A stretch of 64,000 nucleotides of DNA from Pseudomonas sp. (GTDB lineage: Bacteria > Pseudomonadota > Gammaproteobacteria > Pseudomonadales > Pseudomonadaceae): NCBI RefSeq assembly GCF_030698175.1, contig NZ_JAUYNT010000009.1:1-64000 (forward strand). The letters run 5' to 3'. Of the stretch, positions 1 to 64,000 are shown piece by piece. Below the pieces are notes generated by a model. It was not told where the DNA came from. It saw only the letters and a list, made by a program, of their open reading frames with translations, and searched no databases. Position numbers and translations under genes: made by a program. Within the stretch, counting starts at the first letter, position 1, and each line of letters starts with the position of its first letter.

Positions 1-68
1 GGAGCGCAGCGATACCCATCAATGCGCAAGACGATGGGTATCGCTGCGCTCCACCACATCCTACGTTT
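1..68. repeat. intergenic palindromic repeat, family A (left arm cut by window edge)
   Basis: Arms at 1-20 (GGAGCGCAGCGATACCCATC) and 33-52 are perfect inverted repeats around a 12-base loop, followed by a flank ending in CATCCTACG. The same arm sequence recurs at 37235-37266, and diverged copies lie at 2726-2760 and 47373-47453. The expected outer left flank lies outside the window. It resembles the REP-like dispersed palindromes of Pseudomonas intergenic DNA. Confidence 0.8.
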
Positions 69-70
69 TT

Positions 71-106
71 AATCCCAATCCCAATCCCAATCCCAATCCC
101 AACCCG
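71..106. repeat. hexanucleotide tandem repeat (AATCCC)5
   Basis: Five exact AATCCC units at 71-100 are followed by a degenerate AACCCG unit at 101-106. The array ends about 10 bases before the ATG at 116 and abuts the GAGG ribosome binding site. Such simple repeats can change copy number by slippage. Here a change would alter leader length but not reading frame. Confidence 0.9.
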
Positions 107-115
107 AGGTCCACC

Positions 116-523
116 ATGAACGCAATTACCCTGAAAAAAACCTTCAGCAGTTTGTTGTTGAGCAGCAGCTTGCTGCTTGCCGCGAGCGTCGCCTACGCCC
201 ATGAGGATGCGCCGCAAGCGCCGCAGCATGGCGGGCTGATCACCGAGGCCAGTTCGGGAAACACTGCCGAGCTGAGCCTGGCCGGTGGCATGCTGATGGT
301 CTATTTGAGCGATCATGCCGGTGCACCGATCGACAGCGCAGGTGCGCAAGGGGAGGTCACCCTGTTGAGCGGCAGCGCCAAGCAGGTGTTGCCGCTGGCT
401 CCCTCCGGTGCCAATTCGCTTATGGCGCAAGGGACTTATCAGGCCGTGGCGGGCAGCAAAGCGGTGCTTAAACTGACCTTGCCGGGCAAGTCCGCCGAGC
501 TGTTTCGCTTCGTTTTGCCCTGA
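116..523 (+). CDS. small exported protein of unknown function
   Basis: A 135-residue protein with a clear signal peptide (basic start, long Leu/Ser-rich core, cleavage probably after AYA near residue 28). The mature start has a His/Pro-rich segment (HEDAPQAPQHGG) and the rest looks like a small beta-rich domain. The HGG-type start resembles segments preceding metal-efflux adaptor domains, and the copper-type genes downstream fit a periplasmic metal role, but this is inference. GAGG at 105-108 supports the ATG at 116. The FNR box at 541 lies downstream, so this gene is not obviously part of that promoter unit. Confidence 0.7.
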   Translation: MNAITLKKTFSSLLLSSSLLLAASVAYAHEDAPQAPQHGGLITEASSGNTAELSLAGGMLMVYLSDHAGAPIDSAGAQGEVTLLSGSAKQVLPLAPSGANSLMAQGTYQAVAGSKAVLKLTLPGKSAELFRFVLP

Positions 524-540
524 GCGGCAATGCGGGCTAG

Positions 541-554
541 TTGATCAGGATCAA
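541..554 (+). promoter_or_regulatory. FNR/Anr box
   Basis: TTGATCAGGATCAA matches the FNR/Anr consensus TTGAT-N4-ATCAA at all ten fixed positions. It is centred at 547.5, about 105 bases before the ATG at 653. If used as a class II activator site (centre near -41.5), transcription would start near 589. It suggests low-oxygen induction of the beta-propeller gene. Confidence 0.8.
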
Positions 555-652
555 TGCTCGGCTGGCGCTGGCGGCGCAACTTGGTAGGCGGGCGAATGGC
601 CGTCGAACGCCCCCTCGTAACTGTCCCGGTTTGGCGAAAAGGATAAGTGCCC

Positions 653-1657
653 ATGTCTACCTTCAAACTGCTGTTGGCCTCGACCCTTACGCTGGCGCTG
701 AATCTGGCGTGGGCCGCTCCCGTTGGCACCGTGTACACCGCCAATGAGCGTGACAGTTCGATCAGTCAGGTGCGGCTCGCTACGGGTGAGACCAAGACTA
801 TTGCGCTGAATATTGCCCCGCATAATCTGCAAGTCAGTGCCGACGACCGTTGGCTGTTGGTGGTGGGCATGCCGGCCCATGCGCAGCACCAAGCCGGGGC
901 CAAGAGCGGCGGTGAGTTGCAGGTATTCAGCACCGCCGCGCTGGATAAGCCGGCGTTTAGCTTGCCGGCTGGCGAACACCCGGCCCATGTAGTGACCGAC
1001 CTGAGTGGCCAGCGGGCCTTCGTGAGCGACTCGGCGGCGAACCTGTTGCGGGTGTTTGACCTGGGGCAGCGCAAGCAGATTGCTACGGTCAAGACCGGCA
1101 GCTTCCCCCATGGCTTGCGCCTGAGTCCGGATGGCAAGGCGTTGTATGTCGCCAATATGCGTGGCGCCAGCGTCTCGGTGATCGACACCGCAACCCTAAA
1201 AGAAACCGCGCAAATTGCCGTGGGTAAAGCCCCGGTGCAAGTCGGCTTCGCCCCCGATGGGCGGCAGGCCTATGTGTCGCTAAGCGGCGAGAACGCGCTG
1301 GGGATTATCGACACCCAGAGCCAGCGTCTGAGCGGTAAAGTCGCGGTCGGCCGAACGCCGGTGCAGATGTACGCGACCGTCGATGGCCGCCAGGTCTATG
1401 TGGCCAATCAGGGCAGCAGCACGGAGCCGGATGACCGGGTTTCGGTGGTCGATCCGCAGACGCTCAAGGTGGTCGCCACCCTGACCACCGGCAAGGGTGC
1501 CCACGGCGTGGCCATCAGTCGCGATGGGGCTTACGTGTTTGTCAGCAATCTGCAGGCTGGCACTTTCTCGGTGATCGACAGCGCCAGCCGACAAGTCATT
1601 GCCAATCACCGAGTCGGCGCCGGCCCCAATGGCATCAGCTACCAAGCGCCCGAGTGA
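653..1657 (+). CDS. exported YVTN-type beta-propeller protein
   Basis: A 334-residue exported protein: a signal peptide ending in AWA near residue 22, then repeated blades of about 40 residues with the signatures of YVTN/cytochrome-d1-like propellers, such as SPDGKALYVAN, APDGRQAYVS and DGAYVFVSN, with recurrent SVID strand ends. There are no heme-binding CXXCH motifs, so it is not a nitrite reductase. Such proteins are periplasmic; known relatives take part in metal or quinoprotein systems, but substrates are mostly unknown. The ATG at 653 is preferred over an in-frame GTG at 647 because AAAGGAT lies 8 bases upstream. A perfect Anr box lies upstream. Confidence 0.85.
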   Translation: MSTFKLLLASTLTLALNLAWAAPVGTVYTANERDSSISQVRLATGETKTIALNIAPHNLQVSADDRWLLVVGMPAHAQHQAGAKSGGELQVFSTAALDKPAFSLPAGEHPAHVVTDLSGQRAFVSDSAANLLRVFDLGQRKQIATVKTGSFPHGLRLSPDGKALYVANMRGASVSVIDTATLKETAQIAVGKAPVQVGFAPDGRQAYVSLSGENALGIIDTQSQRLSGKVAVGRTPVQMYATVDGRQVYVANQGSSTEPDDRVSVVDPQTLKVVATLTTGKGAHGVAISRDGAYVFVSNLQAGTFSVIDSASRQVIANHRVGAGPNGISYQAPE

Positions 1658-1676
1658 GCGGCAAACCGTCGTGGGT

Positions 1677-1690
1677 TTGACTTAGATCAG
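1677..1690 (+). promoter_or_regulatory. near-consensus FNR/Anr box
   Basis: TTGACTTAGATCAG matches eight of ten fixed positions of TTGAT-N4-ATCAA. A good -10 element (TAGACT, 1712-1717) lies at the spacing expected when the box is centred at -41.5, giving a start near 1724, 31 bases before the ATG at 1755. Confidence 0.6.
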
Positions 1691-1754
1691 TTTGGGCGCC
1701 GCAGCGCCGTCTAGACTGAACATTGACATGGCTTAGCAACCTTTGGAGCACGTC

Positions 1755-2162
1755 ATGGAGCACGGCATGGATTGGTTCCGTCAGCAGCGTCGCGGTCTTC
1801 TGCGCCTCACCTTGGCGGTGTGGCTGTTGGCGTTGCTGGTGGCGGTGGCGCAGGGTTGCTTGGTGCAACCGCGGCACGATCTGGCCGCGCCGCACGCCAG
1901 CCTCTTGGCTGCGCAGCAGGTGGATCAACATACTGCGCACGCCAGTGGTTGCCTGCAGCATTGCGCCGACGCCGCGGTGGTAATCAGCCCGGCGTTGCAG
2001 TTGCCGACGCTGGGTATCTTGAGCTGGGGCTTCCTGCTGTTGTTACCGGCCCTCGCACTATTAGCGCCTGCCAATATTTCGACTTTTGCCTTTCTTGCAC
2101 TGCGCCGCCGGGTTCCACCGGAGCCACCAGCGCGCCTGCTGTTCGTCCGCTTTAACGATTAA
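1755..2162 (+). CDS. small membrane protein, DUF2946/copper-type
   Basis: A 135-residue protein with an N-terminal transmembrane helix (about residues 17-35), an extracytoplasmic segment rich in His and Cys (HTAHASGCLQHCAD) and a second helix (about 85-105), then a basic tail. The topology and the His/Cys loop resemble the DUF2946 proteins found in copper loci; family assignment is from pattern only. ATG at 1755 is favoured over TTG at 1743 because TTGGAG (1743-1748) then serves as ribosome binding site. It is the first gene of a run of small copper-type genes and follows an Anr-like box. Confidence 0.65.
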   Translation: MEHGMDWFRQQRRGLLRLTLAVWLLALLVAVAQGCLVQPRHDLAAPHASLLAAQQVDQHTAHASGCLQHCADAAVVISPALQLPTLGILSWGFLLLLPALALLAPANISTFAFLALRRRVPPEPPARLLFVRFND

Positions 2163-2174
2163 TCGAGAATTTCA

Positions 2175-2203
2175 GGGCGCCCGCTTAGCGGGCGCTCTGT
2201 TCC
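2175..2203 (+). terminator. intrinsic terminator-like hairpin
   Basis: GCGCCCGC (2177-2184), TTA loop, GCGGGCGC (2188-2195), followed by TCTGTT. It is a strong GC stem with a weak T tract, 12 bases after the stop of the preceding gene. It may give partial termination before the Met-rich gene. Confidence 0.6.
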
Positions 2204-2264
2204 GTTGCGCCTATTCGGCGCGGTTTTGCGCTTGCTGCTATTCCCTCACCATTTGGAGTTCATC

Positions 2265-2717
2265 ATGCACATGCAAATGAAATTGGTACTGGCCGCCATC
2301 TTGGCCAGCAGTACGTTTATGGCCGTTGCCGAGGATGCCCATCACCCAGATGCAGTACCGGCCAACGCCGCTGCTGCCGAGGCCACGGTGCAACCGGCCT
2401 TGAACCCGGCGATGACCGAGCAAATGCAGAAAATGCAGGCCGCCCATGACAAAGCCACCGCCGCCAAGACCCCAGCCGAGCGTCAGGCCGCCATGCAAGA
2501 AGGCATGGCGGCGATGAAAGACGGCATGGCTCTGATGCAGAAACAGGGTGGGGCGGGTTGTCCTGGACCTGGCATGGGTATGGGCATGGCCGGCGCCAAG
2601 GACGCTGCGGGCATGGGTGGTATGGGTGGTATGGGAGGCATGGGCGGAATGATGGACATGATGATGAAGATGATGGACCAGCAATCCTCGATGATGAAGA
2701 TGCCTGCGGCTAAGTGA
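2265..2717 (+). CDS. exported methionine-rich protein, probable copper binder
   Basis: A 150-residue protein with a signal peptide (about residues 1-22), a His-Pro start, a helical middle part with repeated Met (MTEQMQKMQ, MQEGMAAMKDGMALM) and a low-complexity Met/Gly tail with GMGGMGG repeats and MMDMMMKMM. Met-rich periplasmic proteins commonly bind Cu(I) or Ag(I); function here is inferred from composition and neighbours. ATG at 2265 follows TTGGAG with good spacing, while longer in-frame extensions lack a binding site. It sits between two small copper-type membrane proteins. Confidence 0.75.
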   Translation: MHMQMKLVLAAILASSTFMAVAEDAHHPDAVPANAAAAEATVQPALNPAMTEQMQKMQAAHDKATAAKTPAERQAAMQEGMAAMKDGMALMQKQGGAGCPGPGMGMGMAGAKDAAGMGGMGGMGGMGGMMDMMMKMMDQQSSMMKMPAAK

Positions 2718-2725
2718 ACGGCAGT

Positions 2726-2760
2726 CGTAGGATGGGTTGAGCGCAGCGCTATCCATCATC
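2726..2760. repeat. half copy of palindromic repeat family A
   Basis: CGTAGGATGGGTTGAGCGCA starts a single arm related to the element at 1-68, ending in TATCCATC. The partner arm is missing. It lies between the Met-rich gene and the DUF2933 gene. Confidence 0.6.
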
Positions 2761-2796
2761 GCGGTTAATGCTTCCTTAGTCGCAATGGAGGTCGAT

Positions 2797-3015
2797 ATGC
2801 AGCACTTAGCACACGCGGATAATTCCAGGTACCGCTGGGTGTTTTGGGGTTTTGTCGGCATTGCCGGGTTCTTTTTGCTCGCCGAGCATCGCGCGCACCT
2901 GCTGGGTATATTGCCCTACCTGCTGCTGGCGGCCTGCCCGTTGATGCACTTGTTTATGCACCATGGTCACGGCCATCGGCATGGGCCGCGCGCGGACGAG
3001 GAGGATCGACCATGA
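2797..3015 (+). CDS. DUF2933-family small membrane protein
   Basis: A 72-residue protein with two transmembrane helices (about residues 13-27 and 34-50) and a His-rich tail ([13 protein letters not shown]). This layout matches the DUF2933 family, which often accompanies copper ATPases and Met-rich proteins. ATG at 2797 is chosen because ATGGAGG lies just upstream. The stop overlaps the start of the next gene (ATGA at 3012-3015), indicating translational coupling. The His tail could bind metal; this is inference. Confidence 0.75.
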
Positions 3016-3692
3016 ACCATGCCGAATCGGCCTATGGCCTGTGGCCGCTGGTCATCATCAATTCGCTGGTGTTTATCCTGTTTGCCGCCAGTTTTATCAG
3101 GCCCAGAACGAGCCGCGACTGGCGCTCGCTGGGCATGTTTGCGGCCTTCGTGGTGGCGCTGTTTACCGAGATGTACGGTTTCCCGCTGACTCTCTACCTG
3201 TTGTTGCCCTGGCTTACTCAGCAGTTTCCCGGTATCGACTTCCTCTCCCATGACGCCGGTCATCTGTTGGAGGTGATGTTTGGCTGGCAGGTTAATCCGC
3301 ACTGGGGGCCGTTTCATTTGCTCAGTAATCTGCTGATTTTCGCCGGCTTCTGGCTGTTGGCGGCGGCGTGGCGGGTGCTCTATCGAGCCCAGGCCAGTGC
3401 TGGTCTGGCCCTCGATGGGCCCTATGGGCATATTCGCCATCCGCAGTACGTGGGCTTTGCGCTGATCATGTTCGGCTTTCTGTTGCAGTGGCCGACTCTG
3501 ATTACCCTGGTGATGTTGCCGATCCTGCTGCTGGCGTACGCCAAGCTGGCCAAGCGCGAAGAAACCGAGATGGTGGCGCAATTCGGCGCGGCCTACCTCA
3601 GCTACCGCGAGCGCACCCCGGCCTTTGTGCCTTGCTCGTTTAGTCGTCCAGCGAAAGCCGCCGCTGGCGGCCCGCCGAACTCGAGGAGTTAA
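3012..3692 (+). CDS. isoprenylcysteine carboxyl methyltransferase-like membrane protein
   Basis: A 226-residue membrane protein with about five or six helices. The C-terminal half carries the ICMT/phospholipid methyltransferase signature: [14 protein letters not shown], then two hydrophobic segments, then an EETEM..FG..Y..Y region ending before residue 215. These proteins use S-adenosylmethionine at the membrane; bacterial members near copper genes have no established substrate. The start overlaps the DUF2933 gene by four bases. Proteins of this type recur next to DUF2933, DUF5676 and YHS-containing copper ATPases, so it likely belongs to the same unit. Confidence 0.75.
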
Positions 3693-3694
3693 CT

Positions 3695-3979
3695 ATGCAC
3701 ACGCCCTGGAAAACCGGTTTAGCCCTGGCCCTGACCATGGCGATTTCCTACACCGTCTGTGCGCTGCTCTATGCCTTGTGGCCTGGGCAGGGCATCGCTT
3801 TTCTCAATGCGTTGTTTCATGGTCTGGATTTCGCTCGCCTGCAGACACCGCACGCCTTCGACGTCGCGACCTTCCTCGGCCCGCTCTTGGTATTGAGCCT
3901 CTGGGGACTGTTGGTCGGCAGCCTGTTTGCCTGGCTGCACTGCAAGCTGCACTGCAAGCTGCACGGCAAGTCAGGCTGA
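3695..3979 (+). CDS. DUF5676-type small membrane protein
   Basis: A 94-residue protein with two predicted helices (about residues 9-30 and 58-80) and a short tail made of three four-residue repeats, LHCK-LHCK-LHGK, encoded by three 12-base direct repeats at 3935-3970. It starts two bases after the preceding stop and has GAGGAG as binding site, so it is the last gene of the small copper-type operon. The His/Cys tail is a possible metal site. Family name assigned from size, topology and context. Confidence 0.65.
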   Translation: MHTPWKTGLALALTMAISYTVCALLYALWPGQGIAFLNALFHGLDFARLQTPHAFDVATFLGPLLVLSLWGLLVGSLFAWLHCKLHCKLHGKSG

Positions 3980-4005
3980 GCGCTGGCGAATAGCGGGTTA
4001 ACAAT

Positions 4006-4190
4006 GGCTATGTACTCGTTAGTGGTTGAAAGTGCTTTGGCTTCGTAGGGTGCTGGTGAGCCTGCGAACCGCACCACTTTGCGACAACCCGCTTCGCGCT
4101 TGGATCTCACCGTATCCGTTGGTGCGTTACGCCGCTACGCGGCTAACACACCCTACATAAGCGAAGCCAACCACTAACGGGTGCATAGCC
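4006..4190. repeat. composite intergenic repeat, family B
   Basis: Outer arms at 4006-4028 and 4168-4190 are inverted (shared core CGTTAGTGGTTG and GGCTATG), with inner GTAGGGTG-like arms. The same build recurs at 23881-24066, 46497-46828, 54247-54355 and, partly, near 7720-7800 and 58230-58295. It fills the gap before the copper ATPase gene and makes a long hairpin. Confidence 0.7.
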
Positions 4191-4250
4191 TTAAAAATGC
4201 TCATGTGCTGGTTAAGCATTACGTCGAAGTGCTGTTCAGGGAGAGATCTC

Positions 4251-6677
4251 ATGCCGAGCAAAAAACTTGACCAAGCAACCATTTTGCCGGCCGCCGCAGC
4301 GTCTGAGCCCGTAGTCGATCCGGTCTGCGGCATGGCCGTGCAGGCGGCCACGGCAGCCGCAAGCACGGAGTTTGCCGGCCGCCGCTATTGGTTCTGCTCG
4401 GCCCATTGCCAGGCGGCGTTCTTGGCCGATGCAACCCGTTACGCCAAAGGCGCAGTCGCCGCGCAGCCTTGCCCCGAGCATGGGGCTGCCGCGTCTGGCC
4501 ATGCGCCTGCTTTGGCTGCGCTCAACAGCGCCGCGCCCAGCGGCAAACAACTGGCCAAAGACCCGATCTGCGGGATGCTGGTGGACAAGGCCACGGCGCT
4601 GTCGTGCGAGCGCGGCGGCCGCCACTATTACTTTTGCAGCGACAGTTGCCTGCGCACCTTCGAGTCGCCGGAAACCGAGCTTAAGGCGATGCAAACCCGC
4701 GTGGCCATCGCCCTGACCGGGGTGCTGGCCTTGGCGCTGCTGCGCGCCGGCGCCTTTATCGGGCTGGCCACCGGCGCCATGCTGATGAGTTGGGTGCCGT
4801 TCGACGCGCTGCCATTTTTCACCTGGGGCATGTGGTTGTTCCTGCTGGTGACGCCGGTGCAGTTTATTGGTGGCTGGAGTTTCTATAAGGGCGCCTGGAA
4901 TGCCATCCGCACCCGCACCATCAACATGGATTTTCTGATTGCCCTGGGCACCTCGGTGGCCTACTTCTACAGCGTCGCGGTGCTGTTCTTTCCCGAGGTG
5001 TTGCCGGTCAAGGTGGGGGAGCGCGACGTTTATTTCGAGGTGTCGGCGGTAATCATCGCCTTCGTGCTGTTGGGCAAATACATGGAGGAGATCATCAAGA
5101 AAAAATCCTCGGCGGCGGTACGGCGGCTGCTCGATCTGAAACCGGCGATCGCCCACGTGATCCGCGATGGCGAGGAGGTCGATCTGCCGGCGGAAAGCGT
5201 GATGGTCGGCGAATTATTGCTGGTCAAACCCGGTGAAAAAATCCCCACCGACGGTGACATTATAGAAGGCCAGTCGAACGTCGATGAGTCGATGCTGACC
5301 GGCGAATCCATGCCCGTCGACAAGCGCCCGGGCAGCAGCGTGATTGGCGGCACCCTGAATGGCAGCGGGGTGTTCAGTTTCAAGGCCAGCCGCATCGGTG
5401 CCGACACGGCGCTGGCGCAGATCATCAAGATGGTCGAAGAGGCGCAGGCCAGTACCGCGCAGATTCAGCGCCTGGCCGACCAGGTCACTGCTTATTTTGT
5501 GCCGGCGGTGGTGGCGGTGGCGCTGCTGGCGCTGGTCGGCTGGACGCTGGCGGGGAATTTCCCGCAAGGGCTGATGGCCTTTATTGCGGTGCTGATTATC
5601 TCCTGCCCCTGCGCCCTCGGCGTGGCGACGCCCGCCGCGCTGATGGTCGGGGTCGGCAAGGGGGCCGATAGCGGCATCCTGATTCGCGGTGGCGAAGTGC
5701 TGGAACGGGCGGAAAAACTCAGCACCGTGGTGTTCGATAAGACCGGCACCATTACCCGTGGCGAACCCAGCGTGACCGATGTGCTGCCGTTCGGCGCGGC
5801 GCTGGAGGTCGAAGTCTTGCAGCTGGCGGCCGCCGTCGAGTCCGGCTCCGAACATCCGCTGGGCGAGGCCATAGTGCGCGCCGCCCGCCATCGCGGCATC
5901 AGCCTGCCGCCGGCCAGTGGCATTCAGGGCATTGCCGGCCATGGCATCCAAGGCACGGTCGACAAGCGTCAAGTCTGGCTGGGCAATCGGCGCCTGTTCG
6001 CTCGCCAGGGGATTAGCATTGCGGCTGCCGAGGCGACCCTCAGCGCCCTGGAGGCCGATGGCAAGACCGCCATGTTGGTGGGTGTCGACAACCGTTTGCT
6101 GGGGATAATCGCCGTGGCCGATACGGTCAAGCCAGAGGCTGCCGAAGCCGTGGCGGCGCTCAAGGCCAATGGCATTCAGGTGGTGCTGCTCAGTGGCGAC
6201 AACCAGCGCACCGCCGAGGCGGTCGCGCGGCTGGTGGGCATCCAGCGGGTGATTGCCGAAGTTTTGCCGGACGACAAGGTCGCGGTGATTCGCCAGTTGC
6301 AAAGTGAAGGTCAGGTGGTGGCCATGGTCGGCGATGGGGTCAACGATGCACCGGCCCTGGCCGCCGCCGACATCGGCATCGCCATCGGCTCGGGCTCCGA
6401 TGTGGCCAAGGAAACCGGCAGCATCATCCTGATCAAGAACGATGTGCGCGATGTGGTGGCTTCCATCCAGCTATCGCGGGCAACCATGCGCAAGATCAAA
6501 CAGAACCTGTTCTGGGCCTTTATCTACAACAGCGTTGGTATCCCGATCGCGGCCTTTGGCTTGCTCAATCCGATTCTGGCGGCGGCCGCCATGGCGCTGT
6601 CGTCGCTGTCGGTGATCGTCAATTCCGCGCTATTGAAGCGGGTGCGGCTCGGGGCGAAGGTGAAGGAGGCGCTATAA
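4251..6677 (+). CDS. copA: Cu+-type P1B ATPase with two N-terminal YHS domains
   Basis: An 808-residue heavy-metal ATPase. Two YHS metal-binding domains come first (DPVCGM at residue 23 with a FCSAHC pair; DPICGM at residue 104 with FCSDSC), instead of the usual HMA domains. Then come eight transmembrane helices with the CPC ion site (452-454), TGES actuator loop, DKTGT phosphorylation site (Asp496), SEHPLGEA nucleotide motif and GDGVNDAP (from 694). YN in helix 7 and MxxSS in helix 8 match the Cu+/Ag+ subgroup, so it probably exports Cu+ from the cytoplasm. ATG at 4251 follows GGGAGAG. It stands after the small copper genes and a repeat. Confidence 0.9.
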
Positions 6678-6750
6678 ACACCACTGCGTTAGCGCTTTGC
6701 CGTCATGCCGTGGGGTTGCTGGCGCTGAGGCAGCGCGCGTTACCCGGAAC

Positions 6751-7512
6751 TCAGGCGCAATGCTTTGCGGGTAGAGGGTTACTGCTCAAGATCGCTGCCT
6801 GCGCCGGTAGATGCAGCAACTGGATTTCCCGGCCTTGCAGTTCAATCAGCCCTTGTTGGCGATAGCGGCTCAACAGGCGGCTGATGGTTTCTCCGGTTAG
6901 ACCCAGGTAGTTGGCAATTTCACCGCGGCTCATTGGCAGGCTAAAGCGTGTCGCCGAGCGCCCGCATTTGCCGTAACGGGCTGACAGGTCAAGCAGAAAT
7001 GCCGTCAGGCGTTGTTCGGCGTTTTCTCGGGAGTGGTTGAGGTTCTGGTGGCTGTAGTGGATCTGCCGACTCAACAGGTTCAGCAAGCGCTGCCGTATGT
7101 GCGGGAAGCGTCCGGCCAGCTCCTCCAGCTGATGCAGGGGGATGCTGCAGACCGTTGTGGTGTCCAAGGCTTGCGCATAGCCACGGTAGTAATCCGCGCC
7201 AATGGCATCCAGGCCGACCAGCTCGCCGGGCAGGTAGAAATCGCTGATCCGCTCATTGCCCTCCATGTCCAGGTAACAGTGCTTCAACGTGCCGCTAAGC
7301 ACCGTGTAAAGCTGTTGCATGGGATCGACGGGACGAAACAGATACTCGTTTTTGTGCAGCGGTTTGCGCTGTTTGATGATGTGTTCAAATTCTTCAATGT
7401 CGACTCGATCCAGGCCAAGCGGCAGGCAGCAATGCTTGAGCGGGCAGTTATGGCAAGCTATTGGCGCATTTATCTTGGCCGCCGAAGGGCTTATATAACG
7501 GTATGTCGACAT
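6751..7512 (-). CDS. anr: FNR/Anr-type oxygen-sensing regulator
   Basis: A 253-residue CRP/FNR regulator. Cys20, Cys23, Cys29 and Cys122 occupy the positions that bind the oxygen-labile 4Fe-4S cluster in E. coli FNR; an extra Cys28 is present. The C-terminal helix-turn-helix has the recognition helix GETISRLLSRY, with the Glu and Ser-Arg that read TTGAT half-sites. It should activate genes at low oxygen, and four matching boxes lie within 9.7 kb of this window. AAGGAT precedes the ATG. Pseudomonas often has more than one FNR-like protein, so this could be a paralogue of the main Anr rather than Anr itself. Confidence 0.9.
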   Translation of the reverse strand: MSTYRYISPSAAKINAPIACHNCPLKHCCLPLGLDRVDIEEFEHIIKQRKPLHKNEYLFRPVDPMQQLYTVLSGTLKHCYLDMEGNERISDFYLPGELVGLDAIGADYYRGYAQALDTTTVCSIPLHQLEELAGRFPHIRQRLLNLLSRQIHYSHQNLNHSRENAEQRLTAFLLDLSARYGKCGRSATRFSLPMSRGEIANYLGLTGETISRLLSRYRQQGLIELQGREIQLLHLPAQAAILSSNPLPAKHCA

Positions 7513-8027
7513 GGCGAAAATCCTTAATTCTGCGGTTAAGAAAGTCAGCCCCTAACGTCATATAGAAGCTAAATTAACGCTTGTCAGCTCAAGAGGTTGC
7601 CGTGTGTCGGCTCTTAATCTGCTAACGGATCAACGGTCTTTTTTTAGTCCAAAGCGTAATTATGTTTATCGCGTGAGTCATGAGGTGCGGACGTTGCAGC
7701 CTTAAGTTTAGCTGTGAGTCCGTTACGTGTTGAACGCCGCAAACCTCCTACCAAGAGCTACAAGCTTGGCGCCACGGCTAACGGGTACACAGCCTTAAAC
7801 TTTGTGGTTATTTGATAAGGATCAATAAGCCATCTGTTGATCTTTGCGAAGCTCAAAGTACGTGTTGTTAGTTGTGAGCAACAATCGGCAGCCACCTGCC
7901 GTGGAGCGCCACTTTGCAGCACCGATAGCCGCATGTGGCACGCTGGGCGGCTAGCAGACCATGGGCTAAACAGCAGCAGCCGCGGCGCTGCGAACGGCGG
8001 CGAAACTTCATTTTTGGGAGAATGCAC
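7513..8027. other. divergent intergenic region between anr and universal stress gene
   Basis: This 515-base region holds the Anr box at 7812-7825 and, at 7720-7800, fragments resembling the outer arms of repeat family B (CCGTTACGTGTTG and GGCTAACGGGTACACAGCC). No convincing gene or RNA was found. The regulator gene has no FNR box near its own start. Confidence 0.6.
7812..7825 (+). promoter_or_regulatory. FNR/Anr box
   Basis: TTGATAAGGATCAA is a perfect TTGAT-N4-ATCAA site centred at 7818.5. A class II start would lie near 7860, leaving a leader of about 170 bases before the universal stress gene at 8028. Being between divergent genes it could also act on the regulator gene, though at a distance of about 300 bases. 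Confidence 0.8.
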
Positions 8028-8936
8028 ATGGGCCAATATCAACGGCTGCTGCTGATCGCCGACCCGAGCATGCGTCACCATGCGGCGTTGCAACGTGCCA
8101 TGGCGCTGGCCGAGGCGAGTGGGGCGGCGCTGCATATCGCGGTATTTATTGAGCCCCTGGCGGTGTTTGACGATAACTTTCAGGAGCTGCCCCGTGAGGG
8201 GCAGTTAGAAGAGCGGCGCCGCTGGTTGCAAAAAGAGACGGCGGGGTTAAGCGCCAAGGGCATCCCGGTGACCATCGAGGTGGTCTGGAGTAACCAGCCG
8301 CTGGCGGAAACCCTCCTGCATGTGGCGCAGATGCAGCCGGATTTGTTGATCAAGGATGTGCAGCACGAGTCGGCGCTCAAGCGAGTATTTATCACCCCGC
8401 TGGACTGGCACTTGCTGCGCGAGTGTCCGGTGCCGGTGCACCTGGTCAGCGTGGCCGAGCATGTCTTGCCGCGTAAGGTGTTGGCGGCGGTCGACTCGGC
8501 CAGCCCGCAGACGCAGATCCCCGGGCTTAACGATCAGATCATTCAGGCGGCCAATGCCCTGGCCTTGCAATGCGATGCCGAGCTGCACTTGTTAAACACC
8601 TATGACCTGTCGCCGGCGATTTTCTGGGAAGGTGCGGCGGGCGCGGCAGCCTGGTCGGCGGACTATGCCGGGGAGTTGCGCAACTCCTTGCACCTGGCGT
8701 TTGACGCCCTGGCCGATCGCTATGGCGTGCCGCCCGAGCGACGGCATTTCGTCATGGGCTCGGCGATCAATACCATTGCCGAGTTTGCCCTGCAGTCTCA
8801 GGCCGACGTGCTGGTGATGGGCACGGTACAGCGCCATGGCCTGGAAACCTTGCTCGGCAGTACCACCGAATATGTGCTGTACCAGGCGCCCTGCAATATC
8901 CTGGCGGTCAAACCACCGGCGGCTGACGCGCTATAA
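8028..8936 (+). CDS. tandem-domain universal stress protein
   Basis: A 302-residue protein with two UspA folds (about residues 1-150 and 155-300), as in UspE. The second domain has a complete nucleotide-binding signature near the end (VMGTVQRHGLETLLGST, G-x2-G-x9-GS/T type); the first is degenerate. Such proteins support survival under anaerobic or energy stress, and several Pseudomonas usp genes belong to the Anr regulon, consistent with the perfect box upstream. ATG at 8028 is chosen over ATG at 8022 because GGGAGA at 8016-8021 gives normal spacing. Confidence 0.85.
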   Translation: MGQYQRLLLIADPSMRHHAALQRAMALAEASGAALHIAVFIEPLAVFDDNFQELPREGQLEERRRWLQKETAGLSAKGIPVTIEVVWSNQPLAETLLHVAQMQPDLLIKDVQHESALKRVFITPLDWHLLRECPVPVHLVSVAEHVLPRKVLAAVDSASPQTQIPGLNDQIIQAANALALQCDAELHLLNTYDLSPAIFWEGAAGAAAWSADYAGELRNSLHLAFDALADRYGVPPERRHFVMGSAINTIAEFALQSQADVLVMGTVQRHGLETLLGSTTEYVLYQAPCNILAVKPPAADAL

Positions 8937-9010
8937 GCACCGGCCAATAGTTGAAGCGCTCCTACGAAGAGCTGCGCCTCGGCGCAACACATAACGGGGA
9001 TAGCGCCAAA

Positions 9011-9045
9011 CAAAAAGCCCCCGGTCATGCTCGATGGCCGGGGGC
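9011..9045 (-). terminator. intrinsic terminator of the hsp20 gene
   Basis: On the minus strand the stem GCCCCCGG/CCGGGGGC (9038-9045 and 9017-9024) is followed by TTTTTG. It starts 12 bases after the hsp20 stop codon. GC stem plus T tract is typical of factor-independent termination. Confidence 0.85.
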
Positions 9046-9056
9046 ATGGGCAAGGC

Positions 9057-9596
9057 TCAGTTGATTTTTATCGGAATGACTTTTTCCGGTTTGCTGGCCT
9101 CAGGTTTCTTCGGCATTTTGACGGTCAGAATACCCTTGCTGAAGCTTGCCTCAATGCGCTCTGGGTCGATGCCTTTGGGCAGATTGAAGATGCGCTCGAA
9201 GGCGCCATAGTGGCGCTCGGAGAGGTAGTAACCTTGCTTCTTCTCCTCGGTTTTCTCCATTTTCTCGCCGCGAATCAGCATGTTGCCGTCGGACAATTTG
9301 ATCTCGATATTGTTCTCGTCCAGACCGGGCAATTCGGCGGTGAGTTCGAAGAATTTGTCTTTCTCGGCGATATCCACGGCCGGCATGCTGTGGCCCAGTA
9401 GCTCACGCCGCCAAGTGGGCTCGGCATCGAAAGGATTACGCCGAAAAGGCAGGTGCAAGTCGCCGATGTGGAAGTCCTCGAATAGCTGATCGACTTGCCG
9501 GCGCAAGTTCTCCAGCGGCTGGCGTAGATCCATGCGGCTCAGTCCCTTGCCGGCTTTCTCTTCAGGCTCTAGGGGTTTGCGTACGATATTGACCAT
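9057..9596 (-). CDS. Hsp20/alpha-crystallin family small heat-shock protein
   Basis: A 179-residue small chaperone. An N-terminal variable region of about 75 residues (FEDFHIGDLHLPF) is followed by an alpha-crystallin domain with VDIAEKDKFFELTAELPGL, IRGEK and the closing FNLPKGID and GILTVKMPK motifs, then the I-x-I type tail IPIKIN. It holds unfolding proteins in an ATP-independent way. The start at 9596 is preferred to upstream in-frame ATGs because GGAGGAATT precedes it. The shared FNR box at 9667 lies about 77 bases upstream, at a fitting distance, so induction may be low-oxygen rather than heat dependent. Confidence 0.9.
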   Translation of the reverse strand: MVNIVRKPLEPEEKAGKGLSRMDLRQPLENLRRQVDQLFEDFHIGDLHLPFRRNPFDAEPTWRRELLGHSMPAVDIAEKDKFFELTAELPGLDENNIEIKLSDGNMLIRGEKMEKTEEKKQGYYLSERHYGAFERIFNLPKGIDPERIEASFSKGILTVKMPKKPEASKPEKVIPIKIN

Positions 9597-9666
9597 TTTC
9601 AATTCCTCCAATGCTGGTGATCCACAGGGGACAGGGATATTTTTGCGCTGCTGCATGCAGCACATT

Positions 9667-9680
9667 TTGATCTTGATCAA
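9667..9680. promoter_or_regulatory. FNR/Anr box shared by divergent hsp20 and formate dehydrogenase genes
   Basis: TTGATCTTGATCAA is a perfect palindromic Anr site, centred at 9673.5. For the plus strand a -10-like TAACCT lies at 9703-9708, giving a start near 9715. For the minus strand a TATCCC element lies near 9637-9642. One box could therefore activate both genes as a class II site in each direction. Confidence 0.8.
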
Positions 9681-9736
9681 ACAGCCGCCATCGCCCCGCC
9701 ACTAACCTGGGCACAGGCGACGAGGGAGGCGGGGTG

Positions 9737-11833
9737 ATGCGTGTAGTGCCGAGCATTTGCACTTTCTGCGGGGTGGGTTGCGGTATCGGCCTGCGGGTCG
9801 AGGACGGCCGGGTAATAGGCGTCGAGCCGCAACCGGGGCACCCGGTCAGCCAGGGCCAGCTGTGTGCCAAGGGCTGGGCCACCAGCTTTGCCATAGACCC
9901 ACAGAACCGCCTGACCAACCCCTTGATCAAGGAGCACGGGGTGTTTCGCCGCGCCAGTTGGGACGAAGCGTTGGCGCGGGTGGCCAGTGAGTTCAGGTTG
10001 GCCATGGATGAGCTGGGGCCGTCGGGCGTCGGGGTGATCAGCTGCGCCCGGGCCACTAACGAAGATAACTACGCGGCGCAAAAATTCGCTCGTGCGGTGC
10101 TCAAGAGCAACAACATCGACCATTGCGCGCGCATCTGCCACAGTCCCTCGGTGGCCGGCTTGGGGCTAACCCTGGGGTCCGGCGCCATGACCAACAGCAT
10201 TGCCGACATCGATCAGGCCGAGGTGATTCTGGTGATCGGCGCCGATGTCACCGAGAACCACGCCATGCTCGGCGCCCGCATGCTGCGGGCGCAGGCGCGC
10301 GGTGCCTGTTTGATTGTGGTCGACCCGCGCAAAACCCGGCTGGCGCGCCTGGCCGACATCCACCTGCAGGTGCGTCTGGGCACTAATATCGCGCTGCTCA
10401 ATGGCCTGCTGCAGATCATCTTCGCCAACGGTTGGGAGAATCAGCCCTTCCTGGCCGCCCGTTGTGAGGATGTCGGGCCCTTGCTCCGGCATCTGGCGGC
10501 GCTGACGCCGGAGCAGACCAGCGCCATTACCGGGGTGCCAGAGGCCGATCTGCTGGCAGTGGCGCGGCGCTACAGTCAGGCGGGCGCGGCCCTGATCGCC
10601 TATGGCATGGGCATCACCCAATTTCAGAGCGGCACCAATAACGTCATAGCGGTTTCCAATCTGGCGTTGGCCTGCGGTCAGGTTGGGCGGCCGGGCACCG
10701 GCATAGCGCCGCTGCGCGGGCAGAATAATGTCCAGGGCGCGTGCGACATGGGCTGCTTGCCGAATGTCTATCCCGGTTATCAGAGCGCCGCCGATCCCCT
10801 GGTGCAGGCCAAGTTTGCCCAGGCCTGGGGCACTCCGATGCCGGCGCAGCCGGGGCTGACCTCCCTGGGGATGACCCACGCGGCGCAACTGGGTGAGCTG
10901 CGGGCGCTGATGATCATGGGTGAGGAGCCGCTGCTGACCGACCCGGACCAGAATCAGGTGGCCCGCGCCCTGGCCGCGCTGGACTTTTTGGTGGTGGTCG
11001 AGCTAACCCTGACCGAAACCGCCAAGTGTGCCGATGTGGTGTTGCCGGCGGCGGCGTTTGCCGAGAAGGAGGGCACCTTCACCAACTGCGAGCGCCGGGT
11101 GCAACGCATTCGCCAGGCCATAACGCCACCCGGCAAGGCCCGCAGCGACTGGCAGATTCTCGCGGAACTGGCGGCGCGCATGGGCTACTCGGGCATGGGC
11201 TGGGGCGATGCCGAGGCCGTGTTCGCCGAGATGACCTCCTTGACGCCGCTCTTTGCTGCCATGAACTACCCCACGCTGGAGGCTAACCACGGCCTGCAGT
11301 GGCCCTGCGACGCGGCCCATCCCCAGGGCTCGCCGCTGCTGCATGGCGAGCACTTCCCTATAGGTCGCGGGCGTTTGCTGCCGGTGTCCTATGCGCCGCC
11401 GGCCGAATGCCCGGACGCCGAGTATCCGTTCTTCTTCACCACCCAGCGCCTGCACTTTCACTACGGCTGCGGTTCCATGACGCGCAAGTCGCCACTGCTG
11501 GAGCGCGAGACGCCCCGTGGCCTGTTATTTATGCACCCGGACGATGGCGCCGCCCTGCAGTTGCAGGATGCTCAGGGCGTGCGCGTCAGTTCCCGGCGTG
11601 GCTGGCTGGAGACTCGCGTGCAGTTCACCGATGACCTGCCCAGGGGCCTGCTGTCCATGCCCTATCATTTTCGTGAGGCGCCCTGTAATCGGCTGACCAA
11701 CGACGCCCAAGACCCGCGCACCAAAATGCCCGAACTCAAGGCTTGCGCCGTGGCGGTGCAAGCCCTGGCGCCGGGCGTGGCGCCGCAGATTCAGGCCGGC
11801 GCCGCCGAGGTGAACCGCTATGCAAGCCTATAG
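9737..11833 (+). CDS. molybdopterin formate dehydrogenase catalytic subunit (Cys type)
   Basis: A 698-residue molybdopterin oxidoreductase. Cys8, Cys11, Cys15 and Cys43 bind a 4Fe-4S cluster, followed by Lys45. The motif ARICHSPSVAGL places Cys134 where E. coli FdhF has selenocysteine, followed by the catalytic His, so it is a Cys-type formate dehydrogenase. Middle and C-terminal molybdopterin-guanine-dinucleotide domains are present and the length fits FdhF-like enzymes without N-terminal ferredoxin domains. No twin-arginine signal is seen, so it is cytoplasmic. ATG at 9737 has GGGAGG seven bases upstream; GTG at 9734 is possible. It overlaps the next gene by 14 bases and has an Anr box upstream. 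Confidence 0.9.
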   Translation: MRVVPSICTFCGVGCGIGLRVEDGRVIGVEPQPGHPVSQGQLCAKGWATSFAIDPQNRLTNPLIKEHGVFRRASWDEALARVASEFRLAMDELGPSGVGVISCARATNEDNYAAQKFARAVLKSNNIDHCARICHSPSVAGLGLTLGSGAMTNSIADIDQAEVILVIGADVTENHAMLGARMLRAQARGACLIVVDPRKTRLARLADIHLQVRLGTNIALLNGLLQIIFANGWENQPFLAARCEDVGPLLRHLAALTPEQTSAITGVPEADLLAVARRYSQAGAALIAYGMGITQFQSGTNNVIAVSNLALACGQVGRPGTGIAPLRGQNNVQGACDMGCLPNVYPGYQSAADPLVQAKFAQAWGTPMPAQPGLTSLGMTHAAQLGELRALMIMGEEPLLTDPDQNQVARALAALDFLVVVELTLTETAKCADVVLPAAAFAEKEGTFTNCERRVQRIRQAITPPGKARSDWQILAELAARMGYSGMGWGDAEAVFAEMTSLTPLFAAMNYPTLEANHGLQWPCDAAHPQGSPLLHGEHFPIGRGRLLPVSYAPPAECPDAEYPFFFTTQRLHFHYGCGSMTRKSPLLERETPRGLLFMHPDDGAALQLQDAQGVRVSSRRGWLETRVQFTDDLPRGLLSMPYHFREAPCNRLTNDAQDPRTKMPELKACAVAVQALAPGVAPQIQAGAAEVNRYASL

Positions 11834-12854
11834 CCTGGATCGGGTCGAACGCCTGCGCAGCCATCTGGCGCAAGACCGTCAGCTCTACGAGGTGCGCCCG
11901 GATGGCCAGGGCGGTCAGCATTGGCAGCCGGTGGCGGCCAGTGATCTGGGCGAGTTCTTGCCGCTGGCCGAGCCGCCACCGTTTTCGGCCAAGAGCTTCT
12001 TCTTCCCCGAGCGCGAGTTGCTGTTTCGTTTCAGCGGCGGCAATTTTTACTCGGCGCTGCCTGCGGTAACCGCCCAGGTGCTGTTCGGCCTGCATGCCTG
12101 CGACCTGCAGGCGGTGGCCTATCAGGATCAGTTCTTCGCCGCCGACCGACATTATCAAACGCGCCGCCGCGTCACCCTGCTGGTGGGCATCGATTGTCTG
12201 CACAGTTGTTCAGGCGGCTTTTGCAGCACCCTGGGTAGCGGTCCCCAGGTGCACAGTGACAACGCCGATCTGATTCTATTGCCGCGTGCCTCGGCCACGG
12301 CGGACTGGCTGCTGCTGGTCGCCTCCAGCGCCGGCGCGGCGGCCCTGCGTGGGCTGGATTTGCCCCTGGCGCAAGACGACTGGCAGACCGAACGCCATGC
12401 CAACAGCGCCTGCGTGGCGCAAGAACAGGGCGCACAGCGGGAGATAGTCGCGGGCATCGCCAGCCTCAATCAGGGGTTGATCGCCAGTCAAACCTGGGAT
12501 GAGGTCGGGTTGCGCTGCCTGGGCTGCTCGGGCTGCACCTCGGTGTGTCCGACCTGCTCGTGCTTTGCCCCGCTGGACTTGCCCCTGGAGCTGCCGGAGG
12601 AGGCCGGCAGCCAGCGCGAGCGGGTCTGGGACTCCTGCCTGTACCAAGGCTTTCAGCAAGAGGCGAGCGGCCAAAATCCGACGGTTAGCGCTGGGTCACG
12701 GGTGCAGCGCTTCTGGTCGCACAAGTTTGGCGACAGTTTCAAGGCGCAGTTCGGCAGTTACGGCTGCGTCGGTTGTGGTCGCTGCGATCGGGTCTGTCCC
12801 GGTGGCATTGGCGTGCATGGGGTCATGCACAAGGTGGGCACATGCTCGAACTAA
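11820..12854 (+). CDS. 4Fe-4S dicluster electron-transfer subunit (HydB-like)
   Basis: A 344-residue protein with about 200 N-terminal residues of the hydrogenase/sulfhydrogenase beta-subunit type (HACDLQAVAYQDQFF, GIDCLHSC) and two C-terminal ferredoxin-like cluster motifs (CLGCSGCTSVCPTC and CVGCGRCDRVCPGG). Such subunits pass electrons between a catalytic subunit and a flavoprotein in soluble NiFe hydrogenase/sulfur reductases. Here no hydrogenase genes adjoin, and the partner is the formate dehydrogenase whose 3' end it overlaps. The proposal that it wires formate oxidation or CO2 reduction to the downstream flavoprotein is inference. Confidence 0.85.
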   Translation: MQAYSLDRVERLRSHLAQDRQLYEVRPDGQGGQHWQPVAASDLGEFLPLAEPPPFSAKSFFFPERELLFRFSGGNFYSALPAVTAQVLFGLHACDLQAVAYQDQFFAADRHYQTRRRVTLLVGIDCLHSCSGGFCSTLGSGPQVHSDNADLILLPRASATADWLLLVASSAGAAALRGLDLPLAQDDWQTERHANSACVAQEQGAQREIVAGIASLNQGLIASQTWDEVGLRCLGCSGCTSVCPTCSCFAPLDLPLELPEEAGSQRERVWDSCLYQGFQQEASGQNPTVSAGSRVQRFWSHKFGDSFKAQFGSYGCVGCGRCDRVCPGGIGVHGVMHKVGTCSN

Positions 12855-13669
12855 CCCCGAGAAAACTGCGCCTGCTCGATTACTACGACGATGGTGAAGA
12901 TGCCCGCCACTTCAGCTTCGCCATTGAGTCGCCGTGGGTCAGCGATCTACAAACCATTGCCGGACAATTCTTTATGCTGGCGCTGCCAGGTTTTGGTGAG
13001 GCGCCTTTTACCTATGTCAGCCAGCCGGATGCACAGGGCCGCTTTAACGCCTTGATCCGCCGCACCGGGGCGCTCAGCAACGCCTTGTTCGAGCTGCCAG
13101 CGGGCGCCGTCTTGGGTTATCGCGGGCCTTTCGGCAAAGGCTGGCCGCTGTTTTTCAGCACCCATCAGGTCTTGGTGGTGGCCGGCGGTTGCGGCCTAGC
13201 GCCCTTGGCGGGGCTCTTGGATGAAGCCGCCGAGCACCACCTGCCCGTGCACTTGCGGGTGATCTATGGGGCCCGGCGCCAGGCCACCCAGGTGCTGGGC
13301 CGCGAGCGTGAGCGCTGGAAGCAGACGATGAGCTTTAGCGAAACCTTCGACCAGGCCGGCGCCGGCCAGCAGCAAGGCTCGCCCTTGGTGCACCTGGAGC
13401 AGCTGTTTGCCAAGCAAATGCCTGACGCCGTGCTCTGCTGCGGCCCGCAAGCCTTGATGCAGGCCACCGCCGACAGCTGTTTAAACCTGGGCATCCCGGC
13501 CAATAAAATCTGGTTATCCATGGAGCGGCGCATGCATTGCGGCGTCGGCCTGTGCGGGCATTGCTACATAGGCGCAAGTTACGCCTGTGTGGATGGCCCG
13601 GTGTACCGCTATGACCAGCTCCAGGCGGTGCAGGCAGGCTGCTTGACCTTACCGCAAGGGCAAGGTTGA
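12842..13669 (+). CDS. FAD/NAD(P)-binding electron-transfer subunit (HydG-like)
   Basis: A 275-residue ferredoxin-reductase-fold protein. A flavin domain (about residues 1-100, with FTYVSQPDAQG and RRTGALSNALF) is followed by the NAD(P) domain starting at VVAGGCGLAPL and by a C-terminal 2Fe-2S site with Cys residues in MHCGVGLCGHC and YACVDG. This is the gamma-subunit pattern of soluble hydrogenase/sulfhydrogenases and dihydroorotate dehydrogenase PyrK relatives. It overlaps the preceding gene by 13 bases and completes a three-subunit unit that probably links formate to NAD(P)H. AAGGTGG precedes the ATG. Confidence 0.85.
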   Translation: MLELTPRKLRLLDYYDDGEDARHFSFAIESPWVSDLQTIAGQFFMLALPGFGEAPFTYVSQPDAQGRFNALIRRTGALSNALFELPAGAVLGYRGPFGKGWPLFFSTHQVLVVAGGCGLAPLAGLLDEAAEHHLPVHLRVIYGARRQATQVLGRERERWKQTMSFSETFDQAGAGQQQGSPLVHLEQLFAKQMPDAVLCCGPQALMQATADSCLNLGIPANKIWLSMERRMHCGVGLCGHCYIGASYACVDGPVYRYDQLQAVQAGCLTLPQGQG

Positions 13670-13717
13670 AGATGATATTGCGGCTGCAATGAGCCGGTCA
13701 CTTTTGAGGAATTAAGC

Positions 13718-13984
13718 ATGGGCAATATCGAACTGAAAGTTGAGGGCATGAGCTGCGGCTCTTGCGTCAAACACATTAAGGAGGCTTTAGCGCCGCTCGC
13801 CGGGGTCGAAGCAGTGGTGGTCGACCTGGCGGCTGGCCAAGTGCGCGTTACTGGCACTGCCCAGAGTGACGCATTGCTCGCCGCCCTCGACGCGGCGGGC
13901 TATCCTGCGCAGCTGCTCGCCGCCACAACACCCACCGCCAGTAAAGCGGCTGGCAGCGCCAGTGGCGGTTGCTGCTGTCACTAA
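13718..13984 (+). CDS. copZ: heavy-metal-associated domain protein, CopZ-like chaperone
   Basis: An 88-residue protein with one HMA domain (about residues 3-68) carrying GMSCGSC, the MxCxxC metal site, and a short tail ending in the unusual Cys-rich GGCCCH. It should carry Cu(I) to a copper ATPase such as the one at 4251. TGAGGA precedes the ATG. The extra CCCH tail is not usual for CopZ and may add a second metal site. It may be transcribed with the formate dehydrogenase genes 48 bases upstream. Confidence 0.85.
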   Translation: MGNIELKVEGMSCGSCVKHIKEALAPLAGVEAVVVDLAAGQVRVTGTAQSDALLAALDAAGYPAQLLAATTPTASKAAGSASGGCCCH

Positions 13985-14056
13985 GCCGTTACTTAATTGC
14001 CTCGCCTCACGGCCGCTCGGCCATGGGGCTCTAACTGCATCTTTAGGAGTCTCAGC

Positions 14057-14506
14057 ATGTTTAGTCCGCTGCGTATTGCCACCCTCGCCGGCGTACTGCT
14101 GAGCGGGGCGGCCCAGGCTGCCGAGCCGCTGAGCATCGACGTGCATCGTGACGCCAATTGCGGCTGCTGCAAGGACTGGATCAAACACCTGCAAGCCAAT
14201 GGCTTCAAGGTCAACGACAAGGTCGAAACCAATATGAGTGCAGTCAAACAAAGCCTTGGCGTTCCGCCGGGCCTAGCCTCCTGTCATACCGGGGTGATCG
14301 ACGGCAAATTCGTCGAAGGCCACGTGCCCGCCGCGCAGATTGTTGAATTAACCAAGCGCGCAGATCTGGTTGGTATGGCAGTCCCAGGGATGCCCGCCGG
14401 CTCGCCAGGCATGGATTACGGCCAGCCCCACCAGGCTTATCAAGTAATAGGCCTGAGCAAGGCGGGCAGTGAAGAGGTGGTGGCCGAATATGCCGCTGAT
14501 AAGTAG
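14057..14506 (+). CDS. exported DUF411 metal-binding protein
   Basis: A 149-residue DUF411 protein with a signal peptide (cleavage near AQAA, residue 21), the Cys motif ANCGCCKDW, a later conserved Cys-His (ASCHTG) and a Met-rich segment (VPGMPAGSPGMDYG). DUF411 proteins occur in copper and other metal resistance loci and are periplasmic. TAGGAG precedes the chosen ATG. Together with the CopZ-like gene 72 bases upstream it extends the copper set begun at 1755. Confidence 0.85.
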   Translation: MFSPLRIATLAGVLLSGAAQAAEPLSIDVHRDANCGCCKDWIKHLQANGFKVNDKVETNMSAVKQSLGVPPGLASCHTGVIDGKFVEGHVPAAQIVELTKRADLVGMAVPGMPAGSPGMDYGQPHQAYQVIGLSKAGSEEVVAEYAADK

Positions 14507-14530
14507 CGCTCAACGCTTTAGCCGTCGGAC

Positions 14531-14935
14531 TTAACCGCCTAGATAAGCGTCGCGCACCTTGGGGTCGACCAGCAGTTCGGCGCCGCTGCCTTGCATGACG
14601 AACCGGCCGTTTTCCAACACGTAGGCGCGGTCGGCGAGTTTCAGTGCCTGGTTGGCGTTTTGCTCGACCAGAAACACCGTCACGCCATCGCTGCGCAGTT
14701 GTTCGATGATGGCAAAAATCTGCTGGATGATGATCGGTGCCAGGCCCAGGCCCAGTTCGTCGAGCAGCAGAAGATTGGGTTTGCTCATCAACGCGCGGCC
14801 GATGGCGAGCATCTGTTGTTCGCCGCCAGACATGGTGCCAGCGCGTTGGCCGAAGCGCTCCTTGAGGCGCGGGAACAGATGCAAGACCTTGTCCATCTGC
14901 TCTTGGTAGTCGGCGTTCTCAGTGAAAAAAACCAT
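14531..14935 (-). pseudogene. truncated second copy of braG (livF) 3' end
   Basis: This 134-residue reading frame matches residues about 103-233 of the intact BraG at 17809-18510 almost throughout, from FFTE to the final YLGG. The N-terminal third with Walker A is missing, and the Walker B region reads LLLLDELGLGL instead of LLLLDEPSLGL. DNA similarity is high over about 14520-14930 and extends a few bases past the stop, then ends sharply. Both copies have the same orientation, so they form a direct repeat of about 0.4 kb. Without a P-loop it cannot hydrolyse ATP. Confidence 0.9.
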
Positions 14936-15102
14936 CCCCTTAAGATTCGGCCTCCAACACGTAGTCGGGACATGGATTTTTAAGACCGGAATGCCCTCTG
15001 TTTTGTCATATCAATAGTGTTGATGTCATGTGTTTCACCGCGTACCTTTATTCGCACGGCCTGTTGCAGGCTCCGACAGCCCCCAACTCGAAAGGTACGC
15101 AC

Positions 15103-15375
15103 ATGCCCAGGCGCCAGGTTTTGATCGACACTGTCGAGGCGGCATATTCGGCATTTTCGCAAGGCAATATCGACGATCTTCTCAAGCTCTGCGATCCCGC
15201 CTGCACTTGGCAGGCGCCCGGTTTTCGCGTCTATATGCCTTGGGCTGGCGAGCATACGGGTCATGCTGGCGTGCTGAGTTTCATCGCGCAGCTAACAACC
15301 TATCTCGACTTTCAGGAGTTCTATGCCCATTCGCCGGCGTTGCTGGTCGATCTTCATCTTGCTCAAGGTGCTTGA
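15103..15375 (+). pseudogene. truncated SnoaL-like (NTF2-fold) gene
   Basis: A 90-residue frame that begins like SnoaL-type proteins: an N-terminal helix pair (TVEAAYSAFSQGNIDDLL), then CDPACTWQAPG and PWAGEHTGHAGV. The family is usually 120-140 residues and has further beta strands after the DFQEF segment; here the frame ends in unrelated LLVDLHLAQGA. It thus looks truncated or frameshifted near 15330. AAAGGT precedes the ATG. It lies in the cargo between the two braG copies. Confidence 0.55.
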
Positions 15376-15444
15376 GATGCACGGCTCAGCCCAAATCACT
15401 ACAGAGCACGCCATACAACGGCCATCGCCGATCAGGAATCGCTT

Positions 15445-16473
15445 ATGAAAGAGCTCATCGTCAAAGCACCCGGAAAATTGGTCTGGGTGGGAGTGCCCAC
15501 GCCGGCCCTCAGCTCGCCGGCAGGCGCCTTGGTCAGGCCGATCGCCTCGGCCTCCTGCGACCTGGATAGACGCCTGATCGCCGGCGCCACGCCGTTCAAA
15601 CCGCCGTTTGTCATTGGTCATGAATGCGTGGCCGAAGTGCTGGAAGTGGGGTCGGCGGTCAGCACCCTGAAGCGCGGCGATCTGGTGTCGGTGCCCTGGA
15701 AGATTTCCTGCGGCACCTGCAAGCAATGCCTGAGCGGCAGAACGACCGCCTGCACCAGCGTCGCCAAGTATGCGGCCTACGGGGTGCCGGCTGGCGGCAA
15801 CTGGGGCGGGTTGTTTTCCGAAGTCGTCTACGTACCTTTTGCCGACGCGATGCTGGTGCACCTGCCGCCTGGGCTGAATCCGATTGCCGCGGCCAGCGCC
15901 AGTGACAACCTCACCGATGCCTGGGTCGCCACCAGCCGGCCGCTGGCCAGCCGCGAGGATGCGCGCGTGTTGGTGGTGGGCGGCACCGAAAGCCTCGGCA
16001 TTTTAGCCGTGCAGATGGCGGTGGCCGCCGGCGCTGGCAGCGTGGATTACCTGGACAGCGACGATTACCGGAGGGGGCTGGCCGAGCGCTGCGGGGCGCA
16101 TGTCGACATCGGCTTTGCCAGCGATCTTAATGAGCGTTATGACCTGGTCGTCTCGGCCACCCGCGAGCAGCAGGCGTTGCACAAGGGCCTGCTGGCCCTG
16201 GCGCCGGGCGGACACTGCTCGTGCATCGGGATCATCTTTGAGGATCCGAGAATTCCGCTGTTCGGCATGTATATGCGCGATGTCACGCTGTCGGTGGGAG
16301 GCTGCAGCGTCCGGCCGCATATCCCGAAGGTGCTGGAACTGGTGAATACAGGGGCCTGCGATCCCTTATTGGTGAGCCCGACTATCGTTTCCTGCGTGGA
16401 GGCGACCGAGGCGCTGATCCAGCCCCTGGCCAAGTGCATAGTTGTGCGGGAGCGGATAACCCAGTCGGCCTGA
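15445..16473 (+). CDS. zinc-type MDR alcohol dehydrogenase family protein
   Basis: A 342-residue medium-chain dehydrogenase. It has the N-terminal GroES-like domain with a GHE motif, four Cys of a structural zinc lobe in SCGTCKQCLSGRTTAC (about residues 90-105), and a Rossmann domain starting at VLVVGGTESLG, which departs from the usual GxGxxG. The substrate is unknown; the family includes threonine and short-chain alcohol dehydrogenases. It lies between a truncated SnoaL gene and a convergent MarR gene. The MarR product may control it, but the promoter was not identified. Confidence 0.8.
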   Translation: MKELIVKAPGKLVWVGVPTPALSSPAGALVRPIASASCDLDRRLIAGATPFKPPFVIGHECVAEVLEVGSAVSTLKRGDLVSVPWKISCGTCKQCLSGRTTACTSVAKYAAYGVPAGGNWGGLFSEVVYVPFADAMLVHLPPGLNPIAAASASDNLTDAWVATSRPLASREDARVLVVGGTESLGILAVQMAVAAGAGSVDYLDSDDYRRGLAERCGAHVDIGFASDLNERYDLVVSATREQQALHKGLLALAPGGHCSCIGIIFEDPRIPLFGMYMRDVTLSVGGCSVRPHIPKVLELVNTGACDPLLVSPTIVSCVEATEALIQPLAKCIVVRERITQSA

Positions 16474-16479
16474 GGCCTT

Positions 16480-16947
16480 TCATTCAAGGCGGTCGGCCAG
16501 GGATTGCATGATCGAGTGCCAGGCGGCCTGTCCTTCGCCAGTGGTGGTATTCAGTGCTTGGCGAATGGCGACTCGCTCGAGATTGGTCGCTTGCTGTTCG
16601 ACCTCCAGTCCCTTGGGGGTCAGTGCAAGAATCTTGAAGCGATGCCGATCTGGCAGGCGGGTGTAACCGACCAACTCGCGCTCGAACAAATGCGTCAACG
16701 GCCGGTGGAGGGCTTGTTTGCTGACGCCAAGCGTCGCGGCAAGATCGCCCACATTGATTTCATCGAAGCGGGCAATGATGTACAGAATCCGGTGGTGAAC
16801 TCGGGAGAGAGCGAATGTTTCCAGGTAGCGGTCGGCATCCACGGTCAGGCCACGAAAACCGAAGTGCAGCAGCTCCAGTGAAAAATCCAGTGGGTCCAGC
16901 TCTTTCATGCGAACCGAAGCTGAATTTATTTTTTTGTCGATGACCAT
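16480..16947 (-). CDS. MarR-family transcriptional regulator
   Basis: A 155-residue winged-helix regulator. The helix-turn-helix spans about residues 62-90 (NVGDLAATLGVSKQALHRPL), followed by a wing with LPDRHRFKILALTPKG. Such dimers usually repress neighbouring genes and release DNA on binding phenolic or oxidising ligands. It is transcribed away from the glutathione S-transferase gene at 17070, and the 122-base gap is the likely operator region. It converges with the alcohol dehydrogenase, six bases apart. Confidence 0.88.
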   Translation of the reverse strand: MVIDKKINSASVRMKELDPLDFSLELLHFGFRGLTVDADRYLETFALSRVHHRILYIIARFDEINVGDLAATLGVSKQALHRPLTHLFERELVGYTRLPDRHRFKILALTPKGLEVEQQATNLERVAIRQALNTTTGEGQAAWHSIMQSLADRLE

Positions 16948-17069
16948 GAGATACGCCCACTGAAGTTGCCGTGAATACTAAAGACGAATACAGCCAGCGT
17001 CCAATAGACCGGGCACGGCGCTATCCCTTCGAATTTGCATGTTTTGTTGCATCACCTCAGGAGTTAACA

Positions 17070-17678
17070 ATGAAGTTGATCTACGCCGCGGCATCGCCAT
17101 TTGCCAGAAAAGTCCGGGTGCTGGCCAGTGAAATCGGCCTGCTGGACTCAATTGAAATGATCGACACGGCAGTGCTGCCGATTAAAGCAAACGACATGGT
17201 TAATCAGCTTAATCCGCTGGCGAAAATCCCGGTTCTGCTAACGACTACTGGCGAGTCGCTATACGACAGTCGGGTGATCTGCGAGTACCTGGACAGCCTG
17301 CATGCAGGGCCGACGCTCTTCCCGCAGGAGCCAACGGCCCGCTGGACGGCACTGAAGCTTGCCGCTCTGGCGGATGGGCTTATGGATGCCGCCTTGCTGG
17401 TCCGTTATGAAAACGCCGTGCGCCCGCAAGAACTGCAGTGGGATGACTGGAAAAGCGGCCAACTCGACAAAGTTACGCGTGCCCTCCAGGCCTTGGAAGA
17501 CAGCAGCGCCGACCTGAGCGGACCGCTCGATATCGCGCAGATCAGCGTGGCCTGCGCCCTCGGCTATCTCGATTTTCGTTTTCCGGAACTGGCCTGGCGT
17601 CAGGATCGCCCCAAGCTCCAGGCGTTCCATGCAGCCTTCTCTGACCGGGAGTCCATGCGCACCTCTGCGCCGGTCTAG
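17070..17678 (+). CDS. glutathione S-transferase family protein
   Basis: A 202-residue protein with a thioredoxin-like N-terminal domain (residues 1-78; SPFARKVRVL near the active site, proline before VLL, and YDSRVICEYL for glutathione binding) and an all-helical C-terminal domain ending in RFPEL. It resembles bacterial GSTs that detoxify electrophiles. CAGGAG precedes the ATG. Divergent orientation to the MarR gene suggests a detoxification pair. Confidence 0.88.
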   Translation: MKLIYAAASPFARKVRVLASEIGLLDSIEMIDTAVLPIKANDMVNQLNPLAKIPVLLTTTGESLYDSRVICEYLDSLHAGPTLFPQEPTARWTALKLAALADGLMDAALLVRYENAVRPQELQWDDWKSGQLDKVTRALQALEDSSADLSGPLDIAQISVACALGYLDFRFPELAWRQDRPKLQAFHAAFSDRESMRTSAPV

Positions 17679-17763
17679 AGGGGGGGATCGAATCAGTTGG
17701 TCGCGACCGTTGGTTTTGGACCGATCACGGCCATTAAACTGAAGATGCTGCTGCCGATAAGAT

Positions 17764-17790
17764 CCCCTTGCCAGCTGCATCGGCAAGGGG
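17764..17790. terminator. hairpin between convergent GST and braG genes
   Basis: CCCCTTGCC (17764-17772) pairs with GGCAAGGGG (17782-17790) across a nine-base loop. No T tract follows on either strand. It may act as a stabilising 3' structure or a weak terminator for both genes. Confidence 0.5.
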
Positions 17791-17808
17791 AGAGTGCTTA
17801 GCCGCCGA

Positions 17809-18510
17809 TTAACCGCCTAAATAGGCATCGCGCACTTTAGGGTCGACCAGCAGTTCGGCGCCGCTGCCTTGCATGACGATCCGGCCGTTTTCCAACACGT
17901 AGGCGCGATCCGCCAGTTTCAGTGCCTGGTTGGCGTTTTGCTCAACCAGAAACACCGTCACGCCATCGCTGCGCAGTTGTTCGATGATGGCAAAAATCTG
18001 CTGGATGATGATCGGTGCCAGGCCCAGGCTCGGTTCGTCGAGCAGCAGCAGATTGGGTTTGCTCATCAACGCGCGGCCGATGGCGAGCATCTGTTGTTCG
18101 CCGCCAGACATGGTGCCAGCGCGTTGGGCGAAGCGCTCCTTGAGGCGCGGGAACAGGTGCAAGACCTTGTCCATCTGCTCTTGGTAGTCGTCTTTCTCGG
18201 TGAAGAAACCGCCCATGGCTAGGTTTTCTTCCACCGTCAGACGGGCAAATACCCGCCGGCCTTCGGGCACCACGGCGATGCTTTTGCGCATGATTTCGGG
18301 CGTGTCGAGGCCGATCAGCTCTTCGCCTTCGTAGCGAATGCTGCCGCTGGTGGCCTGTGGCGAGCCGCAGAGGGTCATCAGCAAGGTCGATTTGCCGGCG
18401 CCGTTGGCGCCGATCAGGGTGACGATTTCGCCTTGTTTAACTTCGATGCTGACGTCGTGCAGGGCCTGGATCTTGCCGTAGAAGGTGGAGACATTATTGA
18501 AGTACAACAT
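17809..18510 (-). CDS. braG: branched-chain amino-acid ABC transporter ATP-binding protein BraG (LivF)
   Basis: A 233-residue ABC ATPase: Walker A GANGAGKST (from residue 34), signature MSGGEQQ, Walker B LLLLDEPSLGL, and the H-loop region replaced by VEQN as is typical for LivF. It energises uptake of leucine, isoleucine, valine and related amino acids with BraF at the membrane. It is the last gene of the braD-E-F-G run and starts two bases after the braF stop. Its 3' end is duplicated at 14531-14935. Confidence 0.95.
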   Translation of the reverse strand: MLYFNNVSTFYGKIQALHDVSIEVKQGEIVTLIGANGAGKSTLLMTLCGSPQATSGSIRYEGEELIGLDTPEIMRKSIAVVPEGRRVFARLTVEENLAMGGFFTEKDDYQEQMDKVLHLFPRLKERFAQRAGTMSGGEQQMLAIGRALMSKPNLLLLDEPSLGLAPIIIQQIFAIIEQLRSDGVTVFLVEQNANQALKLADRAYVLENGRIVMQGSGAELLVDPKVRDAYLGG

Positions 18511-18512
18511 CT

Positions 18513-19280
18513 TTACGCTTCCCCCAAATAGGCTTTGATCACGTCCGGGTTATTGCGGATCTGCTCCGGGGTACCGTTGGCCAAGGGCGTGCCTTGGTTG
18601 ATCACGTAGATGTGGTCGGAGATGCTCATCACCAGCTTCATGTCATGTTCGATCAGCAGAACGGTGACGTCATGCTGGTCGCGCAGCATGCCAATCAGCG
18701 CCTTGAGGTCTTCGGTCTCGCGGGGGTTGAGTCCGGCGGCCGGCTCGTCGAGCATCAGGATGCGCGGGCGGGTCATCATGCAGCGGGCAATTTCCAGGCG
18801 GCGTTGCTGACCGTAAGCGAGGGTGCCGGCCAGGCGGTTGGCAAACTCGCCGAGATTGATCTGCTCCAGCCAGTGCATAGCAAATTCCATCGCCCCACGT
18901 TCGCTGCGGCGAAAGCCTGGGGTCTTGAACAGACCGGCGAGAAAATTGTTGTTGAGATGCCGGTGTTGGGCCACCAGCAGGTTTTCAATGACGGTCATTT
19001 CCTTGAATAAACGCACGTTCTGGAAAGTGCGCACCACGCCTTTGCGGGCGATTTTATGCCCAGGCAGGTGGTGGATCGGCAGGTCGTCGAGCAGGATCAC
19101 GCCGCCGCTGGGTTGATAGAAGCCGGTCAGGCAGTTGAACACCGTGGTCTTGCCGGCGCCGTTGGGACCGATCATCGACACCACTTGCTTGGGCTGCACG
19201 GAGAGCGCCACGCCGTTAACCGCCAGCAAGCCACCGAAGCGCATGGACAGGCCGCTGACTTCAAGTATCGGCCGGCTCAT
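18513..19280 (-). CDS. braF: branched-chain amino-acid ABC transporter ATP-binding protein BraF (LivG)
   Basis: A 255-residue ABC ATPase with Walker A GPNGAGKT (about residue 35), the extended LivG-type insertion ([18 protein letters not shown]), signature [14 protein letters not shown], Walker [13 protein letters not shown] and LLIEHDM. The start at 19280 overlaps the braE stop by four bases. In-frame sequence upstream of this ATG is antisense-like shadow coding and is excluded. Confidence 0.95.
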
Positions 19281-20542
19281 GGTTTTAGCTCCAGGTGCGG
19301 GCGCTGCATGGGCAGCAAGCCCTGCGGACGCCAGATCATCATCAGCACCATCAGGGCGCCGAACATCAACATCCGGTATTCGCTGAATTCGCGCATCAAC
19401 TCGGGCAGCAGAATCATCACAGTTGCCGCCAGGATGATGCCCAGCTGCGAGCCCAGGCCGCCCAGCACCACTATGGCGAGGATGGTGGCCGACTCGATAA
19501 AGGTGAAGGATTCCGGGGTGATCAAACCTTGGCGGGCGGCGAAGAAACTGCCGGCAAAACCTGCAAAGCAAGCGCCGAGGGTGAAGGCCGAGAGCTTGAT
19601 GACGGTCGGGTTCATGCCCAGGGCGCGGCAGGCGATTTCGTCTTCACGCAAGGCTTCCCAAGCGCGGCCCAGCGGCATGCGCATCAGCCGGTTGATCACA
19701 AACAGCGCCAGCAGGGCCAGCAGCAAGGCCACTAGATAGAGGAAGATCACCTTGTTGATCGAGTTGTAGGCCAGGCCGAAATGCTCGTGAAAGGTCTGCA
19801 TTCCTTCGGCGGCGGTGCGCTCAAAGCTCAGGCCAAATAAGGTGGGTTTGTCGATGTTGCTGATGCCGTTGGGGCCGCCGGTCAGCTCGGTCATGTTGCG
19901 CAGCAGGATGCGGATGATCTCGCCAAAGCCCAGGGTAACGATGGCCAGGTAATCGCCGCGCAGGCGCAACACCGGAAAGCCGAGGATAAAGCCGAAGAAG
20001 GCCGCCATCAGTCCGGCAATCGGCAGGCAAATCCAAAAGCCCAGGCCGTAATAGTGCGACAGCAAGGCATAGCTGTAAGCGCCGACGGCGTAAAAACCGA
20101 CGTAACCCAGGTCCAGCAGCCCGGCCAGACCGACCACGATGTTCAGACCGAGGGCCAGCATGATGTAGATCAGGACCAGGGTGGCGATGTCCACCGCGCC
20201 GCGGGAGCCGAAAAATGGCCAGACCAGCGCCAGGATAATCAAGCCGGCGATAAACCAGCGTTGGTTGGCGGGCAAGGTCAGCCAGTTGCTGGCCTGGCCA
20301 GACAGCTTAGGCAGTTTGGGGGCGCCGGCCCACACAGTGCCGATACGGTTGCGCAGCAACTGCCAGACAAACATGCCCAGCGCGGCGGCGGCGACGGCCC
20401 ATAGCCGCGCCGGGCTGGCGCCCTGGACCTCCAGGGTGATGCCGACGGTGCTGAGTTTCAGGCCCAGCACCGGGTAGGCCACGGCCAGCACCAGCAGCGC
20501 GCTGAAACAGGCGGTTTTGAGATTGGTAAAAATGCCACTCAT
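19277..20542 (-). CDS. braE: branched-chain amino-acid ABC permease BraE (LivM)
   Basis: A 421-residue LivM-type permease: about 100 N-terminal residues with extra helices, then the conserved core ([40 protein letters not shown]) and the EAA-like cytoplasmic loop [19 protein letters not shown]. The length fits Pseudomonas BraE, longer than E. coli-type minimal LivM cores. It overlaps braD and braF by four bases on either side. Confidence 0.95.
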
Positions 20543-21462
20543 ACTTTTTCAACCTCCGGGCGACCGAGAATGCCGGTCGGACGAAACAACAGCACCAACA
20601 CCAGCAGGGCAAAGGCCACCACGTCTTTGTATTGGTCACCAAAAATGTCGGCACCGAAGGCTTCGGCGATGCCCAGCACCAGGCCGCCCAGCATGGCGCC
20701 GGGAATGCTGCCAATGCCGCCGAGTACCGCTGCGGTAAAGGCCTTGATGCCGACCAGAAAGCCCGCGTTAGGGTTGATCACCCCGTATTGCATACCCAGC
20801 AGCACCGCCGCCACTGCCGCCAGGGTGGCGCCGATCACGAAGGTCAGGGCGATGATGTTGTTGGTGTTGATGCCCAAGAGGTTGGCCATCTTGATGTCTT
20901 CGGCGCAGGCGCGGCAGGCGCGGCCCAGGCGGGAGCGGGAGATAAACATGGTCAGCGCCAGCATCACCAGGAAGGTGACGATGAAGATCAGCACCTGCAT
21001 ATAGGAAATCACCACGCCATTCATGCTGCTTTCGCCAAACACGAAGTTGCCTGGGATCAGGTTGGGGATGGCCTTGTCTTTGGAGTCTTGGGCGAGCAGG
21101 ACGCTGTTTTGCAGGAAGATCGACACGCCAATCGCTGAGATCAGCGGAATCAGTCGGTTGCTGCCGCGCAGGGGGCGATAGGCAATACGTTCGATGCCGT
21201 AACCGTAAGCACTGCAGACGATGATGCTGGCTAAAAAGGCCGCGCCCATCAGCAGCGGCAGGCTGTCGATGCCGAACATGCTCAGGCCGGCGATGGCGAT
21301 AAAGGCGATGTAGGAACCAATCATGTACACCTCGCCGTGGGCGAAGTTAATCATGCCGATGATCCCGTAGACCATGGTGTAGCCAATGGCGATCAAGGCA
21401 TAGGTGCTGCCAACGGTTAGACCGTTAACCAGCTGTTGTATGTAGTGGTAAATGTCGGGCAT
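20539..21462 (-). CDS. braD: branched-chain amino-acid ABC permease BraD (LivH)
   Basis: A 307-residue LivH-type permease with eight or so helices, the conserved [16 protein letters not shown] segment and the cytoplasmic loop [21 protein letters not shown] that contacts the ATPases. It is the first of four overlapping transporter genes and lies 164 bases after braC, from which it is separated by a hairpin. Confidence 0.95.
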
Positions 21463-21577
21463 TACCTGACTCCTTGGAACTTAGCGGCGCCGCGGTCGAG
21501 GGCTGCTGCGGGGACAAACTGGGCCGGTGGCGGTTGCAACTGGGTGGGTAACGCGGTGCAGCAAAGCGCAGATAAAC

Positions 21578-21605
21578 AAAGCCCACGGCAGCAGTCGTGG
21601 GCTTT
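21578..21605. terminator. hairpin in the braC-braD gap
   Basis: AAAGCCCACG (21578-21587) pairs perfectly with CGTGGGCTTT (21596-21605), with an eight-base loop. On the minus strand it follows the braC stop by 22 bases. A position between the binding-protein gene and the permease genes fits partial termination or protection of the braC message, which usually needs higher output. Confidence 0.75.
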
Positions 21606-21626
21606 GGGTTTGGCGGGTAGCGAGGG

Positions 21627-22748
21627 TTATTTCAGTGGGGCTTCGGTTTTGCTGGCGTCTTGGTGCCAGTTGTAAACCACGAAACTGAAGTCTTTCAGAT
21701 CGCCTTTGGCGTCAAAGCTCAGGCTGCCGGTTGGCGTTTCGAAGCTGTTGGCCCGCAATGCTGCAGCCACTTTGGTGGTGTCGGTGCCGGCGGCTTGCTT
21801 GATGCCATCGGCAAGCACTTGCACAGCGGCGTAGGACGGGAACACGAACGGGCCGCTTGGGTCTTCCTTTTTAGCCTTGAACGCAGCAACCAGGGCCTGG
21901 TTTTTTGGGTCCAGGTCGAAAGCTTTCGGCAAGGTTACCAGCAGGCCTTCGGAGGCCGGACCGGCAATGGCCGAGAGGTCTTTGTTACCCACGCCTTCTG
22001 GGCCCATGAAGCGGGCTTTCAAGCCTTTTTCCGCCGACTGACGCAGGATCAGACCGAGCTCTGGGTGATAGCCGCCGTAGTACACGAAGTCGACATTGGC
22101 TTGTTTGAGCTTGGAGATCATTGAGGAGAAGTCTTTGTCGCCGGCATTGATGCCTTCGAACACCGCGACCTTCATGCCTTTGCTTTCTACGGTCTGCTTG
22201 ACCGCGGTGGCAATGCCTTCGCCGTATTGTTGTTTGTCGTGGATGATCGCGATGGTTTTCGGCTTAGCCACGTCGGCAATGTAGTTGCCGGCGGTTGGGC
22301 CTTGCAGGCTGTCCAGACCGATGGTGCGGAACACCATTTTGTAGCCGCGGTTGGTGATTTCCGGGCTGGTGGAGGCCGGCGTGACCATGATGATGCCTTC
22401 ATCTTCGTAGATGTCGGAGGCCGGTTGGGTAGAGCTTGAGCACAGATGGCCGACTACGAATTTGATTTCATCGTTGACCACTTTGTTGGCCACGGCCACT
22501 GCTTGCTTGGGGTCGCAGGCGTCGTCGTAAACCACGCCTTCGAGCATTGCACCATTGACGCCGCCAGCTTTGTTGATCTGTTCGATGGCCATCTTGGCGC
22601 CGACGAACTGCATCTCGCCGTACTGCGCGACAGCGCCGGTAACCGGGCCGGCCAAGGCGATTTTGATGCTGTCAGCGGCCATTGAGTAACTGCTGGCACT
22701 GGCCATGGCAATGGCGGCAACTAGCTTACAAATCTGGACTTTATTCAT
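21627..22748 (-). CDS. braC: branched-chain amino-acid-binding protein BraC (LivJ/K type)
   Basis: A 373-residue periplasmic binding protein with a signal peptide (cleavage near SMA-AD, residue 25) and the type I Leu/Ile/Val-binding fold: IKIALAGPVTGAVAQYG, VVYDDACDPKQAVAVAN, VVGHLCSSSTQPASDIY with the ligand-contact Ser cluster, and VYYGGYHPELGLILRQ. GTGGAGC precedes the ATG. It is the first gene of the bra unit. The promoter must lie in the 289 bases shared with the divergent DUF2288 gene, but no binding site was identified. Confidence 0.95.
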   Translation of the reverse strand: MNKVQICKLVAAIAMASASSYSMAADSIKIALAGPVTGAVAQYGEMQFVGAKMAIEQINKAGGVNGAMLEGVVYDDACDPKQAVAVANKVVNDEIKFVVGHLCSSSTQPASDIYEDEGIIMVTPASTSPEITNRGYKMVFRTIGLDSLQGPTAGNYIADVAKPKTIAIIHDKQQYGEGIATAVKQTVESKGMKVAVFEGINAGDKDFSSMISKLKQANVDFVYYGGYHPELGLILRQSAEKGLKARFMGPEGVGNKDLSAIAGPASEGLLVTLPKAFDLDPKNQALVAAFKAKKEDPSGPFVFPSYAAVQVLADGIKQAAGTDTTKVAAALRANSFETPTGSLSFDAKGDLKDFSFVVYNWHQDASKTEAPLK

Positions 22749-23037
22749 AGTGCTCCACTCGTATTTTTATTGGTTTGTGCTGATTGGTTGGCCACTAACG
22801 ACGACTGCGTCAGAAGCCTTGAGCTGCTTAAGTGTTGGTCAAAACTGTACCGGCACAGTGTAGAACGTCGATTTATCCCTTGGAAAGCGGCCACGGTCTG
22901 CGCGGGCGGACAATGTCGCTTAACTGCAACAAACGTATAGATTCACGTCGTTTTACGGTTTTTAGCTTAGCTGTCAACGGCTTGCCTGCATCCGGTGCGA
23001 GGTTATGATTACCCACATCGCCCCACAGGAGTTGAGC

Positions 23038-23385
23038 ATGACTGACACAACCAATACCCACAGCGCTGACGCAGCCGCCATGGAGATCCTTTACGCCAAG
23101 CTACTGGGTGAAACGGCGCGCATCAGCTGGGCCGAATTACAGCCGTTTTTTGCCCGTGGGGCACTGCTCTGGGTCAGTGCCGAGCTGGATTTAGTCGCCG
23201 TGGCGGTGGCCGTGGCGCAAGATGACAAGGCCAGCATTGCCGCCTGGTTGGCGGCCACTCAGGTGGGCAAGCTTGAGGCTGTACAGGCCAGCGATTGGCT
23301 CGAGCGCGATCCGCCACTGTGGACAGTGGTCGTCGCTCCTTGGGTGTTGGTGCAGGAGCGTGGGGCTAACCCGGCTTTGCATTGA
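23038..23385 (+). CDS. DUF2288 family protein
   Basis: A 115-residue cytoplasmic protein that matches the DUF2288 pattern: LYAKLLGETARISWAELQPF, FFARGALLWVSAELDLVAVA, and a C-terminal PLWTVVVAPWVLVQE. The family is found mainly in Proteobacteria and Cyanobacteria and has no known role. CAGGAG precedes the ATG at 23038. It is divergent from braC. Confidence 0.8.
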   Translation: MTDTTNTHSADAAAMEILYAKLLGETARISWAELQPFFARGALLWVSAELDLVAVAVAVAQDDKASIAAWLAATQVGKLEAVQASDWLERDPPLWTVVVAPWVLVQERGANPALH

Positions 23386-23475
23386 TGCACGGCAAGCGCC
23401 TGGGCTGTTGCCTGTTATAGAGTAGGTTACGGTTTATCCAGCGCCGATGGCGCTCACCTCGATAGGAGCAACACT

Positions 23476-23844
23476 ATGTTTGAGCCAGGACATTTGCACC
23501 GCGCGAACCTGCCAGGCATGCCCGGCGTTCAAGAGTTTGCGCTGGATCTGTACTACGAGGTGCGGTCTGACCCGGTCGAGGGCTTGATGCTGCATTTTCG
23601 TATGACTGGCGAAATCGACGGTAAGGCGTTCGAGGAGGAGTTCCAGTTGCACCGCGATACCGCTTTTAACTTTGCCAGTACCGCCACCCGGATTGCCGCC
23701 AAGCATGGCCTGCATCCAAGTTTTGGCGCGGTGCTGCGCAATCACCACGAATACGACCTGATGTTTGCGGATATTCGCGAAAAACTCAAAGCCCATGCCG
23801 GCGATCCGGTCAATCTCGATCACCTGCTTAAGGATGGTTTCTAA
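23476..23844 (+). CDS. DUF5064 family protein
   Basis: A 122-residue soluble protein starting MFEPGHLHRANL and containing FRMTGEIDGKAFEEEFQLHRDTAFNFAS, a pattern of the Pseudomonas DUF5064 family. No catalytic motif is evident and function is unknown. ATAGGAG precedes the ATG. It lies 90 bases after the DUF2288 gene and may share its transcript. Confidence 0.75.
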   Translation: MFEPGHLHRANLPGMPGVQEFALDLYYEVRSDPVEGLMLHFRMTGEIDGKAFEEEFQLHRDTAFNFASTATRIAAKHGLHPSFGAVLRNHHEYDLMFADIREKLKAHAGDPVNLDHLLKDGF

Positions 23845-23880
23845 GGGTTATGTCCCAGTTATGTGTTGCAGGCGTTTTTT

Positions 23881-24066
23881 CGTAGGGGGGGTTAGCGGCG
23901 CTACGCAGGCTCAAAACCTCACCTCGCCGTCAGTGCGTCGCGTAACCCACCGAGCGGTTTCAGACTCTTTGCGCAATTAGCGCGGCATAGGTCCATGTTG
24001 GGTTACGCGGCGGCTTAAGTTGTTGCGCTGCTTAGGTCGCGCCCCCCGCCGCTAACCCAACCTACG
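23881..24066. repeat. composite intergenic repeat, family B
   Basis: CGTAGG...GTTAGCGGC at the left (23881-23900) is inverted at the right (GCCGCTAACCCAACCTACG, 24048-24066). Inner GCGTAACCCACC and GGGTTACGC arms add a second inverted pair. It fills the gap between two convergent genes and probably acts as a bidirectional transcript end. Confidence 0.7.
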
Positions 24067-24127
24067 TCCGACCTACGTCAGGGCAGAGTTCGCACAGCTT
24101 GCTGCGGGGATCTGGGCGGGGCGTTGG

Positions 24128-24898
24128 TTAACCGGCCTGTACCCAGCGTTGGCGGGCCCAGTTACTGAACAGGTCGACCAGCAGTACCAGTAACAGCATG
24201 GCCAGAATCACGCTGGCGGCCTGGGCTTGCTGGAACAGGCTGAGGCTTATATAGAGCATCTGCCCCAGGCCACCGGCGCCGACAAACCCAAGTACGCTGG
24301 CCATGCGGATATTGTTCTCCCAGCGATACAGGGCATAGGCCAGCAGTTGCGGCCAAACCCCCGGCAGGGTGCCGTAGCAGAAGGCACTGATGCTGGAGCT
24401 GCCGGCCAAACGCAAGGCTTGCGCAGGCGCGGCTGGGGTGTTTTCCAGGGCTTCGGCAAACAGGCGACCGAGCACGCCGCTGGTGTGCAACGCCAGCGCC
24501 AGGGTGCCGGCATTCGGGCCTAAGCCTGCGGCCAGCACCATTAACGCCGCCCACACCAGCTCAGGGATAGCCCGCAAAGCATTCAGCAAAAAGCGCGTCA
24601 GCGCTTTGGCCAAGGCGCCAAAGCGCCCGGCCGCCGGCAGTGCCAACAGCAGACCAAGAATGCTGGCGAGCAGGGTGCCGATGGCCGACATGGCCAGGGT
24701 TTCTAAGGTGCCTTGGCCGATTTTACCGAGCAGTTCGGCAGAGAAATCCGGCTGCAAGAATCCCTGGGCGTAGCGCCACATTAGCGCCGGACTGTCACCG
24801 GTAAACAGGCCAAACAAATCCAGCTTGAGGTAGGCGAAGGAGGCGTAGAGCGTCGCTAGCACCACCACTAATAAGGTCAGATTAGCCAGACGTTTCAT
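24128..24898 (-). CDS. PhnE-type ABC permease (distal), putative selenate/oxyanion transporter
   Basis: A 256-residue permease with about six helices and the conserved cytoplasmic EAA-type loop ending in SVLGFVGAGGLGQMLY. It is of the PhnE/PtxC class that imports phosphonate, phosphite or related oxyanions. It is the last gene of a four-gene unit and is paired with a second permease upstream, so the channel is probably a heterodimer. ATG at 24898 has AGGAT upstream; an in-frame ATG at 24907 is also possible. Confidence 0.8.
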   Translation of the reverse strand: MKRLANLTLLVVVLATLYASFAYLKLDLFGLFTGDSPALMWRYAQGFLQPDFSAELLGKIGQGTLETLAMSAIGTLLASILGLLLALPAAGRFGALAKALTRFLLNALRAIPELVWAALMVLAAGLGPNAGTLALALHTSGVLGRLFAEALENTPAAPAQALRLAGSSSISAFCYGTLPGVWPQLLAYALYRWENNIRMASVLGFVGAGGLGQMLYISLSLFQQAQAASVILAMLLLVLLVDLFSNWARQRWVQAG

Positions 24899-24920
24899 CG
24901 CCAACATCCTATTGCGCGGC

Positions 24921-25742
24921 TCATGCTAAGCGCCCGCGCAGCCAGCGGCTGAACAGGTCGGCCGCTAGCACCAAGGCGAGAAAGGTCAGCAGCATGCTGG
25001 CCACCTCGGCGCCGGCAAACATCCGCAGCGACAGGTCGATCTGCTGCCCCAAGCCGCCGGCGCCGACAAAGCCCATGACCACCGAAGCGCGGATCGCACA
25101 CTCCCAGCGATAGACGCTGTAGGAGAGGATTTCCCCGGCGGCATTCGGCAGTACCCCATAGGCGAAGGCGCTCAGCCGTGGGCTGCCGGCCAGCAACAGG
25201 GCGCGGGTCGGGCGCAGGTCGGTGGATTCAAAAATCTCGCCATAGACCTTGCCGAGCATGCCGCCATAGGTGATGCCAATCGCCAGCACCCCGGCGGTTG
25301 GGCCCAGGCCCACGGCGCGCACGAACAATAGCGCCCAGACAATCTCCGGCACGCTGCGTAGCACAATCAGCAAGCCCTTTACCGGCCAGCGCAGCGCACT
25401 GGCCCACCAGGCCGGTTGGCCGCCGCGTGGCAACGCCGAAATCGACAGGGCGCGGGTCGCCAGCAGCGCCAGCGGGATGGCCAGCAACAACGCCAGGCTC
25501 ATGCCGGCAGTGGCGATGGCCAGGGTTTGCAAGGTGGCCTGGGTCAGCAGTTGCAGGAACTCAGGGTCGTGGGCCGGCGGCCAGAAGCCGCTGAGGAACT
25601 GGCCCATATTGCCCAGGTTATCTGCGTCAAACAGCACCGCCAGATTCAGCTCACTCAACACCAGCCCCGGCCACAGCAACGCCAGGGCCAATAAGGTGAA
25701 CAGCAAGCGCGGCAGGGCGGCGGGGTCGCGCTGGCTCAGCAT
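24921..25742 (-). CDS. PhnE-type ABC permease (proximal), putative selenate/oxyanion transporter
   Basis: A 273-residue permease similar in layout to its neighbour at 24128: an N-terminal helix, a periplasmic segment containing FWPPAHDPEF, then a five-helix core with the EAA loop VVMGFVGAGGLGQQID. The start overlaps the ATPase gene by seven bases. Substrate inferred only from the binding-protein type. Confidence 0.82.
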   Translation of the reverse strand: MLSQRDPAALPRLLFTLLALALLWPGLVLSELNLAVLFDADNLGNMGQFLSGFWPPAHDPEFLQLLTQATLQTLAIATAGMSLALLLAIPLALLATRALSISALPRGGQPAWWASALRWPVKGLLIVLRSVPEIVWALLFVRAVGLGPTAGVLAIGITYGGMLGKVYGEIFESTDLRPTRALLLAGSPRLSAFAYGVLPNAAGEILSYSVYRWECAIRASVVMGFVGAGGLGQQIDLSLRMFAGAEVASMLLTFLALVLAADLFSRWLRGRLA

Positions 25743-26557
25743 CGCGGTACTTGCCTCGGAATGCTGGGTGCCACCACTGCGGGACTGTGCGCCGCTTGCA
25801 GTTGCTCATTGGCATAGAGTGCAGTCAGGTCGGCCGGGCTGATGCAACGGGCCGGCTGATCGAAGACGATGCGCCCGTCACGCAGGCCAAGCACCCGGCT
25901 GAAGTGCGCCAGCGCCAGATCCACCGCGTGCAGGCTGGCGAGCAAGGTGCAGGCGTGCTGCTGGGCATATTCATTGAGCACACCGAGGGTGTGGCTGGCG
26001 AGCAGCGGGTCCATGGCCGACACCGGCTCATCGGCCAGAATCAGCTGTGGTTGCTGGTACAAGACGCGGGCGATGGCCACCCGTTGCAGTTGCCCGCCCG
26101 AGAGCTGGTCGCAGCGCTGGTACAACTTGTCGGCCAAATCCAGCTGCGCAAGTGCTGCGGCAGCGCCCTCGGGGTCGAGGGGATAGACCAGGCTCAGCAG
26201 GCTCTTGCCCATCGACCATTGGCCCAGCTTGCCGGCCAATACCGCGGTGACCACCCGCTGCCGGGCGGGCAGGGCCGAGCCTTGCTGAATCAGGCCGATC
26301 TGGCTGCGCAGTTGTTGCCGTTGCCAGCCCGGCAGCGCCCAGGGCGCTTGACCGAGCAGCTCGACCTGGCCGGAGCTTGGGCGCAAATGGCTGGCCAGCA
26401 GATGCAGCAAGCTGGTCTTGCCAGCACCGGACGGGCCGATGATGGCAATGCTTTCGCCGGCCGCCACGCTTAAGTTGAGGCCGCTCAGCGCCACTTGGCC
26501 GTCGGCATAGGTCAGGCCGGCATCGCTCAGACGCAGGCCATGCTGCCTTGGGCTCAC
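25736..26557 (-). CDS. PhnC-type ABC transporter ATP-binding protein
   Basis: A 273-residue ABC ATPase: Walker A GPSGAGKTS (from about residue 41), Q-loop IGLIQQG, signature LSGGQLQRV, Walker B LILADEPVSAMDP and an H-loop in SLHAVDLAL. The closest relatives by motif are PhnC-like ATPases. It overlaps the binding-protein gene by four bases (ATGA) and the first permease by seven. Confidence 0.85.
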   Translation of the reverse strand: MSPRQHGLRLSDAGLTYADGQVALSGLNLSVAAGESIAIIGPSGAGKTSLLHLLASHLRPSSGQVELLGQAPWALPGWQRQQLRSQIGLIQQGSALPARQRVVTAVLAGKLGQWSMGKSLLSLVYPLDPEGAAAALAQLDLADKLYQRCDQLSGGQLQRVAIARVLYQQPQLILADEPVSAMDPLLASHTLGVLNEYAQQHACTLLASLHAVDLALAHFSRVLGLRDGRIVFDQPARCISPADLTALYANEQLQAAHSPAVVAPSIPRQVPRC

Positions 26558-27405
26558 TGCAACAAGCCGGCTGCGCGCGCCGCGTCCTCGATACCCTGGT
26601 AGTTTTCGGCTTTGGTTGGGATAAAGCGGGTGGCGGCCTGCAGGTCGAGAATCGCCTTGTCAGCCGGTTTGGCCGGGTCGAGGGCGAGGAAGGCGAGTTT
26701 GATTTTCTCGACCAGTGCCGGGTCCAGATTGCCACGCACCGTCCAGTTGTAATCGTAGAACGGGGGGGTGGTGCCCAGTACGACCACCTTACTGGTGTCG
26801 ACCTTGCCGGCGGCGACCAACTTGTCCCACACCGAGGCATTCAGCACGCCGCCATCGACCTTGCCGGCCTGCACCCAGGCGACGGTGGCGTCATGGGCGC
26901 CGGAGTAGGCCACGCGGCTGAAGAACTGTTCCGGGTTGATCCCGTCTTTGAGCATAAAGTAACGCGGCATCAGGCTGCCGGAAGTGGACGACACCGAACC
27001 AAAGGCGAAGGTCTTACCCTTGAGGTCTTGCAGCGACTGCACCGCCGGGTTACCGGTGATGTACTTGCTGGTGAATTTTTCGTCCTGTTCACGCTGCACC
27101 AGCGGGATGGCGTTGCCGGTTTTCAGCCGCGTTTGCACGAAGGTGAAACCGCCCAGCCAGGCCATGTCCAGGCGGTCGGCGGCCAGCGCCTCAACCACGG
27201 CGGCGTAATCGCTGACCGGGACAAACTCCACGGGCATGCCGAGTTGTTGCTCCATGTAGGCGCCCAAGGGCTTGAACTTGCGCTGCAGTTCGGTCGGCGC
27301 CTCATCGGGAATCGCCGATACGCGCAACACAGTCGCGGCTTGGCTGAGGTTGCAGGAAATGGACAGGGCAAGGCTGGCAGCCAGTGCCGAAAAGCGCTTA
27401 AGCAT
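26554..27405 (-). CDS. PhnD-like periplasmic binding protein of the putative selenate transporter type
   Basis: A 283-residue exported protein: signal peptide ending near SQAA (residue 23), then a type II binding fold with VSAIPDEAPTELQRKF, VPVSDYAAVVEAL, DMAWLGGFTF and FGSVSSTSGSLMPRY. The Ser-Thr-Ser-Gly-Ser segment is the oxyanion pocket of PhnD/PtxB relatives. The AIPDEAP start and WLGGFTF motif match the subfamily commonly named putative selenate ABC transporter binding protein, which often lies near selenium genes; selD-selU is 10 kb away here. Phosphite or phosphonate remains possible. It is the promoter-proximal gene of the unit. Confidence 0.8.
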   Translation of the reverse strand: MLKRFSALAASLALSISCNLSQAATVLRVSAIPDEAPTELQRKFKPLGAYMEQQLGMPVEFVPVSDYAAVVEALAADRLDMAWLGGFTFVQTRLKTGNAIPLVQREQDEKFTSKYITGNPAVQSLQDLKGKTFAFGSVSSTSGSLMPRYFMLKDGINPEQFFSRVAYSGAHDATVAWVQAGKVDGGVLNASVWDKLVAAGKVDTSKVVVLGTTPPFYDYNWTVRGNLDPALVEKIKLAFLALDPAKPADKAILDLQAATRFIPTKAENYQGIEDAARAAGLLQ

Positions 27406-27507
27406 GGGTATCTCCGGTTCAATAGCGGAAAAAGGCCGAGCAGTATAGTGGCGCGCCGCAGTGAGTGGCAGTTTGATTGCCGCACTGGGCGCTTTATGTG
27501 TCGGTGG

Positions 27508-28515
27508 TTAGCCGTTATCCGCTCGCCATTGCCCCGGGGTTTTGCCCAGCCAGCGCCGGGCTGCGCGACTCAGGCTGCTGGCGTCGTGGTAGCCCAGGCG
27601 GTGCGCGACTTGCTCCAGCGGCAGCTTTTGCTGCAGCAAGGCGATCAGCGCTTCCCGGCGGGCCGCGTCGACGACTGCGGTCCAGCTCTGGCCTTCTAGC
27701 TGCAATTGGCGTTGCAGGCTGCGCACACTGATGCCCAGGCTCTGGGCCAGCTCGCCAAGACGGGTGGCACCGCTGACCTGGGTGCTGAGCCACTGCAGGG
27801 CAAAAGTGCTGACGTAACCGACCTGCGGCAGCTTGTCGAGCTGGCGCTCGGCCAGCTCACAATGCACCCGGCACAGCTCGGCGTCGGCCTGGGGCAGCGG
27901 GATTTGCAAGTCCGCGCGGGCGAAACTCAGCAGAGTCGCGGGCGCTGCAAACTGCACGACACAGCCGAAAAATTCACGGTAGTCGGCGGCGCTGGCCTGC
28001 GGCGGGTGTTGAAAACTTACCGCCAGCGGGGTCAAGGCGCGCCCCGCCAGCCCGCGCGCCTGAGTGAGAATGCCACCGACTATGGCCTCGACCTGCTGGG
28101 GCAACAGGCCCAGACGCAGCGGTTGTTCGGTGTAGATGATGGTCACTGCTGCGGCTGTTTGGCTGTGTATCGCCAGGGTTCCGGCCTCGCTGACCAGGCG
28201 TTGATAGCGCAGCATCAGGCCCAAACCCTGCTCCAGCGAGGCGCAGCTCATGGTGGCATGCCCGAGTATCCGAAAGCTGCTCGGCTGCAGCGCTTCGGCC
28301 ACCCGCAGGCCCAGCGCCGGGTCGCCGCTCAGGGCCAGTGCCCGCTGCCAAATGCGCTGCACGAGCGCCACCCCGATGCGGCCGTTAGGGGCGCTGAGCA
28401 TGGCCTCATCCAGCGGCAAACCCTGCAACAGTTGCGCACTGGACACGCCTTGCTTGTGCACCGCGCCGAGCAGGGTGCGCACGTAGGTATTGGCGACGGT
28501 ACGTGGGTCGAGCAT
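27508..28515 (-). CDS. AraC-family regulator with arabinose-binding-like N-terminal domain
   Basis: A 335-residue regulator: an N-terminal effector domain of the OruR/ArgR-like AraC group (residues about 20-210, with LRVAEALQPSSFRILGHATMS) and a C-terminal pair of helix-turn-helix motifs (LGELAQSLGISVRSLQRQL and LEQVAHRLGYHDASSLSRAA, closing with KTPGQWR). The ligand is unknown. It is upstream of, and in line with, the oxyanion transporter unit, 102 bases away. A MITE-like fragment lies 16 bases before its start. Confidence 0.88.
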   Translation of the reverse strand: MLDPRTVANTYVRTLLGAVHKQGVSSAQLLQGLPLDEAMLSAPNGRIGVALVQRIWQRALALSGDPALGLRVAEALQPSSFRILGHATMSCASLEQGLGLMLRYQRLVSEAGTLAIHSQTAAAVTIIYTEQPLRLGLLPQQVEAIVGGILTQARGLAGRALTPLAVSFQHPPQASAADYREFFGCVVQFAAPATLLSFARADLQIPLPQADAELCRVHCELAERQLDKLPQVGYVSTFALQWLSTQVSGATRLGELAQSLGISVRSLQRQLQLEGQSWTAVVDAARREALIALLQQKLPLEQVAHRLGYHDASSLSRAARRWLGKTPGQWRADNG

Positions 28516-28530
28516 GCGGGTCTCCAGATT

Positions 28531-28576
28531 GTTTTTAACGCCGCATAACCGAGCGCAGTAGTTTTCACACAGTCTG
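28531..28576. repeat. one-ended fragment of MITE-like repeat family C
   Basis: GTTTTTAACGCCGCATAACC...GTTTTCACACAGTCTG matches, inverted, the left part of the elements at 45080-45163 and 55349-55488. Only one end is present. It lies immediately upstream of the AraC-family gene start and could influence its promoter. Confidence 0.65.
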
Positions 28577-28709
28577 TCTCGGCGGCTTTGGCATGAAATG
28601 TCAATCTAGGCGCCGCTCCCGGTCAATGCAACAGTTCGCCGGACTGCGCATCATGCCGGGCAATCAAGCACAATCGCCGTACTGAAGGCGTCACTACGAG
28701 AGCATCGGC

Positions 28710-29489
28710 ATGATTCTGTTTCTGTTACCCGATTCTGACTACGATCCGACCGAGAGCGCGGTGCCTTGGGAGGCCTTGCAGCAAGCTGGCATTGAAGTGC
28801 GTTTTGCCACCCCGAAAGGCTTGCCGGCCTATGCCGATCCGCGCCTGGTGAGCGGCGGCTTTAGCGTTCTCAATCCGTTTTTTATGACGAAAGCCGCCGA
28901 CCTGCAGTTGTATCAGCGCATGAGCCAGAGCGCCGCTTTTTTAAAGCCGTTGTCCTACGCCGAGGTGTCGGCCGCCGATTTTGAAGCCGTGCTGGTGCCC
29001 GGTGGGCACGCCCAGGGGGTGCGCAGCCTGCTGGAGTCCGAGCGGGCGCAGGCATTGGTGGTGGATTTTTTCCAGGCCGACAAACCCGTTGCGGCGGTCT
29101 GTCACGGCGTGTTGCTGCTGGCCCGGGCGATTGATCCGCGCAGCGGCAAATCGGTGTTGCATGGCCGACAAACCACGGCTCTGCTCGGGCTGAGTATGGA
29201 GTTGCTGGCCTGGCTGGTAACCGCGCCCTGGCTCGGTCGCTACTACCGCACCTATACGCAAACGGTTGAGGCCGAAGTCACCGCCGCCTTGGCCAGCCCG
29301 AGCGACTTTATCGCGGGGCCACGCCTACCGATGCGCGACAGCGCCAGCAATCTGCAGCCCGGTTTCACGGTGCGCGATGGCAATTTACTGACGGCCCGTT
29401 GGCCTGGTGACTGTCATCGCTTTGCGGTCGACTTTGTGGCCATGCTGCTTGCCGCACGGCAGACAGCAACTGTTGTTGAGCCACGCTAG
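28710..29489 (+). CDS. DJ-1/PfpI family protein (type 1 glutamine amidotransferase fold)
   Basis: A 259-residue DJ-1/PfpI-fold protein. Glu15 and the nucleophile Cys131 in AAVCHGVLLL, with PGGHAQGV before it, form the family's active site. It is longer than Hsp31-type proteins at the C terminus, which includes GRYYRTYTQTVEAEV and PGDCHRFAVDF. Relatives are glyoxalase III, chaperone or isocyanide hydratase types; the exact reaction cannot be told. It is divergent from the AraC-like gene at 27508, which may regulate it. Confidence 0.82.
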   Translation: MILFLLPDSDYDPTESAVPWEALQQAGIEVRFATPKGLPAYADPRLVSGGFSVLNPFFMTKAADLQLYQRMSQSAAFLKPLSYAEVSAADFEAVLVPGGHAQGVRSLLESERAQALVVDFFQADKPVAAVCHGVLLLARAIDPRSGKSVLHGRQTTALLGLSMELLAWLVTAPWLGRYYRTYTQTVEAEVTAALASPSDFIAGPRLPMRDSASNLQPGFTVRDGNLLTARWPGDCHRFAVDFVAMLLAARQTATVVEPR

Positions 29490-29520
29490 AGGTAGCAGCC
29501 TATTGCACTGAGTAGGGCAT

Positions 29521-30459
29521 TTACGTTTGTGAGGTGCTCTGCAGCGCTCCGGATGGCTGGCGAAATAGCTGTGCTATCTGTTCGCGTAACCAGCGCAAGC
29601 CTGGCGCCAGCTCTTGCTGGCGGTGCCAGATAAGGCTTACTTGCACTGGCGGGATAGTCACCGGCAGCGGCGAGATCTGCAGCGCATAGATCGGTGCAAA
29701 GTGTTCGGCCAAGCGGCGCGGTACCGTGCCCAGCAAATCGGACTGCGCCACGATCGGTGGAATGGTCAAATAGTGCGGCACATGCACCTGTGCCTGACGA
29801 CGGACTTTGGCCGAGCCGAGGATGATTTCCAGTGGTGAGCCTCGGCCCGCTCGCGGCAGGATCAATACATGCTGGCTTTGCTGATAGCCAGCCAAGGTGA
29901 GCCCCCCGACAAATGCTGGGTGCCCGGCGCGGCCGATCACTACCAGTTGTTCTTCGATTAAAGGTTGGTAGCAGAGCTCGCTGCTGGCGAAGTACAGGTA
30001 ATCAATCGCCAGATCCAGTTCTCCCGCCGCCAGCCGAGCGGTCAGCGAATCCGCCTCATCGCTTTGCACCGACAACACCACGCGCGGTGCCAGTAACCTC
30101 AAATGCGCGAGCAGGGCCGGCAACAGCGTGGCTTGGGCATAATCATTCATGGATAACCTGAAGGTGTGCTCAGCCTGCAAGTCAAAGGCCTCCTGCGACC
30201 CCAGCCCCAGCTGCAATAGGTGCAAGCCTTGGCGGATCGGCCCGTACAAAGCCTGCGCTTGGGCTGTCGGTAACATGCCGCGGGCCGTGCGCTTGAATAG
30301 CGGCTCCCCCAGCTGTGCGCGCAAGCGGGCCAGCGCATTGCTGACGGTCGGCTGGCTCATATGCAGCCGGAGTGCTGCGCGCGAAAGATTCTGTTCCTGC
30401 ATCAGTGCATCGAAGACCAGCAGCAGGTTTAGATCTATCTGGCGTAAATTCACGTTCAT
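29521..30459 (-). CDS. LysR-family regulator
   Basis: A 312-residue LysR regulator with an N-terminal winged helix (LNLLLVFDALMQEQNLSRAA, then RLHMSQPTVSNALARLR) and an effector domain of the periplasmic-binding fold. By motif it is of the NodD/LinR-like group (FRLSMNDYAQATLLPALL). It is transcribed away from the fatty-acid-hydroxylase fusion gene at 30545, 85 bases apart, so that gene is its likely target. An AT-rich stretch with the ATTATTC-type dyad (30460-30505) is the likely operator. Confidence 0.9.
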   Translation of the reverse strand: MNVNLRQIDLNLLLVFDALMQEQNLSRAALRLHMSQPTVSNALARLRAQLGEPLFKRTARGMLPTAQAQALYGPIRQGLHLLQLGLGSQEAFDLQAEHTFRLSMNDYAQATLLPALLAHLRLLAPRVVLSVQSDEADSLTARLAAGELDLAIDYLYFASSELCYQPLIEEQLVVIGRAGHPAFVGGLTLAGYQQSQHVLILPRAGRGSPLEIILGSAKVRRQAQVHVPHYLTIPPIVAQSDLLGTVPRRLAEHFAPIYALQISPLPVTIPPVQVSLIWHRQQELAPGLRWLREQIAQLFRQPSGALQSTSQT

Positions 30460-30544
30460 GAATAATGCTTATCTTGAATATCAATTATCACAATAATTAT
30501 TCGCCCAATAGACTGCTGTCAAACCCATCCACCCTGGAGCTGCG

Positions 30545-31660
30545 ATGATCTTCGATACTCAAGCCTTTCGGGCACGCTACCGCGCAGGCATTCATGCGCG
30601 TTACAACCCGTGGCTGCATGGCGGATTTGTGCTGGCTTATGGTGCGCTGTGCCTGGTGTTTTTCTACAGCACTTTAGAGGCGGTGCGGCCCTTGGAGTGG
30701 CTGACCATTGTGCTGGCTCTGGTCTTTTTTAACTGGGGCGAATACACCGTGCACAAAAATCTTGGGCACCATAAACATCGTTTGAGTGCGCTGTTTTATA
30801 AGCGCCACAGCGGCGATCACCACAGTTTTTTCGTGCCTGGGCAGATGCGCTATGAAACCGCCCAAGACTGGCGAGTAATTCTTTTCCCGGCTTGGTTGAT
30901 CATGATTTACAGCAGCGGTTTGTTTGCTGTCTGGTGGTTATTGAGCCTGGTTAACAGCAATGTCGCTGGGTTGTTTGCCAGCAGCATGTTGCTCGGTTAC
31001 CTGAGCTACGAAATTTTTCATGCCTGCGAGCATCTGCCAGACCGCCATCCTGTAGCTCGGCTGCCCTGGATACGCCACATGCGGCGGCTGCATGAACTGC
31101 ATCACCGGCGCGACCTGATGCAAAGCAAAAATTTCAATATCGTGTTCCCGTTAATGGATTGGTTGCGCGGGACTTTGGATTGGCAGCCGCTGGAGCGCGA
31201 TCACTGCGTGACGGTTATGCAGCATGAGGTCGAGATCGCTTATAGCCCTGAACAGGTGCTGGCGTATGCCAGTTGTGCGACACGCTGGCCCGAGTGGCAT
31301 CCATCCTCGGTGCGGGTGTACGGTCCCAGCGGTTCTTTAGCTGCCGGCAGTCATTTTGACGAGGATATTTTCGCCGGTGGCCGTAGGGGCCAGCTTAGTT
31401 GGGATGTTGTCGAGTATGTGGCGGGGCAACGTTGGCAGGCGCGTGCAACCGGTAACCATGGCCTTAATCTCTCGGTTACCTATGAGTGCCAAGCCACGCA
31501 GTGTGGTACACGCTTTGTGCGTACCCTGGAATACCACTTTTCTGGATGGGTGATGCGCTTGCTCAACCGTCTGCTGTTGCAAAAACGCATTGAGCGCGAG
31601 TCGGCTGAGTCCTTGCTGGCTTTGCGTAATGTTGCAGAACAGGTGCTAGCGCAGCCTTAG
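30545..31660 (+). CDS. fatty-acid hydroxylase-type membrane domain fused to SRPBCC domain
   Basis: A 371-residue protein with two parts. Residues about 1-215 form a membrane di-iron hydroxylase with four helices and the His clusters HKNLGHHKH, HSGDHHSFF, HACEHLPDRH and HELHHRRD. Residues about 225-371 form an SRPBCC/polyketide-cyclase-like lipid-binding domain (VMQHEVEIAYSPEQVLAY, WHPSSVRVYGPSG, TFV-like RFVRTLEYHFSGWVM). The first part should hydroxylate or desaturate a lipid or sterol-like substrate; the second may bind it. Fusion of the two is not common. CTGGAG precedes the ATG. Probably regulated by the divergent LysR gene. Confidence 0.82.
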   Translation: MIFDTQAFRARYRAGIHARYNPWLHGGFVLAYGALCLVFFYSTLEAVRPLEWLTIVLALVFFNWGEYTVHKNLGHHKHRLSALFYKRHSGDHHSFFVPGQMRYETAQDWRVILFPAWLIMIYSSGLFAVWWLLSLVNSNVAGLFASSMLLGYLSYEIFHACEHLPDRHPVARLPWIRHMRRLHELHHRRDLMQSKNFNIVFPLMDWLRGTLDWQPLERDHCVTVMQHEVEIAYSPEQVLAYASCATRWPEWHPSSVRVYGPSGSLAAGSHFDEDIFAGGRRGQLSWDVVEYVAGQRWQARATGNHGLNLSVTYECQATQCGTRFVRTLEYHFSGWVMRLLNRLLLQKRIERESAESLLALRNVAEQVLAQP

Positions 31661-31717
31661 GTTTTGCGCGCCTCGGCAGCGCCTGCAGGGCTGACGGGCT
31701 TCTAGGATTGTAGGGGT

Positions 31718-31735
31718 AGCCGGTTCAGGCCGGCT
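31718..31735. terminator. small hairpin after the hydroxylase fusion gene
   Basis: AGCCGG (31718-31723) pairs with CCGGCT (31730-31735) over a six-base loop in the 203-base gap before the next gene. There is no T tract. Nothing else recognisable was seen in this gap. Confidence 0.35.
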
Positions 31736-31863
31736 GACCGATGGGGTTAGCCGTGTTGCGGTTTAGTGTCGTCGGCGCAGGTCTCAGACCGACAGGCTAC
31801 TAGGCCGTGTTTGCCATCTGTGTAAGGATTCGCCCCCTGTCTTTCTTCTAATGCAGGGTTCCT

Positions 31864-32754
31864 ATGTCTAACTCACTACCTGCCCTGGCTTTCGCCGGGA
31901 TTGGCCTGATGGGCCTGCCTATGTGTCGCCGGTTGCTGGCCGCTGGTTATCCCTTGACGGTGTGGAACCGCTCGCCGGACAAGTGCGCAGAATTAGTCGC
32001 CGCCGGTGCGCGCCAGGTATTCAGCCCGGCTGAGCTGTGCCAAAGCGCCGACATCGTCTTGCTGTGCCTGGCCGATACAAGGGTGGTACGCCAGGTGGTA
32101 TTTGGTCCTGCGGGCATCGTTGCAGGCGCCCAGCTGGGCCAGTTGCTGGTGGATTTTTCCAGCCTGGAGCCGGCCGCTACCCGCGAGATGGCCGCCGAGT
32201 TAGCCGCGCAAACGGGCATGCATTGGCTGGATGCGCCGGTCTCCGGCGGCACTGCCGGCGCTACGGCCGGCACCCTGGCGATCATGGCCGGTGGCCGGGC
32301 GGAAGACGTGGCGCGGGTGCGGCCGATCCTTGCGCATCTGGGTCAGCGCCTCACCCATATGGGTGCGCTGGGCGCGGGCCAAGTGACCAAGGTCTGCAAC
32401 CAGATGCTGGTGGCCTGCAATGCACTGGTGATTGCCGAAGTGGTGGCTCTGGCCGAGAAGAGCGGGGTGGATGCGACGCTGCTGGCCGAAGCCCTGAGTG
32501 GCGGTTTTGCCGACTCCAAACCCTTGCAGATACTGGCGCCGCAGATGGCCAGCAGCCAATTTGAACCGATCAAATGGCATGTGCGCACCTTACTCAAAGA
32601 CCTGGACACGGCGGTAAAACTGGCCCGCGAGCAGGACTCGGCCACGCCGCTCAGCGGTCTGGCCGCCCAGCTGATGCGTCTGCACGGCAGCCAGGGCAAT
32701 TTGCAGCGCGATCCCGCCACCCTGATCGAGTTGTACCGCGAGCCAAAGCCATGA
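31864..32754 (+). CDS. glxR: NAD(P)-dependent beta-hydroxyacid dehydrogenase (tartronate semialdehyde reductase-like)
   Basis: A 296-residue enzyme of the 3-hydroxyisobutyrate/tartronate semialdehyde reductase family: Rossmann motif GIGLMGLPMCRRLLAAG near the start, substrate loop DAPVSGGTAGATAGTLAIMAGG (about residues 118-139, with catalytic Lys in GAGQVTKVCNQML). It overlaps hyi by four bases, which favours the glyoxylate pathway (tartronate semialdehyde to glycerate), as in glxR-hyi pairs. A close relative, 2-hydroxy-3-oxopropionate or L-threonate dehydrogenase activity, cannot be excluded. Confidence 0.85.
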   Translation: MSNSLPALAFAGIGLMGLPMCRRLLAAGYPLTVWNRSPDKCAELVAAGARQVFSPAELCQSADIVLLCLADTRVVRQVVFGPAGIVAGAQLGQLLVDFSSLEPAATREMAAELAAQTGMHWLDAPVSGGTAGATAGTLAIMAGGRAEDVARVRPILAHLGQRLTHMGALGAGQVTKVCNQMLVACNALVIAEVVALAEKSGVDATLLAEALSGGFADSKPLQILAPQMASSQFEPIKWHVRTLLKDLDTAVKLAREQDSATPLSGLAAQLMRLHGSQGNLQRDPATLIELYREPKP

Positions 32755-33536
32755 AAATCGCCGCTAATCTGTCGCTGCTGTTTAGCGAGTTGCCGCTGCT
32801 TGGGCGCATTCAAGCCGCAGCGGCGGCCGGCTTCGATGGGGTGGAAATCCAGTTCCCCTATGAAGTGCCGGCCCTGCAGTTAAAAGAGGCGCTGGCTCGC
32901 GCCGATCTACCGCTGCGGCTGATCAATCTGCCGGCTGGCGACCTGATGACCGGCGGGCCAGGCCTGGCGGCGGTACCAGCTCGGCAAGCGGAGTTCGACG
33001 CCGCCCTGCAACAGGCGCTGACCTATGCGGCCATGGCCCGCCCGGCCTACGTCAATCTGTTGGCTGGCCGTTTGGCCGCAGGCGTTAGCCGCGAGCAGGC
33101 GCTGGCCTGTCTGATCGCTAACCTGGGCAAAACTGCCGAGGCCTTCGCCGTGCTGGGGATTGGTGTGCTCTGCGAGGCGATCAATCCGCTGGATATGCCG
33201 GGCTTTCTGATCAATACCCCCGAGCAGTTGGATGAGCTGCTGCGGGTCGTCGATCATCCCAATCTGCAAGCCCAGTTCGATCTCTACCACATGGCACGCC
33301 AAGGCCTAGACATTGCCGCCGGCATCGCCCTGCTGGCCGGGCGCATCGGCCATGTGCAGTTTGCCGATTGCCCGGGGCGCGGCGAGCCAGGCACCGGTAC
33401 GCTGGACTTTCCCCCGCTGCTGGCCGCCTTACGCAGCAGTGGTTATGAGGGTTGGTTGGGCGCGGAGTACAGACCAAGCGAAGAAACTCTGCAGCCATTG
33501 GCCTGGTTACCGCTCTGGCAGGCGCGCTGGCCATAG
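32751..33536 (+). CDS. hyi: hydroxypyruvate isomerase family protein
   Basis: A 261-residue TIM-barrel isomerase that starts MKIAANLSLLFSELPLL, contains GFDGVEIQFPYEVPA, a metal-binding Glu in CEAINPLDMPGF, and HMARQG and ADCPGRGEPGTG. These are signatures of hydroxypyruvate isomerase and of 2-oxo-tetronate isomerase. Start overlaps glxR by four bases. No glyoxylate carboligase (gcl) is present nearby, which is usual in full glyoxylate loci, so the exact pathway is open. Confidence 0.85.
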   Translation: MKIAANLSLLFSELPLLGRIQAAAAAGFDGVEIQFPYEVPALQLKEALARADLPLRLINLPAGDLMTGGPGLAAVPARQAEFDAALQQALTYAAMARPAYVNLLAGRLAAGVSREQALACLIANLGKTAEAFAVLGIGVLCEAINPLDMPGFLINTPEQLDELLRVVDHPNLQAQFDLYHMARQGLDIAAGIALLAGRIGHVQFADCPGRGEPGTGTLDFPPLLAALRSSGYEGWLGAEYRPSEETLQPLAWLPLWQARWP

Positions 33537-33581
33537 CGTCCGGTAACTGATGGGGCTAAATCTGCCGCTATTAACCGTGAG

Positions 33582-34160
33582 TTATTGGCGGATATTTTGC
33601 AGAACCCCTGAATAGCGGAACACTTGGCCAAACAGCGGATGGGTCAGGCGAAAATCCATGGCGAAATAGTTATTGTCCATCCCCGTTTCGATAATGCTGG
33701 TATGGCCCAGCGCCAGCCATTCGGGGATTGGCAGCCGCACGGACCCCAGCTTCATCACGAAGCGCACGCCTTGGTAGTGCAGTTGTCCGTCTTGCACATG
33801 AACGGCCATTTGCAACCCGAGAAAGGGATTGACGAATTCGATCAGTTGGTTGCCGCCCGCCAGGATGCAGTAGCTGTTGAACTGGATGACTTGGCCATCG
33901 GCAAAGGTCATCGCCCGCCGCCAATATTGGCGCTCGGCACTGATATGTTTTTCTACCCGAGTGTCGACCTTTTTGCCGGCGCGATTGATCAGCGCGCCGC
34001 ACCAGTACAGCAGATGCAATATGGGCTGCATAAATCGCGGGTACTCGATGTCCAGATGGCCGATGTCCATGTTGGGGGCGAATTGGTAATGCGCCTGCAG
34101 GGCGGGATGCAGCTTGTCCCAGTCGTTACCTAGCAGCTGTTGCATCAAGCTTTTCATCAT
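33582..34160 (-). CDS. DUF4166 domain protein
   Basis: A 192-residue soluble protein of the DUF4166 type: LLGNDWDKLHPALQAHYQF at the start, then GALINRAGKKV and LWFNS-like FNSYCILAGGNQLIEFV. In other bacteria this domain is often fused to the C terminus of an NAD(P)-binding SDR or saccharopine dehydrogenase-like domain, which matches its operon partner at 34630. It overlaps the DUF2269 gene by four bases. Function unknown. Confidence 0.8.
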   Translation of the reverse strand: MMKSLMQQLLGNDWDKLHPALQAHYQFAPNMDIGHLDIEYPRFMQPILHLLYWCGALINRAGKKVDTRVEKHISAERQYWRRAMTFADGQVIQFNSYCILAGGNQLIEFVNPFLGLQMAVHVQDGQLHYQGVRFVMKLGSVRLPIPEWLALGHTSIIETGMDNNYFAMDFRLTHPLFGQVFRYSGVLQNIRQ

Positions 34161-34633
34161 GCTGCTCCTGGAATGTGTTTAAACACCATCAGTGCGACCA
34201 CCAGCACCATGGCGGTGAAGGCGGGCAGGCCGAGCCAGAACCAGCAGCGCGCCATGCGCCAGTAAACCTCGGGAAGCGCGGTTTGCTCGGCTGCCGCTGC
34301 AGCCGAGATTTGCCGCATGCGAATCTGCAGCCAGACCACCGGTAACCAGCAGGCGCCGGCGATACAGAACAGCCCAAGGCTGATGGCAATCCAGCCCGTG
34401 CTGAGCGAGTAACCGGCGAGATAGACCATGGCCAGTCCGCTGACGGGCTGGAACAACACGCTTGGGGTAGTAAAAATCCAATCGGCCAGTACTACATGCC
34501 GGTTGGTCACCGCGATATGCGCGACGTTACCGCTGCGATCAGCCATCCATTTGTAGAACGCGCTACCCAAGCCAGTGCCGAACAACAGCACCATGCTCAG
34601 AATGTGCAGGGTCTTTAGGGTCAGATAGATCAT
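34157..34633 (-). CDS. DUF2269 family membrane protein
   Basis: A 158-residue protein with four transmembrane helices (starting MIYLTLKTLHILSMVLLFG, with DWIFTTPSVLFQPVSG and a central helix, ending in WFWLGLPAFTAMVLVVALMV). This pattern matches the DUF2269 family, whose function is unknown. It overlaps both its neighbours by four bases, so it is translationally coupled in the SDR-DUF2269-DUF4166 unit. Confidence 0.8.
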   Translation of the reverse strand: MIYLTLKTLHILSMVLLFGTGLGSAFYKWMADRSGNVAHIAVTNRHVVLADWIFTTPSVLFQPVSGLAMVYLAGYSLSTGWIAISLGLFCIAGACWLPVVWLQIRMRQISAAAAAEQTALPEVYWRMARCWFWLGLPAFTAMVLVVALMVFKHIPGAA

Positions 34634-35505
34634 GTCGCGCTCCCTGCTGAGGTTGTCGTTGTGGCATCCAAGAAAAACAGCTGCGGTTCTAGTGCTCGTG
34701 GGCTGCGCCCGAGAAATTGGGTGATGGGCTGCACGTCAGCCAAGTAGCCGGTTTGCAGCATGCGCAGGTTATCGGGCTGCAGCAGCGGGCTGAACCAGCG
34801 GCCCAACCAGGTGCCGGCCATCGCCAGCATGAGTGGAATGTGTAGCACTCGTCCGGGTGCTAGACCCTGTGCGCGACGCATGCACTGCAGCCACTCGGCA
34901 AAGCTCAGCCTTTGGTTGCCGACGATGTCCAAGGTTTGCTTTGCCTGAGGAGCACTAAGGCAGGCGATTACCGTAGCCACTACATCGCTAATATGTACCG
35001 GCTGCAATTGCTGCTGCCCTGCGCCAATCAGTGGAATTAGCGGCAGGCGGGCCATGCGCATAAACAGCGCGGAGCTTGTCCCACCGTGGCCGTAGACCAG
35101 CGATGGGCGCAGCACGAACCAGTCCAGATCGAGGCTACGCAGGTAGTCATCCGCCGCCAGCTTGCTCAGGTGATAGGCGGAAAACGCACTGGCATCGGCG
35201 CCCAACGCGGAGATTTGCACCACCCGGCGCACGCCGGCTTCGTGGCAGGCGCGGAACAACGCCTGTGGCGCCAGCGTGTGCAGCGGTGTGAAGCGCTGGG
35301 TTGCAGCTTCACCAATGATGCCAACGCTGTTGATCACCACATCAATGCCGTCGAGCAGTGGCAGCCAATCGGCGCTGCCTTGCATTTGGCAAAAATCGAA
35401 CCCTTGGCTGCGCGACACACCGCGTACTTGGTGGCCGGCGGCGCTTAACTGGCAGGCAATATTGCGGCCGATAAAACCACTGGCGCCGGTGAGTAGAATG
35501 TTCAT
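34630..35505 (-). CDS. SDR-type NAD(P)-binding epimerase/dehydratase-like protein
   Basis: A 291-residue atypical/extended short-chain dehydrogenase. It starts MNILLTGASGFIGRNIACQL with the TGxxGxxG nucleotide site, then VVINSVGIIGE and the active-site YxxxK in SAYHLSKLAAD. The C-terminal part carries helix-rich NmrA/NDUFA9-like sequence (VGNQRLSFAEWLQ). Substrate unknown. It is coupled by overlaps to the DUF2269 gene downstream and the small membrane protein upstream. Confidence 0.85.
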   Translation of the reverse strand: MNILLTGASGFIGRNIACQLSAAGHQVRGVSRSQGFDFCQMQGSADWLPLLDGIDVVINSVGIIGEAATQRFTPLHTLAPQALFRACHEAGVRRVVQISALGADASAFSAYHLSKLAADDYLRSLDLDWFVLRPSLVYGHGGTSSALFMRMARLPLIPLIGAGQQQLQPVHISDVVATVIACLSAPQAKQTLDIVGNQRLSFAEWLQCMRRAQGLAPGRVLHIPLMLAMAGTWLGRWFSPLLQPDNLRMLQTGYLADVQPITQFLGRSPRALEPQLFFLDATTTTSAGSAT

Positions 35506-35846
35506 GCTTGGCTCCCGGCTGCTTTTGGGATGAGCACAAATTGCCCCAGACGCTTGCCGACAGAGTGCAGGCCAAGCAGCAGTCCGGCCAAGGATGCCAT
35601 CAGCGCCAGCCGCAGGCTGTCCATCGGGTTGCTGAAGTTGGCGAACAAATCCACGGTCAGTACCAGCAGCAGAGGCGCACTGATCAACATCACCTTGGTG
35701 TAGCTAAGCCAAAAGATGGCCGCAGGTTTATCCGGGCAAATCCTTTCCAGTACATGGCTCAGTGGGCCTGACAGTACGCGCAGGACCACCAGGCTCATGC
35801 TTATGCAGATGAGCAGTTCAAGCAGCAGTAGGTAATAAATATTCAT
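35502..35846 (-). CDS. small membrane protein of unknown function
   Basis: A 114-residue protein with three or four predicted helices (MNIYYLLLLELLICISMSLV, then AIFWLSYTKVMLISAPLLLVL, then a SLRLALMASLAGLLLGLHSV segment). I do not recognise the family. GAGGAG precedes the start and the stop overlaps the SDR gene, so it is the first gene of the four-gene operon. Confidence 0.7.
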   Translation of the reverse strand: MNIYYLLLLELLICISMSLVVLRVLSGPLSHVLERICPDKPAAIFWLSYTKVMLISAPLLLVLTVDLFANFSNPMDSLRLALMASLAGLLLGLHSVGKRLGQFVLIPKAAGSQA

Positions 35847-35968
35847 GAGTAGCTCCTCGGGTGTTTGGAGTTCTCAGTGTCGGTTTTGCTTGGGCGATGA
35901 TCTTCCGCTTTGATCGAAACGGAGCACGATTAAGCTCCGCAATGATCTTTTCAGAACAAAAAAGCCCT

Positions 35969-36997
35969 TTATTGCTGAACGGAGTTGGGTTTCAGGTGGA
36001 GTTTTCGGTATTGGCCAGGAGTCATGCCCTCGATCTCGCGGAAGGCATCGTAGAAGTTCGATTGCGAGCTAAAGCCGACACTCAAGCCTACCGACAGCAC
36101 CGAGGCTGAAGGCTCGGCGCAGAGCATCAATTTGGCCGCTGCGGTGCGTTGCTCGCGCAGGTAGCGCGAAAAGCCTTTGCCTAACTGAGCGTTGATCAGC
36201 TCCGAGAGTTGGTGGCTACTCAGCGCCAGGCGCTCGGCCAAGCTGGGCAAACTCAATGCTTGGTCGGCATAGATGCGCTCAACATTCATCAGCGTATCCA
36301 GCTTGGCCAGCGCGGTTGGGCAGTCGACGTTGCTGAGTGTCGAGTTGGCATAGCTGGTTTGTGCGCTTTCGCTTATTTCGCTGGCCAGTTGCGGTCTTAA
36401 GCCCAGGGTTGTCAGCAGCAGAAAAAACGCTACACCGATGGCTATCGCATACAGCACGAAAAATAGCTTTGCCGGCAGTGCCTGCTGGAACAGGCCAAGC
36501 CCTGATACCGCGATGGCGATCAGGAAAATCAGGCCCAACAAGATAATTTCCAGGTGGTATTGGCTGCGTTCGCGGCGCAACAGATAAATCCGCCGGGCCA
36601 GCCACAACAGATAGCCGGCACCGACCACGAAAGCCAATGGCAATGCGCCGTCTGCGGGTAGCCAGGGTGCCATTAATACCGGGAGCGCGTGCCATAGCAG
36701 CGTCAGCTGTTTTTGCGTGTCCTTGGCCGGAGTCAATAAGGGGGCGCTGAACATAAAAAACGCCGGTGCAACCATAAACAGCGCTATCCGGTAGGGCGCC
36801 GTGGTCACCCAGGGTAAGTCCAGATGCAGCCAGGCGAAATGCGTAAGCTGCAGGCCGCTGAGGGCCATGAGCAGAACCAAACCCATGATCCTGGCGGTTG
36901 GCAGGCCTGAATAGTTACTGTCGCGAAAGTGCGTGAGGGCCAGTACGAGGGCGCTGAACAGGGAAAAACCGATCAGTAAGAGCGCGAGTGAGGTCAT
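35969..36997 (-). CDS. AraC-family regulator with seven-helix membrane domain
   Basis: A 342-residue protein. The N-terminal half (about residues 1-215) is made of seven transmembrane helices; the C-terminal part has an AraC-type pair of helix-turn-helix motifs (LPSLAERLALSSHQLSELIN and VLSVGLSVGFSSQSNFYDAF, closing with GMTPGQYRK). Membrane-anchored AraC regulators of this type sense membrane or extracellular cues. It is upstream of, and transcribed with or toward, the four-gene operon, 122 bases away. ATG at 36997 follows AAGGAT; an upstream in-frame start at 37030 lacks a binding site. Confidence 0.85.
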   Translation of the reverse strand: MTSLALLLIGFSLFSALVLALTHFRDSNYSGLPTARIMGLVLLMALSGLQLTHFAWLHLDLPWVTTAPYRIALFMVAPAFFMFSAPLLTPAKDTQKQLTLLWHALPVLMAPWLPADGALPLAFVVGAGYLLWLARRIYLLRRERSQYHLEIILLGLIFLIAIAVSGLGLFQQALPAKLFFVLYAIAIGVAFFLLLTTLGLRPQLASEISESAQTSYANSTLSNVDCPTALAKLDTLMNVERIYADQALSLPSLAERLALSSHQLSELINAQLGKGFSRYLREQRTAAAKLMLCAEPSASVLSVGLSVGFSSQSNFYDAFREIEGMTPGQYRKLHLKPNSVQQ

Positions 36998-37345
36998 GGG
37001 TAATCCTTGCTCCGTAAGTTTCGCGCGCAAACTATTGCTGTTGGCGGCATGCCCAGTAGTCGATTAAGCAGTGGCTGGCTATGGCTTGCAGCGCTCCCGG
37101 CGATGCGCGGCGGCAACCTTGCCAGCAAAACGGATAAGCGTCAAAGCACGGGTGGCTGCTCGCTGTCGCAGAGTGCCGGATGGCTTAATCGCGTAACGCT
37201 GGCGCCCGCTGCAGGTATAAATGAACTGCGCGGTGATGGGTATCGCTGCGCTCCACCCATCCTACGTTCTGATCCGTCCACGATTTCTTTGATGCTTTGT
37301 TAGACTGCCAGCACTTTTGTCTGCATGCGTTGCTCGAGAATTTCA
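36998..37345. other. intergenic region before selD
   Basis: This 348-base region contains a half copy of the family A palindrome at 37235-37266 (same 20-base arm as at 33-52) and no convincing gene. The selD promoter should lie downstream of that repeat. Confidence 0.55.
37235..37266. repeat. half copy of palindromic repeat family A
   Basis: GATGGGTATCGCTGCGCTCC followed by ACCCATCCTACG is identical over 20 bases to the right arm at 33-52. Only one arm is present. It sits 80 bases before the selD start. Confidence 0.85.
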
Positions 37346-38380
37346 ATGAACGAACCTATCCGCCTTACCCAATACAGTCATGGCGCCGGCTGTGGCTGCA
37401 AGATTTCGCCCAAGGTGCTGGATGTGATCCTGGCCGGCAGCGGCGCGCAAAACCTCGATCCCAAGCTCTGGGTTGGCAATGCCTCGCGTGATGATGCGGC
37501 TGTGTATGCCCTGGATGACGAGCGCGGGGTGGTGTCGACCACCGACTTCTTTATGCCGATAGTCGATGACCCTTATGATTTCGGCCGCATCGCCGCCACC
37601 AATGCCATCAGCGATATTTACGCCATGGGCGGTGACCCGCTGATGGCCATCGCCATTCTCGGCTGGCCGGTCAATGTGCTGGCGCCCGAGGTGGCCCGCG
37701 AGGTGATTCGCGGCGGCCGCGCGGTGTGCGACGCGGCGGGTATTCCCCTGGCCGGTGGTCATTCGATCGATGCCCCCGAGCCGATTTTCGGCCTGGCGGT
37801 GACTGGTGTGGTGCTCAAGCGCCATATGAAGCGCAACGACAGCGCCACCGTCGGTTGCCGCCTGTACCTGAGCAAGCCGCTGGGGATAGGCATTCTGACC
37901 ACCGCCGAGAAACAGTCGAAGTTACGCCCTGAGGACGTTGGCCTGGCTTGTGAGTGGATGTGCACCCTGAACAAGCCCGGTAGCCGTTTCGGCAAGCTGG
38001 CCGGCGTCATGGCCATGACCGATGTCACCGGCTTCGGTCTGCTTGGGCATTTGCTGGAAATGGCCGATGGCAGCGGCCTGACCGCGCAACTTGAATTCGC
38101 CGCTGTGCCGCGTCTGCCGGGGGTCGATTACTACCTCGAACAAGGCTGCGTACCCGGTGGCACCCACCGCAACTTCGACAGTTACGGTGAGAAGGTGGCG
38201 CCGCTGACCGATGAGCAGAAATTCCTGCTCTGTGACCCACAAACCAGCGGCGGTTTGCTGGTGGCGGTCACCGCCGAGGGTGAGGCCGAATTCCTCGCGG
38301 TGGCGGCGGAGTTGGGCCTGGAACTGGCGCCAATAGGTACTCTGGTTGCGCGCCAGAGCCATGCGGTCGAGGTGTTTTGA
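37346..38380 (+). CDS. selD: selenide, water dikinase SelD
   Basis: A 344-residue enzyme that makes selenophosphate from selenide and ATP. The catalytic motif [10 protein letters not shown] holds Cys16 and Lys19, equivalent to Cys17 and Lys20 of E. coli; the catalytic residue is Cys, not selenocysteine. Further signatures are [39 protein letters not shown] and DPQTSGGLL. Its TGA stop overlaps the selU start, so the pair is coupled. Selenophosphate would feed tRNA 2-selenouridine synthesis by SelU; no selA/selB was seen here. Confidence 0.97.
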
Positions 38381-39480
38381 TGCGCGCCAATACTGCCGAC
38401 TTTAGCCAGATATTTTTAAACGACCTGCCGATGATGGATGCCCGCGCGCCGGTCGAGTTCAGCAAAGGCGCGTTCCCCGGCGTGATCAATTTGCCGCTGA
38501 TGAATGACCTTGAGCGGCAACAAGTCGGCACCTGTTACAAACAGCGTGGTCAGGACGCCGCCATCAAACTGGGTCATCAACTGGTGTGCGGCGCGGTTAA
38601 AGCCGAGCGAGTTGCCGCCTGGGTGGCCTTTGCTCAGGCCAATCCCGAGGGTTATCTGTATTGCTTTCGCGGCGGCCTGCGCTCGCAACTCGTCCAACAG
38701 TGGCTCAAGGAAGAAGCCGGCATCGACTATCCACGAGTCATCGGCGGCTACAAAGCCATGCGCAGCTTTTTGCTGGAAACCACCGAGCAGGCGTTGGCCC
38801 AGTGCGATTTCGTCATAGTCGGTGGCCTTACCGGCACCGGCAAGACCGAGGTATTGGCCCAACTGGGTAACGCCCTGGACCTGGAAGGCCATGCCAATCA
38901 CCGTGGTTCCAGCTTTGGTAAACGGGTGAGTCCGCAGCCGGCGCAGATCGATTTCGAGAACCTTTTGGCTATCGACATGTTGAAAAAACGCGCCGCCGGT
39001 CAGCAGCAGTTTGTGCTCGAAGATGAGAGCCGCATGGTCGGTGGCTGCACCTTGCCGATAGGCTTGCATCAGGGTATGCAGGGCTATCCGCTGATCTGGC
39101 TGGAGGACAGCCTGGAGGGCCGCGTGACGCGGATTCTGGCCGACTATGTGACCAACCTGTGTGCCGATTTTGTGGCCGTACATGGTCAGGAACAGGGCTT
39201 TGCGCTGTTCGCCGAGCGGCTGCAACAGAGTTTGAGCAATATCCTTAAACGTCTGGGCGGCGAGCGTTATCAGCGCTTGGCCGCCAGCATGACTGCAGCC
39301 CTGGCCGAGCAACAACGCAGCGGCCAAGTGCAGTTGCACCGTGAGTGGATTGAAGGCTTGCTGAGCGAATACTACGACCCCATGTACGCCTTTCAGCGTG
39401 ACAGCAAGGCGCAACGTATCGAGTTCAGTGGTGACCAGGCGGCGGTGCTGGAGTACTTGCAGCAGCGTCAAGCTCAATAA
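38380..39480 (+). CDS. selU: tRNA 2-selenouridine synthase SelU (MnmH)
   Basis: A 366-residue two-domain enzyme: an N-terminal rhodanese domain with the active Cys95 in [12 protein letters not shown], then a P-loop domain with [12 protein letters not shown]. It replaces sulfur by selenium at U34 of some tRNAs, through a geranylated intermediate, using selenophosphate from SelD. The start at 38380 overlaps the selD stop by one base. The length and both domains fit the full-length family. Confidence 0.95.
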
Positions 39481-39543
39481 AGAAAGCGCCGAATTCAGCG
39501 GCAGTCTCAGGGCTGCTGTGCCTGGCCTGGTGCAGGAGGATGG

Positions 39544-40206
39544 ATGACCAATCGCAGCCTTAACCTCGACGAGCCGCTGTATCAGTACCTGCTCGATGTC
39601 TCGCTGCGTGAAAGCGCGCTGCTGCGCCAGTTGCGTGAAGAAACCGCGAAGTTGCCGGTGGCGCGCTGGCAAATCGCCCCGGAGCAGGGCCAGTTTATGG
39701 CGCTGCTGGTCAAGTTGACGGGTGCCAAACGGCTGCTGGAAATTGGCACCTTCACCGGCTACAGCAGCCTGTGCCTGGCCGGCGCCATGGGCGACGATGG
39801 GCTGCTGATTTGCGCTGACACCTCGGCGGAATACACCAGCATTGCGCGCCGCTATTGGCGCCTGGCCGGCCTTGAAGCGCGAATTGAGCTGCGCCTCGGC
39901 CCCGCCCTGGACACCATGGCGACACTTGCGCGCAGCGGTCAGGGTGAAAGTTTTGATCTGATTTTTATCGATGCCGACAAGGCCAACTACCCAGCTTACT
40001 TAGAGCACGCGTTGGTATTGCTGCGTGCTGGCGGGTTGCTGTTGTTTGATAACACCCTGTGGAGTGGTCGGGTGCTTGAGGCTCGGCCGGAAAGCGCCGA
40101 TACACGAGCCATTCAGGCGCTCAATCGGCACTTGAGAGATGACCCGCGCCTGGATTTGTCGTTATTGCCGCTCGGCGATGGCTTAACCCTGTGCCGCAAA
40201 CGTTAG
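39544..40206 (+). CDS. class I SAM-dependent O-methyltransferase
   Basis: A 220-residue methyltransferase of the caffeoyl-CoA/catechol type: AdoMet motif LLEIGTFTGYSSLCLA, metal-binding IFIDADKANY and FDNTLWSGRV. Bacterial members methylate small catechol-like compounds. CAGGAGG precedes the ATG at 39544. It lies 63 bases after selU on the same strand. Confidence 0.88.
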   Translation: MTNRSLNLDEPLYQYLLDVSLRESALLRQLREETAKLPVARWQIAPEQGQFMALLVKLTGAKRLLEIGTFTGYSSLCLAGAMGDDGLLICADTSAEYTSIARRYWRLAGLEARIELRLGPALDTMATLARSGQGESFDLIFIDADKANYPAYLEHALVLLRAGGLLLFDNTLWSGRVLEARPESADTRAIQALNRHLRDDPRLDLSLLPLGDGLTLCRKR

Positions 40207-40240
40207 CCGCCACTGGCCGCTCTAAAACAGGGGTGCCGGC

Positions 40241-40720
40241 TCACGCGACCTGGCTGAGTTTGCCCACGCAGCTTATCCAGGCATTCAGAAAATCGCGCGA
40301 CTGCCCTTGGGGCTGAAACACTTGCCGCCAAATCTGCCCCAGACCCAGAAGGTCATGGCTGTCGGGCAGTTTGCTGCCGGCGGCTTCGATCAGCATCCAG
40401 GCGATAGCGGTGGAGTAACGCAGGTTCACCGTCAGCTCCAGGTGCGGGGCGGTTAGAAACGCATGCTGGCTGGCTAAACCGCGAATCTTACTGGCTAGGT
40501 CTGGGTCGAGGGCCAGATGTTGATCCCAAATTTGCTGATGGCGCTGTTCGGCGATGCGGTACAGGCCGTGGCCGCGGCGGTCGGTGAGCACTGCGCCGAG
40601 GGCCGATTGACAGGCGGCGACCCCGAGTAGCAAAGCTTCTGCGCTGGGGGAGTGGCGGCCCAAGTAAACCAAGGTGGGACGGATCACATGTTGGCGTAAA
40701 TCGCTGGCGGCAATACCCAT
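40241..40720 (-). CDS. conserved hypothetical protein
   Basis: A 159-residue soluble, mostly helical protein beginning MGIAASDLRQHVIRPTLVYL with a Leu-rich middle (AEALLLGVAACQSALGAVL) and EQRHQQIWDQHLAL. I do not recognise a domain. GAGGG seven bases upstream supports 40720; upstream in-frame starts lack one. It converges with the methyltransferase gene and is downstream of nothing obvious on its own strand. Confidence 0.6.
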   Translation of the reverse strand: MGIAASDLRQHVIRPTLVYLGRHSPSAEALLLGVAACQSALGAVLTDRRGHGLYRIAEQRHQQIWDQHLALDPDLASKIRGLASQHAFLTAPHLELTVNLRYSTAIAWMLIEAAGSKLPDSHDLLGLGQIWRQVFQPQGQSRDFLNAWISCVGKLSQVA

Positions 40721-40933
40721 AAATCCCTCGTAAAAGGTAACCGGCGGGCCTGACACATAAAAGCGAGTAAACCGAGTTGTAACTAAAGGCCGAACCGGAA
40801 GCGGCGTTAGCCGCATAAGTTCGAGTGTAGTACCAAGAGTTATTCGTAAAAGGCTGTTTTTAAACTGTTTTAGGCTTTTGCTTATTGTGTATATAACTCG
40901 TGGCACTAAAGCGCCACGGATTATATGCAGCTG

Positions 40934-41791
40934 TTACTGATCGCCAAGGGCGACGGGGCGTTGCGGGTCGGTGATCCATTCGCTCCAGGAACCGGCATAC
41001 AGCGGCGCCAAGGGATAACCGCCTAAACACAGGGCAAACAGGTTGTGACAGGCCGTCACCCCTGAGCCGCAGTAGGCCACCAGTCCGCTGGCCGGCCGGC
41101 TGCCCAGTTGCGCGGCAAAGCGCTGCTGGAGCTGGGCAGTCGGCAGGAAGCGGCCATTGCCATCCAGATTGTCGGTAAATACCGCGCATTGTGCGCCGGG
41201 AATATGCCCGGCCACCGGATCCAGCGGCTCCACCTCGCCGCGAAAACGCGGCAAGGCGCGGGCATCCAGCAAACACAGTTGCGGGTCGCCCAGGCGTTGC
41301 TGCAGTTGCGCGGCAGTCAGCAGCAATTGCGGGTCGGGCTGACCGCTGAAGTTGCCGGCGGCCGGTGTGCTGGCCGTGTTGGTCAGGTTTAACCCAGCCT
41401 CGCGCCAGGCCTTCAAGCCACCATCAAGCAAAAATACTCCGTCGCGCTTGCCCAGCCAGGCCAGCAACCACCAGGCCCGTGCCGCGAATGCGCCGGGGCC
41501 GTCGTCATACAGCACTATGTCGCTGTCATTGTTGACGCCCCAGGCCCGCAGCCGCTCGATCAACTTGATCGACTCCGGCAGCGGGTGCCGGCCGGTGCGG
41601 CCTTTTTGCACGGTGCCTGAGAGGTCGCTCTCCAAGTCGGCAAACTGCGCCCCAGGGATATGCCCCTCGCCATAGCTGCGCTGGCCGTAGGCCGGGTCGT
41701 CGAGGGCGAAGCGGCAATCGAGCAGCACCAGCTTGGGCTGCGCCTGGCGCGCGTGCAGTTGTGCAGGGCTAAGCAGTTGGGCGAGTGACAT
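40934..41791 (-). CDS. sseA: 3-mercaptopyruvate sulfurtransferase (tandem rhodanese)
   Basis: A 285-residue protein with two rhodanese domains. The C-terminal domain has the active Cys241 in the loop CGSGVTACH, the CG[ST]GVT pattern typical of 3-mercaptopyruvate rather than thiosulfate specificity. The first domain (about 1-140) has no catalytic Cys. It transfers sulfur from mercaptopyruvate to thiols or cyanide. No operon partner is evident. Confidence 0.9.
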   Translation of the reverse strand: MSLAQLLSPAQLHARQAQPKLVLLDCRFALDDPAYGQRSYGEGHIPGAQFADLESDLSGTVQKGRTGRHPLPESIKLIERLRAWGVNNDSDIVLYDDGPGAFAARAWWLLAWLGKRDGVFLLDGGLKAWREAGLNLTNTASTPAAGNFSGQPDPQLLLTAAQLQQRLGDPQLCLLDARALPRFRGEVEPLDPVAGHIPGAQCAVFTDNLDGNGRFLPTAQLQQRFAAQLGSRPASGLVAYCGSGVTACHNLFALCLGGYPLAPLYAGSWSEWITDPQRPVALGDQ

Positions 41792-41852
41792 GGCAGGCTC
41801 CGTGCGTTATTAACAGTGCAAAAAACAGCGGCAGGCGCTTGATTAACGCGGC

Positions 41853-42914
41853 TTACTTGATTTTCAGCTTGCCGATACGGTCGTTATTTAGGCTGCCCAG
41901 GTACAGCCAATCACCCACGGGTTTCGCCGAGGTGATCATGCGCAGGTGTTCGCCACTGCTGTCGTGCAGGCTGCGGATGATTTCGCCGTTTTCGTTGATG
42001 GCCAGCACCAGGCCATATTTCTGCGGCTTGGGCCACAGGGCCCGTGGCAGTTTGGCCAGCAGGGCCTTGGCCCAGGGTTTACGGTGCAGCACATCGGTGT
42101 CGGCCAGACGCGGGGTGGGCAACGCCACCCAGAAAGTGCCGGCGCGATCACCTTGCAAGTTGTCGGGCAGGCCGACCAGATTGTCGATAAAGATGTCGTG
42201 TTGACCGGCTTTTTCACCCTTTAGCCAGTAGCGCGCGATGCGGTAACGGTAGGTTTCGTTGACCAGTACAAAGTCCTCATTGGCCGACAGCGCCACGCCA
42301 TTGGCAAAGTACAGGTCTTTGAGCAGCAGTTCGGTTTTGCCGGTAGCCGGGTCGTAACGCAGCAGCCGGCCATGGGGGCGGGCTTCGAGCAGGTCGAGCA
42401 GGTAGTCGGGCTGCTCGAATTTGTCCGAGGCGTCGGTGAAGTAAATACGCCCGTCGCTGGCGATGTCCAGGTCGTCGGTAAAGCGAAAATGCACGCCTTC
42501 GGCTTCGGTGCTGAGCACGCGAATCTGCCCCTGCGGGTCGATGCTCAGCAAGCCTTTAAAGGCGTCGGCGACGATCAAATTACCTTTAGCGTCAAAGTCC
42601 ATGCCCAGCGGCCGGCCCTGGGTGTCGGCGAAGGTTGCCACTGTGCCATCGCTGCCAATGCGTACTATTTTGCCGTTATGCAGACCGGTATAGGCCCGGC
42701 CCTGGGCATCCACCGCGGTGTCTTCCGGGCCGTCCAGTTTGCCTTGGGCGAGCAGTTCAGCGCCTTGCAGATCGTTGTTAACCGCCAGCACCCCGCTCAT
42801 GGCCGGCGCTACAGGCGCGTCCCAGGCCACGGGATCGATTGGGCTGGGGGCGAGAATCAGGTAACCGGTAGCAGCGGTGATCAAGAGGGCGATAAGGCCC
42901 AGCAGCTTCTTCAT
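41853..42914 (-). CDS. SMP-30/strictosidine synthase-like beta-propeller protein
   Basis: A 353-residue protein with one N-terminal membrane anchor or uncleaved signal (MKKLLGLIALLITAATGYLI) and a propeller with strictosidine-synthase/SMP-30 signatures: LDGPEDTAVDAQGRAYTG, GRPLGMDFDAKGNLIVAD, FTDDLDIASDGRIYFTDAS, YFANGVALSANEDFVLVNET, GLPDNLQGD. Such enzymes hydrolyse lactones or esters at a metal site; substrate unknown. It is the sole gene between sseA and rnd, both outward-facing. Confidence 0.85.
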   Translation of the reverse strand: MKKLLGLIALLITAATGYLILAPSPIDPVAWDAPVAPAMSGVLAVNNDLQGAELLAQGKLDGPEDTAVDAQGRAYTGLHNGKIVRIGSDGTVATFADTQGRPLGMDFDAKGNLIVADAFKGLLSIDPQGQIRVLSTEAEGVHFRFTDDLDIASDGRIYFTDASDKFEQPDYLLDLLEARPHGRLLRYDPATGKTELLLKDLYFANGVALSANEDFVLVNETYRYRIARYWLKGEKAGQHDIFIDNLVGLPDNLQGDRAGTFWVALPTPRLADTDVLHRKPWAKALLAKLPRALWPKPQKYGLVLAINENGEIIRSLHDSSGEHLRMITSAKPVGDWLYLGSLNNDRIGKLKIK

Positions 42915-43084
42915 GGCATTCCTTTGATTAGTCTGAGCGCGAGTGGACGCAGCGCAGGCAGGATAAAACTGAGTGCACCACCCGGCAAGCCGTGAATGCC
43001 CGGCTATGGTCGCTGGCGATATATACTGCCCGGCATTGTTAAGGCCGGCAGCAATAATGGCCGCCGTTTATAAGGAAGAGTTGC

Positions 43085-44212
43085 ATGGCCATTGATATTC
43101 ATTGGATTCGCGATGACGCGAGCCTGGCGCTGTATTGCGCCGAGTGGCAAGACTTGCCCTTTGTGGCCCTGGACACCGAGTTTATGCGGGTCGATACCTT
43201 CTACCCGCTGGCCGGCTTGGTGCAGGTCGGTGACGGTAGCAGTGCTTATTTGATCGATCCGCTGCTGATCAATAACTGGCAACCCTTTGCTGCCCTGCTG
43301 GAGAACCCAGCGGTGATCAAGGTGGTGCATGCCTGCAGTGAAGACCTCGAGGTGCTGCTGCGCCTGACCGGCAGCATGCCTGCGCCGTTGTTTGATACCC
43401 AGTTGGCGGCGGCTTATCTGAACATGGGCTTTTCCATGGGCTATTCGCGGCTGGTGCTAGCGGTGTTGGGGCTTGATCTGCCCAAGGGCGAAACCCGCTC
43501 CGACTGGCTGCAGCGGCCCCTAAGCGATACACAAATCAGCTACGCCGCCGAAGATGCGGTGCACCTGGCCGAGGTCTATCGCGTGCTGGCAGCGAAACTC
43601 TCGGCGGAAAAAACCGCCAGGGTGCTGGAAGATGGCGCCGAGCTGGTCAGCAATATGCACCGCGAGGTGTTGCCCGAGGAGGCCTATCGCGAGGCCAAAC
43701 TGGCCTGGAAGCTGACCCCAGCGCAGCTGGCCGTGCTGCGTGAGCTGTGCGCCTGGCGTGAGCGTGAGGCGCGGGCCCGCAACAAGCCGCGCAATCACAT
43801 TTTGCGCGATCACACTCTGTGGCCGTTGGCGCGCACCCAACCGGATAACTTGACCAGCTTGTCGCGCATTGAAGAGATGCACCCGCGCACCGTGCGCCAC
43901 GATGGTGAAACCCTGCTGCAGCTGATTAAACAGGCCGCCGCACTGCCTGAGGCCGAGTGGCCGCCAGTGGTGCCCGAGCCGTTGCCGATGGAAGCCACGG
44001 CGCTGCTGAAAAAACTGCGCGCCTTTGGCATGCGTGAAGCCGAGCGCCTGGACATGGCGCAAGAGCTGATGCTGCGCAAGAAAACCCTGGATGCCTTATT
44101 GAAAACCGGCTTTCCGAACGGCCCTTATCAACTGCCGGATGCCCTGCGTGGCTGGCGGCGCGAGTTAATGGGCCAGGCATTGCTGAAGTTGTTAGCCGAG
44201 GAAACTGCATGA
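43085..44212 (+). CDS. rnd: ribonuclease D
   Basis: A 375-residue exoribonuclease that trims tRNA 3' ends. The DEDD-type exonuclease domain has Asp30 and Glu32 in ALDTEFMR, Asp in [11 protein letters not shown] and the [13 protein letters not shown]yr-Asp motif; the following HRDC domain starts at about residue 210 ([23 protein letters not shown]). The stop overlaps ycgL by four bases, the common rnd-ycgL arrangement. Confidence 0.95.
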
Positions 44213-44502
44213 AACGTATCTGCTCCATCTACAAAAGCCCGCGCAAGAACGAGATGTACCTCTATGTCGAGCGCAGCGAGGCGCTTAAGCGCGTACCGGA
44301 AAGCCTGTTAGTGGCGTTCGGCCCGCCGATTCATACCTTCGATTTGGTCCTGACGCCTGAGCGTCAACTGGCCCGCGAAGACATCACGCTGGTGTTGGCC
44401 AACCTGGAGAAACAGGGCTATCACCTGCAAATGCCGCCGGCCGAAGACGAGTACATCGAGCATCTGCCCGAAGAGCTGTTGCGTCGCAACGACCCGATGT
44501 AA
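44209..44502 (+). CDS. ycgL: YcgL family protein
   Basis: A 97-residue protein with the YcgL pattern: [20 protein letters not shown] at the start, then [20 protein letters not shown] and [11 protein letters not shown]. The family has a small alpha/beta fold; its function is not established, although its frequent position beside rnd and ycgN suggests RNA-related housekeeping. It overlaps rnd by four bases. Confidence 0.93.
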
Positions 44503-44578
44503 GCCACACGCCGCTGCGTGGCCGGGTCGTGCTTGCGCGCGGTTAGCCGGCCGTTCGGCATCCCCGCCTTGGCCGGCT

Positions 44579-44609
44579 AAGGCCGGCAAGCTAGACTGCC
44601 GGCCTTTTG
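44579..44609 (+). terminator. intrinsic terminator after ycgL
   Basis: AAGGCCGGCA (44579-44588) and TGCCGGCCTTTT (44597-44608) form a ten-base stem with an eight-base loop and a T tract. It separates ycgL from ycgN, whose ATG is at 44629. Confidence 0.85.
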
Positions 44610-44628
44610 TTTAGCTCAGTGTTTGCTC

Positions 44629-45078
44629 ATGACCGCCACAGTCCAACCCTTCTGGAAACGTAAAAGCCTGACTCAGCTGGACAGCCAAGAGTGGGAGTCG
44701 CTCTGTGATGGCTGTGGTTTGTGCTGCCTGCAAAAGCTCGAAGATGAGGACGATGGCAGCGTTTACTACACCCGCATCGCCTGCAAACTGCTCGATCTGA
44801 CCAGCTGCCGTTGCACCGACTACCCTAATAGACGCAAGTTTGTTCCCGACTGTATTCAGTTGACGCCAGCGGCAGCCGATCAATTCCAGTGGCTGCCGGC
44901 AACCTGCGCCTATCGTTTGGTGTCCGAGGGCCGCGACTTGCCCGCTTGGCATTATTTAGTCAGCGGCGACGTGGATGCGGTGCACCGCGAGCGCATCTCG
45001 CAATCCGGGCGCATGCTCAGCGAGAACAGCGTGGCCGAGGATGACTGGGAGGATTACCTGATTTTTCGCTCCGGTTAG
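44629..45078 (+). CDS. ycgN: YcgN family (UPF0260) Cys-cluster protein
   Basis: A 149-residue protein with the invariant Cys pattern CDGCGLCC, then [15 protein letters not shown] and PDCIQLTP, which resembles zinc or Fe-S binding. It is the UPF0260/YcgN family, function unknown. The start at 44629 follows a terminator, and the gene may have its own promoter. A MITE-like repeat begins immediately after its stop. Confidence 0.9.
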
Positions 45079-45079
45079 T

Positions 45080-45163
45080 CAGGCCGCGTGAAAACTACTG
45101 CGCTCGGTTATGCGGCGTTAAAAACAGGCATAACCTTCGCTCGCTACGTTTTCACACGACCTG
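45080..45163. mobile_element. MITE-like element, family C
   Basis: Terminal arms CAGGCCGCGTGAAAAC (45080-45095) and GTTTTCACACGACCTG (45148-45163) are imperfect inverted repeats, with a core containing TGCGGCGTTAAAAACAGGC. It carries no gene. Related copies are at 55349-55488 and, partly, 28531-28576 and 51477-51624. Confidence 0.75.
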
Positions 45164-45244
45164 AAACGTTGGATGTTTTGCCGTTAGCTGGCCTGTGCCG
45201 GCTCGACCGGCAGCAAGTTGCACTGCCAATAAGGATTCTGCCTC

Positions 45245-46492
45245 ATGTTTATCGGTATACGCCTGCGTTTGGCAGCCTGCCTGCTGCTACTGAGCACGCC
45301 AGGGTTGGCGGCTAAAAAAGTCGACCTGGATTATCAGCTGCGGTTTTTACCGGCCAGCGCCGAGGCCGAAGTACAACTGACCCTGGCCAAGGGCGAATTG
45401 GTGCAGAGCGTTAAATTTTATCTGCCCAAGGCTGAGCACTATGTGGCCTTTAAGGCCGACGGTCAGTGGACTGAGGACGGCCGGGGGCACGCCACCTGGA
45501 CCCCCGCCAGCGGCAAAGCCAGCCTCAGCTATCGGGTGCGGATCAATCAGCTCGAGCCCTCCGGGGCCTACTCGGCGCTGATTACCGCGGATTGGGCGCT
45601 ACTGCGAGGCGATGATCTGGTGCCCGCCGCCGACGTAGTGTTGTATGACAAAGTCGAGCTGGTTTCACGCCTGCAAGTGGAGCTGCCCAAAGGCTGGAAA
45701 AGCGTCGAGAGCGGCTGGCCGCGCATCGGTCCGAACCGCTTTCGGATCGACAACCCCGCGCAGTCCTTTGATCGGCCGACCGGTTGGATCTTGGCCGGCA
45801 AGATGGGTACGCGGCGTACGCGTTTAGGCGAAACCGATGTCACCATCGCCGCCCCCATCGGCTCGGGCATGCGCCGCATGGATACCTTGACCCTGCTGAC
45901 CTTCGTGTGGCCGCACGCGCAAGCGGTGTTCCCCCGTGATCCGCGCAAGCTGCTGGTGGTGGGTGCCGGCGATCCCATGTGGCGCGGCGCCTTGTCGGGC
46001 CCCAACTCGCTGTTTATGCATGCCGAGCGGCCGCTGGTGAGTGAGAACGGCACCAGCTCCTTGATCCATGAGTTGGTGCATGTGCTCAGCGGCATTCGCG
46101 ACACCGATGCCAGTGACTGGATCAGCGAAGGCATCGCCGAGTACTACGCCATCGAATTACTGCGTCGCGCCGGCGGCATGAGCGAGGAGCGCTACCAGCA
46201 GGTGCGCAAGAAACTCACCCTCTGGAGCAGTAAGGTCAACAACCTGCGTGGCGAACATGCCACCGGCGCGGTCACGGCGCGGGCGGTGGTATTGCTGCAG
46301 GAACTGGACCTGGAAATCCGCCAGCGCAGCGCCGGTAAGCATTCCCTGGATGACGTGGCCCAAGGCTTGATGCGCATGGACAGGGTCAATACCGAGAGTT
46401 TCATCGAGCTTAGCGAGAGCCTGATCGGCAAGCCGTCAAAGGTGCTCGACAGCAAGTTGCTGCGCCTGCCTAAAGCCAAGCCGGCGGCTTAA
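45245..46492 (+). CDS. exported M61-like metallopeptidase
   Basis: A 415-residue exported protein: signal peptide ending near AA-KK (residue 23), an N-terminal beta-rich half (to about 190) and a gluzincin domain with HELVH at 275-279 and EGIAEYY about 20 residues later supplying the third zinc ligand. This suits the M61 glycyl aminopeptidase-like family. Proteins of this build lie in the periplasm; substrate unknown. The ATG at 45245 follows AAGGATTC. Confidence 0.8.
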   Translation: MFIGIRLRLAACLLLLSTPGLAAKKVDLDYQLRFLPASAEAEVQLTLAKGELVQSVKFYLPKAEHYVAFKADGQWTEDGRGHATWTPASGKASLSYRVRINQLEPSGAYSALITADWALLRGDDLVPAADVVLYDKVELVSRLQVELPKGWKSVESGWPRIGPNRFRIDNPAQSFDRPTGWILAGKMGTRRTRLGETDVTIAAPIGSGMRRMDTLTLLTFVWPHAQAVFPRDPRKLLVVGAGDPMWRGALSGPNSLFMHAERPLVSENGTSSLIHELVHVLSGIRDTDASDWISEGIAEYYAIELLRRAGGMSEERYQQVRKKLTLWSSKVNNLRGEHATGAVTARAVVLLQELDLEIRQRSAGKHSLDDVAQGLMRMDRVNTESFIELSESLIGKPSKVLDSKLLRLPKAKPAA

Positions 46493-46496
46493 AATA

Positions 46497-46828
46497 GGCT
46501 TTGTTTTGGCTATGTGCCCGTTACGTGTTGCACACAGCTTTTGTAGGGTGGGTTAGGCCGCGCCCGCTCCCGGCGGGCTTGCGGCATTTACCCCATCCAT
46601 GGGGATTGCGCGAACCACGGCCTGCCAACAACACAAAACCCGACCGCGCCGTAACCCACCATGGCGCTCGACCGGCAAACCGCATGGTGGGTTACGCGGC
46701 GCCCGGCTTGCGCGGTGGTGCAAACAACCACCGCCCGCGCCGCTAACCCACCCTACGAATTACCGCGCACCAGGTATCGCCTAACAGGCCCACACACACC
46801 TCAACACATAACTGGGGCGGAGCCTTTG
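46497..46828. repeat. composite intergenic repeat, family B (full form)
   Basis: Outer arms around GGCTATGTGCCCGTTACGTG (46507) and CAACACATAACTGGGGCGG (46802) are inverted; inner arms GTAGGGTGGGTTAG (46543-46556) and CTAACCCACCCTAC (46743-46756) are perfect. A third inverted pair, GTAACCCACCATGG and CATGGTGGGTTAC, lies in the middle. It fills the 346-base gap between convergent genes; no gene or RNA was recognised in it. Confidence 0.8.
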
Positions 46829-46838
46829 TTTTACCCAG

Positions 46839-47312
46839 TCAGGGCGCAAACTTGGGCCCGGACTTGGTGTTCAGGCCTTTGGCCAAACGGTCGTAGAGCA
46901 CCACGTTGACGGTGGCCGCCAGGTTCATGCAGCCGTTGGTGGGGATGTAGATCACGTCTTCGCACCAGTCCAGCACCTCTTTGCCGAGGGAGCCGTCTTC
47001 CGGGCCGAAGATATACAGGGCGCGATCCGGGTGGGTGTATTCCGGCAGCGGCCGGGCGCCTTCGACCATTTCCACCGCCACCGGCGTGCAGCCCAGTGGC
47101 AGGATTTTTTGCAGGTCATCGATGCCGATCAGCGGAATATCCTGATGGACCTTCTTGGTGTCGGTGATGAAGTCTTGCGCGCGGTCATAGCGGGTGCCGG
47201 TGTAGAACACCGAGTTCACTCCGTAGCAACCGGCGGCGCGCATTACCGAGCCGACATTGGCCGGTGACTTGGGGTTGAATAAACCGATGCAGCTGTAGCG
47301 TCTGTTGGCCAC
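46839..47312 (-). CDS. SpoU/TrmH family RNA methyltransferase
   Basis: A 157-residue SPOUT methyltransferase with the three family motifs: NPKSPANVGSVMRAAG, LYIFGPEDGSLGKEV and IPTNGCMNLAATVNVVLYDR. Motif 3 reads CMNLAATV in place of the usual MxSLNVSVA, a mild departure. It methylates a ribose in tRNA or rRNA; the small size resembles TrmL more than TrmH, but target is undetermined. Its stop abuts the repeat at 46497-46828. Confidence 0.85.
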   Translation of the reverse strand: MANRRYSCIGLFNPKSPANVGSVMRAAGCYGVNSVFYTGTRYDRAQDFITDTKKVHQDIPLIGIDDLQKILPLGCTPVAVEMVEGARPLPEYTHPDRALYIFGPEDGSLGKEVLDWCEDVIYIPTNGCMNLAATVNVVLYDRLAKGLNTKSGPKFAP

Positions 47313-47372
47313 GGGCGGGTGCTCTTAAAAAATGCTGATTAAACCGGCGTGGTTATGGCCGGCACGCAACCC

Positions 47373-47453
47373 CGTAGGATGCGGTTGAGTGCAACGATAC
47401 CCATCAGGAAATGGCGATGGGTATCGGCGCTGCGCGTCTCAACCCATCCTATG
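47373..47453. repeat. palindromic repeat family A (diverged full copy)
   Basis: CGTAGGATGCGGTTGAGTGCAACGATACCC at the left is inverted at the right (GGGTATCGGCGCTGCGCGTC, ending CCCATCCTATG). The arms are imperfect and the loop is about 12 bases. It lies between the SpoU gene and yajD. Confidence 0.7.
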
Positions 47454-47469
47454 AGCTGCTGCCTGCGGC

Positions 47470-47841
47470 TTACTCTTTGCTTTTCAGCAACGCAGCCAGG
47501 TCGGCGAAAGCCTTGTGGGTCGATTTCGGCCCTTGGGGGCTGGCGGTCGAGCCTTCGGCGAAGTATTGCTGGTCGGTGTAGCGCGAGTGTTCGTTGTCGT
47601 GACAGAACAGGCAGAGCAGCTCCCAGTTGGAGCCGTCTTGCGGGTTGTTGTCATGGTTGTGATCGCGGTGGTGCACGGTCAGCTCGCTCAGGCGTTTGCC
47701 GGCAAACTCACGGCTGCAACGACCGCAGACGTGGGGGTACATTTTCAGCGCCTTGTCGCGGTAGCCGTCTTCGCGCGAACGCTGGGCCTCGGCGATGATG
47801 CGGTCGGTCTTGAGGGTCGCCGCAGATTTTTCCGTGCTCAT
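47470..47841 (-). CDS. yajD: YajD family HNH nuclease
   Basis: A 123-residue protein with an N-terminal Cys pair HVCGRCSREF, the HNH core TVHHRDHNHDNNPQDGSNW and a second Cys pair LLCLFCHDNEH. These are the marks of the YajD/HNH endonuclease family; the biological target is unknown. The ATG at 47841 has GTGACAG upstream, a weak site. Confidence 0.9.
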   Translation of the reverse strand: MSTEKSAATLKTDRIIAEAQRSREDGYRDKALKMYPHVCGRCSREFAGKRLSELTVHHRDHNHDNNPQDGSNWELLCLFCHDNEHSRYTDQQYFAEGSTASPQGPKSTHKAFADLAALLKSKE

Positions 47842-47951
47842 GCTGTCACCTGTTAAATCGTTTAATCATGGAATAAAGCTTAACGCTTTCGCGGTTATTG
47901 CCCAAGCGCCCCGGTGCTTGCTGGCGTCGCGGGTGCCGCTCGTGCCGCTGG

Positions 47952-47986
47952 CGGGTTACGCCGCTGCGCGGCTAACCCACCTTACG
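47952..47986. repeat. family B repeat arm overlapping a gene end
   Basis: GCGGGTTACGCCGCTGCGCG followed by GCTAACCCACCTTACG matches the arms of family B. It overlaps the last 15 bases of the spermidine-synthase-like gene on the minus strand. Its GGTGGGTTAG arm encodes the final Val-Gly and the TAG stop. Confidence 0.6.
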
Positions 47987-48661
47987 CTTGGTGGCAATCC
48001 ACAGGGTGTGTTTGGCGCCTTTGTTACCGTGGGCGTAGACCTGCACCTCTTCGACTTTGAAGTTGGCCTTGGCGACTTTCTCGGCAAACTTGCGATCCGC
48101 CCCCGCCGACCACACCGCCAGAATGCCGCCCGGCCGCAGTGCCCGGTGACAGGCATGCAAGCCGGCCATGGAATACAGCCAACTGTTGCCTTTTTTGGTC
48201 AGGCCTTCGGGGCCGTTATCGACATCGAGCATGATCGAATCGAAACCCAGGGGCTCGGCGGGCAGCACATCGGCCACGTCCACCAGGCGGATCTCGCTGC
48301 GTGGGTCGAGCAGCGGGCGGCCGGATTTCTCCCCCAGCGGGCCGCGATTCCACTCGATTACCCCCGGCACCAGTTCGGCCACCACCACCTGGCCATTCTT
48401 GCCGATGTGCTTGAGCGCCGAGGCCAGGGTAAAGCCCATGCCCAGGCCACCGATCAACACCCGCGGGCTGGGTCTGCCGGCGATGCGCTTGCAGGGGATT
48501 TCCGCCAGGGCGTCTTCCGAGCCGTGCATGCGGGTGTTCATCAACTGACCGCCATCGCCACCCTGGATTTTGATCACAAAGTCTTCGCCGTACTCGAACA
48601 GGCACAGGGCGCCGCCGTCATTGGGGATCGGGGCGGTATCGAGCAGGACAAAACGCTTCAT
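47972..48661 (-). CDS. spermidine synthase-like methyltransferase-fold protein
   Basis: A 229-residue Rossmann protein of the spermidine synthase family: VLIGGLGMGFTLASALKHI (nucleotide/AdoMet loop), VVVAELVPGVIEWNRGPLG and SIMLDVDNGPEGLTKKGN. It lacks the usual N-terminal beta domain. Substrate may be an amine or another acceptor. ATG at 48661 is chosen because homology starts at MKRFVLLDTA; upstream ATG extensions are not convincing. The stop lies inside a repeat arm (47952-47986). Confidence 0.82.
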   Translation of the reverse strand: MKRFVLLDTAPIPNDGGALCLFEYGEDFVIKIQGGDGGQLMNTRMHGSEDALAEIPCKRIAGRPSPRVLIGGLGMGFTLASALKHIGKNGQVVVAELVPGVIEWNRGPLGEKSGRPLLDPRSEIRLVDVADVLPAEPLGFDSIMLDVDNGPEGLTKKGNSWLYSMAGLHACHRALRPGGILAVWSAGADRKFAEKVAKANFKVEEVQVYAHGNKGAKHTLWIATKRKVG

Positions 48662-48790
48662 GGCGGTCTCGGGAAAATAGGAGGCGGGGGGGCACAAGGG
48701 CGGGCAGTCTACCTTGAATTGCCAGGGCGCCCACGGCCGGCCTGCATGGCTAGCTTTGGGCCTCGCTGGCACGCGAGGCCCGTCACGACC

Positions 48791-50842
48791 TTAGCCCAAC
48801 ACTTTAAGCAAAAAGCTGTACTCCAGGGCGACGTCTTTGAGGGCCTGGTAGCGGCCGCTCATGCCACCGTGGCCGGCGTCGAGCTCGGTTTTTAGCAGCA
48901 GCAAATTCGTATCGGTTTTAGTTGCGCGCAGTTTAGCCACCCACTTGGCCGCTTCCCAATATTGCACGCGACTGTCGTTATAACCGGCCACCACCAGCAT
49001 CGCCGGATAGCCTTGGGCGACGACGTTTTCGTAAGGCGCGTAGGCCTTGATCCGCGCATAGGCCGCTGGGTCGGTCGGGTCGCCCCATTCGTCGTACTCG
49101 GTGACGGTCAGGGGTAAATCCGGTTTTTGCATGGTGTTGAGCACGTCCACAAACGGCACCTCAGCAATCGCTGCGGCGAACAATTCGGGCCGTTGATTGA
49201 GCACCGCGCCAATCAGCAAACCGCCGGCGCTGCCGCCGCTGATGGCCAGTTGTTCGGGGCCGGTGTAGCCGCAGGCGATCAGGTGTTCGGCCACCGCGAT
49301 AAAGTCGCTGAAGCTGTGGTGTTTATGTTCCAGTTTGCCGGCGCGGTACCAGGCCTCGCCCAGCTCGCCACCGCCGCGCACATGGGCGATGGCAAACACA
49401 AAACCGCGTTCCAACAGGCTCAGGCGGGCGTGGGAAAACCACGGATCGAGGCATTCGCCATAGGCGCCGTAGCCGTACAGATAGAGCGGTGCCGGTTGGC
49501 CGAGCACCTCGCGTTTGCCCACCAGGCTGATCGGGATTTGTGTGCCATCGTTGGCCGTGGCCCATAGGCGCTGACTGACATAGGCGTCGGCAGCGAAGGG
49601 GCCGAGCACCGGGGTTTCTTTCAATATCTGCTGGGCGCCGCTGGCCAGTTCCAGCTGGCGGATCTGCGCCGGCCGATTGAGCGCTTCGTAGCGCAGGCGA
49701 ATCACTGGGCTGGCGAATTCCAGGGTGTCCTGCACCGACAGGCTGTAGGCCGCATCCGGTAGCTGCACCCGGTAACTCGGCAGGCCGTGGGGATGGACCT
49801 GAATGATCGGCAGGCCGGCGACCCGCAAGCTGAGCACGTAGGCGTCGTGGTTCAGGCTCAGGCCTTCGAGCATCACCTGCGGGTCATGGGCGAGCAGTTC
49901 GCGCCAGTGCCGGCGCTCGGGCGCTGGTTCGCTCGCGGCGCTCTCTTTGATCGAGTACAGCGCGAAGTTGATGCCGCTCTGGTTGCTGCGGATCAGCCAG
50001 CTCCACTGCCCGTCGAGCAGGCCGTGGTCGACGTCATACTCGTGCTCGTCCTCACGGGGGGCCATACAGCGGAACGCGCCCTGGGGCGTGTCGGCATCCA
50101 GCACCCAGGACTCGCTGGTGGTTTTGCTGCCCAGCAGCAGGATTAATTGGCGCTCGGAGCTGGAACGGTAGCAATGCAGAAAGAAGCGCCCGTCAGACTC
50201 CTCGAACACCAGCTCGGCGGCGTCGCTGCCCAGGGTGTGGCGATAGAGTTTGTGCGGGCGATGGGTGTCGTCCAGCTCGCCGAAGAACAGCGTCTGGTTG
50301 TCGTTGGCCCAGGTCAGGCTGCCGTCGCAATCCTCGAAGGGCAGGGCAGTGATGGTGCCGCTGGCGAGATCCTTGACGTACAGCTGGTAAATCTCATCGC
50401 CATGGGTGTCCAGGCTGTAGGCCAGCAGGCGGTGGTCGGGGCTGATGGTAAAGGCGCCCAGGGAGATAAAACCGCCGTCGGCCAGTTCATTGGGGTCGAG
50501 CAGCAATTGCTCTTGGGCCTGATCAACGCTTAACGAGCCGTCGGCCGGGCGCGGGCAGCGGTAGTGCCGTGGGTATTCATCGCCGGCGGCGGTGCGCTGG
50601 TAGTACAGCCACGGCCCCCAGGGCGAGGGCAGCGACAGGTCGGTTTCCAGAATGCGGCCTTTGATCTCGCTAAACAGCGCCTCGCGCAGTTCCGCCTGCT
50701 GGGCCAGTTCGACCTCCAGGTAGGCATTTTCGGCCTGTAAATAGCTCAGCACGGCGCTGTCGTCGCGCTCCTCCAGCCAGACGTAAGGGTCTGGACCGTT
50801 AACGGTGCGGGCGATCGGGGCGGTAAGTGGGGCAGTCGACAT
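48791..50842 (-). CDS. ptrB: oligopeptidase B / prolyl oligopeptidase family protease
   Basis: A 683-residue S9A serine protease with an N-terminal seven-bladed propeller (to about residue 400) and a C-terminal alpha/beta-hydrolase domain: GGSAGGLLIGAVLNQ nucleophile elbow, DSRVQYWEAAKW for the Asp, DAGHGGMSGRY for the His. The length and the YYQRTAAGDEYPRHYR motif match oligopeptidase B, which cuts peptides after basic residues. It is cytoplasmic (no signal). It stands alone on the minus strand. Confidence 0.92.
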   Translation of the reverse strand: MSTAPLTAPIARTVNGPDPYVWLEERDDSAVLSYLQAENAYLEVELAQQAELREALFSEIKGRILETDLSLPSPWGPWLYYQRTAAGDEYPRHYRCPRPADGSLSVDQAQEQLLLDPNELADGGFISLGAFTISPDHRLLAYSLDTHGDEIYQLYVKDLASGTITALPFEDCDGSLTWANDNQTLFFGELDDTHRPHKLYRHTLGSDAAELVFEESDGRFFLHCYRSSSERQLILLLGSKTTSESWVLDADTPQGAFRCMAPREDEHEYDVDHGLLDGQWSWLIRSNQSGINFALYSIKESAASEPAPERRHWRELLAHDPQVMLEGLSLNHDAYVLSLRVAGLPIIQVHPHGLPSYRVQLPDAAYSLSVQDTLEFASPVIRLRYEALNRPAQIRQLELASGAQQILKETPVLGPFAADAYVSQRLWATANDGTQIPISLVGKREVLGQPAPLYLYGYGAYGECLDPWFSHARLSLLERGFVFAIAHVRGGGELGEAWYRAGKLEHKHHSFSDFIAVAEHLIACGYTGPEQLAISGGSAGGLLIGAVLNQRPELFAAAIAEVPFVDVLNTMQKPDLPLTVTEYDEWGDPTDPAAYARIKAYAPYENVVAQGYPAMLVVAGYNDSRVQYWEAAKWVAKLRATKTDTNLLLLKTELDAGHGGMSGRYQALKDVALEYSFLLKVLG

Positions 50843-50945
50843 GGAGGGCTACTCTGGGCTTGTGCGGGCCGATGGCAGGGGGAGGCTTCGGCGGGCAAAA
50901 GCCGCTATCATAAGCGCCCTTTTGCCAGCCCGGCCATCCACACGC

Positions 50946-51437
50946 ATGAATGAACACGACTATCAGCTTGCTCTGGCCCTGTACGCAGGGGCCGCCTTAG
51001 GCTGCCTGCTGGTCGGCTGGCGGATCACGCGCTGGATGTGGCGCTGGTTGCGCGAGCCCTTGCGGGTGCTGATGGCCGTGCTGTTACTGGCGCCAACTCT
51101 GGTTGATCCGGCCAAAGAGCTGTTCGCCCCGGCGCTGGCGATCACCGCGCTGGATTTGCTGTTTAAAGTGGGCAACAACGCCTGGCGCGCAGTGGCCGAT
51201 TTAAGCCTGTATGCCATGCTGGCCTTCGCGGCTTACCTGTTGTTTGCGTTGCTCCGCTGGCCGCTTGAACGCAGCAGCCAAGCCCGTCGTCGCCAGCGCA
51301 AAGCGGCGGCGGCCAGCGATGATGAGCCGACGCTGCGCGAGATTCTCGAGCAACCGCAAGCACGCCCCGGCACCTATATTGATAGCAGTATCGAGCCGCG
51401 TGGTGATCGCCGCGTGCGCATCGAACCACGGCTGTAA
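50946..51437 (+). CDS. small membrane protein of unknown function
   Basis: A 163-residue protein with three or four transmembrane helices in the first 105 residues (LALALYAGAALGCLLVGW, LMAVLLLAPTLVDPA, LYAMLAFAAYLLFALL) and a hydrophilic C-terminal part with DEPTLREILEQPQARPGTYID and an Arg-rich end. I do not recognise the family; the TYIDSSIEPR end is typical of a Pseudomonas membrane protein of unknown function. ATG at 50946 chosen over upstream in-frame codons. Confidence 0.7.
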   Translation: MNEHDYQLALALYAGAALGCLLVGWRITRWMWRWLREPLRVLMAVLLLAPTLVDPAKELFAPALAITALDLLFKVGNNAWRAVADLSLYAMLAFAAYLLFALLRWPLERSSQARRRQRKAAAASDDEPTLREILEQPQARPGTYIDSSIEPRGDRRVRIEPRL

Positions 51438-51476
51438 AGCACAACGGCGGTCTGCTAGTTGCGCAGCCGTGCTCTG

Positions 51477-51624
51477 TTAACAGGCCGTTGAAAAATGTAG
51501 GCGAGGCCGCCGAGACAAGGCAAAAACAGGCGAAAAAGCGGAGTTTACGTGTTGTAACTGAGCATTTTGAGCCTGTTTTTAACGCCGTATCGGCAACGCA
51601 GGTAGTTTTTCAACGGCCTGTTAA
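51477..51624. mobile_element. MITE-like element with perfect 19-base terminal inverted repeats
   Basis: TTAACAGGCCGTTGAAAAA (51477-51495) is exactly inverted at 51606-51624. Both ends carry TTAA, which could be part of the arm or a target-site duplication. The 148-base element holds inner AAAAACAGGC/GCCTGTTTTT inverted pairs and the family C-like core TTTTTAACGCCGTA, but no gene. It ends 13 bases before the ATG of the amidotransferase gene. Confidence 0.85.
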
Positions 51625-51637
51625 AGGACGCTAACTG

Positions 51638-52411
51638 ATGTGTGAACTGCTCGGCATGAGCGCCAACGTGCCCACCGATATCGTGTTCAGCTTTACCGGC
51701 TTGATGCAGCGCGGTGGCGGCACCGGCCCGCACCGCGATGGCTGGGGCATTGGCTTCTACGAAGGGCGTGGCCTGCGGCTGTTTCAAGACCCGGCCGCGA
51801 GTGTTGACTCGCAAGTGGCGCGACTGCTGCAGCGCTACCCGATCAAGAGCCAGGCGGTGATTGGCCATATCCGCCAGGCCAATGTCGGCGCCGTGAGCCT
51901 GGCCAATACCCATCCTTTTGTGCGCGAACTCTGGGGCCGCAACTGGTGCTTTGCCCACAACGGCCAGTTGCCGGAGTTCGCCGCCACGCAGAGGTTTTAC
52001 CGGCCAGTGGGCGACACCGACAGCGAGGCGGCATTCTGCGCGCTGCTTAATCGCCTGCGCTTAGCCTTCCCGGAACCCGTATCGGTGGATGTGCTCTTGC
52101 CGGTGCTGGTGGCAACCTGTGGCGAATACCATCAGTTGGGCGTATTCAACTGCCTGCTCAGTGATGGCGACTGGTTGTTCAGTTTTTGCTCGACCAAGCT
52201 GGCGCATATCACTCGCCGCGCACCTTTCGGCCCGGCCTGTTTGAAAGATGCGCAGTTGAGCGTGGATTTCAAAGCGCAAACCACGCCTAATGATGTGGTC
52301 ACCTTGCTGGCCACTGAAGCCTTGACCAGTAACGAGCTGTGGAACTGCTACCAGCCCGGTGAGTGGCGCCTGTGGCGTGGCGGTGAGTGCATCGCCCATG
52401 GCCGCGCGTAG
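51638..52411 (+). CDS. class II glutamine amidotransferase
   Basis: A 257-residue YafJ-like N-terminal-nucleophile amidotransferase. The mature start is Cys2 (MCELLGM), followed by GGTGPHRDGWGIGFYEG, IGHIRQAN and FAHNGQLPEF. It releases ammonia from glutamine for an unknown acceptor. The ribosome binding site AAAGGA (51623-51628) abuts the end of a MITE-like element. Confidence 0.88.
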   Translation: MCELLGMSANVPTDIVFSFTGLMQRGGGTGPHRDGWGIGFYEGRGLRLFQDPAASVDSQVARLLQRYPIKSQAVIGHIRQANVGAVSLANTHPFVRELWGRNWCFAHNGQLPEFAATQRFYRPVGDTDSEAAFCALLNRLRLAFPEPVSVDVLLPVLVATCGEYHQLGVFNCLLSDGDWLFSFCSTKLAHITRRAPFGPACLKDAQLSVDFKAQTTPNDVVTLLATEALTSNELWNCYQPGEWRLWRGGECIAHGRA

Positions 52412-52428
52412 CCCGGATGCAATCCGGG
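52412..52428. repeat. short palindrome CCCGGAT-ATCCGGG
   Basis: CCCGGAT (52412-52418), loop GCA, ATCCGGG (52422-52428), just after the amidotransferase stop and before the binding site of the next gene (AAGGAG). The GTAGCCCGGATGCAATCCGGG-type word is common in Pseudomonas intergenic DNA. Confidence 0.6.
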
Positions 52429-52445
52429 AAAATAAGGAGAAATTA

Positions 52446-52970
52446 ATGCTGAGAAGCTACCTGCGTTTAGTGCTGTTTGCCTTCGGCCTGCTGGTGGGCG
52501 TGCAGGTGCCGGGGTTTATCACCGATTACAGCCAGCGGCTGGATGCCCATCGCAGTGAAGCCTTGCAAAGCCTGCAGGGCTTTCGCGCCACCGCGCAGAA
52601 GTTCTTCAAGGGCGATCTGGATGCCTTGGTGGCGCACTACCGGGTCAGCGATGATCCGGTGATGCGCAGCGACGGCCAAAGCGTCGCCAACCTGGTGCAG
52701 CGCGACAGCTTGCTTACAGCCGAGTGGTGGGCCATGCAAGGGCCTTGGTATAAGCAGGTGACGCACCTGCTGACGGCGGCCAATCAAGAGCTGCTGCTGG
52801 AGACCTATAACGGCTACCGCTATCAGGTGCTGCTGGCGCCCGAGGCCATCGCTTGGGGCTTGAGCTGCGCCTTACTGCTGGCTTGGCTGGTGGAGCTGTT
52901 GTTGGTCAGTATTGGCTTTATGTTTGGGGTTGGGCGTACCAAGCAAGTGCTGGCGCGGCATCGGCACTAA
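52446..52970 (+). CDS. DUF2937 family membrane protein
   Basis: A 174-residue protein with an N-terminal helix (LRLVLFAFGLLVGVQVPGF), a periplasmic middle region with ITDYSQRLDAHRSEAL and QGFRATAQKFF, and a C-terminal helix (AIAWGLSCALLLAWLVELLL). It matches DUF2937, of unknown function. AAGGAG precedes ATG 52446. It is 35 bases after the amidotransferase gene, so the two may be co-transcribed. Confidence 0.8.
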   Translation: MLRSYLRLVLFAFGLLVGVQVPGFITDYSQRLDAHRSEALQSLQGFRATAQKFFKGDLDALVAHYRVSDDPVMRSDGQSVANLVQRDSLLTAEWWAMQGPWYKQVTHLLTAANQELLLETYNGYRYQVLLAPEAIAWGLSCALLLAWLVELLLVSIGFMFGVGRTKQVLARHRH

Positions 52971-52999
52971 TGGTAGTGCCGGCTTTGCCTCTATTTGCA

Positions 53000-53037
53000 G
53001 GAGGGGCTTTAGCCGCGATTGCGGCTAAAGCCCCTCC
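53000..53037. terminator. bidirectional hairpin, REP-like
   Basis: GGAGGGGCTTTAGCCGC (53000-53016), loop GATT, then the exact inverse GCGGCTAAAGCCCCTCC (53021-53037). It lies between two convergent genes. The GGGCTTTAGCCGC word is a known REP-type palindrome of Pseudomonas; here it may terminate transcription from both sides. Confidence 0.8.
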
Positions 53038-53045
53038 CACGGGTT

Positions 53046-54224
53046 TTATTTGCTGAGAAACTTCATGCCTTCTTCCAGCCCGGTCAGGGTCAGCGGGTAC
53101 ATCTGGTCATCGACCAGTTCGCGCATGATGTTGGTCGAGGCGGTGTAGTTCCAGGTCTCTTTGGGGTAGGGGTTGATCCAGATAAGCTTTTTGTATTTCG
53201 CCATAAAGCGCTTGATCCACTGGTAGCCTGGCTCCTCATTCCAGTGCTCGACGCTGCCGCCGGCCTGGGTGATTTCGTAGGGCGCCATGGCCGCATCGCC
53301 GACGAACACCACCTTGTAGTCGGCGCCGTACTTGTGCAGCAAATCCAGGGTGCTAAAACGCTCGGAAGTGCGCCGTAGGTTGTTTTTCCACACCGACTCG
53401 TACACGCAGTTGTGGAAGTAGTAATACTCCAGGTGCTTGAACTCGGTCTTACAGGCCGAGAACAGCTCCTCGCAGACTTTCACGTGGGCGTCCATGGAGC
53501 CGCCGATGTCGAACAGAATCAGCAATTTGACCTTGTTACGCCGCTCCGGACGCATCTGAATGCTGAGCAAACCGCCGTCTTTGGCGGTGTGGTCGATGGT
53601 GCCACTGAGATCAAACTCTTCGGCGGCGCCTTCGCGGGCAAATTTGCGTAGGCGACGCAGGGCCACCTTGATATTGCGGGTGCCGAGTTCGACTGAATCA
53701 TCGAGGTTCTTGTAATCGCGCTGATCCCAGACCTTGACCGCTTTGCCCTGGCGCTTGCCGGCATCGCCGACGCGCACGCCTTCCGGGTTATAGCCGCCGG
53801 AGCCGAACGGACTGGTGCCGCCGGTGCCGATCCACTTATTGCCGCCTTCGTGGCGTTCTTTTTGCTCCTCCAGGCGCTTCTTGAACTCTTCAATCAACTT
53901 GTCGAGACCGCCCAGGGACTTGATATTGGCTTTTTCTTCATCGGTCAGCAGGCGCTCGAATTCTTTGCGCAGCCACTCATCGGGGATCAGCGCTTCAAGG
54001 TGTTCATTGAGGTTTTCCAGGCCCTTGAAGTAGGCGCCGAACGCCCGGTCGAACTTGTCGAAATGCCGCTCGTCCTTGACCAGAATGGTGCGCGCCAGAA
54101 AGTAGAACTCGTCCATGTCGGCGAAGACCACGTTGTGTTTCAGCGCGTTGATCAGATCGAGCAGCTCGCGCACCGACACCGGAACCTTGGCGGCACGCAT
54201 TTCGTTGAACAGGTTAAGCAACAT
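53046..54224 (-). CDS. VWA domain protein of the CoxE-like family
   Basis: A 392-residue protein with a helical N-terminal part (MLLNLFNEMRAAKVPVSVRE) and a C-terminal von Willebrand factor A domain whose metal site begins ILFDIGGSMD, a DxGxS form of the DxSxS MIDAS motif. Such proteins work with MoxR-type AAA ATPases, which load or mature metal enzymes or membrane complexes; the partner is the gene at 54366. The two are separated by a 109-base repeat. Confidence 0.85.
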   Translation of the reverse strand: MLLNLFNEMRAAKVPVSVRELLDLINALKHNVVFADMDEFYFLARTILVKDERHFDKFDRAFGAYFKGLENLNEHLEALIPDEWLRKEFERLLTDEEKANIKSLGGLDKLIEEFKKRLEEQKERHEGGNKWIGTGGTSPFGSGGYNPEGVRVGDAGKRQGKAVKVWDQRDYKNLDDSVELGTRNIKVALRRLRKFAREGAAEEFDLSGTIDHTAKDGGLLSIQMRPERRNKVKLLILFDIGGSMDAHVKVCEELFSACKTEFKHLEYYYFHNCVYESVWKNNLRRTSERFSTLDLLHKYGADYKVVFVGDAAMAPYEITQAGGSVEHWNEEPGYQWIKRFMAKYKKLIWINPYPKETWNYTASTNIMRELVDDQMYPLTLTGLEEGMKFLSK

Positions 54225-54246
54225 CTATCCGGCCTCATAGAAAATC

Positions 54247-54355
54247 GTAGGGTGGGTTAGCCGCGTAGCGGCGTAACCCACCATCGATGCCGCAGGCATC
54301 GCCTTGGCCAGCCTGACAGCTGGTTGGTGGGTTACGCTTCGCTAACCCACCCTAC
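54247..54355. repeat. composite intergenic repeat, family B (short form)
   Basis: GTAGGGTGGGTTAG (54247-54260) is inverted exactly at CTAACCCACCCTAC (54342-54355). Inner pairs GCGTAACCCACC and GGTGGGTTACGC add a second stem. It lies between the VWA gene and the MoxR gene. Confidence 0.8.
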
Positions 54356-54365
54356 AGAAGCTGAA

Positions 54366-55211
54366 TCAACGGCTGCCGCGACGGCTCATAAAGGCCAGGC
54401 GTTCGAGCAACATCACGTCTTGCTCGTTTTTCACCAGGGCGCCGGCCAATGGTGGAATCGCCTTGGTCGGATCGCGCTCGCGCAGTACCGCTTCGCCGAT
54501 GTTGTCGGCCATCAGCAATTTCAGCCAATCGACCAGCTCGCTGGTGGACGGCTTCTTCTTCAGGCCCGGCACCTTGCGCACGTCGAAGAACACGTCCAGC
54601 GCCTCGGCCACCAGGTCTTTCTTGATGTTGGGGTAGTGTACGTCGACGATTTTTTGCAGGGTGGCGCGATCCGGGAAGGCGATGTAGTGGAAGAAGCAGC
54701 GGCGCAGGAAGGCGTCTGGCAGCTCTTTTTCGTTGTTGGAAGTGATGATGATGATCGGGCGCTTGATTGCCTTGATCGTCTCGTCGGTCTCGTAAACGTA
54801 GAACTCCATCTTGTCGAGTTCTTGCAGCAGGTCGTTGGGGAACTCGATGTCGGCTTTGTCGATTTCATCGATCAGCAGAATCACCCGGTCTTCAGACTCG
54901 AACGCCTCCCAGAGCTTGCCCTTCTTGATGTAGTTGCGCACATCGTCGACCTTGGCCGAGTCCAGCTGCGAGTCGCGCAGGCGGCTCACCGCGTCGTACT
55001 CGTAGAGGCCCTGGTGGGCCTTGGTGGTCGATTTGATGTGCCAGGTAATCAGCCGCGCGCCAAAGGATTCGGCCAGTTGCTCGGCCAGCATGGTCTTGCC
55101 GGTGCCAGGCTCGCCTTTCACCAGGAGCGGGCGCTCCAGGGTGATGGCGGCGTTGACCGCCAGCTTGAGGTCGTCGGTGGCGACGTATGACTGGGTACCT
55201 TCAAATTTCAT
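54366..55211 (-). CDS. MoxR-family AAA ATPase
   Basis: A 281-residue AAA+ protein: Walker A KGEPGTGKTMLA, Walker B VILLIDEIDKADIEFPNDLL, sensor 1 IITSNNEKELPDAFLRR. The LIDE-type box and the size match the MoxR subfamily. It is transcribed upstream of the VWA gene and should act with it on an unknown target. The start at 55211 (MKFEGTQ) is favoured by TGAGGAT; MFLMKFE at 55217 lacks spacing. Confidence 0.9.
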   Translation of the reverse strand: MKFEGTQSYVATDDLKLAVNAAITLERPLLVKGEPGTGKTMLAEQLAESFGARLITWHIKSTTKAHQGLYEYDAVSRLRDSQLDSAKVDDVRNYIKKGKLWEAFESEDRVILLIDEIDKADIEFPNDLLQELDKMEFYVYETDETIKAIKRPIIIITSNNEKELPDAFLRRCFFHYIAFPDRATLQKIVDVHYPNIKKDLVAEALDVFFDVRKVPGLKKKPSTSELVDWLKLLMADNIGEAVLRERDPTKAIPPLAGALVKNEQDVMLLERLAFMSRRGSR

Positions 55212-55625
55212 CAGAAACATCCTCAAGCGACAGGCCGCGAGCACGAAACTCAGCGGTGCAGTAATTACAAAAGCCGACTATAACGCGCCAGCCGGGGGGC
55301 TGTGAACGCACAAGCGCCATTCAGTCACTGAATGACACTCGCACACGTCAGGCAGCGTGAAAACTGCTGCGCTCGGTTATGCGGCGTTAAAAACAGGCTC
55401 GGACTGCTCATTTACAGCACGTAAACTGCGCGTCCTCGCCTGTTTTTGCCTTGCCTAACCTTCGCTCGCTACGTTTTCACACAGCCTGACTTGCTGATTT
55501 ACTGACTGGACTCGGCTCGGCCAGCCCCCTAGGCTTGTCTTATTAAGCCGTGCGGATCTCGGCGGGTGTGTGCACTCGCGGATTTTGGCAAGGCTGAACC
55601 ACCACTCACGCAGAAGGAGTCCGTC
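55212..55625. other. intergenic region between moxR-type gene and cysK
   Basis: This 414-base region holds the MITE-like element at 55349-55488 and a short palindrome CATTCAGTCACTGAATG at 55318-55334, a possible regulatory dyad. No gene is supported. The cysK promoter should lie between 55490 and 55620. Confidence 0.5.
55349..55488. mobile_element. MITE-like element, family C
   Basis: CAGGCAGCGTGAAAAC (55349-55364) and GTTTTCACACAGCCTG (55473-55488) are imperfect terminal inverted repeats. It has the same core as 45080-45163 and an internal extra segment with AAAAACAGGC and GCCTGTTTTT. No gene inside. Confidence 0.75.
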
Positions 55626-56600
55626 ATGAGTCGCATTTTTGCAGATAACGCCCAAAGCATCGGCAATACCCCCTTGGTGCGGATTAACCGCTTGGGGCCG
55701 GCCGGGGTAACCATCTTGGCCAAGATCGAGGGGCGTAACCCGGCCTATTCGGTCAAGTGCCGGATCGGCGCCAGCATGATCTGGGATGCCGAAGAGCGTG
55801 GCGTACTTAAACCAGGTATGACTATTGTCGAGCCCACTTCGGGCAATACCGGCATCGGCCTGGCCTTTGTTGCCGCCGCCAAGGGCTATAAATTGCTGCT
55901 GACCATGCCGGCGTCCATGAGCCTGGAGCGGCGCAAGGTACTCAAAGGCTTGGGCGCCGAACTGGTGCTGACCGAACCGCCGAAAGGCATGAAGGGCGCA
56001 ATCGAGAAAGCCACGGAAATCGCCAACAGCGACCCGGCCAAGTATTTTTTGCCGCAGCAGTTTGAGAACCCGGCGAATCCGGCCATTCACGAGAGCACCA
56101 CGGGCCCGGAAATCTGGAATGACACCGATGGCGCGGTCGATGTGCTGGTGTCCGGGGTGGGCACCGGCGGCACCCTCACCGGCATCTCGCGCTATATCAA
56201 AGGCACCCAGGGCAAGGCGATTATCTCGGTGGCGGTTGAGCCGGTGAGTTCGCCGGTGATTACCCAGGCCTTGGCTGGGGAGGAGATCAAACCGGCGCCG
56301 CATAAAATTCAAGGTATTGGCGCCGGTTTTGTACCGAAGAACCTCGACCTGGCGATGGTCGATCGGGTTGAATGCGTCACCGATGACGAGTCCAAGGCCA
56401 TGGCTTTGCGCTTGATGCGCGAAGAGGGGATTCTCAGCGGGATTTCCTGCGGCGCGGCCATGGCGGCAGCGGTGCGCATAGCCGCCGAGCCGGCCATGCA
56501 GGGCAAAACCATCGTGGTGATCTTGCCGGACTCCGGCGAGCGTTACCTGTCGAGCATGCTGTTCGACGGGCTGTTTAGTGAACAGGAACTGGTTCAGTGA
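55626..56600 (+). CDS. cysK: cysteine synthase A
   Basis: A 324-residue PLP enzyme that makes cysteine from O-acetylserine and sulfide. Lys44 in [11 protein letters not shown] binds [17 protein letters not shown] forms the substrate loop, [12 protein letters not shown] the phosphate loop, and [10 protein letters not shown] the C-terminal cluster. Length and start fit CysK rather than CysM. GAAGGAG precedes ATG 55626. The stop overlaps the next start by four bases. Confidence 0.93.
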
Positions 56601-57175
56601 GAAAAGTATTTTTAGGTGGACTGGCTCTGTTGTTCAGCGGCGCGCTGCAGGCGGCGGCAACTGATGATTATTTGGCCGGGTTAAAGGCGTTAGATAAAAA
56701 CCAGCTCAGCGAGGCGAAATACCTGCTGGAGCAGGCAGCCATCGCCGGTATGCCGGAGGCGCAGTTTCGCTTGGGCGAACTGTTGCCCGGCCAGGACGGC
56801 GAGCGCTGGCTGCGGGCGGCGGTGCGTCAGGGTTCCATAGTGGCGGCCAACTCCTTGGCCCAGCGCTATTACGACGACACCCGTTACCGGCGGGCGGCGC
56901 AGTGCTGGCTGTTCTCCGCCAAGCAAGGCAATAGCCAGGCGCAGTCACGGCTCGGCGCCTTGCAGGTGATAGGTTATGGCTTGCCGAAAGACCCGGTGCA
57001 GGCCTACGCCTGGCTGAACCTGGCGGCCAGCGCCGGGGATGCCGATGTGGTTGAGCTGCGCGACACCCTGATCGAGCAACTGGGCAAAGACCGGCAGATG
57101 GCCGGTGAAGCCTTGTCGCGCGATCTGCTGGAACATCCGCCAACACTGCCCGGCGAGCCGCCCTGCGGCGAGTAA
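56597..57175 (+). CDS. exported Sel1-repeat protein
   Basis: A 192-residue exported protein: signal peptide ending near LQAAA (residue 21), then about three Sel1/TPR-like repeats ([62 protein letters not shown]). Such repeats are protein-interaction scaffolds. It overlaps cysK by four bases, so expression is coupled, but a role in cysteine metabolism is not established. Confidence 0.8.
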
Positions 57176-57203
57176 CGCATTAGCTGTGTAGCGTCGCCCA
57201 GAG

Positions 57204-58142
57204 CTAACTTTGAGCGGCGCTCGATTCCAGTGCAACGCTGGGCTTGAGCACCAGATACACCGCCAACACTATCAGCGCACCGCCATACAGGTAGGCCCAG
57301 GACAGCGGCTCATCCAGCAGCCACACGCCCCAAAGCACGCCGAAAGGTGGAATCAAAAAAGTTACCGCCATGGATTTCAGCGGGCCAATGGCGCTCAGTA
57401 ACTGGAAATACAGCACATAGGCAAACGCCGTGCAGACCAGGCCCAAACCCAGTAGCGCTAACCAGACGTTCAGTCCGCCCCAGCTGGCCGGTGGTTGGCT
57501 GGCGACCGAGTAGGCAAACAACGGCAATAGCAGCAAGGTGGCGCCGAGCATGCTGCCAAAGGTGGCCAGGCGGCTGTCCAAACCGCCTTGCTGATCCAGC
57601 CAGCGGCGTGCCAGAAAGCCGGCAAAGCCATAGCAAGCGGTCGCCAGCAGGCAGGCCAGGGCGCCCCAGAGCAGCTCCAGGCTAAAGGCCAGCGGCCCGG
57701 TGCGGGTCAGCAGCGCTACGCCAAACAAACCGAGAAACACTCCGAGGCCTTTGTTGAAGGTCATTACTTCGGCAAAAAACAGCGTGCCGATCAAGGCGCC
57801 CATCAGCGGCGTAGTGGCGTTGAATATCGCCGAGTAACCGGCTGGCAGCACCAGTGCGGCGAGGCAATAAAGAATCGATGGCAGGCCAGAGTTGATCAGC
57901 CCGAGCAGCAGGCAGTATTTGAACTTACCGCGAAAATCGAGTTTGACCCGCAGCAGCATCAGCAGCGCAAACAAACCAAGGCCGGCCAATACCACCCGAA
58001 AGAAAGCACTGGGTACCGCGCCCAGCACTGGCGCGACCATGCGCATAAACAAAAAGCTGGCGCCCCAGATGGCCGCGAGGCTGATCATGCGCAGGGAGTT
58101 GATGGCGTTCACGGAGGCAGGCTCGCAGGAGGAGGGCCGCAT
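57204..58142 (-). CDS. EamA/DMT family exporter
   Basis: A membrane protein of about 312 residues with ten helices in two EamA repeats (ISLAAIWGASFLFMRM at the start; second repeat from LWGALACLLATACYGFAG). The family exports amino acids or metabolites. The start is uncertain: ATG 58142 is used here, but GTG at 58112 or ATG at 58091 is also possible, and none has a clear binding site. It is convergent with the Sel1-repeat gene. Confidence 0.8.
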   Translation of the reverse strand: MRPSSCEPASVNAINSLRMISLAAIWGASFLFMRMVAPVLGAVPSAFFRVVLAGLGLFALLMLLRVKLDFRGKFKYCLLLGLINSGLPSILYCLAALVLPAGYSAIFNATTPLMGALIGTLFFAEVMTFNKGLGVFLGLFGVALLTRTGPLAFSLELLWGALACLLATACYGFAGFLARRWLDQQGGLDSRLATFGSMLGATLLLLPLFAYSVASQPPASWGGLNVWLALLGLGLVCTAFAYVLYFQLLSAIGPLKSMAVTFLIPPFGVLWGVWLLDEPLSWAYLYGGALIVLAVYLVLKPSVALESSAAQS

Positions 58143-58268
58143 ATTGTTGGTGGCTGGCGGGGTTAAGGCAATCGGCAATCAATCGTGAAGGTGACACTGG
58201 TCGCCGAGTGTTAAACAGCGGCCAGTTTTTTTGGCTATGTACCCGTTAGCTGTTGCAGGCCGATTTTG

Positions 58269-58292
58269 TAGGGTGGGCTGAAGCCCACCCTA
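58269..58292. terminator. hairpin TAGGGTGGGCT-AGCCCACCCTA
   Basis: Perfect 11-base arms at 58269-58279 and 58282-58292 with a two-base loop. It carries family B words (GTAGGGTGGG) preceded by GGCTATGTACCCGTTAGCTG at 58234, so it is a shortened copy of that element. It lies between two genes read away from each other's starts and may end either transcript. Confidence 0.6.
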
Positions 58293-58321
58293 GGTTTTGC
58301 CCAGCCCTGTGCTGCGCAGGG

Positions 58322-58357
58322 TCGGCCAGACCGGGAGCGGGCTCCCGGTCTGGCCGA
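58322..58357. terminator. strong hairpin after the carboxypeptidase gene
   Basis: TCGGCCAGACCGGGAG (58322-58337) pairs with CTCCCGGTCTGGCCGA (58342-58357), a 16-base perfect stem with a four-base loop. On the minus strand it follows the peptidase stop by four bases. There is no T tract. Confidence 0.7.
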
Positions 58358-58361
58358 TGGC

Positions 58362-60551
58362 TTACGGAATTACGACGCTGTAATCCTCCACTTCGCCGTA
58401 GTTGTAGCTGCCACAGGCGCTAGGCGCGCTGTTGTAGCGCATGGCCACGCGCATGCGGGTCGTGCCACTGGCGGCGCTGGCGGGGATGACCAGGGTGCCG
58501 CTTGCGGGGGTGGTTTTGGCGGCGGAGCTGAACACCTGCTCGCCAGCGTCGCTGAAGTCGCCGTCCCGGTTCAGGTCGATCCAGACCTTCCACGCCTCCT
58601 TGTAGCTGGTGCTGGAGAACTGTGGGGTGAGCGTCAGGCTGTTGTTACCCCGCAGCAGGTTGGCTGTCTGGCCGGTGAAGTTGCTGTAGGTGCTGGCGCC
58701 GGAGGTATTGCTAAAACCACCGACCTGCACCTTGCCAATCCATTCGGCACTGGCGCTGCCACTGGCGGCGGTGCAGTACTGCAGCGGCGGGGTGCCACCG
58801 TCCTCGTCTATCACCAGGAAACTGGCACTGACCGCACCCCAGGCGCCCGAACTATCACGGCCACGGGTGTAGACCATGTGCTTGCCTTCGCTCAGCCCTG
58901 CAGTATTGAGGCTGCCGGTAAAGCCTTCGGTGCTGCCGTTGAAGCTGCCATCGGTGGCCAGCAAGGCGCTTGGCGCCGCCCCGGACTCCCAGGGCGCCTG
59001 GTCGAGGTAGTACTCCACCGCGCTGATCGCCTGGGTGCTCTCGCTGCCGTTGCTGTTGTTGAAGCGCACATCGCTCAGCGTGCCGCTGAGGGTCACCGCA
59101 GCCCCGGCAGGCACGCCAGTGGTGGCCGCGCTGCCGCTGAGACTGATAGCGGTGATATCCGGGCCCGCCGGGGTGGTGTACGGCGTACGCACCACCTTGG
59201 CGGCATAGATCAGCGCTGGCAGGTTATTCGGCTTGATGGTGTTGTTGTAGGTCGTGCAGCTCTGGAAGAACTGGGTGCCCAGCTCGAAGGTGTAGGCCGG
59301 TACGCCCAGCTCGCCATAGCTGATGCCATCGCTGGTGCCATCGGTGGGGTAGAGGCCGATGGATTGCTGCGGTGTGTAGTTGTTGAAGAAGGCGAACTTG
59401 CGCCCCAGGGTCTGCAGGGCGCTGGCGTTCGGCGCCAGGTTGCTGGTATCGCCCCAGGGCCAGAGCACCAATTCGCTATAGCTATGGATATCCAGGTGGA
59501 TGCCGCTGGTATCGCTGGGGGCCGCGTCGTTCGGGGTCGGGCCGCGACGGTCCGGCCAGAGGCTGCGCACATAGTTCTCCAAGGCCTGGATCTCCGGTTC
59601 GGAGCCGGCACTCGGGCCGCGATAGGTATCGTTGCACTGGCTGTCGCTGGAGCCCTGGCCGTTGGTGCTGTTCCAACCGAACGTGAAGTTGCGGTTGAGG
59701 TCGGCGCCGCGGCTGTTGCTGGTGGCGCCGCAGTAGCTCTGGTTGGCGTTCTTGCGCCATGACAGTCCGGCTTCGGCCTTCTTGCGCCCGTCCGGATTGG
59801 CCATCAACAGAATATGCACTTCGTGGTTATCGAGGATCCAGGTGGCATCGGCGTTTTCGCCATAGCCATTGATCAGCCAGCGGGCAAAGTCCAGGGTCAG
59901 CGCCGCGGTGGTGTATTCGCGGGCATGGATGGCGCTGTTGATAAACAGCTTGGGCTTGTTGCCGGTCTTGGCCGTGTTGGTCAGCTTGAGCACGCGCATG
60001 TCGTAGCCGCCCAGGCTGCTGCTCTTCTCCCAGGAGTTGCCGACATCCAGCCACTGCGCCAGGTTCGGTTTGCTGCTGGCCATCCCAGCCGCCTCCGCGA
60101 AGGTTTCTTCCACCGTGGCATAGCAGCTGTAGCCGGGAATTCCGCTGGCCGCTGCGGCGCTGCTAGTGCTGTCGCTGGAGGCCATGCTTTTCATCTGCAG
60201 GCGGTTCTGCATAGTGCTCAGGACTTGGTTGCGCTTCTCGATAAACTCCGTTGCCGGGGCGAAGGTGAAGCCGAACGGCTGCAGCTTCTGCATTTCCTCA
60301 TCGTTCAGCTCCATGACCAGATAGCCGTCCTCGTAGTGCGACTCGAGCATCTGGGCGTGGAAGCTGATGGCGGCCTTGCGGGCGATCTCCTTGTTGGGGA
60401 AGAACGCCTTGTAGATCTGGTTGTCGGCTTTTTCCTGCTCCATCAGCAGAAAGTCATCCTGCGGCGCGTTAGGGGCGGCAAACGCCAAGTTGGCATTTAC
60501 ACCGGCCACCAAAAGAGCGAGCGCAGACAAGGTGTGTAGAGCTATTTTCAT
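58362..60551 (-). CDS. secreted M14 zinc carboxypeptidase with GEVED C-terminal domain
   Basis: A 729-residue exported protein: signal peptide to about residue 25, a propeptide-like region (35-115), then an M14 carboxypeptidase domain with the zinc motif HxxE (His209, Glu212 in INSAIHAREYTT), ANPDGRKKAE, DLNRNFTFG, a third His in LDIHSYSELVLWPWG and the catalytic Glu in YTFELGTQF. A linker with Ig-like ISAVEYYLDQAPW follows, and the end is a GEVED domain (WIDLNRDGDFSDAGEQVF, NYGEVEDYSVVI). It probably degrades extracellular peptides. The GEVED end may help surface or matrix attachment; that is inference. Confidence 0.88.
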   Translation of the reverse strand: MKIALHTLSALALLVAGVNANLAFAAPNAPQDDFLLMEQEKADNQIYKAFFPNKEIARKAAISFHAQMLESHYEDGYLVMELNDEEMQKLQPFGFTFAPATEFIEKRNQVLSTMQNRLQMKSMASSDSTSSAAAASGIPGYSCYATVEETFAEAAGMASSKPNLAQWLDVGNSWEKSSSLGGYDMRVLKLTNTAKTGNKPKLFINSAIHAREYTTAALTLDFARWLINGYGENADATWILDNHEVHILLMANPDGRKKAEAGLSWRKNANQSYCGATSNSRGADLNRNFTFGWNSTNGQGSSDSQCNDTYRGPSAGSEPEIQALENYVRSLWPDRRGPTPNDAAPSDTSGIHLDIHSYSELVLWPWGDTSNLAPNASALQTLGRKFAFFNNYTPQQSIGLYPTDGTSDGISYGELGVPAYTFELGTQFFQSCTTYNNTIKPNNLPALIYAAKVVRTPYTTPAGPDITAISLSGSAATTGVPAGAAVTLSGTLSDVRFNNSNGSESTQAISAVEYYLDQAPWESGAAPSALLATDGSFNGSTEGFTGSLNTAGLSEGKHMVYTRGRDSSGAWGAVSASFLVIDEDGGTPPLQYCTAASGSASAEWIGKVQVGGFSNTSGASTYSNFTGQTANLLRGNNSLTLTPQFSSTSYKEAWKVWIDLNRDGDFSDAGEQVFSSAAKTTPASGTLVIPASAASGTTRMRVAMRYNSAPSACGSYNYGEVEDYSVVIP

Positions 60552-61035
60552 TATTCATTTCCTTCGAATAAAATTGTTCCACGAAGAGGGATGGCTTCGC
60601 GATCTGGGACGAGTTCTTGTGGAACTCAGGATGTGGCTAGGGAGCGCATTCCACTGCCAGCGGGCGGCACGACCGATACTTCCTGGGTCGATCGGAGCCA
60701 TATGTTGGGACTGTTGTGCTAGCAGGGAACTGTTGCAAAGTAGAAGTGGATTAAATTGCTGTCAATTTCCGTAAAAGGCCGAGGTTTCAGTGATTTTTAT
60801 GGAATTTCATGCTGTATCTCAGTCAATCACGCAGGATTGTGAGACGGTGCGGGCATAACCGCATGTCGGCTAGATTTACCGCTGGTTAGGCAAATCAAGC
60901 GCTTAGCGCGATTAACGCCAGGGCGTGGCTGTGTTACTTCGAATGGATCAAATTAATGACTGCCCCTGCAGGCACTAAGCTGTGCATCCAGTTGCTGCGC
61001 TGCACGTGTTGAGTCGATCACGGAGGTATACGGAT
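60552..61035. other. intergenic region between carboxypeptidase and lipoprotein genes
   Basis: This 484-base region is AT-rich around 60740-60840 and must carry the two divergent promoters. No gene, RNA, repeat or recognisable binding site was found in it. Confidence 0.5.
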
Positions 61036-61518
61036 ATGTCGCATTCACACAAGGTATGGGTGAAAAATATGACCCGCAGCCTCGCCGCCTGCAGCTTGGC
61101 CGCGGCCCTCAGCGCCTGCGTTATGGCCGAGCCGGCAACGCTGTCGAGCGAAGCCCAGCAGCTGGCGCAGCAATGGCATGAGCTACGCGGCAAACCCGGG
61201 CATTTTTCTGGGGGGCAGTGGAACGAGCAGGTCGACAAATGGCAGGGCCCCAAGCACCAACTGATGCAGCAGTTGTTCGACCTGGCCTGGAACGAGCGCT
61301 ATACCCCGAGCCAACTGCGCAGCCTGCTCGGCGCGCCGGATAAGGTGTGGACGCCAACGGAGGCTGAATACGCCGACTGGCTACGCATGACCGAATGGCG
61401 CGGCCAGCCCGAGGGCGAGTTCTGGGCCTACGCCTGGCGCGGCCAGCACGACCAGCTGCTGTTCGCGGTGGAGGGCAACCAGCTGAAGGCGGCGGGCTGG
61501 CTGTTGATGCGTGAGTAG
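61036..61518 (+). CDS. putative lipoprotein of unknown function
   Basis: A 160-residue protein with an N-terminal basic segment and a lipoprotein-like signal (LAAALSAC, lipid-bearing Cys near residue 30). The rest is hydrophilic with Gln/Trp-rich segments (QQLAQQWHELRGKPGHF, LLGAPDKVW, WAYAWRGQHDQLLFAV). The last part resembles small outer-membrane assembly-type domains (LRSLLGAPDKV), but family is not certain. GGAGG at 61022-61026 supports ATG 61036. Confidence 0.65.
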   Translation: MSHSHKVWVKNMTRSLAACSLAAALSACVMAEPATLSSEAQQLAQQWHELRGKPGHFSGGQWNEQVDKWQGPKHQLMQQLFDLAWNERYTPSQLRSLLGAPDKVWTPTEAEYADWLRMTEWRGQPEGEFWAYAWRGQHDQLLFAVEGNQLKAAGWLLMRE

Positions 61519-61567
61519 GGGGTATTGAGTCGGTGTGACAAATAATTCTTCCCCTTTGTTGTAGTTC

Positions 61568-61720
61568 TTAGTTTGTATTGATTGCCTGGAGCAACTCTGC
61601 TTCGCCTATACGTTTCATTGTGTGGGGCTCGCTGGCTGTTTCCAGATCTAAGCCAAGTGGAGTGATTCCGTCTACGTCATAGACGAAATAGACATTCCCG
61701 GCTCCTAGCTCCCAGGTCAT
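61568..61720 (-). CDS. small open reading frame of unknown function
   Basis: A 50-residue frame (ATG at 61720, TAA at 61568) on the strand opposite the RTX remnant, reading MTWELGAGNVYFVYDVDGIT at its start. The frame is open further upstream as far as a TAG 18 bases before the ATG, and its composition is protein-like, so it may be the C-terminal leftover of a larger gene. No ribosome binding site is evident and I do not recognise a family. Confidence 0.35.
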   Translation of the reverse strand: MTWELGAGNVYFVYDVDGITPLGLDLETASEPHTMKRIGEAELLQAINTN

Positions 61721-61756
61721 AGGTCTTCTTACCCGCTAGCGCCAGGGTATGGGGAG

Positions 61757-62113
61757 TTGCCGACATCGGCTCGTCAATTCAGCAATAACGTTTTGACCGG
61801 AAATGCTGCGGATAACTGGCTGGCTGGCTGGCGCAACGGGCAACGACACATTAAAGGGGGGGGCGACAGCTACCTGTTCGGGCGTGGTGACGGTATCGAC
61901 AAAGTCGTGGAGAACGATGCAACTGTTGGCAATAACGACCTCGCCTGGTTCGGCACGGACATCAGTCAGGAACAACTGTGGTTCCGCCATACTGGCAACA
62001 ATTTAGAAGTCAGCATCATTGGTACCAGCGATAAGCTTGTCGTCCAGAGTTGGTATCTCGGCAGCCAGTATCAGGTCGAGCAGTTCAAGACTGCCGATGG
62101 CAAGATGCCATAG
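61757..62113 (+). pseudogene. remnant of RTX/hemolysin-type calcium-binding protein
   Basis: The main frame carries FSNNVLTGNAADNWLAG, then YLFGRGDGIDKVVENDA, FGTDISQEQLWFRHTGNNL and VQSWYLGSQYQVEQFKTADG, the end of RTX-type proteins with the hemolysin-related C-terminal domain. The nonapeptide GATGNDTLKGGA is found in the +1 frame near 61830-61855, and a run of seven G bases lies at 61856-61862, so frameshifts flank that part. There is no upstream toxin gene, and the frame ends early at DGKMP. It is a decayed fragment. Confidence 0.7.
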
Positions 62114-62241
62114 CGTGATTGCTGCCAACTGGCAATAAACCAGGCGGATAACAGGAGGCCCATCAACTGCTGGGCCCCCTGCATTTACAAGAGGTTCGGA
62201 CATCAACTTGGGTGTGAGTCGGACGAGTTGCTTGGCGCCGA

Positions 62242-63021
62242 TTAGAACGTCTTGCTGGCGCTGGCCACCAGGGTGGCGCTGCAGACGTCGTCGTAACCCA
62301 TAAAGTTCATGCACTCGGCTTTCGACAGGTCGGTGTCGATATAGCTCAGGCCCCAGGTCACGCCGAGCAAATCGCGGCTCAATTTGACTGACCAGTCGCG
62401 GTAATCCGCGCGGCTGCTGCTGAAGTCGCTGTTCCAGAACACCTCGTCCTTGTAGTCGACATATTCATAGCGGGCTTCGAAGCCGATCTCGGCCGGTAGT
62501 ACGGTGCGGTAGCCGATAAAGGCCGAGGTCAGGTCTTCGTTCTGTTCGCCGTCCTGCCAATTGCCGTTTTCATCTTCATAGTCCGGGCCTTTGGTATTGC
62601 TGGCGTATTTGGCCCCCAGCAGCACGCCGTAGGCGTCCAACGTGGTCTGCACGTCGCTCTGGTTATATTGGCTGGCGCCGGAGAAATCATATTGGGTGAC
62701 GAAGGTGTCGAGGCTGATGTCGTCGGTAATCTGCCAATAGTAACCGGCGTAATACTCAAGCTCATTACGGGCTTCGTCGCCATGGCCAAAGTCGACATTG
62801 GAGGCCCAGACGCCGGCATACACACCGCTGACATGGCTGAGGTTAATGGCCAATTGTGCGGCCGGGTCGCCGAGGGTCTGCGAGATGCCGCTGGCGCGGT
62901 AGTCGCTGACAATCGCGGGGGTGATGGCAAGGCTAAATTGCTCGTTCAGTTCCAGCGCTTGGGCGCTGCTGAGCGGTGCTAGGGCCAGGCCTGCGAAGGC
63001 GAGGAGGGAAAGCGTTTTCAT
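62242..63021 (-). CDS. TorF-family putative outer-membrane porin
   Basis: A 259-residue exported protein: signal peptide ending near AQA-LE (residue 23), then beta-strand-rich sequence with paired aromatic residues and a terminal Phe (ASASKTF), as in outer-membrane barrels. The pattern IVSDYRASGISQTLGDPAAQ and YAGYYWQITDDIS matches the TorF-like family. Substrate unknown. It lies 123 bases after (on its strand) the amidohydrolase gene, which could share a unit. Confidence 0.82.
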   Translation of the reverse strand: MKTLSLLAFAGLALAPLSSAQALELNEQFSLAITPAIVSDYRASGISQTLGDPAAQLAINLSHVSGVYAGVWASNVDFGHGDEARNELEYYAGYYWQITDDISLDTFVTQYDFSGASQYNQSDVQTTLDAYGVLLGAKYASNTKGPDYEDENGNWQDGEQNEDLTSAFIGYRTVLPAEIGFEARYEYVDYKDEVFWNSDFSSSRADYRDWSVKLSRDLLGVTWGLSYIDTDLSKAECMNFMGYDDVCSATLVASASKTF

Positions 63022-63144
63022 TCGGTGTTCCTTATTTTTATGCGGTGTGGGTTATTGCGAGCAAGGCTCCACCCGGCCCCACGCTGCGCGGGGAGCAAAA
63101 CCTTTGAGGTGGAGCGGGTGGAGATGTGTGCCGGCGCCGTGGCT

Positions 63145-64000
63145 TTACTGGGCCACTGCGACTTCAGCGGGGTTTGGCGCGGTGTAAACCGACTCACCGG
63201 CGAAGAAGGTTTGCAGCACTTGGGTGTCGAACAATTCGGCATCGCTGACCTTGAAGACATCGCGGTCCAGCACGATCAGGTCGGCCTGTTTGCCGGGCGC
63301 TAAGGAGCCGATCTGGTCATCCAGGCGCAGGGCTTTGGCGGCGTTGATGGTGTAGGCGTAGAGCATGCTTTCGCGGTCGATGCTTTCCTTGGCATTCAAC
63401 ACGCCCATCGGGCCTTTACGGGTGCTCGCCTGGGCGATGGCGTTCCACGGGTTAGGGCTGGATACCGGCCAGTCGCTGGCGCCGGCAATGATCGCGCCGG
63501 CTTTATGCAGCGATTGCGCCGGGTACTGGTGGCTGTAGGTCATAGCGCTGACATAAGGCTTGACCAGGTCTTCGGTGTAGGTCTCGGCGGTGGCCCAGAG
63601 CAGCTGCATGGAGGCAATCACCCCGAGTTGCTGGAAGCGCGGGAACTCTTTGGGATTGACCAGTTGCAGATGGCTGATGCTGTGCGGCACCGGGGTCGGG
63701 CGGAGTTTGCGGGCATATTCGAAGCCATTCAGCGCCTCACGTACCGCCCGGTCGCCGACCGCATGCATGTGCATGATCCAGCCGCGCTGTTCGGCTGCCA
63801 CCACCAGCTTGCCAAAGTTGGCCGGGTCGATCAGCAGTTCACCGCGCTTGAGACTGTTCTTGAACGGGTCGATCACCGCTGCGGTTTGCCCTGGAAACTC
63901 CATGACACCGTCGGCAAAGATCTTGATGCCAGGGAAGCTCAGGTTCGGCACACCAGCGAATTTCTTCATCACCTTGGCCAGCACTTCCAGATCGGCCGGT
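63145..64000 (-). CDS. YtcJ-like amidohydrolase, 5' part outside window
   Basis: The last 285 residues of a metal-dependent amidohydrolase; the reading frame stays open to the window edge. It contains GIKIFADGVMEF, MHMHAVGDRAVREALNGFE, SHQYPAQSLHKAGAIIAGASDWPVSSPNPW and a closing GSLAPGKQADLIVLDRDVF, signatures of the YtcJ/amidohydrolase 3 family, usually exported and 540-600 residues long. Roughly 270-300 residues at the N terminus, including the first metal His pair, are missing from view. Confidence 0.88.
   Translation of the reverse strand, partial: PADLEVLAKVMKKFAGVPNLSFPGIKIFADGVMEFPGQTAAVIDPFKNSLKRGELLIDPANFGKLVVAAEQRGWIMHMHAVGDRAVREALNGFEYARKLRPTPVPHSISHLQLVNPKEFPRFQQLGVIASMQLLWATAETYTEDLVKPYVSAMTYSHQYPAQSLHKAGAIIAGASDWPVSSPNPWNAIAQASTRKGPMGVLNAKESIDRESMLYAYTINAAKALRLDDQIGSLAPGKQADLIVLDRDVFKVSDAELFDTQVLQTFFAGESVYTAPNPAEVAVAQ

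Follow-up and report, generated by a model that had tools for sequence, protein, structure and literature searches.

What does a formate dehydrogenase do when its gene forms an overlapping series with two genes whose products resemble subunits of hydrogenases and sulfite reductases, in a Pseudomonas genome that has no hydrogenase? The question was raised by a window of 64,000 nucleotides, by which we mean the whole stretch of Pseudomonas sp. DNA that was analysed, in which the following genes were found.

9737..11833, plus strand: fdhA, formate dehydrogenase catalytic subunit, 698 aa (TIGR01591; PF00384/PF01568/PF04879)
11820..12854, plus strand: beta subunit, HydB/AsrA-like Fe-S protein, 344 aa (Fer4_22)
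12842..13669, plus strand: gamma subunit, HydG/AsrB/PyrK-like FAD/NAD(P)-binding and [2Fe-2S] protein, 275 aa (PF00970, PF00175, PF10418)

As the first-pass annotation had described, the three genes overlap, by 14 nt (fdhA/beta) and 13 nt (beta/gamma) in the ORF coordinates. The same fdhA-beta-gamma order was found in 23 other loci, so that the proposed union of a Cys-type formate dehydrogenase with a HydB/HydG-type pair and no hydrogenase is seen there as well as in the window. As a whole, the locus is best explained, with fairly good probability, as a formate dehydrogenase placed on a hydrogenase-type electron module. Beyond the relatives that were followed, protein matches (the best 120 of 535, taken as matches alone) named other phyla, with Polarisedimenticolaceae among the hits. 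It counts against the proposed explanation that the gamma frame of one relative (L020) is broken by a stop at codon 137. Separately, the match of locus L011 to the 'hma' query is a similarity of DNA only, because the reading frame of the query was one base off.

FdhA passed the NCBIfam model for formate dehydrogenase alpha (TIGR01591) with 743.9 bits against a cut-off of 666.25, and a profile search assigned it PF00384, PF01568 and PF04879. It has a single N-terminal [4Fe-4S] motif (Cys8, 11, 15 and 43), and its cofactor would be molybdopterin of the Mo/W-bisMGD type. The active-site cysteine was rightly numbered Cys134 when counted from the ATG, Lys45, His135 and Arg327 are likewise in place, and the residues named here are identical in 24/24 aligned loci. 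An fdhD gene, sought elsewhere in the genome, lies on another contig. The models NasC, NasA and FdhF/YdeP subfamily also match FdhA, but with its scores far under their cut-offs (457.7 vs 1100, 319.4 vs 1000 and 250.5 vs 582, respectively), TIGR01591 passed, and a Cys-His active site where two nitrate-reductase-like paralogues in the same genome have Cys-Met, it is highly improbable that FdhA belongs with the nitrate reductases or the FdhF/YdeP-type oxidoreductases and not with the formate dehydrogenases; the nitrate reductase reading was rejected on the Cys-His site and the scores. In a PDB sequence search the top match (663 bits) and nearest relative was the FdhF of HDCR (7qv7), presumably from T. 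kivui. In HDCR the electrons reach a hydrogenase by way of HycB-type proteins, where the triplet has its HydB/HydG pair.

The assignment of the two partners to the HydB and HydG types was borne out by family matches below the curated cut-offs and by the best PDB matches, which for both were the beta and gamma chains of Pyrococcus furiosus soluble hydrogenase I (SHI, 9nez). Among the listed NCBIfam models, beta matched AsrA/ShyB/HydB (HydB 102.3/750 bits, AsrA 116.9/323.15 bits) and gamma matched AsrB/HydG (HydG 110.7/650 bits, AsrB 145.8/288.6 bits). In gamma, PF00970, PF00175 and PF10418 were over their cut-offs, which supplies the NAD(P)-binding flavoprotein that marks an NAD(P)-dependent formate dehydrogenase, and the [2Fe-2S] ligands are Cys233, 238, 241 and 249. 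Fifteen cysteines of beta are identical in 24/24 triplet loci; equivalents of Cys233, 236 and 326 are missing from the beta homologues P0089 and P0092. An 'extra' beta cluster, formed through the FDH-type Cys130, was rejected, as this is a moved ligand and not an added one, because the comparison rows hold three cysteines there with other spacing. These ten rows were labelled '3b', a label that is loose in both the tree and the residue comparison, since only 8/10 are true 3b; L059 and L062 have no PF00374 nearby, L059 adjoining FrhB/FdhB-type and flavin/Fe-S-type genes and L062 surA/lptD/pdxA. Beta and gamma are homologous to HydB and HydG and share their fold, yet in the tree, with its loosely labelled rows, they form a clade apart from the gammaproteobacterial hydrogenase-type rows. 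A slight preference for NADP(H) over NAD(H) may be read from one conserved arginine of gamma, Arg145 in a YGAR motif. It fails to settle the cofactor, because the position is Arg in 5/10 and Lys in 5/10 of the same loosely labelled rows, and because such an arginine is also found in reductases that accept NADH.

Given the likeness of beta and gamma to subunits of group 3b hydrogenases and of Asr, the pair might serve a hydrogenase or a sulfite reductase and lie next to fdhA by chance. The genome (4.55 Mb, 99.8% complete) gave no match to the NiFe-hydrogenase large subunit (PF00374) in a search that was positive in 5/14 control genomes; the absence first suggested extends to the whole genome, and nowhere in it do beta/gamma genes accompany PF00374 as in group 3b. 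For relatives the same expectation stood only in part. It failed in distant homologues, where 29/34 genomes had PF00374 no more than 5 kb from their top beta match (the 34 were the best among 93 genomes of the class sample with a distant beta, coordinates being compared by hand), a result that favours membership in a hydrogenase. Among triplet genomes, 8/11 had no PF00374 match, 2/11 had one on another contig (G504 and G964, a single 67-residue match each of 35.5 and 26.5 bits, over the Pfam cut-off) and one (G951) had a hydrogenase set ending 4.4 kb from the triplet, which was rejected as a partner since, from its ORF translations, it reads as HoxFUYH-like with its own diaphorase genes. With overlapping genes, an order kept in 23 other loci, separate clades for beta and gamma and a genome lacking the large subunit, chance adjacency is very improbable, and membership in either system was rejected on the unreached NCBIfam cut-offs and the missing PF00374.

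Set against known systems, SHI (group 3b NiFe; 9nez, 9nf0) has the hydrogenase alpha/delta pair as its head where the triplet has FdhA, and the triplet is further set apart by scores far under the HydB/HydG cut-offs, its own clade and a genome without PF00374. AsrA and AsrB were the top NCBIfam matches by E-value for beta and gamma, but the catalytic gene that overlaps beta is fdhA and the scores are far under the Asr cut-offs. Compared with archaeal FdhAB-type enzymes (F420-dependent 9t1s; Fdh-Hdr complex 7bkb) the triplet adds the FAD/NAD(P) gamma, its beta resembles chain M of 9t1s in sequence only in the Fe-S motifs, and use of F420 is not indicated. FdsABGD, the Rhodobacter NAD-dependent formate dehydrogenase (6tg9), is NAD-linked and cytosolic with a NuoEF-like diaphorase, and its alpha chain is longer (958 aa; FdhA 698 aa). 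There is also a complex with a similar name, FdhA-HydBC, which we take to contain FeFe-type HydBC. That name is used in the accessible part of PMC7382037; likewise, the accessible part of PMC10025317 describes Thermococci in some of which the operons for an NAD(P)-dependent formate dehydrogenase and for a sulfhydrogenase stand back to back. Fdh3 of Thermococcus onnurineus is a soluble Cys-type formate dehydrogenase that reduces NAD(P) and also CO2, with a formate transporter in its operon (PMC8965080), and in these traits lies its likeness. It is a W enzyme of an archaeon and has no HydB/HydG pair; in place of its NAD(P) subunit, which has a GXGXXG motif and was modelled after NfnI, and of two small Fe-S proteins (PMC8965080), the triplet carries a single gene of the HydB type and a single one of the HydG type. 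Among the matches listed in PMC literature, titles and abstract openings included no formate dehydrogenase with HydB/HydG-type subunits in Pseudomonas, which is no proof of absence; the terms 'HydB' and 'sulfhydrogenase' do not occur in the accessible part of PMC13397495, and our literature search returned no published biochemistry of the FdhA-beta-gamma triplet.

The genes upstream of fdhA bear on when the triplet might be expressed.

6751..7512, minus strand: FNR/Anr-family regulator, N-terminal CxxCxxxxC motif read from the translation (PRK11161)
7935..8936, plus strand: universal stress protein, two Usp stretches (PF00582)
9057..9680, minus strand: small heat-shock protein of the Hsp20 type, its gene divergent from fdhA (PF00011)
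9667..9680, no strand given: exact Anr/FNR box TTGATCTTGATCAA, beginning 70 nt before the start codon of fdhA

The Anr box that had been proposed for fdhA is an exact match (TTGATcttgATCAA, 9667-9680). The window holds three exact boxes against 0.05 expected, a count reached by 0/100 shuffles, and another of them (7812-7825) lies upstream of the universal stress protein gene. Exact boxes were found at -69 to -75 of fdhA in 10/16 complete Pseudomonas relatives, being missing near fdhA in 6/16, and about 70 nt upstream of it in G810 (L064). In 11/16 of the complete Pseudomonas loci fdhA has an Hsp20 homologue upstream; in the window the Hsp20 ORF has a TTG start that overlaps the box, and the real start is probably downstream of the box. 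The regulator scored 224.9 bits against PRK11161 Fnr, just below the cut-off of 228. An Anr-driven rise of triplet expression at low oxygen is predicted.

In the complex that we infer from these genes, formate would be oxidised at the Mo/W-bisMGD site of FdhA (Cys134, His135, Arg327), and electrons would pass from the FdhA [4Fe-4S] cluster through the [4Fe-4S] clusters of beta to the gamma [2Fe-2S] cluster, FAD and NAD(P)+. Since beta, as modelled, folds like the beta-type chains of archaeal formate dehydrogenases, it would probably dock on FdhA as FdhB does, replacing the hydrogenase alpha/delta pair. The reaction should be reversible. For the everyday direction in the window's organism we lean towards formate oxidation, CO2 reduction being the bolder case; the two accounts given below share the same enzyme and differ in direction.

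In the first account the enzyme would work as a CO2 reductase within an outlet for pyruvate under hypoxia, here called a 'split pyruvate formate-lyase'. Acetyl-CoA, CO2 and NADH would come from a pyruvate dehydrogenase dedicated to this route, the complex would use NAD(P)H to turn CO2 into formate, FocA would export the formate, and acetate-CoA ligase in reverse would yield acetate and ATP. In its favour, acs-pdhA-pdhB-pdhC lies directly downstream of the triplet in 8/16 complete Pseudomonas loci and beside it in 4/7 other loci, P. benzenivorans and P. borbori being examples of environmental strains that have both, while pdhA, pdhB and pdhC had matches in 0/10 comparison loci with related beta/gamma pairs, some of them short (5-9 kb), and the ligase had one of 33% in 1/10 (L055). 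E1-alpha, E1-beta and the ligase all pass their cut-offs in L009, a focA-like gene adjoins the triplet in 4/7 of these other loci, pyruvate formate-lyase (PFL) is missing in 8/11 triplet genomes, and the Anr boxes fit. Against it, acs-pdhABC was not seen in the stretches examined of the window and the other 8/16 Pseudomonas loci, and no E1-alpha of the window's genome reaches the cut-off, which leaves a more distant E1-alpha/E1-beta/E2 set (31-39% identity). Two focA queries found no match in the window, which counts against the main explanation. G504, with an E1-alpha over the cut-off on another contig, was left out of the adjacency judgement because its contig ends. PFL is present in 3/11 genomes, G1033 and G1061 among them with the full cluster, and a PEP synthase gene beside the cluster in three loci suits assimilation. 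AMP-forming ligases normally activate acetate, a direction opposite to the one called for. In Syntrophus an AMP-forming ACS generates ATP, according to the accessible part of PMC4992975, which counts for the outlet. On balance a CO2 reductase in such an outlet is possible but unlikely. For the fuller cluster, we regard as doubtful, and rather unlikely, that a low-oxygen-induced pyruvate dehydrogenase, an NAD(P)H-driven CO2 reductase on the hydrogenase-type module, a reversed ligase and FocA jointly convert pyruvate to acetate, formate and ATP with no need of a glycyl-radical enzyme, the window holding the CO2-reductase half. If true, this would be a mixed-acid outlet for PFL-lacking, oxygen-exposed bacteria.

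In the second account formate is imported and oxidised for NAD(P)H, and acetate and pyruvate are turned into acetyl-CoA, for micro-oxic respiration and gluconeogenesis. Here acetate-CoA ligase, pyruvate dehydrogenase, PEP synthase and the FocA-like channel are all read in their usual directions, and the three triplet genomes with PFL could make formate of their own. In the 8/11 without PFL formate must come from elsewhere, which weighs against this account, and low-oxygen control, as suggested by the box, fits a fermentative role equally well. We hold formate scavenging tentatively, with belief and doubt close to balance.

In its accessible part, PMC3759415 gives lactate, acetate and succinate as products of pyruvate fermentation by P. 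aeruginosa and does not name formate. If a formate dehydrogenase does sit on a hydrogenase-type electron module, a single conserved NAD(P)H module would serve three kinds of catalytic head, the other two being hydrogenase and sulfite reductase, and would show itself to be interchangeable. A soluble formate dehydrogenase of the Cys type with three subunits, from mesophilic, oxygen-exposed bacteria, would also be attractive in practice for reducing CO2 and for recycling NAD(P)H, and the linked acs-pdhABC and focA genes lead to a specific idea, open to testing, of how pseudomonads that lack PFL may handle pyruvate at low oxygen.

The genome to which the window belongs (4.55 Mb in 42 contigs, completeness 99.8%) has Pseudomonas species as its nearest relatives. 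The three overlapping genes described in the first-pass annotation were confirmed, and the features around them are as follows.

9737-13669, + strand: fdhA, β and γ, three genes, with overlaps of 14 and 13 nt
4197-6677: P-type ATPase containing two YHS stretches, encoded close to an FNR-family regulator
13718 to about 13950: small protein, encoded just 3' of γ, whose heavy-metal-type motif reads GMSCGSC
14057-14506: protein predicted to be secreted, also just 3' of γ, bearing a CGCC motif and having no NCBIfam match

FdhA (698 aa) scored over the cut-off of the NCBIfam formate dehydrogenase (FDH) alpha model, TIGR01591, and its nearest solved relative is the HDCR subunit FdhF. All FDH catalytic residues are in place and, like the four cysteines of the [4Fe-4S] motif, are identical in 24/24 loci compared. 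β has a Fer4_22 domain, and γ has DHODB/HydG-type domains for FAD, NAD and [2Fe-2S]. The AsrAB and HydB/HydG models also match these two proteins, with scores under their cut-offs. Taken together, sequence and gene context give good support for a predicted FDH that is soluble, NAD(P)-linked and built on a module of the hydrogenase type. The genome has seven molybdopterin-oxidoreductase genes, and among the five that were run against NCBIfam (all but L003 and L007) FdhA alone passed TIGR01591. L002 and L004, with a Cys-Met active site, look nitrate-reductase-like, and the FdhF/YdeP-like L006 adjoins fdhD, a gene that had been proposed to be sought elsewhere in the genome.

When β was searched against one genome per species, 17 loci were matched, 16 in named Pseudomonas and one (L011) in Pseudomonadales. 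The order fdhA-β-γ was found in 16/16 Pseudomonas loci; the L011 contig starts within β. In P. flexibilis (L020) the γ frame (9008-9787 of that locus) has an in-frame stop at codon 137, and the alpha and β frames are open. Strong β matches are rare, occurring, with the query genome counted, in 5/199 genus genomes at E<=1e-60, where the four others are loci already in the species-level scan, and in 2/398 genomes of a phylum sample at E<=1e-75. At the latter threshold 5/247 genomes matched in the order of G810, the genome carrying L064, itself counted. Outside Pseudomonas the triplet was present in 7/7 loci picked by β (L050, with γ truncated by the contig end, L064/L086, L067, L082, L083, L084 and L085), at 59-74% identity for FdhA and 41-62% for β.

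The relation to hydrogenases was followed in a class-level sample, where β was matched at E<=1e-30 in 95/369 genomes; below 1e-150 there were only the query genome and G504, and the remaining matches start at 2e-59. A hydrogenase large subunit beside β/γ in relatives had been named as the finding that would count against the first-pass reading. It was found for the distant homologues: among the best 34 of 93 distant-β genomes, with coordinates compared by hand, a NiFe large subunit lies <=5 kb from the best β match in 29, and none was found within that distance in G430, G314, G483, G528 and G482, the second β of G314 having one within 5 kb. Among the 11 FDH-type genomes, eight had no match to the NiFe large subunit, two (G504 and G964) had a single 67-residue match over the Pfam cut-off on another contig, and in G951 a hydrogenase set ends 4.4 kb away, which we read from its sequence as a putative HoxFUYH-like set with its own diaphorase genes. 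In trees that took in the FDH-type rows, ten related '3b' comparison rows (two with no hydrogenase nearby) and one AsrA/AsrB, the FDH-type β and γ each formed one clade (100/99 and 100/100), separate from the comparison rows and AsrA/AsrB; the rows flagged as long branches included AsrA, L059 and L069. Two HydB/HydG-type pairs with no hydrogenase nearby adjoin FrhB/FdhB-like and FAD/Fe-S genes (L059, in G430) and surA/lptD/pdxA-like genes (L062, in G483), and may point to additional partners that the module can have.

In β, fifteen cysteines are shared by 24/24 triplet rows. Fourteen of them also occur in 10/10 comparison rows, whereas the 15th is shifted, with C-x3-C-x4-C in the triplets and a spacing ending in CFC in the comparison rows. 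Since the β homologues P0089 (Pseudomonas resinovorans by source) and P0092, seen as protein sequence alone, are without three of the fifteen, the equivalents of Cys 233, 236 and 326, an Fe-S-poor β variant may exist. In γ, Arg145 (YGAR) aligned to the 'TAR' of the γ subunit of Pyrococcus furiosus soluble hydrogenase I (SHI), and E. coli flavodoxin reductase has a similarly placed Arg for the 2'-phosphate. The residue is Arg in 23/24 triplet rows (the L020 frame stops short of it); the ten comparison rows divide into five with Arg and five with Lys, and AsrB carries Lys. According to its PDB entry title, the SHI complex was solved with NADPH. Arg145 thus leans towards NADP(H) as the predicted cofactor, without deciding.

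The proposed Anr box was borne out, as TTGATcttgATCAA occurs exactly at -70 of fdhA and an exact box at -69 to -75 in 10/16 Pseudomonas relatives. Boxes with one mismatch (L019, L022) or two (L024) were seen in three others, and none was found in L018, L020 and L023. In G810, which belongs to another family, fdhA is preceded at ~70 nt by an exact box; none was seen in that position in L067, L083, L084, L085 and L050. We infer that the surroundings in the window (Usp, Hsp20, the FNR-family regulator and the P-type ATPase) would form a low-oxygen survival cluster. In P. aeruginosa survival, Usp, Anr and pyruvate fermentation are connected (PMC5705914). P-type ATPases of another cluster lie near the triplet in L008, L010, L016, L050 and L067, and L083 and L084 gave weak matches. 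Farther 3', a 300-nt livF stretch occurs twice (14531-14830 and 17809-18108, 96% identity), a pattern that would fit the insertion or duplication of a segment; the first copy sits in a 134 aa ORF, with only the C-terminal part of LivF matched, and between the copies are ORFs resembling alcohol dehydrogenase and, judged by eye, MarR and GST proteins.

Genes for an acetate-CoA ligase and PDH E1α, E1β and E2 (acs-pdhABC) lie directly 3' of γ in 8/16 Pseudomonas loci (L009, L010, L012-L015, L017, L021). They are also carried beside the triplet by G810, Photobacterium sp. DA100 (L067), G1061 and G1033, the non-Pseudomonas loci with ligase and PDH genes being L064/L086, L067, L083 and L084. In L009 the ligase (877.4 bits, cut-off 729), E1α (444.4, cut-off 393.9) and E1β (388.2, cut-off 321) passed, and E2 was under every cut-off among the models listed. 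A FocA-like channel gene adjoins the triplet in L064 (under the formate/nitrite-transporter subfamily cut-off), L067 (0.6 bits over it), and L083 and L084 (by tblastn only, 58-87% identity), and a PEP synthase gene is near it in L067, L083 and L084. At the ten comparison loci pdhA, pdhB and pdhC were matched in 0/10, the ligase in 1/10 (33%) and ppsA in 3/10. On the window contig no ligase, PDH, FocA-like or PEP synthase neighbours were matched, and the query genome had no E1α over cut-off, whereas 6/6 other genomes tested had one.

Two readings of the role stand. PDH and CO2 reduction might together sum to the pyruvate formate-lyase (PFL) reaction, as favoured by the absence of PFL-like genes in 8/11 triplet genomes and by the low-oxygen box; NAD(P)H-driven CO2 reduction is uphill by itself, and exergonic in sum with PDH. 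ACS operating towards ATP is known from Syntrophus (PMC4992975). Alternatively, formate, acetate and pyruvate might be scavenged, a direction favoured by the PEP synthase near the triplet, by the direction in which AMP-forming ligases usually run, and by PFL-like genes in the three remaining carriers (G951, G1033 and G1061).
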